Source: a virus. Taken from it: a stretch of 33,947 bases of DNA. The DNA is taken from IMG/VR virus record IMGVR_UViG_3300028008_002405, positions 1 to 33,947 of that record, one strand, 5' to 3'. This document shows positions 1-33,947 of the stretch, piece after piece (position 1 is the first letter of the stretch; each line of letters starts with the position of its first letter). The position numbers and the translations under genes are program-made. Below the pieces are notes generated by a model. That model was not told the DNA's origin and made no database searches. It worked only from the letters and a program-made list of their open reading frames with translations.

Positions 1-220
1 GAATTATATGAATTAACAATTAATCTTCGACTATTTCAAGAGTTCTTCTCATTAATTTTGCACTGCAATCGCTTTATAATGCATTGCAAATATATAAACA
101 CTCTGTTTTTCAGACATATAATAAAACGAATAAAAGGTAATACCAACGCGGAATCATAAACCTGACACTTTCCGGCCCACTGGAATCACAAATTGAATAT
201 GAGACTCTGATAATTCAATC

Positions 221-260
221 AAAAAGAACTCTTCCGGTAAATATATACGCAGAAGAGTCC
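221..260 (-). terminator. Rho-independent terminator of the alcohol dehydrogenase/aldo-keto reductase operon
   Basis: On the minus strand a 9-bp stem (GGACTCTTC paired with GAAGAGTTC, one G-U pair) with a 17-nt loop is followed by five T residues. It lies directly downstream of the leftward reductase stop codon at 277, where a terminator is expected. The rest of 1-220 is AT-rich and I see no gene in it. Confidence 0.75.
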
Positions 261-276
261 TCATTATCCTTTATTC

Positions 277-1290
277 CTATTTTGTGATCGTCCCGTCCAG
301 ATCCCACAGATCTTCCCAGCCTTTTGCCCCGGCCCAAAGGAATACCTGGCCTTTTACCAGGCGGCAGTTCTTGTCGGCAAGGCGGATCTTCTCCATCTCC
401 TCCTCTGTGAGCGGGTCCTCAGTGGTGCATTTCAGATTGCTGATATACTGTGGCTCCTTCACGGAGAAGGGAATCGGCACCTGCCCGCGCTGTACCGCCC
501 ATTTTAAACACACAACCGCCGGATGTACCTGATGTGCCTGGGCAATTTCCAGGATTTCCGGCATCTGGGTATCCGCAATATCCTCAGAGGTTCTGTCGCG
601 CTCCGGGCGTGAGGGCGAGCCAATGGGACAATAACCGATAGGCACAATATTGTGCTCCTGTGCGTACGCAAACAATTCCGGCTGCTGAAAGCCCGGATGC
701 AGCTCCATCTCAATGGCAGCCGGCTGTACTCTGCACAGGGGAAGCACTGCTTCCAATTTCGGTATGGTCATATTAGACATACCGATATGGCGCACGAGGC
801 CTTCTTCCAAAAGCTGTTCACACTGTCTCCACACACTCATAAACTCCTCTGTGGAAAACGGCCTGGAATCCGGGTTTCTGGAATCCCCGTCACAGCCGGG
901 TGCATGGTAATTTGGAAATGGCCAGTGTACAAAGTACAGATCCAGGTAATCCAGGCCCAGATCCGCAAGGCTCTGCTTACAGGATGCTATGACCTCCCCA
1001 TCCCCGTGCATGTCATTCCACACTTTTCCGGTGATAAACAGTTCCTCTCTCTTTACAACTTGATCATCAAAGAGCCTCCCAAGGACAGCACCGATTTCTT
1101 TCTCGTTCTGGTAAACAGAAGCGCAGTCTATAAGGCGATATCCGCTTTCCACGGCACCATATACGGCATTTGATACCTGCTCTGCAGAATATTTATCAGA
1201 ACCAAAGGTACCGATACCCATAGCGGGCATCCTGGTACCTGTATATAAAGTTCTGTAAGGCACTTTTGCCGGATCTACTCCTTTCCCCAT
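277..1290 (-). CDS. Aldo/keto reductase
   Basis: NAD(P)H-dependent cytosolic oxidoreductase of the aldo/keto reductase superfamily, reducing aldehydes or ketones to alcohols. It is 337 aa from the chosen start. The (beta/alpha)8 signature is visible: the N-terminal strand with MGIGTFG, and the catalytic tetrad Asp55 and Tyr60 (in RLIDCASVY), Lys89 (FITGKVW) and His122 (YFVHWPFPN). I chose the ATG at 1290 because AAAGGTAGG lies just upstream and the upstream gene stops at 1298, leaving a 7-nt gap. A longer in-frame ATG at 1398 would overlap that gene by about 100 nt and is unlikely. It is co-transcribed with the alcohol dehydrogenase, which suggests a shared carbonyl/alcohol or sugar-alcohol substrate. 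The substrate cannot be read from the sequence. Confidence 0.93.
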   Translation of the reverse strand: MGKGVDPAKVPYRTLYTGTRMPAMGIGTFGSDKYSAEQVSNAVYGAVESGYRLIDCASVYQNEKEIGAVLGRLFDDQVVKREELFITGKVWNDMHGDGEVIASCKQSLADLGLDYLDLYFVHWPFPNYHAPGCDGDSRNPDSRPFSTEEFMSVWRQCEQLLEEGLVRHIGMSNMTIPKLEAVLPLCRVQPAAIEMELHPGFQQPELFAYAQEHNIVPIGYCPIGSPSRPERDRTSEDIADTQMPEILEIAQAHQVHPAVVCLKWAVQRGQVPIPFSVKEPQYISNLKCTTEDPLTEEEMEKIRLADKNCRLVKGQVFLWAGAKGWEDLWDLDGTITK

Positions 1291-1297
1291 AATAAAC

Positions 1298-2380
1298 CTA
1301 CCTTTCATCCTGGCTGCCGAAAACAACCGCAACTTTGCCGCACTGTCCGCCTGCCATAAGCTTATAGGCCTCACCTGCCCTCTCGATGGGGAATTCATCC
1401 GTAATTAAATCTTCCGGATGGATATTCCAACGCACCAGACGCTCAACCAACTCTTCCATTCTCCACAGACTTGTCACCCAAGAACCATAAATGGTCTTCT
1501 GTCCGTGAATAATATCCGGGCTTGGATTGAAGGTACAGGTTCCGCCCTCTCCAACGAATGCAATTTTGCCCCACTCTCTTGTGGCACGGATAGCAAGCTG
1601 ACGACCTGCATCATTGGCACTGGCATCAATGGCACGTTCTACACCGTGTCCTCCGGTCACTTCCAAAATCTCGTCCAGGGTATTCTCGCCCGGTTTGAAC
1701 ACATGGTCCACAAGTCCCAGTTTCTTAGCCAGGTCAATGCGGTAATCATTCATTTCCACGCCGATCAATCGATTCGCTCCCAGTGCTTTGGCAAGCATGA
1801 GTGCTGCCAGGCCTACAGGGCCAAGTCCTGTCACCAAAACCGCGTCATTTCCGCTGATACCGATCTTTTCAATCGCCTCATAAACCGTACCGAATCCGCA
1901 GGCTACCTGTGCACCGTCTTTGTATGTCAGTTCATCCGGCAGGGCGATCAGGTCTTTTTCTTCTGCCAGTATGTACGGGGCCATACCGCCGTTTCTCTGC
2001 CAGCCGTACGCCTGACGGAATTTGCTCTTACAGGAAATGTAATATCCTCTGCGGCAGTCATTACACACACCGCATCCGGAAATGTGATATACGATCACCC
2101 TGTCACCCTTTTTGAATCTGCGGAGGCCTTCGCCCTCCTCCACGATAACACCGCAGGGCTCATGGCCTGCCACCATGCCCGGAATATATCCCTCCGGCCC
2201 TTTTCCCACGTGTTCCCTGTAAATGCAGCGGATATCACTGCCGCAGATCGTAGTTGCCTTTGTCTGGATCAATACCTGTCCGTGACCCGGTTTCTGAACA
2301 TCGAACTCCTTCATTTCCACAGAGCTGTTGCCCGGAAGTATTGCGCCTGCCATCTTTTTCGGAAGCATTTTTACTGCCAT
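1298..2380 (-). CDS. Zinc-dependent alcohol/polyol dehydrogenase (MDR family)
   Basis: Medium-chain zinc alcohol dehydrogenase that oxidises an alcohol or polyol with NAD(P)+. It is 360 aa from the chosen start. Catalytic zinc ligands Cys46 (ICGSD) and His73-Glu74 (AGHEPCG) are present. The structural zinc lobe has the full CxxCxxCx7C spacing (Cys103, 106, 109, 117). A Rossmann glycine motif GLGPVGL follows near residue 190. The start at 2380 has GGGAGGAC about 8 nt upstream; the longer ATG at 2401 lies upstream of that site. It is the first gene of a two-gene leftward operon with the aldo/keto reductase. The Leloir-like pairing of two oxidoreductases suggests sugar-alcohol interconversion, but that is inference. 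Confidence 0.93.
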   Translation of the reverse strand: MAVKMLPKKMAGAILPGNSSVEMKEFDVQKPGHGQVLIQTKATTICGSDIRCIYREHVGKGPEGYIPGMVAGHEPCGVIVEEGEGLRRFKKGDRVIVYHISGCGVCNDCRRGYYISCKSKFRQAYGWQRNGGMAPYILAEEKDLIALPDELTYKDGAQVACGFGTVYEAIEKIGISGNDAVLVTGLGPVGLAALMLAKALGANRLIGVEMNDYRIDLAKKLGLVDHVFKPGENTLDEILEVTGGHGVERAIDASANDAGRQLAIRATREWGKIAFVGEGGTCTFNPSPDIIHGQKTIYGSWVTSLWRMEELVERLVRWNIHPEDLITDEFPIERAGEAYKLMAGGQCGKVAVVFGSQDER

Positions 2381-2684
2381 AATTGTTGTCCTCCCAACCA
2401 TGAATTCCAGCGTTTGTGCTGTTTCTTATTTGTCCTTATTATACCATTCTGCGGGAAGGTTATTAGAGATATCTGCGACACCTTGAAATCTTTCATGTCG
2501 TGTTTTCGTATATTTTAAAGTTAAATCCTGTGACGACAGCCGGTCCGTGCATAGATGTCCTTTACATATCCTAATATGACAAAACTGTAAGATATTCTTT
2601 GAATTTGTAAGGTAAATCGATGGCAGACATCTCTGCCATGCTCTATAATCATCACTGTAAAACACATATTACGGAGGATTTGAA
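2381..2684. promoter_or_regulatory. Divergent intergenic region between the dehydrogenase operon and traX-like gene
   Basis: This stretch separates two divergent genes and should hold both promoters. On the minus strand an extended -10, TGGTATAAT, lies at 2438-2446 upstream of the dehydrogenase, with no good -35. On the plus strand a clear ACGGAGGA ribosome-binding site precedes the ATG at 2685. The 79-aa minus-strand open frame here has no ribosome-binding site and no recognisable motif, so I do not call it a gene. Confidence 0.45.
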
Positions 2685-3548
2685 ATGAACGAAGCTGCAG
2701 CTATAAATAAGACAGGCGCCGCCAAATGGGGATTTACGTCCTACTCCCTGAAAGTTCTGGCGCTTCTGCTGATGACACTTGACCATATTTATTATTATTT
2801 GGGAAGCGGAATCCTTCCGATCCCACATATCTTCACCCTGCTTGGCCGGATTTCCGCACCGCTGTTTCTGTTTGCCATGGCAGAGGGGTTTTCACACACA
2901 CATGACAGGATGGCATATCTCAAGAGGCTGTATCTTGCATCTGTACTCATGTCAGTGGGCAATGACCTGGTCAATTCCTTTCTTCCGCACCCAAATGGTG
3001 CCATGGTCATTAACGGCATGTTTGCCACCTTATTTATTGTGGGCCTTTATATCTGGGCCATCGAATTGTTATTGGGAAATATAAAAAAGAAAAATTGGAA
3101 AAACATAGGGATTGCACTGGCTATGCTGCTCATTCCCATAGGTTCAGGTATTGGGATCACTCTGTACATGGGAAATACCGCATCAGTTTCACCCATCGGA
3201 AGGATTGTATTCCAGGCCCTGTATACTTTGGTGCCGTCACCGATTTTTGTGGAAGGCTCTGTTTACTGGGTGTTCCTTGGAATCGGCTTTTATTTTCTCA
3301 GAAATAAGAAAATCGGTCTCTCTGTCTTCTATGTACTTATGTCGGGATTCTTCTTCTTTACCGCAGCCGGCGAAGGAATGACCTATGAGAATCTGTTCAT
3401 CCTGAATGACCAGTGGTTTATGGTCCTCTCCCTACCTTTTATCCTGCTTTACAGCGGACAGCGGGGAAAGAAAATGAAATACTTTTTCTATATGTATTAC
3501 CCGCTGCACGTATACGTGCTTGTACTACTGGCCAGACTTTTGGCCTGA
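2685..3548 (+). CDS. TraX-family integral membrane protein
   Basis: A 287-aa polytopic membrane protein resembling the TraX family (named after the F-pilin N-acetylation protein). The LKVLALLLMTLDHIYYYL segment at residues 24-41 is the typical first helix with a conserved Asp-His. It is followed by the family-like GRISAPLFLFAMAEGFSHT stretch around residues 54-72. About eight hydrophobic segments follow, and the C-terminal MKYFFYMYYPLHVYVL segment is also typical. In Firmicutes, TraX-family proteins occur widely outside conjugation systems and are thought to be membrane acyltransferases; the acceptor is unknown here. It has a strong ribosome-binding site, stands alone as a rightward unit, and is followed by its own terminator at 3597. 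Confidence 0.88.
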   Translation: MNEAAAINKTGAAKWGFTSYSLKVLALLLMTLDHIYYYLGSGILPIPHIFTLLGRISAPLFLFAMAEGFSHTHDRMAYLKRLYLASVLMSVGNDLVNSFLPHPNGAMVINGMFATLFIVGLYIWAIELLLGNIKKKNWKNIGIALAMLLIPIGSGIGITLYMGNTASVSPIGRIVFQALYTLVPSPIFVEGSVYWVFLGIGFYFLRNKKIGLSVFYVLMSGFFFFTAAGEGMTYENLFILNDQWFMVLSLPFILLYSGQRGKKMKYFFYMYYPLHVYVLVLLARLLA

Positions 3549-3596
3549 CACCGGACTGACTCTCGGTCTGACCGGAAAAATTATATCATGAGCAAA

Positions 3597-3657
3597 AGAG
3601 ACCTTATCCAAAAGACAGTATAATATCACGGCTGCCTTTGATAAGGTCTCTTTTTTT
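3597..3657 (+). terminator. Strong intrinsic terminator after the traX-like gene
   Basis: A perfect 12-bp stem, AGAGACCTTATC (3597-3608) with GATAAGGTCTCT (3640-3651), is followed by a run of seven T. The 31-nt loop is unusually long. It lies between the rightward traX-like gene and the convergent 3' end of the M23 gene and may serve both directions, since TTTTG follows the stem on the minus strand. Confidence 0.85.
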
Positions 3658-3677
3658 CACAATCCTGGCGGCTCAGC

Positions 3678-4166
3678 TCACGGCTTCTCCGAATCCGTGC
3701 CTGCTGCCGGCTGCTCCTTTGCAGTCTTCAAATACTCCAAAGCCTCCGGGTCCTTCATCTGGAGCATTCTTGACCACTCCTTTGTGGCATCATCCCTGAC
3801 CACCTCTGACTGGTTCTTATACAAAAATTTTACCAATTCATAGACATCCACCCAGATTTCATGATTCCCTTCCCTCTGGGACTCGTCAAAGATAAGCTGC
3901 AGTCCAAAATGCAGATGGGTCGTGTCAATATTATTCACATTTTCCTTTGCGCTGTATCCTGTTCGTCCCATATAGCCCACAACATCCCCGGCCTGAACAA
4001 CACTGCCCACTTCCAAGGATTTGCAGTACGGAAAGTTCTGACGCAGGTGGGCGTAATAATAATATCGTCTGCCGTCAAAGCTGCTGATACCCAGACGCCA
4101 TCCTCCGTACTGGTTCCATCCCATAGCTGATACATAGCCGGATTCTACAGCTATGATCGGTGTTCC
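3678..4166 (-). pseudogene. M23 (LytM-type) metallopeptidase, 3' part only
   Basis: The readable homology begins at TGTPIIAVESGYV (near 4163) and runs to the stop at 3678. It contains the beta-rich LytM core, the GGWRLGISS and YYYYAHLR strands, GDVVGYMGRTGYS, and the second zinc motif HxH in THLHFGL. The first zinc-ligand motif (H-x3-D), which should lie 10-25 residues upstream, is missing. The frame continues upstream to about 4370, but that part (CSECQGNIVLYFIL and upstream) does not resemble an M23 protein and overlaps the SOS-type promoter on the other strand. The protein would have hydrolysed peptidoglycan cross-bridges. The clean loss of the 5' half next to phage DNA suggests disruption by prophage integration rather than slow decay. 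Confidence 0.7.
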
Positions 4167-4185
4167 TGTCAGGATAAAATATAGA
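4145..4185. other. Probable left prophage attachment junction (attL)
   Basis: M23 homology in the leftward host gene stops near 4165. From about 4190 rightwards the sequence is promoter and small-ORF DNA typical of a prophage edge, followed by lysis, tail and head genes in one orientation. The junction is inferred from that boundary. The second copy of the core (attR) is beyond the window, so the core sequence and its exact extent cannot be defined here. Confidence 0.5.
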
Positions 4186-4196
4186 ACAATATTCCC

Positions 4197-4248
4197 TTGA
4201 CACTCCGAACATATATTCGTATAATTAAGCCATACAAACATTTGTTCT
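4197..4248 (+). promoter_or_regulatory. Consensus sigma-A promoter with LexA-like boxes
   Basis: A perfect -35 TTGACA (4197-4202) and perfect -10 TATAAT (4220-4225) are separated by exactly 17 nt. The spacer holds CGAACATATATTCG (4206-4219), one base from the Firmicute LexA consensus CGAACATATGTTCG. A second, weaker box CAAACATTTGTTCT lies at 4235-4248. A LexA dimer there would block RNA polymerase, so the promoter should be silent until DNA damage. It drives the 60-aa ORF at 4269. Confidence 0.75.
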
Positions 4249-4268
4249 GTTTTTAAGAGGTGATGCGT

Positions 4269-4451
4269 ATGAAGAATATTATTTATGAGAATCACGACGC
4301 TTTTCTTTTGTATCAGGCCGCTCTTGAACGTAATCCTGATTTGCAAGCACATGGAAGTATATCCGTACAATATGCTCTCTATTTATATTATAAGGCATAT
4401 CCTGAGGAGCGCCCCATAGGATATAGATACAAGCGGCATATGTCTGCATAA
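4269..4451 (+). CDS. Small protein under a LexA-type promoter, function unknown
   Basis: A 60-aa protein. I chose the ATG at 4269 because AAGAGG at 4255-4260 lies 8 nt upstream; the ATG at 4263 is only 2 nt from that site. It is rich in Tyr (YALYLYYKAYPEE, IGYRYKRH), has no hydrophobic segment long enough to span a membrane, and ends in a basic tail. I do not recognise the family. It sits at the extreme left end of the prophage, opposite in orientation to the structural genes, behind a promoter that carries LexA-like boxes. This suggests a damage-induced role, for example in excision, cell-cycle delay or modification of a host factor, but nothing in the sequence decides between these. Confidence 0.6.
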   Translation: MKNIIYENHDAFLLYQAALERNPDLQAHGSISVQYALYLYYKAYPEERPIGYRYKRHMSA

Positions 4452-4477
4452 TGTCGAAAATTGTCTATGAGTATTTG

Positions 4478-4506
4478 TTGCCACTTTATCTGTTATACAG
4501 TAAAAT
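4478..4506 (+). promoter_or_regulatory. Promoter reading into the structured RNA
   Basis: TTGCCA (4478-4483) and TAAAAT (4501-4506) are separated by exactly 17 nt. The expected transcription start is about 4512-4514, a few bases before the first hairpin of the RNA candidate at 4518. This fit between promoter and first helix supports an independent transcript. Confidence 0.5.
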
Positions 4507-4512
4507 GATATT

Positions 4513-4815
4513 GTAAACAGAGGTATGGGTAACCTCTGTTCGGCATGATCGACCGGTACTGTTATGGTGCCGGTCATTTTGCGTATAAGCGTACGTCCTG
4601 CCCCGCAGAGGCTTATACGGGCAGTTACGTTGCCAGCGCCGGATAACTGCACCGGGGCGTGATCGGGGTTGACGGGTGACCGGCCTGCAGTATCGTCATA
4701 GGCAGGTACGACGGTATCGCAGGTACTTGTGGCTTGCAAGCCAATGGGCCGCCAGGGGAGTTGCACCCCTGGTACGCTGTCCGGCCCTTCACCCGGTATT
4801 TCCTAATCGGGATGG
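4513..4815 (+). ncRNA. Candidate structured non-coding RNA of unknown class
   Basis: About 300 nt, clearly GC-richer than its flanks, with no convincing ORF and many perfect helices. Simple hairpins are 4518-4524/4532-4538 (7 bp) and 4551-4559/4567-4575 (9 bp, one G-U). A 9-bp helix 4582-4590/4611-4619 interlocks with CTGCCC 4598-4603 pairing to GGGCAG 4619-4624, an H-type pseudoknot. The alternative GCAGTTA/TAACTGC helix (4621-4627/4644-4650) competes with it. A long-range helix 4673-4679/4789-4795 (7 bp) closes a multi-arm junction. Its arms are 4684-4697/4710-4723, the palindrome 4731-4742, and 4746-4758/4766-4787 with an inner 7-bp perfect hairpin. The G-U pairs favour the plus strand. 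The architecture is compatible with large phage or transposon RNAs such as HEARO/OMEGA, but I cannot confirm the class. Confidence 0.6.
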
Positions 4816-4819
4816 CACA

Positions 4820-4963
4820 CTATACTGGAAAGGGTTGCTGATGCTCCTCTTCCCATTCCATTTCCATCTCATATAATTTTTCAATCCATTCTATATAATT
4901 CATACTTTTAGGCTTCTTTACCTTAAAAAATTTTTCCAAGGCTGTTATTCTGGCCCCAATCAT
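4820..4963 (-). CDS. Small acidic phage protein, 47 aa
   Basis: The ORF starts at ATG 4963 with AAAGGAG 6 nt upstream and encodes 47 aa. A basic N-terminal half (KFFKVKKPKS) is followed by a strongly acidic helix (EKLYEMEMEWEEEHQQ). There is no signal peptide and no membrane segment. The good ribosome-binding site and charge pattern suggest a real gene; the function is unknown. A GC-rich hairpin (4976-4982/4991-4997) lies immediately 5' of its ribosome-binding site and could affect translation. Its stop codon abuts the 3' side of the structured RNA on the opposite strand. Confidence 0.6.
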   Translation of the reverse strand: MIGARITALEKFFKVKKPKSMNYIEWIEKLYEMEMEWEEEHQQPFPV

Positions 4964-5008
4964 AATACTCCTTTCCCGGCGCATAACCGGGCGCCGGTCC
5001 GGTGCTTC

Positions 5009-5101
5009 CTATTTGCATTTCCGGTCTTTGAGTAACACTACAATGATTCCTGTGCTGACAATGATCTGCACGACGTCTAAAATAATTTCTATGATTGCCA
5101 T
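5009..5101 (-). CDS. Possible 30-aa hydrophobic peptide
   Basis: Thirty residues starting MAIIEIILDVVQIIV form one continuous hydrophobic helix ending in a basic tail (LLKDRKCK). This is the layout of holin-like or type I toxin-like membrane peptides. No Shine-Dalgarno sequence precedes the ATG at 5101, which weakens the call. It lies between a 38-aa peptide of similar design and the 47-aa ORF, downstream of a hairpin at 5133-5160, so expression might depend on readthrough. Confidence 0.4.
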   Translation of the reverse strand: MAIIEIILDVVQIIVSTGIIVVLLKDRKCK

Positions 5102-5132
5102 ACTTGACAATGGGCAAAGAAAACGATATCCT

Positions 5133-5160
5133 TATTTTAAGGGAAGGGGCTTTCGCCCCC
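5133..5160 (-). terminator. Possible terminator after the 38-aa membrane peptide
   Basis: On the minus strand GGGGC-GAAA-GCCCC (5155-5159/5146-5150) forms a tight tetraloop hairpin followed by TTCCCTTAAAAT. The T-run is interrupted, so termination may be partial. Confidence 0.45.
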
Positions 5161-5165
5161 GCCCC

Positions 5166-5282
5166 CTAATCTAGCAGATGATTGATTAAATCAATCAGGG
5201 CTTGGATTAGTTGGATTGTTGCGGTAATGAGAAGGATGCTTGCGAGGCGTTTCTCATTGCCGCTTTTCTTTTTCTTCCCCAT
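5166..5282 (-). CDS. Holin-like/toxin-like small membrane peptide, 38 aa
   Basis: Thirty-eight residues: a very basic N-terminus (MGKKKKSGNEKR) followed by an amphipathic to hydrophobic helix (LASILLITATIQLIQALIDL). It has an excellent AAAGGAGGTGA ribosome-binding site and a perfect consensus promoter (TTGACA-17-TATAAT) directly upstream. Peptides of this design in Firmicute prophages are usually annotated as putative holin-like toxins. Such expression strength for a membrane-active peptide would need repression. The divergently transcribed HTH protein at 5436 is the obvious candidate, since symmetric motifs occupy both promoter spacers. The toxin role is inference. Confidence 0.65.
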   Translation of the reverse strand: MGKKKKSGNEKRLASILLITATIQLIQALIDLINHLLD

Positions 5283-5308
5283 TGTTCTCACCTCCTTTCT
5301 ATGATTAC

Positions 5309-5413
5309 ATTATACACTAATAAGTGTCACATGTCAATACTTTAATTTCACTTTTTTATTTCTTTTTAAACTCATATATTTATATTGACATTTAAAAGTG
5401 TATCATTTACACT
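5309..5413. promoter_or_regulatory. Divergent promoter pair with inverted-repeat operators
   Basis: Leftward promoter: -35 TTGACA (minus strand, 5332-5337), 17-nt spacer, -10 TATAAT (5309-5314). Rightward promoter: TTGACA (5385-5390), 17-nt spacer, TACACT (5408-5413). The leftward spacer holds ACACT-AATA-AGTGT (5314-5327). The rightward spacer and -10 hold AGTGTA-TCATT-TACACT (5397-5413). Both use the half-site AGTGT, though in opposite relative orientation. This suggests control of both promoters by one dimeric regulator, most simply the HTH protein encoded at 5436. Confidence 0.7.
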
Positions 5414-5435
5414 GTAATTAACAGGAGGTGTTATC

Positions 5436-5651
5436 ATGTTAACTGTATCAGAAAAAGTCAGGGTTTTATTAGATAGAAAAAAAATGACTGTAGGAGATTT
5501 GGCTGATAGACTGGGCGTGACAAGACAAAATTTGAGTAATAAACTTACAAGAAATAATTTTGCTGAAAATGATATAGCCAAATTAGCAGATGCATTGAAT
5601 TGCGATTTTGAGATTAGATTCACAGATAGAGATACAAATGATTTTATTTAA
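5436..5651 (+). CDS. Small HTH (Cro/CI-type) DNA-binding regulator
   Basis: A 71-aa single-domain helix-turn-helix protein. The DNA-binding core is MTVGDLADRLGVTRQNLSNK at residues 18-37, with the recognition helix VTRQNLSNKL, and the fold continues through AKLADALNCDFEIRF. It has an ACAGGAGGTG ribosome-binding site. Size and sequence match stand-alone XRE-family regulators rather than a full lysogeny repressor. It is divergent from the 38-aa membrane peptide and its own promoter contains an inverted repeat, so autoregulation plus repression of the peptide is likely. It stands far from the early genes, which argues against it being the main CI repressor. Confidence 0.85.
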   Translation: MLTVSEKVRVLLDRKKMTVGDLADRLGVTRQNLSNKLTRNNFAENDIAKLADALNCDFEIRFTDRDTNDFI

Positions 5652-5656
5652 ACACC

Positions 5657-5685
5657 AGCCCCGGCTCATCACCGGGGCTATTATT
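5657..5685 (+). terminator. Terminator hairpin after the HTH gene
   Basis: AGCCCCGG (5657-5664) and CCGGGGCT (5672-5679) form a perfect 8-bp stem with a 7-nt loop, followed by ATTATTATG. The T content after the stem is modest, but its place 5 nt after the stop codon fits a terminator. Confidence 0.6.
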
Positions 5686-5723
5686 ATGCCACTAACTCGA
5701 CGTCGAGCCGGATCACAGCATCA

Positions 5724-5790
5724 CTATTTAAGTGCACCGGAACTGTCGGTATAACACATCTTGCCGGACTTGTCCACGTAGTAGACCTTT
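5724..5790 (-). pseudogene. Detached C-terminal tail of a phage lysin
   Basis: Minus-strand translation reads KVYYVDKSGKMCYTDSSGAL and ends at TAG 5724. It is the counterpart of the last residues of the intact lysin at 6332 (YYVDKQGRMCYTDSSGRL), diverged at many third positions. There is no start or upstream lysin sequence: the preceding bases belong to the end of the 132-aa ORF. It is a remnant of a second lysin 3' end, left by recombination or by insertion of the DNA between 5790 and 6331. Confidence 0.75.
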
Positions 5791-5801
5791 TGTTTCCTGC
5801 A

Positions 5802-6200
5802 TTATTCTATTTTGAATAATCTTCTACCAATAACAACCCCGTGATCCAGAGCTTCATTGGGACTTTGATTTTCATATGCTATTTTAATTTCAAATCTATA
5901 ATACCCTCTATGGAATTCAAATGGCTTAGGGAACTTAGTTGTAAATAGCAGCTGTATCTTTCCACTTTCTCTTGTAGTAAAGTACCCCAAACAATACATT
6001 GATCCATCATCACCTTCTATATTCTCTTGTACCATATTAATCCAAAAAGTATATTTTTCAGGAAATTCTATGGTACCATCAAGAGCTAATACTAGGCTTA
6101 AACCAAGAGATGCCTTTTCAAGCAAAAAGCAACTAGTACAACGAAAATCATATATGTACCATATGGCATAAGATTTATTCACAAGAGCACTGCTCAACAC
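5802..6200 (-). CDS. Hypothetical protein of unknown function, possibly 5'-truncated
   Basis: Up to 132 aa in markedly AT-rich DNA, unlike its lysis-gene neighbours. It looks beta-rich (LGLSLVLALDGTIEFPEKYTFWINMV, then GYYRFEIKIAY) with no membrane segment or catalytic motif I can name. The only upstream starts are GTG or TTG codons near 6200 without a ribosome-binding site. In another frame upstream, at about 6265-6285, there is a phrase IIAPSACFYLQV that could be the original N-terminus, which would imply a frameshift. It sits between the intact lysin and a detached lysin tail, so it is probably an acquired cargo gene, now perhaps degraded. Confidence 0.4.
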   Translation of the reverse strand: MLSSALVNKSYAIWYIYDFRCTSCFLLEKASLGLSLVLALDGTIEFPEKYTFWINMVQENIEGDDGSMYCLGYFTTRESGKIQLLFTTKFPKPFEFHRGYYRFEIKIAYENQSPNEALDHGVVIGRRLFKIE

Positions 6201-6331
6201 AGATGCAGACGTAGCGAGCTACACATAGGCTTTTTGAATAGTGTACTTGTAGATAAAAGCAAGCAGATGGTGCAATTATTTGATATTCGTTGTACTTGAT
6301 AAATATTTTATAGCCCTAATCAAATTTATTA

Positions 6332-7369
6332 CTATGAGGCTACGAGACGTCCGCTTGAATCCGTATAACACATTCTTCCCTGTTTATCCACGTAATACGT
6401 ATCTGCTCCAATTCGCACCAAGTCATCCGCAACCATAGCTCCGTTTGATTTGAGATAATACCAGTTCTTTTTCCATTCAATCCAGCCAGTTTTCATCCAT
6501 CCGGACACATCAAAGAAGAACCATATTCCGCCGATTTTTTCCCAATCATTCCGGGTATATCCACCGTCTGCATGGCGATACCACCAACGACCGTCACGTA
6601 CCTGTATCCAGTTATTCTTTTTGAGGTACGTGTTTACGGCGGCCTTTGTCTTTTCTCCCACACACCCATCTGGATCAGCACCTACAAGGCGCTGTACGCG
6701 GATAGTCTGTGCCTCTGTATCTTGGCCAAATTCGCCGTCTGCATTTACATTGCTACCGAATGTGTTTAATGTTTTCTGCCATGCGGTCACCTCTACTCCG
6801 GTATCACCTTTTGACAGCCAATTTTTATTGTTTGCTGTCGGTGCATTACCAGACATGGCACCGCCAGTAACACCGGCGACAATAGCATTTGCCATCTTTT
6901 CTGCGGTATATCTACTTGCATCCCCTGCATTGTCGCAAAAACAGCACTCTACCAGGAGTGCCGGACTTGACGTATGCCGCAACACATAAAGACTGGGGTT
7001 CGTCTTTACGCCTCTTTTTGTGTAGCCAAGCTCTCCGATCCGGTCCACGATCCTTTGGGCATAGGGTTCTGCGGCTGTTCCCCAATTGTAGATAAATACC
7101 TCTGTTCCGTGCGCCGATCCATTATAGCAGTTGAAATGGACGGACACATCCAGATCTACGGCATGGGTATTGCATTTCGCCACGATAGCTGCAAGGTTTC
7201 CGCTTACACTGCCGGAATCCTCATCTGTACAGTCATATACTGTATGCCCTGCCGCGCGGAGCTTACTAATCACCAAGTCCTTTACTTTCCGGTCTTCCGC
7301 GGTCTCTGAAAATACCCCCGAAGCTCCCGGGACTTTAAAGTTATGTCCTGCATGTACATTAATTTTCAT
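6332..7369 (-). CDS. Endolysin: N-acetylmuramoyl-L-alanine amidase with cell-wall-binding repeats
   Basis: A 345-aa lysin that cleaves the amide bond between muramic acid and L-alanine. Residues 1-175 form an Amidase_3 domain: zinc ligands His9 (HAGHN), Glu22 or Glu25, and His78 (SVHFN), with catalytic Glu141 (LLVECCF). Residues about 183-252 form a peptidoglycan-binding helical domain (WQKTLNTFG and DGEFGQDTEAQTIRVQRLVG). Residues 255-345 are choline-binding-like aromatic repeats (WWYRHADGGY, WFFFDVSGWMKTGWIEW, WYYLKSNGAM). There is no signal peptide, so export depends on the holin genes at 7431-8005. The ribosome-binding site AAAGGAG is 6 nt from the ATG. Confidence 0.95.
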   Translation of the reverse strand: MKINVHAGHNFKVPGASGVFSETAEDRKVKDLVISKLRAAGHTVYDCTDEDSGSVSGNLAAIVAKCNTHAVDLDVSVHFNCYNGSAHGTEVFIYNWGTAAEPYAQRIVDRIGELGYTKRGVKTNPSLYVLRHTSSPALLVECCFCDNAGDASRYTAEKMANAIVAGVTGGAMSGNAPTANNKNWLSKGDTGVEVTAWQKTLNTFGSNVNADGEFGQDTEAQTIRVQRLVGADPDGCVGEKTKAAVNTYLKKNNWIQVRDGRWWYRHADGGYTRNDWEKIGGIWFFFDVSGWMKTGWIEWKKNWYYLKSNGAMVADDLVRIGADTYYVDKQGRMCYTDSSGRLVAS

Positions 7370-7430
7370 ATATTACTCCTTTCTTCCGGCTCTTGCGCCG
7401 GCGCAAAAAAAGAGAGCGATTACTCGCCCT

Positions 7431-7724
7431 CTACTCCTCTTTGTTATGCTGCTTGATAACCTGATTTACATAGGTACTCAGTCCGGCCACCAGGATACCC
7501 TGGACAATTGCCGTAAACACCGCCATTGCAATCTCCTGCATTCCTCCCATCGGAGATGTGGCAACCACCCATATACCGCACAGCAAGATACCTATAGTAC
7601 CAATTGTTACCGGTATGTATTTATCTGAAATTGCTTCTGTTTTTTTCATTGCCATTCCTACAAAATACAGTACGACGGCCAAAACCAGTAATTCCGGTTT
7701 CACATAATTCATAATCTGTTCCAT
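7431..7724 (-). CDS. Phage holin (Phage_holin_5_2-like)
   Basis: A 97-aa membrane protein with about three hydrophobic segments: PELLVLAVVLYFVGMAM near residues 9-25, IPVTIGTIGILLCGIWVVAT at 37-56, and IAMAVFTAIVQGILVAGLST at 64-83. A short charged C-terminus (KQHNKEE) follows. The MNYVKPELLVLAVVLYFVGM start is typical of the holin family found in Clostridia prophages. It opens the membrane so the lysin encoded immediately downstream can reach peptidoglycan. AGGAGGG precedes the ATG. Confidence 0.88.
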   Translation of the reverse strand: MEQIMNYVKPELLVLAVVLYFVGMAMKKTEAISDKYIPVTIGTIGILLCGIWVVATSPMGGMQEIAMAVFTAIVQGILVAGLSTYVNQVIKQHNKEE

Positions 7725-7726
7725 TC

Positions 7727-8005
7727 TTATCCCTCCTGATCATGTGCCTGTTTGTTTACGTGCTTCTCAATTTTTGCGATTGCTTCTGTCACAGGGCCAT
7801 TACATCCCTGCTCCTTCATTCCTTTTAAGCAAGCAAGTATCCCATATGTAAGCAGGCATTGTTCTGACTTAATCTTTTCAATTTCTTCATCCTGCTTATT
7901 TTGTTTTAAATACCATCTATAGACTGCAAAGACAACAGCAAAAATTCCCATCACTGCTGTTATAACACTGCCTGCCATGATTAATTCTTGTGGTCCTATA
8001 TACAT
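7727..8005 (-). CDS. Small single-span membrane protein of the lysis cassette
   Basis: Ninety-two residues from the ATG at 8005, chosen for AAAGGAGACA just upstream; in-frame codons reaching 8095 cross a terminator hairpin. It has one N-terminal membrane helix (ELIMAGSVITAVMGIFAVVFAVYRWYL), then a charged helix (KQNKQDEEIEKIKSEQ) and a Cys-containing tail (GILACLKGMKEQGCNG). The layout resembles XhlA/hemolysin-type accessory holins. Its stop is 3 nt from the holin gene start. A second holin or antiholin role is inferred from position and topology. Confidence 0.75.
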   Translation of the reverse strand: MYIGPQELIMAGSVITAVMGIFAVVFAVYRWYLKQNKQDEEIEKIKSEQCLLTYGILACLKGMKEQGCNGPVTEAIAKIEKHVNKQAHDQEG

Positions 8006-8021
8006 GTTGTCTCCTTTATAT

Positions 8022-8057
8022 AATTTTTTTAATAAAAATAAGACCGCTCTCGGTCTT
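8022..8057 (-). terminator. Intrinsic terminator between tail-fibre and lysis genes
   Basis: On the minus strand AAGACCG-AGAG-CGGTCTT (8040-8057) forms a 7-bp stem with a tetraloop, followed by a T-rich tract (ATTTTTATT). It separates the tail operon from the lysis cassette, so the lysis genes need either readthrough or antitermination, or a separate promoter. Confidence 0.65.
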
Positions 8058-8094
8058 GCCCTAATTTCCATGATTTTATTCCTTTCTGTGTACA

Positions 8095-8639
8095 AAACTC
8101 CGCTTTAGGTGGAATGGCGATTCAGACGGGAAGAGTTACTATAACCCCGAAGCCAAATGAACCCACTATGAAAAAGGTAACTTTCCCGAAACCCTTTAAA
8201 AGTCAGCCCGGCGTAGTGATGACTGTTATTTCATCCGTACCAGGCACAAATGTTTTGGGAATTGGTACAAGTAATAATACAAAAGATGGGTTTGAAGCAT
8301 ATGTTACAAGGATAAATGATACAGAGACAATTATGGTGTGGGTTGCAATAGGGCCAATGTAAAATAGGCTATTTTGCTGGTCCTATTGCTACCCACATTA
8401 CTGTACTGGTTGTAGTTCCACTACGTGTAAGATAAATGTTGCATCCACTTTTTGTTACATCAGACGCAGATGTTCCGGTTATGGCTGTACCAGGTGCTGA
8501 ACTGGCAGGGCAAGTAATGACAACCGGTGCTGACGCAAACTCACGGCTAAACACTACTGCTTTTGCAGTTGGTGTATTTGCGTTTGGCGTAATGTCCACT
8601 CTTCCGGTAAGAATTTGAAACCCTCCTAAAGCGGAGTTT
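8095..8639. repeat. Invertible tail-fibre segment bounded by 15-bp inverted repeats
   Basis: AAACTCCGCTTTAGG at 8095-8109 and its exact reverse complement at 8625-8639 bound a 545-bp segment; after one mismatch, two further G positions also match. The segment holds two convergent alternative 3' gene halves separated by 6 nt. One is the expressed C-terminus (minus, 8369-8624) and the other a silent, homologous C-terminus (plus, 8110-8362). The repeat encodes N-S-A-L-G in the same frame in both copies, so inversion would exchange C-termini without a frameshift. This is the layout of phage Mu/P1 tail-fibre inversion systems. No recombinase gene is in the window. Confidence 0.88.
8096..8362 (+). 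CDS. Silent alternative C-terminal half of the tail-fibre protein
   Basis: Read from the repeat, the frame gives NSALGG followed by 82 residues (MAIQTGRVTITPKPNEPTMK onwards) ending in VWVAIGPM. It aligns along its length with the expressed C-terminus on the other strand (LTGRVDITPNANTPTAK to VMWVAIGPAK) but is heavily diverged in between, as expected for receptor-binding surfaces. An AGGTGG sequence is only 1-2 nt before its ATG, so it is unlikely to be translated alone. Joined by inversion to the constant part it would give a 141-aa fibre, against 142 aa for the present form. Confidence 0.85.
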   Translation, partial: NSALGGMAIQTGRVTITPKPNEPTMKKVTFPKPFKSQPGVVMTVISSVPGTNVLGIGTSNNTKDGFEAYVTRINDTETIMVWVAIGPM

Positions 8640-8797
8640 AGTTCACGATTCATTTCTTCTTTGAATTTCCCCACAGATATTCTTTTTGTCTGTGGGGATC
8701 CTGTATCTGGCGTAGTATCTATGAGTAAATCATCCTTGCCACTTACTGTTGTTACTAATTCTAATTCTTTGATTTTCTTTCCTGCTACTTCTGCCAT
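8369..8797 (-). CDS. Tail-fibre/receptor-binding protein with invertible C-terminus
   Basis: A 142-aa protein. Constant N-terminal part, residues 1-59: MAEVAGKKIKELELVTTVSG starts a short virion-attachment domain resembling those of siphophage fibres, and the part ends in a helical linker FKEEMNRELNSALGG. Variable part, residues 60-142: a beta-rich domain of about 83 residues (TGRVDITPN, SREFASAPVVIT, STVMWVAIGP) that probably contacts the host receptor. The inverted repeat falls at codons 54-58. It is the last tail gene before the lysis cassette, the usual place for a receptor-binding protein. The start has GGGAGGA upstream. Exchange of the C-terminus would change host range or antigenicity. 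Confidence 0.82.
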   Translation of the reverse strand: MAEVAGKKIKELELVTTVSGKDDLLIDTTPDTGSPQTKRISVGKFKEEMNRELNSALGGFQILTGRVDITPNANTPTAKAVVFSREFASAPVVITCPASSAPGTAITGTSASDVTKSGCNIYLTRSGTTTSTVMWVAIGPAK

Positions 8798-8809
8798 TTA
8801 AATTCCTCC

Positions 8810-9064
8810 CTATTCGCTTATGACTATTATTTTCTCATTATCTGCTGCAGTTATCGGTTCGCCTGCCGCAGTTTCCAGATTCCAATTTTCCTGTGGTACA
8901 TATTCCAGCACATTCCCGTCGGCATCCAATAACATGCCTCCGTCCGTATTCAGAATCGGATGCACTATGTTTTCCACCGTGACCGATATTTTAAAAGTTC
9001 CGGACACCATAACAGTCTGTGGTGTAATCTGTACATCTGTAATTTTTATATTTATCAGCGCCAT
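8810..9064 (-). CDS. Small tail/baseplate protein with Ig-like strand pattern
   Basis: An 84-aa protein starting MALINIKITDVQITPQTV, then MVSGTFKISVTVENI, which reads as one short Ig-like beta domain. It ends in a segment with GGMLLDADGNVLEYVPQENW. Its start overlaps the stop of the preceding gene (TAATG), indicating translational coupling. Similar short proteins sit between Ig-like tail proteins and fibres in Clostridia siphophages. The exact role, probably a structural decoration or fibre connector, is not shown by any motif. Confidence 0.65.
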   Translation of the reverse strand: MALINIKITDVQITPQTVMVSGTFKISVTVENIVHPILNTDGGMLLDADGNVLEYVPQENWNLETAAGEPITAADNEKIIVISE

Positions 9065-9339
9065 TATTTCACTTTTACCTCCACCACTTCCACGAACGTT
9101 TCCATTCCAATCTGATAGATATATTTCAGAAGATATGTTCCCGGTTCTGGCGGCGTGACCATGGCCCTTAAAATATGTTTCTCAATATCAGCCTGTCCGC
9201 TGCCTACGATATTCCCGGTATATTTTTCGGACATTTCATATTCTGCTGATAGTATATTAAACAGATCATCATGGATACTGTGTATCCCTATCTGGATTAT
9301 CCTGGTCTCTCCCATATCCATTTCACATTTCAGGGCCAT
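9064..9339 (-). CDS. Hypothetical phage tail-region protein
   Basis: Ninety-one residues from ATG 9339, chosen because CAGGAGGTG lies about 7 nt upstream. The longer in-frame reading to 9438 would overlap the upstream gene. The sequence looks like a beta-sandwich: RIIQIGIHSIHDDL, then LRAMVTPPEPGTYLLKYIYQIGM, and finally VEVVEVKVK. The PPEPGTYLLKYIY phrase is typical of Ig-like or fibronectin-like folds. It lies in a run of small Ig-like tail genes and overlaps its downstream neighbour by one base. A virion surface role is probable but unproven. Confidence 0.65.
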   Translation of the reverse strand: MALKCEMDMGETRIIQIGIHSIHDDLFNILSAEYEMSEKYTGNIVGSGQADIEKHILRAMVTPPEPGTYLLKYIYQIGMETFVEVVEVKVK

Positions 9340-9341
9340 CC

Positions 9342-9629
9342 TTAACACCTCCTGTTGCATATTGGTTGTAATAATTCTGCATAAAAAGGTGACGGTAATA
9401 CCTCTGCCCAATACGGACAGGGAATGAGATGTACGCAAAGTCTTGACGGGTCAAAAGTAAGCAGCCACCTTGTCATAAAGCAGTAGTTTCCTGCTTCGTC
9501 CCAGGCTGTAAGCTCTACAATATATGTCCCGTCAATATCAACGGGAACTGTGGTCTCCCACACGTCCCCGTCACTTTTTGTAAAAAGCACGTCCTTTCCG
9601 TCAACCTTTCCTTCAAGACGCGCTACCAT
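9342..9629 (-). CDS. Ig-like tail protein, short
   Basis: A 95-aa protein. Residues 1-57 are a compact Ig-like module (LEGKVDGKDVLFTKSDGDVW, TYIVELTAWDEAGNYCF) very close in style to the Big-type modules of the larger neighbour at 9631. The Cys- and Pro-rich tail (LCVHLIPCPYWAEVLPSPFY) follows. There is no good ribosome-binding site; the start lies 1 nt after the upstream stop (TGATATG), so translation is probably coupled. It may assemble with the 302-aa Ig-like protein on the tail surface. Confidence 0.7.
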   Translation of the reverse strand: MVARLEGKVDGKDVLFTKSDGDVWETTVPVDIDGTYIVELTAWDEAGNYCFMTRWLLTFDPSRLCVHLIPCPYWAEVLPSPFYAELLQPICNRRC

Positions 9630-9630
9630 A

Positions 9631-10539
9631 TCAGTCCGTTACGGTAACACTGATAACGAATGTCTTACCAGCGTCCACCGGATTAGGTGTGATCGTCACA
9701 TCTGTAATAGATGGCGGTGTGGTATCCAGAGTAACTGTCCTGGTAACAGTAGTCTGTTTTCCTGCTTTGTCCGTGGCAACAATGGTAATCGTGTTGCTGC
9801 CGTTTGCCAAAGTAAGAGCTTTACTAAATGTTCCATCTGCATTTACTGTGACTGCCTCTGCAGCTCCACTATTGAGTTTTACCGTTACAGTACACGGGCT
9901 GGATGTGACATCATTTGTCGTACCTGATACGGTGCAGGCTGCCTTATTTGTGATCAGGTCATTTACAGGACTGGTAATGCTCAGTGTCGGCGGTACGGTA
10001 TCAATCTTAAATGTTACGGATTTCTGCGAAGCCGCATTTCCGTCGTAGTCGCTTGCATCCACCTTGATTGTGTGACTGCCGTCTGCAAGGGCTGTGGTCG
10101 ACTTATATGTACATTCATATCCACCAGAAATCTCAGTTTTTGTAATACCGGATGTGATGGCGGCACCACTGTCAATTGTGATCTTAATTGTATCCGGATT
10201 CACGCCTGAATCGTTATCTGTAACTGTGAATTTGATATCTGGTGTATTGTTTGCAAGATATGCACCCGCTGTCGGCGCTGTAATCGTGATGATCGGTGCT
10301 ACCTTCTCTTTTACTACCAGGCGCAGGTTATTACCCAATGTTGCGTCCGACGCATCCTTTGTTGCTACGTTCCCGGCTTCATCCGTTGCCTTGACCGTAA
10401 CTCCATAATAATGCCCCGACTGCTTATAACTGGATGTGCCGGGGGCTGTGACCGTTGCCTCCCACTTTCCAGATTCACTATTCTTTGTCAAAATCACGGT
10501 CTGGCCATTTATGATGGCCTGCATTGTTTTTACTGCCAT
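9631..10539 (-). CDS. Ig-like repeat (Big-domain) tail protein
   Basis: A 302-aa protein built from about three bacterial Ig-like modules. Each repeats the pattern VPPTLSITSPVND ... GTTNDV ... TITIVATDKAGKQTTVTRTVT. The module boundaries are marked by APIITITAPTAGAYL (about 82-96), VPPTLSITSPV (about 187-197) and TPPSITDVTITPNP (about 274-287). There are no catalytic motifs. Such modules decorate tail or baseplate surfaces and bind weakly to carbohydrates. The GGAGGG ribosome-binding site is clear. It lies between the baseplate protein and smaller Ig-like genes, fitting an adsorption-apparatus component. Confidence 0.85.
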   Translation of the reverse strand: MAVKTMQAIINGQTVILTKNSESGKWEATVTAPGTSSYKQSGHYYGVTVKATDEAGNVATKDASDATLGNNLRLVVKEKVAPIITITAPTAGAYLANNTPDIKFTVTDNDSGVNPDTIKITIDSGAAITSGITKTEISGGYECTYKSTTALADGSHTIKVDASDYDGNAASQKSVTFKIDTVPPTLSITSPVNDLITNKAACTVSGTTNDVTSSPCTVTVKLNSGAAEAVTVNADGTFSKALTLANGSNTITIVATDKAGKQTTVTRTVTLDTTPPSITDVTITPNPVDAGKTFVISVTVTD

Positions 10540-10540
10540 G

Positions 10541-11269
10541 TTATCCCTCCGCTATGATCGTTTTAGCCAATGCTGTTTTAATTCCTGTGATATCATCATT
10601 AATCTGTTCGGCGCTGATATCCTTCAATTTTTCGTAAACTATATTTGCATTTGACGCGGCAGTTGTTGCTTTCCTTGCTTCTTTGGCGGCATTTCCTGCC
10701 GCCGTGTCTGCTCTTCCTGCAGCCGCTGTCGCGTCCTCTGCGGCCCGCTGCGCCTCCAACACCTTTAAGTCAGCATTGCTGGTAGATGCATCCGCCGTTT
10801 CCGCGGCCTGAAGTGCTTTCTTCGCTGCATCCGTTGCCGCATTCTTTGCGTCGGTTGCGTCTTTTATGGCAGTGAGTGCCTCTTGTATGGTCTGTTCTAA
10901 AATTGTGAACTCATCTTTGCTTTCTATTCCTGACGCATTCACAATTGATTTTTTTATTTCCAGACGAAAAAGAAAGCTCGTAACCTTTTCAGTTTCCCGG
11001 TATATCTGTATCTGTCCCAGGCATGTCCCTGTTTCCGCAAGCATCTGTGTAGTTGCCTTTACAGATACGGAATTGTCCCGTATCTCTGCATTACGGTAAC
11101 TGGAAAGGCCACTGGGCTTCTCAATATATATTTTTGCTGACATATCACTTGAAAGCACGATATCCTGTGCCGAAAATAAAACTTCCCGGCCAGAATCTCC
11201 CTGGACCATTTCTATCCTTGCTTGTATCCCATCCCGCAGGAAGTATACCGGTATGATATGCTGTATCAT
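10541..11269 (-). CDS. BppU-type baseplate upper protein
   Basis: A 242-aa protein from ATG 11269, preceded by GAAGGTGAAGGG; the longer reading to 11311 overlaps the upstream gene. Residues 1-110 resemble the BppU N-terminal domain that docks to Dit/Tal in lactococcal-type baseplates: PVYFLRDGIQARIEMVQGDS, then GTCLGQIQIYRETEKVTSFLFRLEI. Residues about 125-225 form an Ala-rich trimeric coiled coil (DAKNAATDAAKKALQAAETA, KEARKATTAASNANIVYEKL). It ends with a short helix that probably joins the fibre. It links the baseplate hub to receptor-binding proteins. Confidence 0.82.
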   Translation of the reverse strand: MIQHIIPVYFLRDGIQARIEMVQGDSGREVLFSAQDIVLSSDMSAKIYIEKPSGLSSYRNAEIRDNSVSVKATTQMLAETGTCLGQIQIYRETEKVTSFLFRLEIKKSIVNASGIESKDEFTILEQTIQEALTAIKDATDAKNAATDAAKKALQAAETADASTSNADLKVLEAQRAAEDATAAAGRADTAAGNAAKEARKATTAASNANIVYEKLKDISAEQINDDITGIKTALAKTIIAEG

Positions 11270-11289
11270 CCCTTCACCTTCTTTCTCTT

Positions 11290-12318
11290 TCAATGGATTC
11301 CCGGTATCCACCTTACAAGATAGACACCCTTTGGCGGCGGAGGGGCTACTCCCTGCAGATATCTGCGTACCTCCACCAGTTTTCCGTCGTGTGTATATGC
11401 GCTGGCGGTCTTGATCCGTGGTCCTATGCCCGAACCATGGCCCACGAACTGGTCATCACCTAGATACATCTCTACATGTGTCGATGCAGCCGGATTATCA
11501 CTGGTTCCCCAAAACACCAGATCCCCACGCTTCGCTCCGGAAATCTGCTGCATGTCCAATGAAAACACGTCCTCATAATTGGGGTTGTGCCATACCAGAT
11601 CACCGTGCTCCATCTGGTCCCCGGTCCATGTCCCAATCTGTATACCTGCCCCGCGCTCAAATGCCTTCCACATCAATGACGAACAGTCGGAATATCCTGT
11701 GGGTTCATCAAATACACGTTCCCTCAGTGCCCCATCCTGGGAATATGTATTTTTCCCAACACGGCTTAACACAAGCTGCACAACATCCTCAATCTTGCTC
11801 TCTCCGTATGTAAGATTTTCAAACCAATATCGTGCATTCTGTGTCCTCTGTTCCAGCTCCGGTATTCCTGGTCTCTCATAATTCCGCATGAACGCCTCTG
11901 CTAAATATTCCGGGGATTGCGTGGATTGTGTAAAAGCCGAAAAAGAGAAATTAAAAGAGGAAGTGGCAATCCATTGCTGGTTGTTTGCCACTTCCCATAA
12001 AATACATTCCAATTGTCCTTTAAAATACGCTGTCGGATTACCGGTATTATTTCCCCATGGATATCCTCTGGCATCCGCCCATGATGTATACCCTGTTGCT
12101 GGTGTCCACTGCACCAGGCCATATCCGCCTGACATATTCCCGTATCTAAGGTCCTGCCACAATCCCGGGTTCATGGTGGATTCCCGTTCCATGTTCCCCA
12201 GTATTCCCGCTACTGCATTCTGTGTCCAGCCATTCGCTATAAGATAATCTGCAATGTACTGGGCATTGTCCCTCATCTGCGATCGTTCCAGGTACATATT
12301 GCTTATAATAAGTGCCAT
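11290..12318 (-). CDS. Tail-associated cell-wall hydrolase: phage tail lysozyme plus NlpC/P60-like domain
   Basis: A 342-aa bifunctional hydrolase. Residues 15-165 form a tail lysozyme domain: AQYIADYLIANGWTQNAVAG, then GNMERESTMNPG with the probable catalytic Glu46, then GYGLVQWTP. Residues 175-320 form an NlpC/P60-type cysteine peptidase with the nucleophile Cys212 (GYSDCSSLMW) and His281 (STHVEMYLG). It would cut glycan and stem peptide as the tail penetrates the wall. The hydrolase is a separate polypeptide here, whereas many phages carry it fused to the tape measure or the tail tip protein. The ribosome-binding site AGGAGGAC is strong. Confidence 0.9.
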   Translation of the reverse strand: MALIISNMYLERSQMRDNAQYIADYLIANGWTQNAVAGILGNMERESTMNPGLWQDLRYGNMSGGYGLVQWTPATGYTSWADARGYPWGNNTGNPTAYFKGQLECILWEVANNQQWIATSSFNFSFSAFTQSTQSPEYLAEAFMRNYERPGIPELEQRTQNARYWFENLTYGESKIEDVVQLVLSRVGKNTYSQDGALRERVFDEPTGYSDCSSLMWKAFERGAGIQIGTWTGDQMEHGDLVWHNPNYEDVFSLDMQQISGAKRGDLVFWGTSDNPAASTHVEMYLGDDQFVGHGSGIGPRIKTASAYTHDGKLVEVRRYLQGVAPPPPKGVYLVRWIPGIH

Positions 12319-12329
12319 CTTTTGTCCTC

Positions 12330-14171
12330 CTAAAAGCTTCCGCTTTTGGTGTTTCCGCCTGTACAGTACCCGTTTGCAAAATCCAGATATGTCCCATCTG
12401 AGAATTCTGCCCGGCCGCTCTTAGCTCCCTGGATGTAGGTCCCACTGTCTTTCGCTCCTGTCTTCCCGAACTTCCACGCGTTCAGAATGCTGTCTGAAAA
12501 CTGGATCACGAAAGAGCCGCTCTTCGGCCCCAGAGTCAGCGAGGGGCTTATCCCCCTCAGGTCCCCGGTCGCATCGTCTAGTACGGCTCCTCCGCTCAGC
12601 CGGAATACGCTCACCGTTTTCCCGTTATAATTGGATAAGAGGTTTACTGCCCCCGGCGTGATGCTCACGTACAGTCCGTATCCCGCACGTTTGGATTCGA
12701 TCTCTCCCTTCAGCCGCGCATTGTTCATGGAGATCTCCCCCGTGTCCAGGTTGATATAGAACCCTTCCCCCGTCTCCTCATTGTAGTTTTTAGAGGCCAG
12801 GAGGCCAGCCACGATGCAGTCCGCGATGAACCCATAGCCTGTCCCAAAGGTCCTCCAGTCCCAGTCCTTTCCATCTGCGGTACGCTTCGCTGCGATCATG
12901 AAGCCTTTTGTACCTATGCACATTGCGCCATAGTCCGGGCTTTCCGGGTCCAGGTCTTCGCATATCATTGCCACAACTTCTGCCTTTTTCGCCCTTGTAC
13001 TCTGTGCTCTTAGTTGTGTTATGGCAGCGTTCATGATCCCTATAATCTTTTCGCCTTTCAGTCCTCCGTTTTCTGTAATCGCTTTTGATGCAGCTTGCAT
13101 TACCAGTGTCATTTTGTCAAAATAATTTGACTCGATATCTCCGATATGCAGGTCCGATATCCTTTGCAATACACAGTCATATGTCAGACTCGTCACCCTG
13201 CCCTTTGTCACGATATCCATGTTTTTATTTTCGCACTCTATGCTGTCTCCTAGGTTTATCTTTACAAGGTCCTTGATTTCCTCGTACTCTACTGTATTTT
13301 CCAGCGGCACAAAGTCTATATCATATGACACTTCCGGTTTATCAACTCCATTTGTAAAATCCTGCTTCGCACGTTCCACAAGGGCGGCCTGCAGGTCTTC
13401 CAGTGTCTCAAAACCCTTTTCATCTTCTCCTGTACAGTCCTCTTGCAGTTTAATGTCACTGTACTGAACAACTTTTGTATATACAATGGGATACTTTTTG
13501 ATATTCGGACTATCCACCCATGGCTTATCCCCTTCCAGCATGTAACCGTTATATGCTTCTGGGATGATCCTGGTGATCACATTGTCGAAATTGACATGCT
13601 CTTTGATACCCTGCAGGTTATACCCAAATGCTACTCTGGCCCCATAATCACCACCAGCACGTTTATTTACGATCACATGATAATTGTTATAAATCGGTTC
13701 TCCACCCCAGCGGTTGATAAAGCTGTTTTCGTCATCTCCGTTTATTGCCTGCAGGAGATTCATTTTTATAAAATACGCTGTCCTGGAACTCCTTATATCA
13801 GACTCGGCAGTATACTGTGTTCCCTGCGTTAAAATCTGCAATGCTTCATTTCCGGTTTTATTTGTAGGCCGTTTATCAAGTATCGCAACCTCTTTTCCAC
13901 AATCATAAAAGATGGGATATGCTTTTGCGGTCACTCCTGAATCTGACTTTTCATGTTCATGGATTCGGAATAACTGTCCTTCTCCTATATTGGTGTCTGC
14001 TTTTATCACGGCTCCTGATTTTATCAGGTTCAAATTCCTATCTGACGGATTCTCCAGGGTTAATTCCCATGTGCCTTTCAGCACTTCTTCTACTTCACAG
14101 GATATTGGGTGTAAAACCGCATCACCATTTTTTTCATAATCCTTGTTTCCCGCTTCATAAATCTGTATCAT
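12330..14171 (-). CDS. Prophage endopeptidase-type tail protein (Tal/gp18-like tail tip)
   Basis: A 613-aa protein from ATG 14171, chosen because the stop of the upstream Dit gene overlaps it (ATGA) and GGAGG lies 6-7 nt upstream. Residues 1-360 resemble the tail-tip hub domain (MIQIYEAGNKDYEKNGDAVL, EEVLKGTWELTLENPSD, DLVKINLGDSIECEN). After residue 370 a helical connector (MQAASKAITENGGLKGEKII) leads to a C-terminal beta-rich part (GFYINLDTGEISMNNARLKG, YLDFANGYCTG). This is the usual layout of Gram-positive siphophage proteins annotated as minor structural or endopeptidase tail proteins. It forms the tail tip with Dit. Confidence 0.88.
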   Translation of the reverse strand: MIQIYEAGNKDYEKNGDAVLHPISCEVEEVLKGTWELTLENPSDRNLNLIKSGAVIKADTNIGEGQLFRIHEHEKSDSGVTAKAYPIFYDCGKEVAILDKRPTNKTGNEALQILTQGTQYTAESDIRSSRTAYFIKMNLLQAINGDDENSFINRWGGEPIYNNYHVIVNKRAGGDYGARVAFGYNLQGIKEHVNFDNVITRIIPEAYNGYMLEGDKPWVDSPNIKKYPIVYTKVVQYSDIKLQEDCTGEDEKGFETLEDLQAALVERAKQDFTNGVDKPEVSYDIDFVPLENTVEYEEIKDLVKINLGDSIECENKNMDIVTKGRVTSLTYDCVLQRISDLHIGDIESNYFDKMTLVMQAASKAITENGGLKGEKIIGIMNAAITQLRAQSTRAKKAEVVAMICEDLDPESPDYGAMCIGTKGFMIAAKRTADGKDWDWRTFGTGYGFIADCIVAGLLASKNYNEETGEGFYINLDTGEISMNNARLKGEIESKRAGYGLYVSITPGAVNLLSNYNGKTVSVFRLSGGAVLDDATGDLRGISPSLTLGPKSGSFVIQFSDSILNAWKFGKTGAKDSGTYIQGAKSGRAEFSDGTYLDFANGYCTGGNTKSGSF

Positions 14172-14950
14172 TCGCTCCTCCATCTCGGTGTAATATAAAA
14201 GTCAAATGCACTCCCGGTCATAAGTTCATTTTTTCCTGAAACCAGCCGTAATTGTTCGTAATCACCTGTGATCTTACGGCTTGCCTTTTCACCGTCTGGC
14301 TTGTATGCCACTTCCCGCTCTGTGTCTATGATGATCTCCCCATCGACTGTAGCGTGCATCCAATTTCCATTCACTGAAAATGAACACACGCCTTTTCCGA
14401 CGATCCGATAAATAGGGCAGCACCTATCAAGCGCATTTAGGATTGTTTTTGACAAACATGTAGAAAAAATTAAATCTCCTCCTGCATCAAGTATTTTGTC
14501 CCCGTCTGCAGTAGAAAGATATACTGGAGTAAGTTCCTGTTTCCACTCTACATTTCCGGCTTTCAGGTAGATATACGGATCACAAACAAATTTTGTCTTG
14601 AATCTCCCGATCCGCTTCGTGACACGTACGTTTTCCTCTAACTTTACATAAGAGACGCGGTAATAATAATCCGGATCATCGCTGAACACTAAAGGCGCAT
14701 TTTTAGCAGACAACCATTTTCTAGCTGCCCTCCAAATCTGCGCCCATTCTGTTTCTGCTCCTATATAGTTAAATTCCAGTTCTATTTCTATCGGCTTTCT
14801 TCGTTTGTTGTCAATGAGGAGGGTTCCATCACGGCCTTTTATTTCAACTTCTTCGTAGTCGTATTCTGGTGCAGGTATTGTTGGTCGCTCCACAGGCTGC
14901 AGGCGTATGTCAGTACAGACAGTATTATTAAATTCTACAGTCCAACTCAT
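14168..14950 (-). CDS. Distal tail protein (Dit)
   Basis: A 260-aa protein of the Sipho_tail/Dit family, the hexameric ring joining tail tube and baseplate. The N-terminal belt domain carries YDYEEVEIKGRDGTLLIDNK and RKPIEIELEFNY, the characteristic KGRDG-type strand. The C-terminal galectin-like part has NRL-like strands (VWGKGVCSFSVNGNWMHATV-like region around residues 185-205). Start and stop both overlap neighbouring genes (ATGA with the tape measure and with Tal), the conserved TMP-Dit-Tal order of siphophages. Confidence 0.9.
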   Translation of the reverse strand: MSWTVEFNNTVCTDIRLQPVERPTIPAPEYDYEEVEIKGRDGTLLIDNKRRKPIEIELEFNYIGAETEWAQIWRAARKWLSAKNAPLVFSDDPDYYYRVSYVKLEENVRVTKRIGRFKTKFVCDPYIYLKAGNVEWKQELTPVYLSTADGDKILDAGGDLIFSTCLSKTILNALDRCCPIYRIVGKGVCSFSVNGNWMHATVDGEIIIDTEREVAYKPDGEKASRKITGDYEQLRLVSGKNELMTGSAFDFYITPRWRSE

Positions 14951-17334
14951 ACCATCACCCCTTTTGTCATCATTTTACCGGTCTGTTTTTGGTCTATCCT
15001 CTTCATTATCAGATCGGTTAATATGTCCATTACCTTTTTATCACCAATATAGATGTTATTTTCCGCCAGCAATGTGATCCCCTCAAACACATCTTTCATA
15101 AGGCTGATTAGTTCTTTATTGTTCAACTGGTTTTCTTCCCGTATGTACTGTTTCAGCTTTTCAATAGGCAGCACAGCTTCTTTTCCTGCTTCTCCACCAC
15201 CCTGCATATTTCCGTTACGGTCCATTCCAAATATTGTAGGCCGGTTCAAGATAGCACCTTCTGCGTTCCATTTTACACTTAATTTTGGCACAGACGGCGG
15301 TACAAGGCTGAATTTTCCTTTAATACTGAAAGATGGCATCTTGATCTCCGGGAGTTTCCATTTAAAATCAAAGATACTTTTTATCTTATCAATCGCTTTC
15401 TTCACTCCGTTTTTTACAGAATCAAAAATATTGTTGACACCATCTCTGAACCATTCACACTTTGTATATAAAGTTACGAATATACCTATCAAAGCTCCTA
15501 CCGCTGTTATAACAGCACCCACCGGATTTAGTTTCATGATTCCCCATAGCAATTTTACTCCTGTCCCTACTGTTTTTGTTGCCCCAACCACTTTTCCAAT
15601 ACTTGATATCACTGTTCCTATAATCACAAGTAATGGACCAATTGCTGCAACTACACCCGCAACGGTAATAATTGTCTTTTTCTGTGAATCATCCAAACTG
15701 TTGAACCAGTTTGTGAATTCTCTTATCTTTTCTGTAACAATCTGCATAATATCCGCTATCGCTGGCATTGCTGTTTCTGCAAGGTCTTTCCCCGCAAGCT
15801 TTAAATTCTGCATTGCAACTTTTGCCGCATCTGCTCCGTCGTACATTTCACCCCATGTTCCCTCTAATTGCCCGCCGGAATTATCAATCACTTGCATGAA
15901 CTCCTCAATACTGAACCTTCCTCCTTGGATAGCGTCTGCAAGGTCCGGCCCTGCCTTTGTTCCAAATATTTCAATTGCCTTTGTCGTGGCACTTGCAATA
16001 TCTGGACACGCTGCAATTTCATCCAGTGTTTTCTTAAATTCCTCCCCTGCATCCTTTCCCGCTGCTGCCCAGTTTGAAATTGATTTTTTCATTCCGGAAA
16101 AAGCGGTTTCCGTATTCACGCCAGCTTTTTCCCATTGTGAGAATATGGCAATAGATTCCTGGGTTGTAAACCCTAAAGCACGCATTGGTGCACCGTATTT
16201 TGCAAGATTTTCTGTCAACCTATCCATTGCTATTCCGCTTGCCTGTGAAGCGGCTGTAAGCTGGTCCATTACATTCCCGTATTCGGATGCATCTATACTG
16301 GCATCTCCCATATAGCGCGAAACGTCTTGTACAGCAGTGGATACGTCCATATTATTAATTTTTGAGAATTTCAGAAATTTTTCAGAACAATCTTCTAAGG
16401 CTTCACCCGTAAATCCGAATCTCGTATTTACGTCAGCGATCGCGGAAGAGACCTCTTCTGCGTCCGCTGGAAACCGGCCATATACAGTGTCAAAGCTTTC
16501 ATTCAGCTTTGCAAGATTGTCCCCCAGTGCACCGGTCCCTGTGGCAATATTGTCATATGCACCGTCAATTTCATTCCAGGCTACCATTGCCGCCGTTCCT
16601 GTTGCTAAAATAGGGGCTGTCACCTTTTTTGACAAATTTTTCCCTGCCTTTGTAGCCTTATCTCCCAAATCAGTGAGCTTTTTTGCGTACTCCTCTATTT
16701 GGGCAGAACCGCTTTTAAGTTTATCATTTACCTCCTCCAATCCCTTTTTATAATTGTTCAAAGAGGCTTCTGCATTGTTAAGCTGGTCCTTCTTTTTCTG
16801 GATTGCAGTTTCATTCCTTGCTTCTCCTGCTTCCAGTTTTTCCAACTGCTCCGCGCATTTTTCTGATTTTGAACTATAATCTGCAAGTCCTTTTTCTGCT
16901 GCGGCTAATTGCTCTTTTTTCTTCTGTATTGCATCGCTGTTCTTAGTTTCATCCTTTTCCAGCTCTGCAACTTCCTGTTTCAGTTTCTCACACTTCTGAC
17001 GGTAATTTTCTGTTGCTTTCTGTGTTGCTTCGAGCTGTTCACGCTTTTTAGCGATCTTCTCGGTATTCTTCCCTACACCGTCCGTCAGCTCTTTCAGCTC
17101 ACCTTCCAGCATTTTAACCTTATCAGAATAATCCTTTGTTTGCTGCGACAGGTATTTTTGTGTGTCCCTTAATTTGTCAACAGATTTTGTGCTGTCATCC
17201 CATGTGGATTTTGCAAGCTTGAATGCGCTCCTGTTTTCCTGTATAGATGCATTTACTTCTTTCAAACTTTTATTAAAGTCCACACTTCCATCCGCCTTAA
17301 AGACAAGTCCGACGCGCTGTAATTCGTCAGGCAT
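14947..17334 (-). CDS. Phage tail tape measure protein
   Basis: A 795-aa protein. Residues 1-215 are a long coiled coil with repeated heptads (KEVNASIQENRSAFKLAKST, KKREQLEATQKATENYRQKC, KKKEQLAAAEKGLADYSSK, KKKDQLNNAEASLNNYKKG). Three visibly related 35-40-residue units suggest internal duplication. Residues about 240-520 match the TP901-type tape measure core (ATGTAAMVAWNEIDGAYDNI, AFSGMKKSISNWAAAGKDAG). Two or three hydrophobic segments (IITVAGVVAAIGPLLVIIGT, GAVITAVGALIGIFVTLY) follow, which would enter the host membrane. It sets tail length and is ejected with DNA. The coding sequence ends in ATGA overlap with Dit. Confidence 0.95.
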   Translation of the reverse strand: MPDELQRVGLVFKADGSVDFNKSLKEVNASIQENRSAFKLAKSTWDDSTKSVDKLRDTQKYLSQQTKDYSDKVKMLEGELKELTDGVGKNTEKIAKKREQLEATQKATENYRQKCEKLKQEVAELEKDETKNSDAIQKKKEQLAAAEKGLADYSSKSEKCAEQLEKLEAGEARNETAIQKKKDQLNNAEASLNNYKKGLEEVNDKLKSGSAQIEEYAKKLTDLGDKATKAGKNLSKKVTAPILATGTAAMVAWNEIDGAYDNIATGTGALGDNLAKLNESFDTVYGRFPADAEEVSSAIADVNTRFGFTGEALEDCSEKFLKFSKINNMDVSTAVQDVSRYMGDASIDASEYGNVMDQLTAASQASGIAMDRLTENLAKYGAPMRALGFTTQESIAIFSQWEKAGVNTETAFSGMKKSISNWAAAGKDAGEEFKKTLDEIAACPDIASATTKAIEIFGTKAGPDLADAIQGGRFSIEEFMQVIDNSGGQLEGTWGEMYDGADAAKVAMQNLKLAGKDLAETAMPAIADIMQIVTEKIREFTNWFNSLDDSQKKTIITVAGVVAAIGPLLVIIGTVISSIGKVVGATKTVGTGVKLLWGIMKLNPVGAVITAVGALIGIFVTLYTKCEWFRDGVNNIFDSVKNGVKKAIDKIKSIFDFKWKLPEIKMPSFSIKGKFSLVPPSVPKLSVKWNAEGAILNRPTIFGMDRNGNMQGGGEAGKEAVLPIEKLKQYIREENQLNNKELISLMKDVFEGITLLAENNIYIGDKKVMDILTDLIMKRIDQKQTGKMMTKGVMV

Positions 17335-17808
17335 CTATCTCACCTCCGCTCTGTTGCATCATTAAATAATACGAAAAACATTCACTGAAAAAAAATGGGC
17401 ATGAGTTTAAAAATTCTTCTTCACTCATTCCCATCTGTTTCGCAGCTATCATGTATGCAGCCCAGTCTATTTCCGCCTCTGATTCTGCATATTCCGTTTT
17501 GCATCCTGTTTTTTTTTAAAGTCATCCATTTTTTTCATGAACTCGCTCAAAAGCTCGTCAATAACATCGGTGTCCATGGGCATAAGCTCCATAGCTTCAT
17601 TTTGTGAAACCGTCTTGCCATTGGAACGCATGATCACATAAATCAATTTGGCTGCAAGCTCCATACCCTCATTATCCGTCGGCTTACGTTTCCCGATTTT
17701 TTTTATCATTCTGTCTGTCCCTGTTTTCTGCAAATAGTAGAGAGTTCCAAAATTTATGTTCACAGGTAGCCTGCTCCCATCCGTCAACTCTATATATTGT
17801 GTTTTCAT
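17327..17808 (-). CDS. Frameshifted tail assembly chaperone (gpGT-like), -1 frame
   Basis: At 17508-17520 the minus strand reads TTT, nine A, then C. Slippage back by one base at Lys99-Lys100 leaves the zero frame and continues in an open frame of 60 codons. It reads TGCKTEYAESEAEIDWAAYM, then AAKQMGMSEEEFLNSCPFFF, and stops at 17327 within the tape measure start. The fusion would be 160 aa. The T part carries the typical WAAYMIAAKQMGMSEEEFL-like motif of Gram-positive GT domains. The tail has no own ribosome-binding site at a suitable start, so it is made only by frameshifting, as in lambda. The ratio of G to GT controls tail assembly. Confidence 0.85.
17467..17808 (-). CDS. Tail assembly chaperone (gpG-like)
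   Basis: A 113-aa helical protein beginning MKTQYIELTDGSRLPVNINF, with GTLYYLQKTGTDRMIKKIGK and a Lys-rich end (MKKMDDFKKKQDAKRNMQNQ). It lies between the major tail protein and the tape measure, where lambda gpG-type chaperones always sit. It binds the tape measure and recruits tail tube subunits; it is absent from the mature virion. The GAGGTGA ribosome-binding site is good. The zero frame stops at 17467, shortly after an A9 run that also allows a frameshifted longer product. Confidence 0.88.
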   Translation of the reverse strand: MKTQYIELTDGSRLPVNINFGTLYYLQKTGTDRMIKKIGKRKPTDNEGMELAAKLIYVIMRSNGKTVSQNEAMELMPMDTDVIDELLSEFMKKMDDFKKKQDAKRNMQNQRRK

Positions 17809-17818
17809 CTATTTCACC

Positions 17819-18454
17819 TCAATTCCCTGCCGGGGTTCCTCCGACGGCTGTGGCAAGGTCTTCTTTTGTTAGGATTGGTTTTGTGAAAAATTTCTCCTCT
17901 GTCAATCCTGCAGGCATGTTCATGTCAGTCGAAACTTTTGCAACAACATCCCCGTTAGAATTAAATGGGTATGCCTTAATCTTTATAGTATCGTTCTGTT
18001 CTGCTGCCTTTTCTTCACTTGTGGATGTATCGTCACTGTTCTCTGTCAGCTTACATTTTGGATACCAGTCATAACGCACTTTCCCACCTTTCAGCGCTAC
18101 GACCTTTCCATATGCAAAATACGGGCGTTTTCTCCCACCTCCTGAAAGAATCAGACCGCCCTCGTCTACCAAATCTCCGCGCATCTTTGCAAGTATTTCA
18201 TCTGTGATTCCGACAACTTCCTCCTCAATATCTACAGATGAGATGTTAGTATCACTATCATAAATACTTCCTGATGCATAAACAGGTTCTGATCCTGCAT
18301 TTTCTGTTATTTTTACAGATTTTACAGTAGCCTCTCTTGTAACGTCAGGTTCATATTTATTTGTCCAATCACCATTGTCATCCGCTACATTAAAGCAAAA
18401 ATACTGTGCACCGACAGTCTCTTTACGTGACGGTTTGCTTGTCTTAATTCCCAT
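17819..18454 (-). CDS. Major tail (tube) protein
   Basis: A 211-aa protein of the phi13-type major tail family. The start MGIKTSKPSRKETVGAQYFC is followed by YASGSIYDSDTNISSVDIEE, the typical strand-turn of tube proteins. GRKRPYFAYGKVVALKGGKV is near residues 107-126. An acidic linker (DDTSTSEEKAAEQ) precedes the last strands. It polymerises as stacked hexamers around the tape measure. The GGAGGAAAAA ribosome-binding site is strong, in line with a highly produced virion protein. Confidence 0.9.
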   Translation of the reverse strand: MGIKTSKPSRKETVGAQYFCFNVADDNGDWTNKYEPDVTREATVKSVKITENAGSEPVYASGSIYDSDTNISSVDIEEEVVGITDEILAKMRGDLVDEGGLILSGGGRKRPYFAYGKVVALKGGKVRYDWYPKCKLTENSDDTSTSEEKAAEQNDTIKIKAYPFNSNGDVVAKVSTDMNMPAGLTEEKFFTKPILTKEDLATAVGGTPAGN

Positions 18455-18465
18455 CGTTTTTCCTC

Positions 18466-18837
18466 CTAACCAAATAATTCTTTTATCATCAAATTGTTAT
18501 ACGTTCCTTTATTTCTTTCAAATGTAGGCCGCACATGTGGGCTGCCCTTTGGTGCCCTATGCGTACCTCGCTCTACCATTGGTCCGTAATATTTCCCCCA
18601 GCCCACTTCTATTTCTCCACGGTTCCTCCGATATGACATAGTGTCTAACAGATGTGTATATCCTGCCTTGCGGATGTCGGAACGGGGTTTGGGGAGTGCC
18701 ATTATATCCCTTACCAGTGCCGCAGCACCTTTCTCCATCACGTTCAGTATATTCTCCTGTGATGTTTTCTTACTGTATTCATTCAGCAGTTTTTCCAATT
18801 CGTCGAAACCATCTGTATAAAATTCAGCTTCACTCAT
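18466..18837 (-). CDS. HK97 gp10-family head-tail/tail completion protein
   Basis: A 123-aa protein with the hallmark HK97-gp10 pattern: an N-terminal helix (DGFDELEKLLNEYSKK), a middle helix (NVMEKGAAALVRDIMALPK), and the C-terminal beta part VGWGKYYGPMVERGTHRAPKGS followed by HVRPTFER. It caps or completes the tail at the neck. Its ATG overlaps the TGA of the gene before it (ATGA). Size and position between the tail terminator and the major tail protein fit the family. Confidence 0.88.
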   Translation of the reverse strand: MSEAEFYTDGFDELEKLLNEYSKKTSQENILNVMEKGAAALVRDIMALPKPRSDIRKAGYTHLLDTMSYRRNRGEIEVGWGKYYGPMVERGTHRAPKGSPHVRPTFERNKGTYNNLMIKELFG

Positions 18838-19157
18838 TCCATCACTTCCAAAGCAAAATAACTGTGAAAAACTTTATCTTCTTCCACATATTCATGATAA
18901 ATAACTGGATACATTCCGGCCTCCCGCAAGTGATTTCTTAATTCTAAAAGCTTTTTATCCCTGGGCACCTTTGAGTAAAAGCTCACCTGATAGGTGGCTT
19001 TTGTATCATATTCCTGACCGGATGCAACAATATCCTCCCAGATATAGTCCCAGTACACAATACGAGGGAATGTATTCATATTCTTATCGCTTGTTATCCC
19101 TTCGTTGACTGGTATTTTGGTCTTATGTAAAAGGGCACTCAGCTCTGCCTTTGTCAT
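18834..19157 (-). CDS. Tail terminator/minor tail completion protein
   Basis: A 107-aa protein: an N-terminal helix (MTKAELSALLHKTKIPVNEG), then beta strands (RIVYWDYIWEDIVASGQEY, ATYQVSFYSKVPRDKKLLEL) and VFHSYFALEVME. The alpha-beta layout and place between the head-tail adaptor and gp10-like gene match tail terminator proteins (lambda gpU-like). It would stop tail tube growth and form the head-binding interface. Its start overlaps the upstream gene by 35 nt and its stop overlaps the downstream start. Confidence 0.75.
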   Translation of the reverse strand: MTKAELSALLHKTKIPVNEGITSDKNMNTFPRIVYWDYIWEDIVASGQEYDTKATYQVSFYSKVPRDKKLLELRNHLREAGMYPVIYHEYVEEDKVFHSYFALEVME

Positions 19158-19506
19158 TTTCCAGCACCTCTATTTGTCTTTCCGGCCTGATCAAAGTAAG
19201 TTCTGTTTCCGGGAATCCATTTTTGTTGATAATATGTGCCGCATTATAAACCTCATGCTGTACACCGTCTATGATACATACACATTTACTGTCAATCTGC
19301 CTGTACCTGGGTATCCTGATTTTCATAGTCACTTCTATTCCGGCCTGCTGCATCTCATATTTTACGCGGTCAAACACAGATATCTCAGCATACCATATGG
19401 TCATATTCTGATTTACAAGGTATTCCATAGGATAATCCTGTGTTTCATCGGTCCATTTTCGGAAAAGAGAAAAGCGCCCGTCTGTGTATTCCGGTAATTC
19501 CTTCAT
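19123..19506 (-). CDS. Head-tail adaptor/closure protein
   Basis: A 127-aa protein from ATG 19506, which overlaps the TGA of the previous gene (ATGA) with GAGGTG upstream. It is beta-rich: MTIWYAEISVFDRVKYEMQQ, then VTMKIRIPRYRQIDSKCVCI, and NAAHIINKNGFPETELTLI. This matches the SPP1 gp16-type stopper fold used to close the head and dock the tail. It is second in the usual connector order after the gp6-like protein. The function is assigned from order and fold pattern, not from a catalytic motif. Confidence 0.75.
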   Translation of the reverse strand: MKELPEYTDGRFSLFRKWTDETQDYPMEYLVNQNMTIWYAEISVFDRVKYEMQQAGIEVTMKIRIPRYRQIDSKCVCIIDGVQHEVYNAAHIINKNGFPETELTLIRPERQIEVLENDKGRAECPFT

Positions 19507-19775
19507 CTCGGCACCTCGCTTTCTAACTGCCATTGCAGGATAACACTGGAATAATTGTCAAAAAACTCATTTATCTTATGGTGGTAAGCATAATTCACAT
19601 AGTTTTTTAACAGCCCCCGGCATCTGCTGTCACCTTCCGGGTCATATGCCGGGTTTAGTCTTTCCATCCATGCAGCGCCCTCTTTTACGTAGCTCATTAG
19701 AGCTGTATCATCAAAGTACGGGGGAATCTGAAATTCCTCCCGTACCTCATCTGCTATTTTTTCAAAAGGCTGCAT
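19503..19775 (-). CDS. gp6-like head-tail connector protein
   Basis: A 90-aa all-helical protein. FEKIADEVREEFQIPPYFDD and the next helix, LMSYVKEGAAWMERLNPAYD, show the gp6/gp15-like connector layout. The final helices (LLKNYVNYAYHHKINEFFDN, SVILQWQLESEV) complete the usual bundle. It forms the ring that binds the portal after packaging. It lies immediately downstream of the major capsid gene and has an AGAGGTGAG ribosome-binding site. Confidence 0.85.
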   Translation of the reverse strand: MQPFEKIADEVREEFQIPPYFDDTALMSYVKEGAAWMERLNPAYDPEGDSRCRGLLKNYVNYAYHHKINEFFDNYSSVILQWQLESEVPR

Positions 19776-19788
19776 ATGCTCACCTCTC

Positions 19789-20928
19789 TTATGCTGTCGG
19801 CGCTGTCACCTGTGTAACCGGCAATACATACTCTTCCAGTTTTGTCACATCAAATACTACCGCTGTATCATTATCAACTGCTCTTCCGTTTGCATAACAT
19901 TTGCCTATAATCACATCTGCATCTTCCATAGCCTTTGTCTGGTCATATGTTCTCATATCAATGGATGACGCTCCCATTACATACATATCTGCGATTGTAA
20001 AAATAGCCTTTCCTTCCGGTACATTGGCATCCACAATCTTTTCAATGTTCATAAACGAGGTATTGCGGTATCCGCCTGCCAGTGATTCTCCGTATAAAGC
20101 AGGGTCTACAAACTCCGCTTCGTCTTTCGGATTGCATATCAGATACAACGTACCAATGGAGCGCATTCCATTTTTCGTCAATGTCTTTCTCACGCCAGCC
20201 AGTCCTTTAGGGCTGAATTTTTTAATGTTTGTTAATACTGTTTTGGCTTTGTTTGTACCGTCCTCATTTGTTGTCCCGATCATCCTCATTATTCCTATGG
20301 GTGCCTCTTTTCCATCTCCATCCAGGAATCCTCTTACAAGTCCGTCCTGCATTGCTTCTGCCAGGATAGCAGTAAAATATCTGTCCACAAAAGGAAGAGC
20401 CAAATCCTGAATTGCTTTTGGGATAACCAGTGCAACGTGAAGTTTTCCTACTTCAATAGTCAGCGAAGAAAAGCTCGCACTTAACTCTGCGGTGATTTCT
20501 TCCGTAAGCGGTCCCCACTGTGCGGCTCCTGAGTGCTCCGCTACTAACCATCTTTTTACATTTGCCGGGGCAAATCTCACCAGTTTTAAAATGTCACTCT
20601 TTTTCTTGATATCGTCCAGTGTTCTGTCAATGATCTCTTCGGGTATGATATCTACCTGCTTTGCTGTAATCGCCTGTTTGATATCCTTGAATTTTTCATA
20701 AAACTGTTTTTCTTCTCCTGAAAGATTACGCAGCCCCAGGCGTTTCCTGTACTCCCCGTCAACTGCTGCCCTTGCATTCTGTTCTGTCAGTTCGTCAATC
20801 AGTTTTTTGTGCTTTGCTGTGGCGATCATATCGGCAGCCTGATAGATTGCTTCGCTTTTATCTTCTGCATCGTTTAAAAGCTGTAAAACCTGTTCCTTTA
20901 ATCCCTTCTCTAATTCATCAATCTTCAT
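19789..20928 (-). CDS. Major capsid protein, HK97 fold
   Basis: A 379-aa protein. Residues 1-90 form a charged helical delta (scaffolding) domain (LEKGLKEQVLQLLNDAEDKS, ARAAVDGEYRKRLGLRNLSG), which the neighbouring protease should remove. The HK97 core follows: SDILKLVRFAPANVKRWLVA, then EVGKLHVALVIPKAIQDLAL, DGLVRGFLDGDGKEAPIGIM, and a C-terminal GKCYANGRAVDNDTAVVFDV. No Lys-Asn crosslink can be judged from sequence alone. It builds the icosahedral head. The order portal-protease-capsid is the standard HK97 module. Confidence 0.95.
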   Translation of the reverse strand: MKIDELEKGLKEQVLQLLNDAEDKSEAIYQAADMIATAKHKKLIDELTEQNARAAVDGEYRKRLGLRNLSGEEKQFYEKFKDIKQAITAKQVDIIPEEIIDRTLDDIKKKSDILKLVRFAPANVKRWLVAEHSGAAQWGPLTEEITAELSASFSSLTIEVGKLHVALVIPKAIQDLALPFVDRYFTAILAEAMQDGLVRGFLDGDGKEAPIGIMRMIGTTNEDGTNKAKTVLTNIKKFSPKGLAGVRKTLTKNGMRSIGTLYLICNPKDEAEFVDPALYGESLAGGYRNTSFMNIEKIVDANVPEGKAIFTIADMYVMGASSIDMRTYDQTKAMEDADVIIGKCYANGRAVDNDTAVVFDVTKLEEYVLPVTQVTAPTA

Positions 20929-21698
20929 CTGTTTTCTCCTTTCTTATTACCAAAAAAAGCCTGGAACGGGTCTATCTTCTGCTCCGGCTCTCTTTTTACT
21001 GGGTTTGACATTAAAAACTCTTTCAATTGTTCCTGTGAGAATTCTTTTTCCCTTAATTGCTGCCGCAGGCTTTCAATTTCCTGCACCAACTGCAACGGTT
21101 TTATGTTGTCCGCCTCTGCTTTTGTTCCAATTTTATCAATCAATCCATAATCAAGCGCATCCTGCGGTGTCAGCACGGTTTCCGTATCCATCATTTCTCT
21201 AAGCTGCTGTTCCGGTATTGTGCATCTTTTCATAAAGAGTGCAATACAAGATTCCATGTATGCATCTAACTTTGCAGCTTCGTCTCTAAGCTGTTTTGCA
21301 TTCCCTGTTGCAGTTGTCCACATATTATGTATAATGGCGCTTGTGCCGTCCCCCATAATACGTGTATCACACGCTTGCAGGATCGTGAATGCAATAGAGT
21401 GACATACCCCATCTACGATCCCTGTCTTTTTCCCTCCATGTCGCTGCAGTAAATTATAGATTGCTGTTCCCTCAGATACCGAACCACCGTTTGTATTAAA
21501 ATGCAGTTCAATATCATCCGTTTCTGGTATTTCATCCAGCAAATCCCTGAAATGTTTTGCTGATGTTTCGGACTCATCGTATTCCCATGTTTCCCAGTTA
21601 AAATCCCCATACTTCGTTATGTCATCATAGATGTATATCTGATGAATGTTTCCATCCAACTTTTGTAGACAAAAGCTGATAGGTGTTAATTTCTTCAT
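20925..21698 (-). CDS. ClpP-like head maturation protease
   Basis: A 257-aa protein from ATG 21698, preceded by AAAGGAG; the longer reading to 21755 lacks such a site. It is a ClpP/S49-type serine protease: FNTNGGSVSEGTAIYNLLQR, then nucleophile Ser101 in GVCHSIAFT, His124 in AIIHNMW, and a likely Asp145 in AAKLDAYMES. A C-terminal acidic coil (LQLVQEIESLRQQLREKEF) may contact the scaffold. It cleaves the delta domain of the capsid protein. Its stop overlaps the capsid gene start by ATGA. Confidence 0.92.
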   Translation of the reverse strand: MKKLTPISFCLQKLDGNIHQIYIYDDITKYGDFNWETWEYDESETSAKHFRDLLDEIPETDDIELHFNTNGGSVSEGTAIYNLLQRHGGKKTGIVDGVCHSIAFTILQACDTRIMGDGTSAIIHNMWTTATGNAKQLRDEAAKLDAYMESCIALFMKRCTIPEQQLREMMDTETVLTPQDALDYGLIDKIGTKAEADNIKPLQLVQEIESLRQQLREKEFSQEQLKEFLMSNPVKREPEQKIDPFQAFFGNKKGENR

Positions 21699-21792
21699 GG
21701 CTGCTCCTTTCTTTATAGTTATCATTTTACCCATGACTGGGAGATAACGGATCACCTTCCTTTCTACGGTTTATGGTTTCCCATTACTTCCC

Positions 21793-22929
21793 TCACCCCC
21801 CTTCCAGGTCTGTTGTGTAATTCTTTGTGACAACTCTCTCCTGGCTAAATTCTGTCTCCAGTGGTTCCCATCCGATTGTTTGTCTCAATTCATCCAGATT
21901 AAATCCAATGCTCCGCAGCTTATCCATGTTTGCCGCACTGTCTAAAATATCCACATGTTTAAAATGAGAAATATCAATCCATACATCATCACCTTTTGTA
22001 AATGCGGCCTGCCCTACTATTTTAGCCCGTACAGAATCATTTATGATCTCTTTAACCGGGCTGACGGCATAGGTTATAAATTCGTTCGTTGCATCTGACT
22101 TTTCTGTGATCGTCCCCATAAATGCACTGATCGGAATATCATATTCCATAGAACAACCTGTAAAAATTTCCTCCGCCATTTTTTTAATATCTTCGCTTTT
22201 GATCTGGCTTTCTATTTTCAGTGGTTCGAGTGTGATCCCTTTTCCCAGCATGATCACACTTAAATCGTCAGATTCTAATATCTTCTCAATTTTTCTTTTA
22301 TAATCTTCCCTTGTGATCCTCTTTTCTCCATTCCCATCCTTTTCCGCAAGGGCTATATTTGCATCTGCTGCCATTCTGAACTTTGGCGCACTGCTTATCT
22401 TCTGCAACTGTAAATATGCCGATAATACAGAATCATACAGGCTCACCACTTTGTCAAGATATTGCTTCTTTTTTTCTCCCCTGGTCCTGAAATGAAGTAC
22501 CTCATCTGCGGCAAATTCTCTGTCCAGTTGATATGTCTTTCCATTACAAGCGATTACAATGTTTTTGTAAGTATTTGGTCTTAAAACCACATCACTGACA
22601 TTGTAAGAATCTACAATATAGTATTTCCCGTTCAGGATACATACAATAGCCTCCTGCCTGATCAGCAACCGTCTTACCACCGTTTTCCAAAAATCCGTTG
22701 CTGTCTCATTATCATTCGGCTGTATGTTCAACCTCCAGTAAAGTTCATCCTTAACTCTTTCCCCTTTTCGCTGTACAACAAATTCGCTCTTTGCAATGGC
22801 ATTCGCGATCATTCCTACGGCTTTTTCAATGGCAAATTGTGATAAAAGGAGCTTTGCCCCGTCCACGCTTATGATATCCATATAGGATTCCATTTTGCCT
22901 TTTTTATTTTGGAATAAAAAATCAAACAT
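21793..22929 (-). CDS. Phage portal protein, HK97 family
   Basis: A 378-aa portal of HK97 type. FAIEKAVGMIANAIAKSEFV near residues 32-51 is the first conserved helix. YWRLNIQPNDNETATDFWKT (64-83) and the clip and crown region with QIKSEDIKKMAEEIFTGCSM and YDIPISAFMG follow; the last is the classic portal motif. It forms the dodecameric channel at the head vertex and docks terminase. The start overlaps the end of the large terminase gene by 8 nt, with AAAGGAG upstream. Confidence 0.93.
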   Translation of the reverse strand: MFDFLFQNKKGKMESYMDIISVDGAKLLLSQFAIEKAVGMIANAIAKSEFVVQRKGERVKDELYWRLNIQPNDNETATDFWKTVVRRLLIRQEAIVCILNGKYYIVDSYNVSDVVLRPNTYKNIVIACNGKTYQLDREFAADEVLHFRTRGEKKKQYLDKVVSLYDSVLSAYLQLQKISSAPKFRMAADANIALAEKDGNGEKRITREDYKRKIEKILESDDLSVIMLGKGITLEPLKIESQIKSEDIKKMAEEIFTGCSMEYDIPISAFMGTITEKSDATNEFITYAVSPVKEIINDSVRAKIVGQAAFTKGDDVWIDISHFKHVDILDSAANMDKLRSIGFNLDELRQTIGWEPLETEFSQERVVTKNYTTDLEGG

Positions 22930-24583
22930 AAATCACACGCTCCTTTATTTCGTCCTTGCTGTACATTCCAGCTACAAATGCCATAAATCCATCGTTTTTT
23001 CTTAATTTCGGTTCAATTTTTCCGAATGTTTTATTTCCAAACTTGTCAGTCGAAACACAGGTATTATTTGTATACCACCTCATGATTGCTGACGGTCCGT
23101 AGTTGATCTTATGCTCACTGAACAAACTCTCAATCTCCGGTGCTATGATTCCGCATACGGAACCTATTTTTCTGATTAACCGGACAATCCCTTCTGGGTT
23201 ATCCTTACTTTCAATAGATATTCCTGCCTCCTCAAATGCCATTTTAAAGAGCGTATACCGGTATGTATCCATGGTTATCTTAACAACCTGGTACTCCGTC
23301 ATTTTCTGTAAGCACCAGTTTACAATGTCCTGTATTGATATCACCGGGTCTGTCACAACCTCAAAGTCTTCAAATTCTTCCTGTCCGATCCGATACAGCG
23401 GAAATTTGATTGATTCAAAAAACGGGGATTCTGCACATACCCACGTATGCTGTCTCCATATGTAATCATTCCCCTCTCCTTCTGTTAGCACGCCTGCAGA
23501 TGCAAAATCCCTTACGTCCGCATAGTCAATCGCCAGGATTGCAAGCTTTCCTTTCGTCTCCGGTGTACTCCGTGGTGTCTTCTTCTCTAAATCCTCGTAA
23601 CAACAAGCAAGTATATTCTCCCATTTTGTTACGGTTTCCTCTTCGTTTCTTTCCGGCAGATTCAAGCGTTTTGTAAAAAACTCTGGCATTTTACTGGGCA
23701 GCTTCTTCATTTCCAGATAATCTTTCTTTATCTGATTTGCCAGAATTGGCATAAACTCCATAGAAGGATTTGCTTTATGCCATGCCTCTTCATTATCTGC
23801 TTCTTCTTTACTGTCCAGTTCACAAACAAAGGGAAAATACCCCAGTTCATTTTCTCCTGTGGTCAAAATCTCCGTCACCATGGATAACAATTCATCAAGG
23901 GGGCCATCCCTGACATATCCATTTGTCGTGATGATAAACTCCCTAGGGTGTTTTACTTTTCCCAGTGCGGATTCAAATACATTGATCTGCTCATAATTTT
24001 CATATGCATGAATCTCATTTAAAATAAGACACCCTGGTCGTTTTCCATCTTTCGTGCCGGAATTTGATGTATTATACTTCATCTCTGAACCGGTTGCGTT
24101 ATTTGTTATCAATTCCTTTGTAACTTTAAATTTCCCCTTAAATTTCTGGGTGTTCATAACATCATAAGCAACCTTGAATGTATCCTTTACCTGCTGCTCT
24201 GCATTCGCTACGATTTCAATATGGTAGTTTTTTACCCCGTAAAGCGGGGTCTGCATAAAGTTCACCAGCGGAACTATAAAACCATCTTTCCCGTTTCCCC
24301 TACCCATCATGACAAAAAAATTGGGGAATATCGGGATATCATCTTTATACATAAAAACGAATGCATATATAAATTTCTGATATGGAAAAAGTGGGTAATA
24401 ATTTGCTTCGCAGTATTTGATACAGTTGTAATAAGTCTTTTTATCGAAAAAAACATCGTCCCTCTCTAATGTAGGAAGGACGATATTTTTGATCAATAAT
24501 CTTCTTTTTTTATTTATCCATTTCGGATGCGCTTTGACATACTCCAGGTACTCCTCAATCTCTTTAACAATAATCTTCTTCAT
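22922..24583 (-). CDS. Terminase large subunit
   Basis: A 553-aa packaging motor. The N-terminal ATPase has a variant Walker A MMGRGNGKDG (about 92-101) and Walker B LILNEIH (186-192) with catalytic Glu190. The usual Asp before that Glu is Asn here. The C-terminal RNase H-like nuclease starts with LAILAIDYADVRDFASAG around residues 349-366, its first acidic residue being the Asp of AIDYAD. NGKDG-type Walker A loops are tolerated in the Terminase_1 family. It cuts concatemers and pumps DNA through the portal. Its start overlaps the small subunit by 20 nt. Confidence 0.95.
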   Translation of the reverse strand: MKKIIVKEIEEYLEYVKAHPKWINKKRRLLIKNIVLPTLERDDVFFDKKTYYNCIKYCEANYYPLFPYQKFIYAFVFMYKDDIPIFPNFFVMMGRGNGKDGFIVPLVNFMQTPLYGVKNYHIEIVANAEQQVKDTFKVAYDVMNTQKFKGKFKVTKELITNNATGSEMKYNTSNSGTKDGKRPGCLILNEIHAYENYEQINVFESALGKVKHPREFIITTNGYVRDGPLDELLSMVTEILTTGENELGYFPFVCELDSKEEADNEEAWHKANPSMEFMPILANQIKKDYLEMKKLPSKMPEFFTKRLNLPERNEEETVTKWENILACCYEDLEKKTPRSTPETKGKLAILAIDYADVRDFASAGVLTEGEGNDYIWRQHTWVCAESPFFESIKFPLYRIGQEEFEDFEVVTDPVISIQDIVNWCLQKMTEYQVVKITMDTYRYTLFKMAFEEAGISIESKDNPEGIVRLIRKIGSVCGIIAPEIESLFSEHKINYGPSAIMRWYTNNTCVSTDKFGNKTFGKIEPKLRKNDGFMAFVAGMYSKDEIKERVIYV

Positions 24584-24872
24584 CGTTACCTTCGTGTATT
24601 GGCTGCTGCAAGTTCAAATCTTTGAGTATTTTCAGCATTGTAACCGTGGTCTTCTGCAGGTTCATGACAGATTCATTTTCTTTTTCAACAGATATCCCAT
24701 TTCCATTGATGGTCTTGTATCTGATCCCTTTTTCTTTTATATCTGCTATCAGTTTTTTCTTTAACTTCCAGTAATATATATAATCATTGGCAAGTTCTGT
24801 ATAAAAATCTGCCGTCTTCCCCTGCAATCTTAACTGCTGCATCAATGATCCTTTTATCTGTTTCTCCGTCAT
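24564..24872 (-). CDS. Terminase small subunit, P27 family
   Basis: A 102-aa protein of the P27 type. The N-terminal helix-turn-helix (MTEKQIKGSLMQQLRLQGKT), a central helix (FYTELANDYIYYWKLKKKLI) and the family phrase KEKGIRYKTINGNGISVEKE are visible, followed by the C-terminal MNLQKTTVTMLKILKDLNLQ. It recognises the packaging site and brings in the large subunit. I chose the ATG at 24872; GTG codons 9-12 nt upstream are alternatives. The gene ends inside the start of the large subunit. Confidence 0.88.
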   Translation of the reverse strand: MTEKQIKGSLMQQLRLQGKTADFYTELANDYIYYWKLKKKLIADIKEKGIRYKTINGNGISVEKENESVMNLQKTTVTMLKILKDLNLQQPIHEGNDEEDYC

Positions 24873-24877
24873 TCCCC

Positions 24878-25273
24878 TCACCACCTTTCATTTGTCTGAA
24901 ATATATCAATTACTTCAAAGCGTATTTCCGAATGCAGATACCGGTTCAAGATATCCTCATTTCTCTGTAACACGGCAACCATATTCTTTAAGTCTCTCTC
25001 CCGTCCTCTCCGTAGGATATTGTTTCTGCACTGTGAATAGGTTGTATTAATCCAGATGTATTTCACATCCATATTTTTAAATATTTCTCTTTCTTTTTGC
25101 GTTGGATAACAGGTAATATGATAAATATTTTCACTTTTCAGCTCATTTTCTAACGTAAAATCAAGTTGTTTTTCCTTATCGCCCAATTCATCACAATCAC
25201 TGACAATTCCGTTTTTTCCTTTACAATATAAGGATTTTCCGGCTCCTATCATTCCACAAACGCATATGATCAT
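24878..25273 (-). CDS. P-loop nucleotide kinase-like protein in the packaging module
   Basis: A 131-aa protein from ATG 25273, preceded by a G-rich ribosome-binding site. A clean Walker A, GMIGAGKSLYCK, sits at residues 7-18. It is followed by a lid-like basic stretch (TTYSQCRNNILRRGRERDLK) with three Arg that could bind phosphate. It resembles small AAA-type or deoxynucleotide kinase-like proteins. DNA between the HNH gene and terS usually holds little else, so this gene is an addition. Roles in nucleotide metabolism or DNA-end phosphorylation are both possible and neither is proven. Confidence 0.7.
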   Translation of the reverse strand: MIICVCGMIGAGKSLYCKGKNGIVSDCDELGDKEKQLDFTLENELKSENIYHITCYPTQKEREIFKNMDVKYIWINTTYSQCRNNILRRGRERDLKNMVAVLQRNEDILNRYLHSEIRFEVIDIFQTNERW

Positions 25274-25294
25274 ACCCCCTTCCCCCCTTTTCAC

Positions 25295-25380
25295 GCGTAA
25301 ATCAGATTTTCTCCACAGTCATGTCCACATCCCCGTTCTCCATTTAAAAATAAATCGCGGAGAATTTACCGGGGGGGTGT
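25295..25380. other. Candidate cos/packaging recognition region
   Basis: This non-coding gap lies between the HNH endonuclease and the terminase cluster. It carries a run of seven G (plus strand, near 25370-25376) and an AT-rich stretch with TTTAAAAATAAA. In cos-type phages with P27 small subunits and an adjacent HNH gene the cos site lies here. The assignment rests on position only; the cut sequence is not recognisable by eye. Confidence 0.3.
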
Positions 25381-25713
25381 CTACCATTTTTCTTCCGATA
25401 CCAGTTTCTTTTTTCTGACAAATCTTTTAGGGTTTCTGCCGTGTCTAATATTGTGGCACTGTGTGCACAGGCTTATCAGGTTGTCCTCCTCCAGTGCATA
25501 CTCTGGATACTCTTTTAACTCTTTTATATGGTGAACCTCTACAGCTCTCCTTATCTTTGTATCATCTCCATATAATTTTGTCCCTGTTTCCTGCGCTTCT
25601 CTTAATCTCCTTCTGCAGTCCTGGCATTCAAATAAATCTCGTTGCAGTATATCTATCCTCTTACCCTTCCACTCCTTTGAATTATAAAAATGTTTTACTT
25701 CTTTTTCTGTCAT
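25381..25713 (-). CDS. HNH endonuclease associated with packaging
   Basis: A 110-aa protein from ATG 25713. It has the HNH fold: a first zinc knuckle (CQDCRRRL), the catalytic motif VEVHHIKELKEYPEYA with His-His, then EEDNLISLCTQCHNIRH with the Asn and final His. The CxxC pairs bind a structural zinc. HNH proteins next to terminase support specific cleavage of concatemers by the motor. No Shine-Dalgarno is visible; the start codon comes 2 nt after the 3' end of a tRNA-like gene, so the mRNA may be nearly leaderless after tRNA processing. Confidence 0.9.
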   Translation of the reverse strand: MTEKEVKHFYNSKEWKGKRIDILQRDLFECQDCRRRLREAQETGTKLYGDDTKIRRAVEVHHIKELKEYPEYALEEDNLISLCTQCHNIRHGRNPKRFVRKKKLVSEEKW

Positions 25714-25715
25714 AG

Positions 25716-25787
25716 TTGGCGTGGCCGGATTCGGACCGGCACACACAGCTTATAAAGCTTCCGCTCTAACCATTGAGCTACACGTCA
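25716..25787 (-). tRNA. tRNA-Ile-like gene, anticodon UAU
   Basis: A 72-nt minus-strand sequence folds as a cloverleaf. The acceptor stem TGACGTG/CACGCCA has one A-C mismatch. The D arm is GCTC-AATGGTTA-GAGC. The anticodon loop TTTATAA gives anticodon UAU (reads AUA) on a stem with a 3-bp core, one A-G mismatch and one G-U. The T arm is GCCGG-TCCGAAT-CCGGC, with C instead of T at position 55. No CCA is encoded. The mismatches suggest a weak or decaying phage tRNA. UAU is rare in bacteria, which usually read AUA with a modified CAU anticodon. Confidence 0.6.
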
Positions 25788-25790
25788 ATA

Positions 25791-25821
25791 TAAAAGGTGC
25801 ACTCCAAAAAAGGAATGCACC
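25791..25821 (-). terminator. Terminator between late regulator and packaging genes
   Basis: On the minus strand GGTGCATTCC and GGAGTGCACC (25812-25821 and 25796-25805) pair with one mismatch around a TTTTTT loop, followed by TTTTATATT. It ends transcription from the early region just before the tRNA, so the packaging operon must start from readthrough or antitermination. Confidence 0.65.
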
Positions 25822-25883
25822 AATCACAAAGAGGATATATGAAATATAAAGCATCGAACCTTTACCTACTGGCTCTATTGTTA

Positions 25884-26318
25884 TTATACATGTGATTTTT
25901 GTGATTTTTGTGAAACTTTCATGTATGAGTCAATTTTTTTACTGATATTGCTCCTTTCCATATGTACCTTCCTTGCAACCTTTGATTGTGTCGGCTTTGT
26001 ATCTCCATTTAAAAAATATAACTGGAATATCCTACGTGTCCTGCTTTCACTGATATTATCCACAAATTCCTCTACCGCTTTGCATTCCTGTTCAAGCTGT
26101 TCTTTGCGTTTCATATCCCTGTGCTGCAGCCTTTCATATTTTTCCTGGTCGAAACCAGCGACACCTTCCGGGACTGGATACCCCTTGTTATAATTCAAGA
26201 TTGTGTCTACGCTTATCATATTCTCGCTTTTCCAGCGGTTTTTCAATATATATTCCAGTTCTCTTATTTCCTGCTGATTGCTCCTGTATGAATTAAGCAT
26301 TTCCTTCGTGACTTCCAT
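25884..26318 (-). CDS. Sigma-70 region-4-like late transcription regulator
   Basis: A 144-aa protein from ATG 26318, with AGGAGGTGATG upstream. The N-terminal two thirds are helical and charged (RELEYILKNRWKSENMISVD, EKYERLQHRDMKRKEQLEQE). The C-terminus carries SESRTRRIFQLYFLNGDTKP then KVARKVHMERSNISKKIDSY, a helix-turn-helix like sigma region 4. Proteins of this type end the early operon in Clostridia and Bacillus phages and switch on late genes. Its 3' end repeats the hexamer-like unit CACAAAAAT, giving the tail SQKSQKSHV. Confidence 0.8.
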   Translation of the reverse strand: MEVTKEMLNSYRSNQQEIRELEYILKNRWKSENMISVDTILNYNKGYPVPEGVAGFDQEKYERLQHRDMKRKEQLEQECKAVEEFVDNISESRTRRIFQLYFLNGDTKPTQSKVARKVHMERSNISKKIDSYMKVSQKSQKSHV

Positions 26319-26354
26319 CGGCATCACCTCCTGCTGCCCCAGATGCATTATTCT

Positions 26355-26612
26355 CTAATTCAGCCGCTCTATTTTCTTCAAAACATCATTAGTCTTTGCA
26401 TCATAGTAATCTTCTATAAACTGTAGAATCCGCTTTGCATCTTCTATGTTAATTGCAATAGTGCCCATAGGATATCCCTCTAAATTTTTACAATCAATGC
26501 ATAATTCACTTGCGATATTTTCTTTACGCTTTTTTACTTCCCATGCCATCTCTTTTGCATTCTCATAATCTTCCAATAATATCGCAGCTTCAACCACTGA
26601 TGACATTCTCAT
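26355..26612 (-). CDS. Hypothetical early phage protein
   Basis: Up to 85 aa. Two ATG codons are possible, at 26612 (overlapping the upstream TGA) and 26606; AGGAGG and AGAGG serve both. It is mostly helical: VVEAAILLEDYENAKEMAWE and then VKKRKENIASELC. The stretch YPMGTIAINIEDAKRILQFI reads like one beta strand and one helix. Cys pairs (ELCIDCKNLEG) could bind metal but only two Cys are present. I do not recognise the family. It lies directly upstream of the late regulator. Confidence 0.6.
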   Translation of the reverse strand: MRMSSVVEAAILLEDYENAKEMAWEVKKRKENIASELCIDCKNLEGYPMGTIAINIEDAKRILQFIEDYYDAKTNDVLKKIERLN

Positions 26613-27016
26613 TCCTCTATCTCCTCCTGCTGCCCCAAATTTTCCTCAATCAATTCGTAGAAATAAATATTAGGATACCATGATAAAAATTGATTTCTGG
26701 AACCTCCTATTTCAAACTTATATTCACTTCCTATTTTTATGGATGCATATAGATCCGATGAATTAAAACGCCCTGCAAGCAGGCTGTCTGTAATCTCATA
26801 TGTATTTATATTCCCTTCTTTATCTTCGGTGAATACGAGATAACGGCTCTGATTGGAACTATTCTTTACTACTTTGTCTGTCACAATTGCCGTTACCTCA
26901 CGCTTGTTACTAACCTTGTTTATTGGCCTGTAAAACATAATTCCAAATATTATAATTATGCCTACTATTGATAAAATGCACGTAAACAGACTTCTTGCCA
27001 TTCTTTTTTTATACAT
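26609..27016 (-). CDS. Membrane-anchored protein of unknown function
   Basis: A 135-aa protein from ATG 27016, 8 nt after GGGAGG; this start overlaps the upstream stop. The basic MYKKRMARS is followed by one membrane helix (LFTCILSIVGIIIIFGIMFY), then an extracytoplasmic beta-rich domain of about 100 residues: REVTAIVTDKVVKNSSNQSR, YEITDSLLAGRFNSSDLYAS, IKIGSEYKFEIGGSRNQFL. This is the layout of small DUF-type phage proteins that modify the cell surface. A superinfection-exclusion role would fit the topology but is speculative. Confidence 0.65.
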   Translation of the reverse strand: MYKKRMARSLFTCILSIVGIIIIFGIMFYRPINKVSNKREVTAIVTDKVVKNSSNQSRYLVFTEDKEGNINTYEITDSLLAGRFNSSDLYASIKIGSEYKFEIGGSRNQFLSWYPNIYFYELIEENLGQQEEIEE

Positions 27017-27632
27017 CCTCATTTCCTCCCTTTTGTATCTTCATCCATTCATCATAAATCATTTTATCAAATGCTCTTCCTACCTCTTGTGCCGCCATTC
27101 TTCCTTCCTCTCTCTCCCTCCCTTTTGCACTATATATCTGATGCTGTAATGAATATTTGATTTCCCTTAAATCTGATATACTTTTCGACTGGCAATATTC
27201 CTGTTTGTCTATTTGGTTCCAAAACACTATTCTTGTCTGGATCCCTGCTACATCCAATTTTTCTTTTATTCTCTTCATTTCTTCCCTGTGAATATGTTCC
27301 CTTGGATTCTTCCAGGGTTTTGAATAATCCAACGGTTCTTTTTCAGTATCCAATAATTCTTTTAAACATTCTGCTGTTGTTTTCCCAAAGCATCTATAAA
27401 CCCCACGGGTTATATATGTTTTCTGCCATGTAAACAGCCTGAACCCCAGCGCCTTTTCAATATCATCAAACATTTTTTCTTCATCTGGTGTAAATCGTCT
27501 TCCGTATATTAATTCCGGTACCTTTGCCGAAGGGCACGTACTCAATGTTTCTCCTAATTTTTCCCCTAAAATGTCAGGGAGAACACTTTTTACAAAATTA
27601 ATAACCTCATCTAAATCTACATATATTGGCAT
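27009..27632 (-). CDS. Hypothetical phage protein with a degenerate P-loop-like segment
   Basis: A 207-aa protein from ATG 27632 with AAAGGAG upstream. The middle carries EKALGFRLFTWQKTYITRGV and RCFGKTTAECLKELLD. The WQ...GKTT pattern recalls the Q motif and Walker A of helicase- or terminase-type ATPases, but the loop spacing is one residue too long and there is no Walker B. The C-terminal half is charged and helical (REEMKRIKEKLDVAGIQTRI, EVGRAFDKMIYDEWMKIQKG). It may be a truncated or repurposed ATPase-like protein; I do not assign a function. Confidence 0.55.
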   Translation of the reverse strand: MPIYVDLDEVINFVKSVLPDILGEKLGETLSTCPSAKVPELIYGRRFTPDEEKMFDDIEKALGFRLFTWQKTYITRGVYRCFGKTTAECLKELLDTEKEPLDYSKPWKNPREHIHREEMKRIKEKLDVAGIQTRIVFWNQIDKQEYCQSKSISDLREIKYSLQHQIYSAKGREREEGRMAAQEVGRAFDKMIYDEWMKIQKGGNEDV

Positions 27633-27881
27633 ATCCTTTTCTCCTTTACTTTTCATATTGTATAAAATTGCCGGTACTGGCTCCCAGCTTTGGCTTTCGC
27701 CCAATCAATGCCCCCGGCTGGCATCCGCATATGGCACGGCACTCCCGTTGCTTTTGCGGCGCGTTATCTGCTCACCCTCTTTTTTATTGTCTATCTGGTT
27801 TTTGCTCCAGAGATTTTTTTACAAGGTCCCTCGTTCGTCCTTTCCCCGTATTGCCGATAGGACAGCATTATATCTCTTATG
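27633..27881 (-). other. Stretch without a confident gene, partly GC-rich
   Basis: The DNA at 27690-27780 is richer in G and C than the neighbouring early region and open in several minus-strand frames at once (for example SRRKSNGSAVPYADASRGH and MRMPAGGIDWAKAKAGSQYR), none with a convincing ribosome-binding site. A 25-codon frame (MLSYRQYGERTNEGPCKKIS) begins near 27866. It could hold one broken gene or a short structured leader. No assignment is made. Confidence 0.3.
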
Positions 27882-27998
27882 TCATAATAAAATCGCAATC
27901 GCTGCCAATAAGCCAACACCTACACCAACGCCTATCCAAATACCTGCGTTCAAATAAGCGAATGAATCTAAAATGTATTCCTTAATGATTTTTTTCAT
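27882..27998 (-). CDS. Small membrane protein, 38 aa
   Basis: Thirty-eight residues from ATG 27998 with AGAGGAG upstream. MKKIIKEYILDSFAYLNAGI leads into a Gly- and Val-rich membrane helix (WIGVGVGVGLLAAIAILL). The repeated GVGVGVG run is notable. The topology is compatible with a phage-encoded exclusion or holin-like peptide, but no family can be named. It starts 4 nt after the stop of the Cys-rich ORF. Confidence 0.6.
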   Translation of the reverse strand: MKKIIKEYILDSFAYLNAGIWIGVGVGVGLLAAIAILL

Positions 27999-28002
27999 AT
28001 TT

Positions 28003-28155
28003 TTACTCCTCTTCTTCCCGATCTGGTAAACACTTGAACTCATAAATACACTCTGCACAGTCATCCCACATAAAACACTCCTCATACTCACAATCCTGGT
28101 CCGTGTAGCTACATATGCCGCACTGATCATGGACGCACTCAAAATCTTTGCACAT
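28003..28155 (-). CDS. Cysteine-rich small protein (9 Cys in 50 aa)
   Basis: The ORF starts at ATG 28155, with GGAGG 8 nt upstream. It contains nine cysteines spaced as CX4C, CX2C, then CX4C and CX2C (MCKDFECVHDQCGICSYTDQ and DCEYEECFMWDDCAECIYEF), many next to acidic residues, ending in DREEEE. The pairs suggest a metal-binding fold of zinc-ribbon style, though no exact family fits. The acidic character makes DNA mimicry or protein contact more likely than DNA binding. Its start directly follows the pseudogene stop. Confidence 0.7.
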   Translation of the reverse strand: MCKDFECVHDQCGICSYTDQDCEYEECFMWDDCAECIYEFKCLPDREEEE

Positions 28156-28157
28156 GG

Positions 28158-28474
28158 CTAATCCTCCATATCCATCCTTTCCGCAATGGCCTGCACCACG
28201 TTTACAGTTACTCCGTTCCCAGCTTGCTTATATAACTGGCTGTCACTGTTGACCATTCCCCATTTCTGTAATCCTCCTTTAATATTTCTTTCTGCCGCTG
28301 CTTCTGTGGCATCTCCATTAATATTTCTTCTTGCTCCTGATCTATGAGGTGCATGGATGTATATGATGCCACAGCAAATTTATCATATTCACAAAATCCT
28401 ACACATTTGTGTCCGCTTGATTCCATCCCTCTGCGGAATCCTCCTATCCCGGCGAACTAGTCTATAAATTTCAT
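28158..28474 (-). pseudogene. C5-cytosine DNA methyltransferase, decayed
   Basis: The minus-strand reading from ATG 28474 is MKFID, then TAG, then FAGIGGFRRGMESSGHKCVG: methyltransferase motif I with an amber stop in place of a Leu. It continues through CEYDKFAVASYTSMH to NGEW. The frame then shifts, and the second frame ends in DSQLYKQAGNGVTVNVVQAI, motif X of the same family. Everything between motif II and motif X, including the catalytic Pro-Cys motif IV and the target recognition domain, is deleted. So there are at least three lesions: amber, deletion and frameshift. It overlaps the adenine methyltransferase stop by ATGA, as a live gene would. Confidence 0.85.
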
Positions 28475-29274
28475 GGCAGCACCTCCGGTATATCAAATAT
28501 GCTCATCTGGCTATCTCTATAATTCATCCACAGCGTTTCCGTTCTCTTTAATCCACCTTCTGCCTGGGTTTTGATACTCTCTTTTCTCCATCCGGCCAGC
28601 ATATTATTGTATAGATCATTGTCATAGCATGACAACATCACTTTCCCATGATGATTAAGGAGCGCTTCCAATAATTCTACGTGGTCTGCATCCTCCATCT
28701 CATGTTTGTATAGATAATTCTTCCTGGTCCCGTGTAGGTAAGGAGGATCAGCGTAAATAAACACATCTGGTGTATCATAGCGCTTCAGCAGCTCCAGGGC
28801 TGGGAGGTTCTCTATCTGTACCCCCTTCAGTCTTTCAGCCGCCTGTGTCATTACTTCTGGCAATAAAGTCCATGCTCTCGCAGGGTTTGGAGATTTTTTT
28901 TGTTGCCCTGATTTAAATCCGTTCCGGTACAAATTGCCGCACCCAAATCCCATCCAGCATCTTACGCAAAATCTGCGTGCTCTCTCAATTTCATTATCTG
29001 TTTTCCGGAATGCCTGTTCATACTCGCTTCTTGAATATGGTGTCATAATGATTATCCTTTTCAATAATTCTGGATAATCACGAAGGACCATGAAAAAATT
29101 CACAATTTCATCATCCACATCGTTCACTGTCTCTATATGACAGCGTTCTTTATTAAAAAATACCGCCAAACTCCCAGCGAATGGCTCCAAATATACATCG
29201 TGTTGTGGCATGTAACTGCAAATCCAGTCAGCAATTCGGTTCTTTGCTCCCGGATATTTTAATATTGCTTTCAT
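28471..29274 (-). CDS. dam: D12-class DNA adenine N6-methyltransferase
   Basis: A 267-aa S-adenosylmethionine-dependent methyltransferase. KYPGAK (6-11) and EPFAGS (30-35) bind the cofactor, and DPPY (176-179) is the catalytic loop that methylates adenine N6. These motifs and their spacing match Dam-like D12 enzymes. The target site cannot be read from the sequence. The C-terminus ends in QMSIFDIPEVLP, where QMSIF (256-260) fits the beta-sliding-clamp binding consensus. It would protect phage DNA against host restriction or mark replicated DNA. No strong ribosome-binding site is visible. Confidence 0.9.
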   Translation of the reverse strand: MKAILKYPGAKNRIADWICSYMPQHDVYLEPFAGSLAVFFNKERCHIETVNDVDDEIVNFFMVLRDYPELLKRIIIMTPYSRSEYEQAFRKTDNEIERARRFCVRCWMGFGCGNLYRNGFKSGQQKKSPNPARAWTLLPEVMTQAAERLKGVQIENLPALELLKRYDTPDVFIYADPPYLHGTRKNYLYKHEMEDADHVELLEALLNHHGKVMLSCYDNDLYNNMLAGWRKESIKTQAEGGLKRTETLWMNYRDSQMSIFDIPEVLP

Positions 29275-29342
29275 ATTTTTAATAAGCCCGGTATACCTTT
29301 TCGCGCGATGCCGGCCCCTTTCTTAATTTTTAATCACTTGTA

Positions 29343-29465
29343 TTATTTATGACATCCTATTGCCCCAGCAATCGCAAACAGCCCCGCCGCTATCAAAAAT
29401 CCCACCGGGGCATTTGTAGCGCCACAATATCCAATAAGTATAAGTACACTAATAATCCACCCCAT
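29343..29465 (-). CDS. Small hydrophobic membrane protein, 40 aa
   Basis: The ORF starts at ATG 29465 with GGAGGAGGA upstream, immediately after the stop of the preceding gene. The 40 residues form two short hydrophobic helices (MGWIISVLILIGYCG and VGFLIAAGLFAIAGAIG) joined by ATNAP. The hairpin design resembles short phage inner-membrane proteins. No family can be named. Confidence 0.55.
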   Translation of the reverse strand: MGWIISVLILIGYCGATNAPVGFLIAAGLFAIAGAIGCHK

Positions 29466-29810
29466 CTATTCCTCCTCCACCTTCTCCACTGTTGCCGGTA
29501 TATGTATATACTCATAATCTTCTTTGCACCATTCGTTCCTCTCTGTTGTTCTGTGGAATATCCAACAAGGGCAACTTCGGCTGTGTTCTTCGTATTCCAG
29601 CCACCAGCAGACACATGGTTCCCCATCTTCATTCACTCCTGCCCGGTGCCTTACATAACCATTCCCTACGGCTATGTAATATGGCTTTCCTATAGATTCC
29701 AATTCTATTTTTGCAACCTCTATGGCCTGCTCTTTTGTGTATTTCTCTTTTGATACTGCCAGGGTTTCTATACAATCTCCCCAAAAATTCATATAATCAA
29801 ATTTACTCAC
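29466..29810 (-). CDS. Hypothetical early protein with Cys-Trp-rich centre
   Basis: A 114-aa protein starting with GTG at 29810, five bases after AGGAGGT. It begins SKFDYMNFWGDCIETLAVSK, continues through a helix (KEQAIEVAKIELESIGKPYY), and has a Cys/Trp-rich centre: GEPCVCWWLEYEEHSRSCPC then WIFHRTTERNEWCKEDYEY. Five Cys in a short span suggest metal binding or an intramolecular disulfide. The function is unknown. Start and upstream stop overlap (GTGA), so it is coupled to the Cys-rich gene at 29807. Confidence 0.65.
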   Translation of the reverse strand: MSKFDYMNFWGDCIETLAVSKEKYTKEQAIEVAKIELESIGKPYYIAVGNGYVRHRAGVNEDGEPCVCWWLEYEEHSRSCPCWIFHRTTERNEWCKEDYEYIHIPATVEKVEEE

Positions 29811-30094
29811 AGCTTACCTCCTGGTATACATTCTGGATAATCGAAGATACTCATTTGTATCCCTTCCTGTTGCCGCTCCACATCTTCTCTCACCGCCTCT
29901 TTTCCCGGCAGATGCGGAGCATTAAAAAATTTGCAGGCAATCCATTGCGGTTCCCAACGTCTATTCCCTCCGGCCTCTGCATAAAGCCTGCAGATAAATG
30001 ATTTTCCTTCCCTAATGCAGTTATTGCATTCTGCACATAGGTTCCGGTAATCTGTCCCGCCGGATAGTCTGTACATTTCACTGATCGTCCTCAT
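29807..30094 (-). CDS. Cys-rich early protein with a C-terminal clamp-binding-like motif
   Basis: A 95-aa protein. The N-terminal part carries YRNLCAECNNCIREGKSFIC, a four-Cys knuckle that could bind zinc. The C-terminus QMSIFDYPECIP at 80-91 contains QMSIF, which fits the beta-sliding-clamp motif (consensus QLSLF). It repeats the ending of the adenine methyltransferase a few genes downstream. A clamp-tethered zinc protein could act in replication or repair of phage DNA. No full-length family can be named. Confidence 0.65.
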   Translation of the reverse strand: MRTISEMYRLSGGTDYRNLCAECNNCIREGKSFICRLYAEAGGNRRWEPQWIACKFFNAPHLPGKEAVREDVERQQEGIQMSIFDYPECIPGGKL

Positions 30095-30450
30095 TGTGGT
30101 CCTCCTATCCTATGCCCCTGCAGATATCCACGGACCTGCTGCCATAAGTCCCAACATTTGACTTCTTTTCCGTTGTATTTCTTTCCGCCTGCTGCCGCCC
30201 ATGAATCCAGCCATCCGTTTTTTATCGACGCTTCTATATAGGCCGGGGCGGATATTTCCAGGATCACCGGTTCTTTTATGGCCTGCAGCCCGGCAAGCAT
30301 GGCTTTCAGTTCCACGGCCTCCCTGGTGTCCCCTGGTTCTTTTTCTGCCTGCTTGACTGACTTATGCTGTTTTCCTTTGCTGTCCACATAAAGCAGGTTC
30401 GCCGTGGCGGTTTTTCCACAAAGCCTTATACTTATCCTCACTCTTTTCAT
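30091..30450 (-). CDS. RNase H-like fold protein, probably catalytically inactive
   Basis: A 119-aa protein. The order of strands and helices matches ribonuclease HI: a first strand pair (RVRISIRLCGKTATANLLYV), a helix AVELKAMLAGLQAIKEPVIL containing the conserved Glu48, a strand where tDS should occur, IEASIKNGWLDSWAAAGGKK, and a final EVKCWDLWQQVRGYLQGH. At the third acidic position SAPAY (67-71) replaces the usual T-D-S-x-Y, so the catalytic Asp is missing. It lies next to SSB, so a structural role at replication forks is possible. The fold call is from pattern, not search. Confidence 0.65.
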   Translation of the reverse strand: MKRVRISIRLCGKTATANLLYVDSKGKQHKSVKQAEKEPGDTREAVELKAMLAGLQAIKEPVILEISAPAYIEASIKNGWLDSWAAAGGKKYNGKEVKCWDLWQQVRGYLQGHRIGGPQ

Positions 30451-30459
30451 GTTCTTACC

Positions 30460-30894
30460 TCAACTGAAAGGAAGTTCTTCTTCTATTCCGTCAGGCATTG
30501 TCATAAATCCATCTGCATCTACTGGCATACCTGATACTGGTGGTTCCTGCTGCTCCTGTCGCTTCTCTGATGCATTTTTACTTTCAGCAAATTCCTGGTC
30601 CTCTACCACAACGTCCGTGGTATATACCTCATTTCCCTCCCTGTTTACATAGCTCCCTGTCTGTATTCTCCCGCTAATGGCTATCTTTGTGCCCTGGCGG
30701 AAATATTTACCGGCAAATTCCGCCTGTCTTCCAAAAGCCACGCACCGGATAAAATCTGCCGTTGCTTCTCCCTCTTTCCTTCTGATCCGGTCGACCGCCA
30801 GCGTATAACTTGTGATCATCAATGAATCATCTCCCTGTGAATATCTTGTATCCGGTTCCCTTGTCAATCTTCCCATCAAACATACTTTATTCAT
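30460..30894 (-). CDS. ssb: Single-stranded DNA-binding protein
   Basis: A 144-aa protein from ATG 30894, whose ATGAATAA overlaps the stop of the upstream gene. The OB-fold has MNKVCLMGRLTREPDTRYSQ at the start, TADFIRCVAFGRQAEFAGKY in the middle, and GTKIAISGRIQTGSYVNREG at the end. A flexible Gln- and Pro-rich linker follows. The acidic tip EEELPFS carries the usual hydrophobic Pro-Phe ending that recruits replication proteins. It coats single-stranded DNA during phage replication. The length matches Firmicute phage SSB proteins. Confidence 0.95.
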   Translation of the reverse strand: MNKVCLMGRLTREPDTRYSQGDDSLMITSYTLAVDRIRRKEGEATADFIRCVAFGRQAEFAGKYFRQGTKIAISGRIQTGSYVNREGNEVYTTDVVVEDQEFAESKNASEKRQEQQEPPVSGMPVDADGFMTMPDGIEEELPFS

Positions 30895-31126
30895 CTTTTT
30901 TACCATACCTTTCATGCAGCCTGTCCCATTCTGCCAACAGCTTTGGCGGAAAAGAACCTTTTATTTTGTCTCCTCTGTAATCAATCCCCCATTTCCGCAT
31001 GTACTCCCGCACGGTTCCAGGGGATGTATCAACCTCTTTTGATATCTGCAACGCATTCCTGCCCTCTAAGGCAAGCATTCGCATTTGTTCTCTTTGCTCC
31101 TCACTCAGTCTTTGCCCTAATTTCAT
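30887..31126 (-). CDS. Small helix-turn-helix DNA-binding protein
   Basis: A 79-aa protein with GGAGGGC upstream. MKLGQRLSEEQREQMRMLAL and EGRNALQISKEVDTSPGTVR form a Hin/transposase-like HTH in which the second helix (ISKEVDTSPGTVREYM) is the reader. The remaining residues (KWGIDYRGDKIKGSFPPKLL) are basic. It may be an orphan DNA-binding subunit of a recombinase or a transcription regulator of the replication genes; the catalytic domain of a recombinase is absent. Confidence 0.7.
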   Translation of the reverse strand: MKLGQRLSEEQREQMRMLALEGRNALQISKEVDTSPGTVREYMRKWGIDYRGDKIKGSFPPKLLAEWDRLHERYGKKDE

Positions 31127-31135
31127 CTTGCCCTC

Positions 31136-31660
31136 CTATAAAAAATTCTCATGAAAAATCTCCATGAATCCCTCATGTGAATGATCTGACTCATACGCCT
31201 GTTGACACATCCTTTTCAGCAACTTGTCATAATTTTCATTCTGATGTACCGATTCTTTTCCTGCATTATGATGTATCAGGCATAGATTCACTTTGAATCC
31301 ATGGGCTTCGCTTATCTGCCTCCGCCCATTACCATAAAAAATATAGTGATCATGTACCGGCTTCTCCCTATAATCCCCATCCATCACCCAGCTCTCCACA
31401 ATTTCCGGTTCATCTCCAGGCGCACGCTGAAAAAATTTGCTGAACCCATTTTCCGTGATGTCCTGCCGGCACTCCTCTACTGTTTGTCTGACCACGCACA
31501 ATGACGTAGGCCTGCCTGATCTACGGTCAAATATCCTTATCACACACCCTTCCGGGCAGGCCAATGGATGACTATAGATCACTGCCATTGGATGCGGCAC
31601 TACCTCCCTATTAAGTTCTTTCAGACTATCAATGATCTGGTATGCTGTTAATCTTTGCAT
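31136..31660 (-). CDS. Phage protein with HNH-like C-terminal domain
   Basis: A 174-aa protein with GGGAGGA upstream, overlapping the end of the rep gene. The N-terminal part (MQRLTAYQIIDSLKELNREV, EGCVIRIFDRRSGRPTSLCV) is a small alpha-beta domain. From residue 105 it reads HDHYIFYGNGRRQISEAHGF, then VNLCLIHHNAGKESVHQNEN, and ends in SDHSHEGFMEIFHENFL. This is close to the phage HNH-like family in which His-His and a later His lie in a beta-beta-alpha core. It may be a recombination-type nuclease. The N-terminal domain is unassigned. Confidence 0.7.
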   Translation of the reverse strand: MQRLTAYQIIDSLKELNREVVPHPMAVIYSHPLACPEGCVIRIFDRRSGRPTSLCVVRQTVEECRQDITENGFSKFFQRAPGDEPEIVESWVMDGDYREKPVHDHYIFYGNGRRQISEAHGFKVNLCLIHHNAGKESVHQNENYDKLLKRMCQQAYESDHSHEGFMEIFHENFL

Positions 31661-32424
31661 CTCTTCCTCCCTTTCCGTTCCGGCTGCAGGCGGAACATGG
31701 TGTAATGTCTATATGGAAAACCAGTCACCTTGTTTATCCCTTCAAAATATGACTCTTTATCTATGTACCATCCTTTTTTCGGTTTTGGCTCTTTCGGCCA
31801 GCGCTCCAGTTTGTCCTTTTTAGGTTCCGGTAATGGCATGTTTCTGGATGTGGAATAATTGGATTCTATAATTTTGTGGTCCAGGACCCCTTTGTCCACA
31901 TACTTTTCCTGGGTCTTCGCATCCTTTGTAATATACTGGGCCAGTGCTTTAAATTCCCCTTTGTCATACAAAAGCTGCTTGTCTCTTACTTTTCCGTGTT
32001 CCCATGCCTGACTGATAATCAAGTCTGTATCTGGTATCCGGTTAATAACAACATGTATATGCCAATTTCCTGTAGGTGTACATTCAATATTCCTGATCCA
32101 GCGGAGTTCCGCACCTCTTTTCCGATATTCCTTACCAACTACCTTGTAAAATTCCCGGAAATCCGCTTTTGCCGTCTTCATATCGGGCGGTCTTTCCTCT
32201 TTTGGATACGTCAGAGTAAAAAAGTAATCATTAACCTTAAAGTATTTCCGCAGCCGGTGTCTTGCTTTTTTTTCCTTATTCCACTGGTTCACCTGTGCTA
32301 CCTGCTCCGGGGTTGCTTTTTTCTTCTTACTCCTCTTTTCCCCCGGTGCTCCGTAACGTCCGTCCAGGTATTCCTCTCTTTCTATCGCATTCTCAAATTC
32401 GTAGGTTATTCGCCTTGTTTTCAT
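31648..32424 (-). CDS. HUH endonuclease-type replication initiator (Rep)
   Basis: A 258-aa protein from ATG 32424, preceded by GCAGGTG. Three motifs of rolling-circle Reps are in order: FFTLTY (68-73), the HUH motif WHIHVV with His122 and His124, and a Tyr164 motif LAQYITKDAK. The HUH residues bind a metal and the Tyr forms the covalent link to the cut 5' end. The basic segment KRSKKKKATPEQ (30-41) may bind the origin. Such Rep_ORF2/G2P-like proteins occur in some Clostridia siphophages. The palindromic region just upstream (32465-32577) is a natural origin candidate. Confidence 0.85.
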   Translation of the reverse strand: MKTRRITYEFENAIEREEYLDGRYGAPGEKRSKKKKATPEQVAQVNQWNKEKKARHRLRKYFKVNDYFFTLTYPKEERPPDMKTAKADFREFYKVVGKEYRKRGAELRWIRNIECTPTGNWHIHVVINRIPDTDLIISQAWEHGKVRDKQLLYDKGEFKALAQYITKDAKTQEKYVDKGVLDHKIIESNYSTSRNMPLPEPKKDKLERWPKEPKPKKGWYIDKESYFEGINKVTGFPYRHYTMFRLQPERKGRKRCKD

Positions 32425-32464
32425 ACCGCACCTGCCTAAAATTAATAGTCTTATCAAGTTATAA

Positions 32465-32577
32465 AAAGGGGAATCCCCTTTCTCATTGACAAGATTTATC
32501 AGAGGTGGTACGATGTATTATGTAAACTAAATTTTATGTTCCACCTCTAAGGGCAGGCACCGCAAATGCCTGCCCTT
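32465..32577. other. Candidate replication origin: three inverted repeats upstream of rep
   Basis: A 7-bp stem AAAGGGG/CCCCTTT (32465-32471, 32475-32481) is followed by AGAGGTGG/CCACCTCT (32501-32508, 32541-32548) and by an 11-bp stem AAGGGCAGGCA/TGCCTGCCCTT (32549-32559, 32567-32577). The last two directly adjoin. The third hairpin also overlaps the 3' end of the next upstream gene and could act as its terminator. A plus-strand promoter-like pair (TTGACA 32486-32491, TACGAT 32509-32514, 17-nt spacer) lies inside. HUH Reps cut at hairpin origins, often beside their own gene. Confidence 0.45.
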
Positions 32578-32797
32578 ATATTATCCTCTTAAATTGTGTC
32601 ACACTGTCCCTGCGGTGCCGGAACTCCCGGCGAGCCGTGAACCCATCTGTTCCGGCGCGGCTCCCTCCGTACTGATCTGACAGTTTGAAGGATTCCAATG
32701 TTAATGTGGTGAGGCCATGCTTCTGCTTCACCTGCTCAATTTCCCGAAAAATGGGTTCCACGTCGGCCTGAATGCTGTTAAAATTCTTCTGGTTCAA
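32576..32797 (-). CDS. Hypothetical early protein
   Basis: A 73-aa protein beginning with TTG at 32797 in a start that overlaps the previous gene's stop; GTG codon 13 is an alternative. The ribosome-binding site is weak (AAAGGAAG, 12 nt away). It is basic in the second half (GGSRAGTDGFTARREFRHRR) and has a helix, EPIFREIEQVKQKHGLTTLT. The function is unknown; a nucleic-acid-binding role fits the charge only. Confidence 0.5.
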   Translation of the reverse strand: MNQKNFNSIQADVEPIFREIEQVKQKHGLTTLTLESFKLSDQYGGSRAGTDGFTARREFRHRRDSVTQFKRII

Positions 32798-33209
32798 CCT
32801 GTAGGTGCACTTCCTTTCTTTCCTTGTCGTAAATCACAAACATACTGTCCCCGCATTTATCTGTGATCTTTGCTTTCTCATCTCCTAAAAATTCAATTCG
32901 CATGGTTCCGAAACCAAAGTTGCTGTTTACCCATGTTTTTATTAAAAATTGTGCGATTGTTCCAGTCATTGACATTTCCCCCTGTTTTTCTGTATAATAA
33001 TCTTGTATCGTTTTATCTATGGTCCCGTTTAGTTTGGTCGCTGGCGGGACCGTTTTATCTTCCGGCTTGTCCATCAATTCCAGATCTTCCAGGCACCATC
33101 CCAGTACAACCGCTTTTATGTTGTCCTCTGTGCTGCTGCTCTGGCTTAACTCCTTTACAATTTTGAGCATTTTATTGATTTTTTCTTCCTCTATCAATCT
33201 CACCTGCAT
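32778..33209 (-). CDS. Hypothetical early protein
   Basis: A 143-aa protein from ATG 33209, chosen because GGGAG lies 9 nt upstream; ATG codons at 33242 and 33233 are alternatives. The N-terminus is helical and charged (MQVRLIEEEKINKMLKIVKE, EDNIKAVVLGWCLEDLELMD), followed by a beta-rich part (FGFGTMRIEFLGDEKAKITD, GDSMFVIYDKERKEVHLQVE). No known motif is recognised. It overlaps the 33172 gene by 38 nt and the 32576 gene by 20 nt. Confidence 0.55.
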   Translation of the reverse strand: MQVRLIEEEKINKMLKIVKELSQSSSTEDNIKAVVLGWCLEDLELMDKPEDKTVPPATKLNGTIDKTIQDYYTEKQGEMSMTGTIAQFLIKTWVNSNFGFGTMRIEFLGDEKAKITDKCGDSMFVIYDKERKEVHLQVEPEEF

Positions 33210-33420
33210 GGTATATCTCTCCCTTAAAGCCATTATCTCCATCACTCACACATCTGCAATGACTACCCGTGTCATCCTCAATCCACACGGCATGACCAGT
33301 TGTCTCTGTTCCCAGTGCTATAGTAACAATGTCGAGAGCATTGTTTTTAGTAATCAGCTCCAACACTCTTAAATGCGGGGCCATTTCCTTGCATATTTCT
33401 ATCCATTTTTCTTTTGTCAT
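33172..33420 (-). CDS. Hypothetical early protein, 82 aa
   Basis: Starts at ATG 33420 with AAGGAGGAG. KEKWIEICKEMAPHLRVLEL forms a helix, followed by beta-like NALDIVTIALGTETTGHAVW and IEDDTGSHCRCVSDGDNG. Cys pairs (HCRC) could bind metal. The function is not recognised. It follows the pentapeptide-repeat gene by 15 nt. Confidence 0.5.
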   Translation of the reverse strand: MTKEKWIEICKEMAPHLRVLELITKNNALDIVTIALGTETTGHAVWIEDDTGSHCRCVSDGDNGFKGEIYHAGEIDRGRKNQ

Positions 33421-33435
33421 GCTTTCTCCTCCTTG

Positions 33436-33947
33436 CTATCTTTTCTCCAATTTCCCGCACTCACTAACGCGGTGGAACTGATTTGCAAAGTCAAGTATCG
33501 CATTTCGGGCTGTTATATACTCTGGGTCATCACAATCCAGCTTGCAAAAGTGGTATGCCAATTGCACGGCAATACGCTTGCACACCTTGACTGCAAGGCC
33601 TCCACACCACAATGGCCAGCACGAAAAGTCCAGGTCGGCTCCGCTCAGGTCGGCTCCGCTCAGGTTGGCTCTTCTCAGGTCGGCTCCTCTCAGGTCGGCT
33701 CCTCTCAGGTCGGCTCTTCTCAGGTCGGCTCCGAACAGGTCGGCTCTTCTCAGGTCGGCTCCTCTCAGGTCGGCTCTTCTCAGGTCGGCTCCGCTCAGGT
33801 CGGCTCCTCTCAGGTTGGCATCTCTCAGGTTGGCTCTTCTCAGGTCGGCTCCGCTCAGGTCGGCTCCGCTCAGGTTGGCTCCTCTCAGGTCGGCTCTTCT
33901 CAGGTCGGCATCTCTCAGGTTGGCTCCGAACAGGTCGGCTCCGCTCA
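33436..33947 (-). CDS. Pentapeptide-repeat protein, 5' end outside the window
   Basis: The frame is open from the window edge to TAG 33436, about 170 residues so far. The first 105 are pentapeptide repeats of the A(D/N)LxG type (for example [20 protein letters not shown]), which build a right-handed beta helix. The remaining 65 residues ([20 protein letters not shown] then [20 protein letters not shown]) are a C-terminal domain of unknown function with several Cys. Pentapeptide proteins mimic DNA and can protect gyrase, but this remains a class property. No start or upstream part is visible, so length and identity are open. Confidence 0.85.
33631..33945. repeat. 15-bp tandem repeat, 21 copies, coding for pentapeptides
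   Basis: Exactly 21 contiguous 15-bp units of the form CAGGTYGGCTCYKCT (plus strand; a few units carry ATCTCT or CCGAA at the 3' end). All but the last bases are near-identical, and variation sits mainly in positions that change the variable residue. Such homogeneity points to recent expansion or gene conversion, with copy number likely to differ between strains. Confidence 0.95.

Follow-up and report, generated by a model that had tools for sequence, protein, structure and literature searches.

A predicted small-RNA unit with a putative Spo0A-type operator at the edge of Blautia-type prophages

The prophage edge in a 33.9-kb virus record (hereafter the window, i.e., the whole stretch of 33,947 nt that was analysed) appears to carry a noncoding transcription unit on its plus strand, a conclusion that is well supported by sequence comparison. 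Its best explanation, to which we give a probability of about one half, is a unit made of a sigma-A promoter, a Spo0A-type operator and a predicted regulatory RNA of ~70 nt with two hairpins. As a small-RNA unit at a prophage edge it is ordinary in kind and new as an item, and it has no match in Rfam. Literature searches at title and abstract level (Blautia prophage RNA, Spo0A boxes with prophage and small RNA, Montmirail) returned nothing on the element.

In the proposed mechanism, the sigma-A promoter, with its conserved operator just upstream of the -35, would drive the synthesis of the ~70-nt RNA, the second hairpin of which would serve as an intrinsic terminator. The operator would most likely be bound as tandem 0A boxes by the phosphorylated Spo0A of the host, resulting in either activation or repression, and with such binding the level of the RNA would follow the decision of the host to sporulate. 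Most likely the RNA would act in trans and pair with its target via its leader or the conserved terminator loop TGTAATG. In the window and two relatives, the terminator has a short U tract with a GC-rich folded tail behind it; here a fraction of the transcripts may extend through the terminator and finish close to the stop codon of a convergent 54-aa gene.

Setting and distribution of the unit

The left 4.17 kb of the record is host DNA. Positions 3600-4170 match locus L059 of genome G014 at 98.4% identity. In that locus the frame of an M23 peptidase gene is open over 421 aa; in the window this host gene is interrupted and the match ends at 4170. Because host homology ends there, the candidate RNA region lies at the prophage edge, ~280 bases away from the junction, as the sequence-only reading that preceded this analysis had correctly placed it. 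Similarity to other prophages extends rightwards from ~4197, and small accessory ORFs, an HTH gene, an endolysin, a holin and a tail gene are found to the right of the edge. A perfect TTGACA-17-TATAAT promoter (4197-4225, plus strand) precedes a family-less ORF of 62 aa (4263-4451, plus strand), relatives of which adjoin the small-RNA unit in L022, L028, and L051. A tRNA-Ile with anticodon TAT is located inside the prophage (25715-25787, minus strand), and Blautia phage Montmirail carries both a tRNA-Ile and a tRNA-Asn. Close to the prophage end in L005, positions 500-700 contain a long inverted repeat (TTGATAACCTCTATGT...ACATAGAGGTTATCAA), perhaps part of an attachment site.

Searches by BLAST and by pattern located the element in Montmirail and in the viral contigs L005 and L007; the copies in L008/L009 were added by a pattern of the tail, and those in L011, L017, L020-L022, L025, L028, L049, L051, and L053 via the endolysin protein and the promoter pattern. 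Related Blautia-type prophages bear the promoter/hairpin unit at the same edge. Among 23 endolysin loci (5 genome contigs and 18 viral contigs), the hairpin is present in 10, counted whether or not the contig reaches the edge. In the genus of Blautia parvula, 3 of 20 genomes contain the element, a convincing copy was recovered from one of 397 genomes of the family, and the plasmids searched for it yielded nothing. The element is a narrow family in prophages of Blautia-type hosts. Repeat fetches or copies of L005/L007 (L015, L026, L033, L034, L040, and L045) were not counted separately, L022/L047, L028/L048, L017/L052, and L018/L044 are each the same contig fetched twice, and two rows were dropped, namely L006 (a pattern match with neither promoter nor hairpin around it) and L063 (one 19-base match).

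Promoter, operator box and predicted RNA

The sigma-A type promoter TTGCCA-17-TAAAAT described in the sequence-only reading is present on the plus strand at 4478-4506, with the -35 at 4478-4483 and the -10 at 4501-4506; the distance of 12 nt given there between promoter and first stem is wrong, as 9 nt separate the -10 hexamer from the stem, which begins at 4516. Across 13 distinct homologous promoters, the box TGTCGAAAAN(C/T)GTC(C/T)A, the -35 and the -10 are kept at fixed spacing and the spacers drift. Column identity reaches 98.7% in the box (consensus GTCGAAAA-NN-GTC-N-A), 100% in the -35 core TTGC and 87% in the -10, and falls to 67% and 59% in the two spacers (66.9% for the 10 bp that follow the box); exactly 10 bp separate box and -35 in the 13 promoters, and -35 and -10 lie 17 bp apart in every one of the 13 rows, all of these figures coming from a footprint regex that itself fixes part of the counted positions, the 17-bp spacer included. 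Upstream of the box, identity ranges from 33 to 83% per column (12 rows). The same layout is found in loci that first came to light through their endolysin, similarity to the element or the tail pattern and not through the promoter pattern (the window, Montmirail, L005, L007, L008, L011, L017, L021, L022, L025, and L028). A variant of it occurs in L020, whose box lacks one base and whose -35 reads TGGC; this row was left out when the footprint was counted. No hairpin stands behind the promoter pattern in 2 of 12 contigs (L046, L050) and in one of two genomes (G241, L055), and these rows were dropped; such matches indicate that the pattern also arises by chance or in other settings. The joint conservation of box, -35 and -10 is what a promoter in use, together with an operator, leaves behind as a footprint.

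The box TGTCGAAAATTGTCTA (4452-4467, plus strand) contains two TGTC half-sites 10 bp apart, i.e., a 0A box TGTCGAA and a degenerate second one that agrees with the 0A core at 5 of 7 positions at best. The motif TGTCGAA (4452-4458, -61 to -55 from the putative start) is conserved and is the core of the 0A box bound by Spo0A in Bacillus and Clostridioides (PMC3485338). In the host-type genomes G001, G014, and G015, Spo0A scores above the curated cut-off, TGTCGAAAA occurs upstream of spoIIGA (3 of 3, its use by the host being judged by position only) and a TGTCGAA box lies near spo0A (3 of 3); in the same genomes no 0A box was found before the SpoIIE-like match. TGTCGAAAA occurs once in the window, at the small-RNA promoter, and four times in the Montmirail record, one occurrence being in the paired box and the others, at 3322, 23663, and 29603, unpaired. 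Since the box is identical to the 0A box and three host-type genomes have it upstream of spoIIGA, control by sporulation is plausible, and the odds that Spo0A governs the predicted small-RNA promoter appear close to even. Use by a phage of promoter-associated sites of the host sporulation master regulator is described for phi29 (PMC9437464); phi29 is virulent and binding of Spo0A suspends its lytic development, whereas here a putative Spo0A site would serve an edge small RNA of a temperate phage. Small RNAs of C. difficile that act on the initiation of sporulation have also been reported (PMC10267692).

The predicted RNA, with putative start and end, covers 4513-4580 on the plus strand (~70 nt, two hairpins). 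It folds with a z of -4.39 on the plus strand, none of 200 shuffles being as good, and of -5.79 on the minus strand; L051 has the same layout with a fold z of -3.59. The 5' hairpin (AACAGAGGT/ACCTCTGTT, 4516-4540, plus strand) is kept in L051 and is diverged or absent in most other copies. Behind this variable leader stands a conserved terminator-like hairpin, GGCCGGCAC-TGTAATG-GTGCCGGCC, followed by GTTTTG or ATTTTG in most copies; its version in the window is GACCGGTAC-tgttatg-GTGCCGGTC, then ATTTT (4551-4580, plus strand). In 11 copies of this hairpin (10 distinct rows, 120 cells), 97.5% of the cells are paired on the plus strand, and 18 G-U cells stand against 2 C-A cells, a count that rests on copies found by similarity and not by regex. 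The corresponding count for 15 distinct hairpins is 32 G-U vs. 4 C-A cells, where the regex fixes some positions and favours C/T changes. The 18 G-U cells would be mismatches on the minus strand, and their excess over C-A shows that the sense of the hairpin is that of a plus-strand RNA. Covariation as such does not exceed chance, its score being reached in 91 of 500 shuffles, and the case for the terminator therefore rests on the strand bias and on slid controls. The U-G pairs pointed out earlier at 4557/4569 and 4693/4714 are indeed in the sequence.

Strong U tracts follow the hairpin in L051 (TATTTTTATTTT) and L020 (ATTTTATTTTG), and a new promoter-like TTGACA comes immediately after it in L017, L021, and L025; the hairpin therefore looks like an intrinsic terminator between two transcription units. 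The terminator of the window is weaker, with only four T and two mismatches in the lower stem. Since the terminator-like hairpin and the 5' hairpin are common to the window and L051, 4513-4580 is read as a small RNA of ~70 nt. The unit thereby displays two features of a phage small RNA with an intrinsic terminator: a sigma-A promoter of its own and a terminator hairpin with a U tract, weak in the window. The OOP RNA of phage lambda is likewise a short phage RNA with its own promoter and terminator, and its promoter is under the control of the host regulator LexA; the predicted RNA resembles OOP in its build, with Spo0A instead of LexA as the putative regulator. A second short cassette of promoter, hairpin and U tract, possibly a second small RNA, is found behind the first in L051 (325-424, plus strand), L017, L021, L022, L025, and L028.

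The GC-rich tail and competing explanations

The sequence-only reading had proposed 4513-4815 as a candidate for one large structured RNA. The perfect helices that it named are all present in the sequence, and an RNA-like region, if there is one, reaches 4820-4822 rather than ending at 4815. The whole 303 nt fold with a z of -3.05 on the plus strand, a signal that comes from 4513-4580. The remaining segment, 4581-4822, is complete in only three independent copies among the sequences searched, i.e., the window, L005 (with G014), and L007; Montmirail retains its first 45 nt and a remnant, and L011 and L028 a shorter remnant. Its main part, a GC-rich structured tail at 4626-4822 (plus strand, strand uncertain; 61% G+C vs. 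43% in the window), abuts the stop codon of the convergent 54-aa ORF (4820-4984, minus strand), which is conserved in L007 and belongs to no family. The fold z is -1.14 for 4581-4625, -1.67 on the plus strand and -1.81 on the minus strand for 4626-4822, and -1.45 and -0.48, respectively, for the tail of L007. The folds of the pseudoknot piece and of the tail are ordinary for such GC-rich DNA. The tail may be a read-through RNA, the 3' end of minus-strand accessory genes, or both.

The H-type pseudoknot proposed within 4582-4624 consists of two pairings on the plus strand (4582-4590/4611-4619 and 4598-4602/4620-4624) that do exist. With zero nt between their 3' strands the joint structure would be strained, and the two helices are better read as alternatives. 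Both are possible in the window and L005; L007 and Montmirail have a C-A mismatch in the first and a G-U in the second. The 7-bp closing helix proposed at 4673-4679/4789-4795 is present in the window and has two T-T mismatches in L007. Compensatory changes were found, in L007, in another long-range helix: on the plus strand, GTTGCCA (4629-4635) pairs with TGGCACAC (4813-4820, one bulged base), and its L007 counterpart, GATACCA/TGGTGCTT, shows two double changes, two G-U changes and zero breaks.

The most probable alternative, less likely than not in our judgement, takes 4581-4822 for the 3' end of a convergent block of minus-strand genes, with intergenic hairpins and terminators of accessory genes, and is compatible with a small RNA at 4513-4580. 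It draws on the distal hairpin module GGGCCG-CCAGGGG-AGTTGCA-CCCCTGG-...-CGGCCC (4746-4787, strand undecided), which in L008/L009, L018/L044, and L051 stands without the remaining tail, right behind the stop codons of genes on the minus strand, and which in L051 has ATCATTTATTTT after it on that strand. The few changes in this hairpin slightly favour the minus strand (two C-A and one G-U when read as plus strand), and one double change from A-T to G-C is seen in L044. The whole 303-nt segment folds at least as well on the minus strand relative to shuffles (z -4.46). However, the window lacks a U tract behind the distal hairpin on the minus strand, and, read on the plus strand, the changes in the long-range helix 4629-4635/4813-4820 and in the second alternative helix include G-U pairs. 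A covariance model of the distal hairpin matched in one of 20 genus genomes and in none of 397 family genomes, a blank that shows little since that draw included no known positive.

Further down in probability, and unlikely in our judgement, is the model of one large, structured noncoding RNA that spans 4513-4822 (~310 nt), has its tail closed by 4629-4635/4813-4820 and would act as a ribonucleoprotein scaffold or as a phage regulator. For the three full copies, the consensus fold scores better on the plus strand (-111.9, z -6.6 against column shuffles) than on the minus strand (-92.5, z -3.2), also with the terminator hairpin removed (z -3.74 vs. -3.10). The closing helix of this model keeps 7 of 7 pairs in L007 despite four changed pairs, and the central hairpin CCTGCAGTATCGTC/GACGGTATCGCAGG (4684-4723, plus strand) shows two double changes from C-G to T-A between the window and L005/L007, along with three mismatches on the plus strand in the latter. 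Against these points, the single-sequence fold of the tail is unremarkable in both the window and L007, a terminator-like hairpin precedes the tail, and most prophages with the promoter and terminator lack the tail altogether, in addition to those in which it is shortened. The independent occurrence of the distal hairpin, the mismatched closing helix of the original proposal and its linker-less pseudoknot also speak against one large RNA.

The likeness to HEARO/OMEGA, ROOL or GOLLD RNAs drawn in the sequence-only reading is not supported. The best-supported RNA is ~70 nt long. Neither the window nor any of 17 relatives, when scanned against Rfam, yielded a family for the element, and these candidates were dropped for this reason. 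HEARO (RF02033) is not among the six matches obtained up to E 10 in a cmscan of 4200-5200, and it has no match at the gathering threshold across the window. The resemblance was by analogy only, both being multi-helix RNAs on a mobile element; here, scans of eight ORFs of the phage or the junction (3678-7369) with Pfam and PHROGs found no nuclease family (IscB/TnpB-type included). The ROOL and GOLLD models have no match in the window, and those RNAs are well above 500 nt long, vs. at most ~310 nt for the element. A CRISPR-repeat mimic was also considered; BLAST of the L007 element against the 397 family genomes returned the known G001 copies and two weak matches, in G034 and G120 (E 5e-4 and 7e-4).

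It is improbable that the hairpins are DNA elements, such as recombination linkers at a cassette-exchange site, with no functional RNA. Homology starts at the box in several prophages with differing DNA upstream, and different cassettes follow the unit, yet the kept -35 and -10, the fixed spacing and the G-U bias make sense only with transcription. A decayed coding sequence is very improbable: overlapping ORFs of 127 aa (minus strand) and up to 117 aa (plus strand, L007) exist, but one-base gaps occur and the window, L005, and L007 share no frame that is both open and alike, for which reason a leader peptide and a minus-strand ORF were rejected as well.

Accessory cassettes and significance for the prophages

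The cassettes that follow the unit differ between prophages and include a STIV B116-like gene, a DUF3800 gene accompanied by its RNA, and a gene that was named YmaF-like by eye. The STIV B116-like gene (PF08960, E 7e-30; L008 6212-6541, plus strand), which belongs to the family of the anti-CRISPR ring nuclease AcrIII-1, lies directly behind a copy of the distal hairpin at a related prophage edge. The DUF3800-I RNA (RF02969) occurs in three related contigs, L049 (286-1092), L008 (2491-2597, minus strand), and L053 (946-1052); in L049 it sits directly behind the conserved small-RNA unit, between this unit and the DUF3800 gene. This accessory RNA differs from the predicted small RNA in sequence and by its partner protein, and RF02969 has no match in the window. 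In L009 and L008, a repeated leader, CCCCAGGGTAAAGGGGAG, precedes the start codons of neighbouring small genes on the minus strand.

The unit marks a site of accessory-gene exchange (the STIV B116-like gene, the DUF3800 gene with its RNA), and it could therefore be used as an anchor for finding further cassettes. A broader picture, speculative and rather doubtful at present, would be that of a family of temperate gut phages with a noncoding RNA at their edge, the promoter of which is read by the master regulator of host sporulation; the RNA, extended in some phages by a tail over the end of the neighbouring accessory gene, would tie the behaviour of the prophage, or the expression of accessory genes, to spore formation. 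In gut bacteria that form spores, a prophage has to survive sporulation, and an edge RNA under a Spo0A-type operator, if true, would be a direct link from a developmental decision of the host to its prophage.

Follow-up and report, generated by a model that had tools for sequence, protein, structure and literature searches.

How could a phage tail gene with two alternative C-terminal ends between inverted repeats exchange those ends when no recombinase lies in the surrounding record? The question is raised by IMG/VR virus record IMGVR_UViG_3300028008_002405 (positions 1 to 33,947), a stretch of 33,947 nucleotides that we refer to as the window. Based on comparisons with related phages, we propose, with a probability of roughly 0.7, that the segment is a compact tail-tip shufflon of Blautia prophages, with one pair of ends and two sites, that has lost its enzyme and either switches only with a recombinase supplied in trans or is locked. 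Positions 222-4170 of the window are host chromosome, 84-87% identical to Blautia parvula NBRC 113351 and carrying aldo/keto reductase and alcohol dehydrogenase genes, and the prophage starts at about 4.2-4.5 kb. Judged from this flanking sequence, the host of the prophage is Blautia, a gut bacterium. The record is a truncated prophage; its early end, where a syntenic relative has an integrase, is missing. At the right end, the gene for a pentapeptide-repeat protein (33436-33947), whose DNA contains repeats about 83-89% identical to one another, runs off the record.

The candidate invertible segment spans 545 bp including both arms (8095-8639) and is bounded by AAACTCCGCTTTAGG, a perfect 15-bp inverted repeat at 8095-8109 (plus strand) and 8625-8639 (minus strand). 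No further copy of AAACTCCGCTTTAGG was found in the window at up to two mismatches, and among perfect inverted repeats of at least 15 bp whose arms start 100-2000 bp apart, the pair is the only one in the window. When the window was simulated 200 times with a first-order Markov model, the mean number of such repeats was 0.035 (7 of the 200 sequences had one). The arm on the constant side of the gene (8625-8639, minus strand) reads (C)TAAA-CTCCGC-TTTAGG and occupies the same position in the related loci L004, L005, L029, L030 and L087. The silent-side arm (8095-8109, plus strand) reads CAAAA-CTCCGC-TTTAGG with TGTA before it, and matches the silent-side sites of L005 (GTACAAAACTCCGCTTT). An earlier note, made from the letters of this DNA, had described a repeat bounding two convergent homologous ends joined in the same frame, and this description holds: both junctions encode N-S-A-L-G-G. 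Inverting the segment in silico swaps the 142-residue protein for an uninterrupted protein of 141 residues and, as the note had predicted, an 83-residue end for an 82-residue one. Judged by its layout and sites, the segment is a candidate for inversion.

The protein expressed in the observed orientation, P0001 (8369-8797, minus strand; 142 residues), begins with a constant half of 53 codons (MAEVAGKK...NREL; 8639-8797, minus strand), followed by NSALGG and a variable end of 83 residues (FQILTGRV...; 8369-8624, minus strand). The silent end (MAIQTGRV..., Gp53-like_C; 8110-8362, plus strand) reads in frame as NSALGG plus 82 residues, converges on the expressed end to within 6 bp of its stop codon, and is 49% identical to it in protein sequence. 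An H-type lectin fold is predicted for residues 59-142 of the expressed end, with predicted-fold similarity to LKA1 tailspike gp49 and to the R2 pyocin fibre tip (Z 10.2 for each) and to AP22 gp53 (Z 8.2), and the crossover, at residues 54-59, falls directly before this domain. The gene lies between tail genes (tape measure, tail proteins) on one side and holin and endolysin genes on the other. Because of its position and predicted fold, we infer that P0001 is a receptor-binding protein, in which case swapping its end may switch host range. In the lysis region itself a module has been swapped: the holin (7431-7724) shares only about 23% identity with its positional counterparts in L004 and L005, against 82-92% for the endolysin. 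As single-protein queries against viral contigs, P0001 and the L005 recombinase described below (P0002) matched only the closest contigs, and P0001 had no match in genome contigs. Two similar proteins were set aside: Blautia phage Montmirail encodes a 43%-identical full-length relative that has no matching inverted repeat at the site and looks non-switching, and in a second B. parvula prophage (L045) a MAEV-type N-terminus is joined to a different end and sites are absent.

Besides the window, six loci carry the module (L003, L004, L005, L029, L030 and L087). The phage of L005, with which the window is syntenic over 4553-33227, and a B. parvula prophage (L087) each carry four sites, arranged (+)(-) recombinase (+)(-), so that a Xer-type tyrosine recombinase lies between two convergent cassette pairs; only one pair is present in the window. 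One of the four L005 sites is partly degenerate. Within the B. parvula genome (6.2 Mb), AACTCCGCTTTRG is confined to the four module positions. L003 is identical to the window in DNA and orientation, L004 carries the same two ends as the window on an unrelated N-terminus and has TTTGGG in both arms, and L030 has CTCCAC in both arms. The IMG/VR contig L029 begins exactly at the silent-side crossover site (1-14), where the assembly might have been broken by rearrangement. The note had named loss of the repeat in such phages as a refutation; instead, all relatives that retain both halves have it, and its two arms vary jointly: arms are identical in 7 of 8 convergent pairs, including those of each compact module, though variants differ between phages (permutation P 0.0007, for phages that are related and not phylogenetically independent). 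These joint changes include a synonymous Leu change (TTA/TTG) and the spacer change to CTCCAC in L030, whose pair has shared changes relative to the B. parvula pair. One cassette type is placed for expression in L005 and lies silent in L029 (90% DNA identity), and therefore ends change state over evolution. Elsewhere in the window, positions 4553-5789 are 94-96% identical to L004 (4553-5317) and L005, against the 77-78% typical nearby in L005.

The full modules also point to the likely enzyme. P0002, from L005, is a Xer-type tyrosine recombinase of 330 residues whose alignment to the XerA model (E 3e-69) reaches residue 324, and the B. parvula recombinase is 86% identical to it. The 33.9-kb window record, a truncated prophage, has no PF00589 or PF00239 match, hence neither a tyrosine nor a resolvase-type recombinase, in line with the earlier statement that it holds no invertase. 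This absence is largely explained by the enzyme in related modules. The window copy appears, from these comparisons, to have lost its recombinase, and hence would be either locked or dependent on another phage's enzyme. From linkage and site anatomy, we infer that recombinases of the P0002 family are paired with these sites. Of 397 genomes of the family, 33 encode a P0002 homologue (E<=1e-70), and many of these genes adjoin hsdM/hsdS/hsdR, with inverted repeats of the TAAA-N6-TTTA type. In a quick tree, of which we use only the main split since several branches are long, P0002, the B. parvula protein and the recombinase of L089 form a clade that groups with recombinases mostly in phage tail loci. 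The hsdM/hsdS/hsdR-linked recombinases, about 37-49% identical to P0002, form the neighbouring group. Several sites of both groups share TAAA-N6-TTTA with different spacers, a likeness that is suggestive only because these are AT-rich words.

Related recombinases are found at other tail loci. For instance, another Blautia genome holds a seven-site tail shufflon (L089, 6486-9771) with the site AACTCCTCTTTAGC and a recombinase about 54% identical to P0002. A Lachnospiraceae phage tail locus (L121, 4998-7753), whose recombinase falls among those grouped with the P0002 clade, has the (+)(-) recombinase (+)(-) layout with a different site, ACAAAATTCTAAG, and collar-type ends, and in L126 and L129 three copies of GATAAATAGCA surround a related recombinase. 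A Terrisporobacter phage (L021) and a gut contig (L022) were rejected as further cases; in each, tail genes adjoin a related recombinase that is not surrounded by an exact inverted repeat of the window's kind.

The relation between full and compact modules is seen most clearly in their mosaics. Compared with L005, the window has DNA identities of 87% in the constant half, 95% in the last silent end and 52% in the end adjoining the constant half. Compared with L004, the two ends are 98% (expressed) and 95% (silent, against the last cassette) identical and the constant half is 56% identical. These are reciprocal mosaics with breakpoints exactly at the crossover site, and they suggest that the switching site can also serve for tail-domain exchange between phages. 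When B. parvula phage DNA is joined by script at sites 1 and 3, it gives an unbroken 864-bp alignment (84%) to the compact L030 module; without the joining, the alignment splits into two main pieces. Given the mosaic breakpoints and this joined alignment, the compact modules (window, L004 and L030) have the topology that would result if directly repeated sites recombined and the recombinase gene was excised. Insertion of a circle, the reverse reaction, would give an identical topology, and both compact from full and full from compact would fit.

Based on these data, we propose the following mechanism. The full module runs from the constant N-terminus through site (+), end A, the convergent end B and site (-) to the Xer-type tyrosine recombinase, and then through site (+), end C, the convergent end D and site (-). 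The recombinase would exchange strands at the 6-bp spacer CTCCGC between the short arms TAAA and TTTA. Exchange between inverted sites would fuse another lectin end to the constant half, and recombination of sites 1 and 3, which are direct repeats, would remove A, B and the recombinase gene. The window phage has the topology of the product of site 1 and site 3, with one pair, intact sites and no enzyme. Its two states would interconvert only with a recombinase of the P0002 family acting in trans, most simply from a co-resident or infecting full-module phage; without such an enzyme the module would stay locked in the observed state.

The compact forms could be non-functional relics. According to this reading the segment no longer inverts, and the silent end is a leftover or raw material for inter-phage exchange at the conserved site. 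The records of compact modules, which are incomplete, contain no recombinase, and the window, the identical L003 and L004 share one orientation, as expected of a locked module, though three are too few to decide between locked and switching. However, the silent end retains an open frame, intact and 95% identical in DNA to its relatives, and the identical arms of each compact module, together with the shared changes of the L030 pair, speak against this reading. We regard a permanently locked segment as possible but the lesser prospect. Equally tentative is a more specific form of the proposed shufflon: compact modules may be a stable non-autonomous class that sheds the invertase by excision between sites 1 and 3, keeps matched sites, and switches ends only beside a full-module phage in the same cell, while the excised circle (a site, two ends and the recombinase) may re-enter other compact modules. 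If so, tail ends and their invertase would spread between phages via site-specific recombination.

A cellular recombinase, either a host member of the hsdS-invertase clade or host XerC/XerD, might instead flip the segment, and the P0002 homologues beside hsd genes and TAAA-N6-TTTA repeats in the family would fit this. We consider this improbable, as the hsdS sites have the spacers TGATAA, CGATAA and CAATAA, unlike CTCCGC, and the enzymes linked to them reach only about 37-49% identity to P0002. It is also improbable that the prophage has its own recombinase gene beyond window position 33947. The window is truncated and its syntenic relative runs on for several kb, but the same region of that relative has a large serine recombinase, and its only tyrosine recombinase is the one in the module.

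The same observation bears on the integrase, which the earlier note had offered as a possible actor. The integrases of the two relatives with one in their record are large serine recombinases and the sole tyrosine recombinase found in L005 is module-encoded, making integrases unlikely actors at the crossover site. Separately, the end of the L029 phage record (L039, 13116-16377) has two adjacent large-serine-recombinase-like matches. The note had further likened the layout to the G segment of phage Mu. In the Mu G segment and the P1 C segment, the serine recombinases Gin and Cin act at 26-bp gix/cix sites, and inversion swaps tail-fibre ends. The analogy survives for function, the swapping of tail ends, but not for kind: neither a small serine invertase (PF00239) nor a gix-like 26-bp inverted site within three mismatches of the consensus was found in the window, as the note's remark that the site is unlike gix had anticipated, and what the closest relatives encode within the module is a tyrosine recombinase of Xer type. 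Inversion by a Mu/P1-type serine invertase or by a large serine integrase therefore seems very improbable, despite the G-like layout and the large serine recombinases of relatives. Finally, the repeat can hardly be mere coding conservation of N-S-A-L-G-G between two duplicated ends: the site is indeed translated, into identical residues in the two ends, but it matches at 15/15 against about 52% DNA identity of the ends overall, recurs four times in a single prophage while being absent from the rest of that genome, and has a synonymous base that changes jointly in both arms, which contradicts this explanation.

Our literature search found no published account of such a system in Blautia phages, which does not by itself prove that none exists, and we compare the module with systems described elsewhere. 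The hsdS invertases at pneumococcal cod/tvr loci (PMC4948785, PMC6265443) are akin through their enzymes, since the Blautia tail recombinase is 37-49% identical to hsdS-adjacent recombinases, and at pneumococcal tvr a tyrosine recombinase excises a circle holding its own gene (PMC6265443). They differ in their spacers and in their target, which is DNA methylation specificity and not a phage tail; the window ends are not type I specificity subunits but H-type lectin and Gp53-like tail domains. An orphan-looking invertible tail gene is in this way tied to an identifiable recombinase family and placed beside the hsdS invertases. In the R64 plasmid shufflon (Rci/sfx), sites have a variable left arm and a conserved core and right arm (PMC11852207). 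The Blautia module shares this site anatomy, a tyrosine recombinase and alternative C-terminal ends (of an adhesin in R64), but the site sequence differs and P0002 has no extra C-terminal domain past the XerA-like core, unlike Rci.

The closest parallels come from bifidobacterial prophages. One bifidophage locus with no adjacent recombinase has about 500 bp inverted at CAGGGTTA, for which an invertase in trans was proposed (PMC6109161). Like the window, it is a two-state segment of about 500 bp in a phage structural region with a short repeat (PMC6109161). It has a different repeat, and its two orientations are known from two genomes, whereas for the window the relatives point to the likely missing enzyme. 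The window offers a specific example, open to testing, of a tail switch in one phage that may rely on an enzyme from another. The Rin shufflon is known from bifidobacterial prophages (PMC6109161) and also from Eggerthella lenta prophages, with H-type lectin variable genes (PMC8778435). Set beside the published description of Rin, the Blautia module likewise joins a constant receptor-binding N-terminus to several variable C-terminal ends of about 80-100 residues (PMC6109161), with short asymmetric crossover repeats in the reading frame and a XerD-like tyrosine recombinase at the locus of temperate gut phages. It differs in its crossover sequence and Blautia host, and the full form has convergent end pairs with the recombinase between two pairs. 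The window has the constant N-terminus with alternative in-frame ends, and its short site recurs within the gene and at every one of those ends, but the locus has no tyrosine recombinase, which the L005 and L087 modules do have. For this reason we file it as a Rin-like variant and not a full member, one that works like Rin only if the enzyme is supplied in trans. The window holds a variant, lacking the recombinase, of a tail shufflon of the Rin-like tyrosine-recombinase type and no homologue of the Mu G segment, and with it such shufflons, published for phages of Actinobacteria, are extended to phages of Blautia and other Lachnospiraceae.
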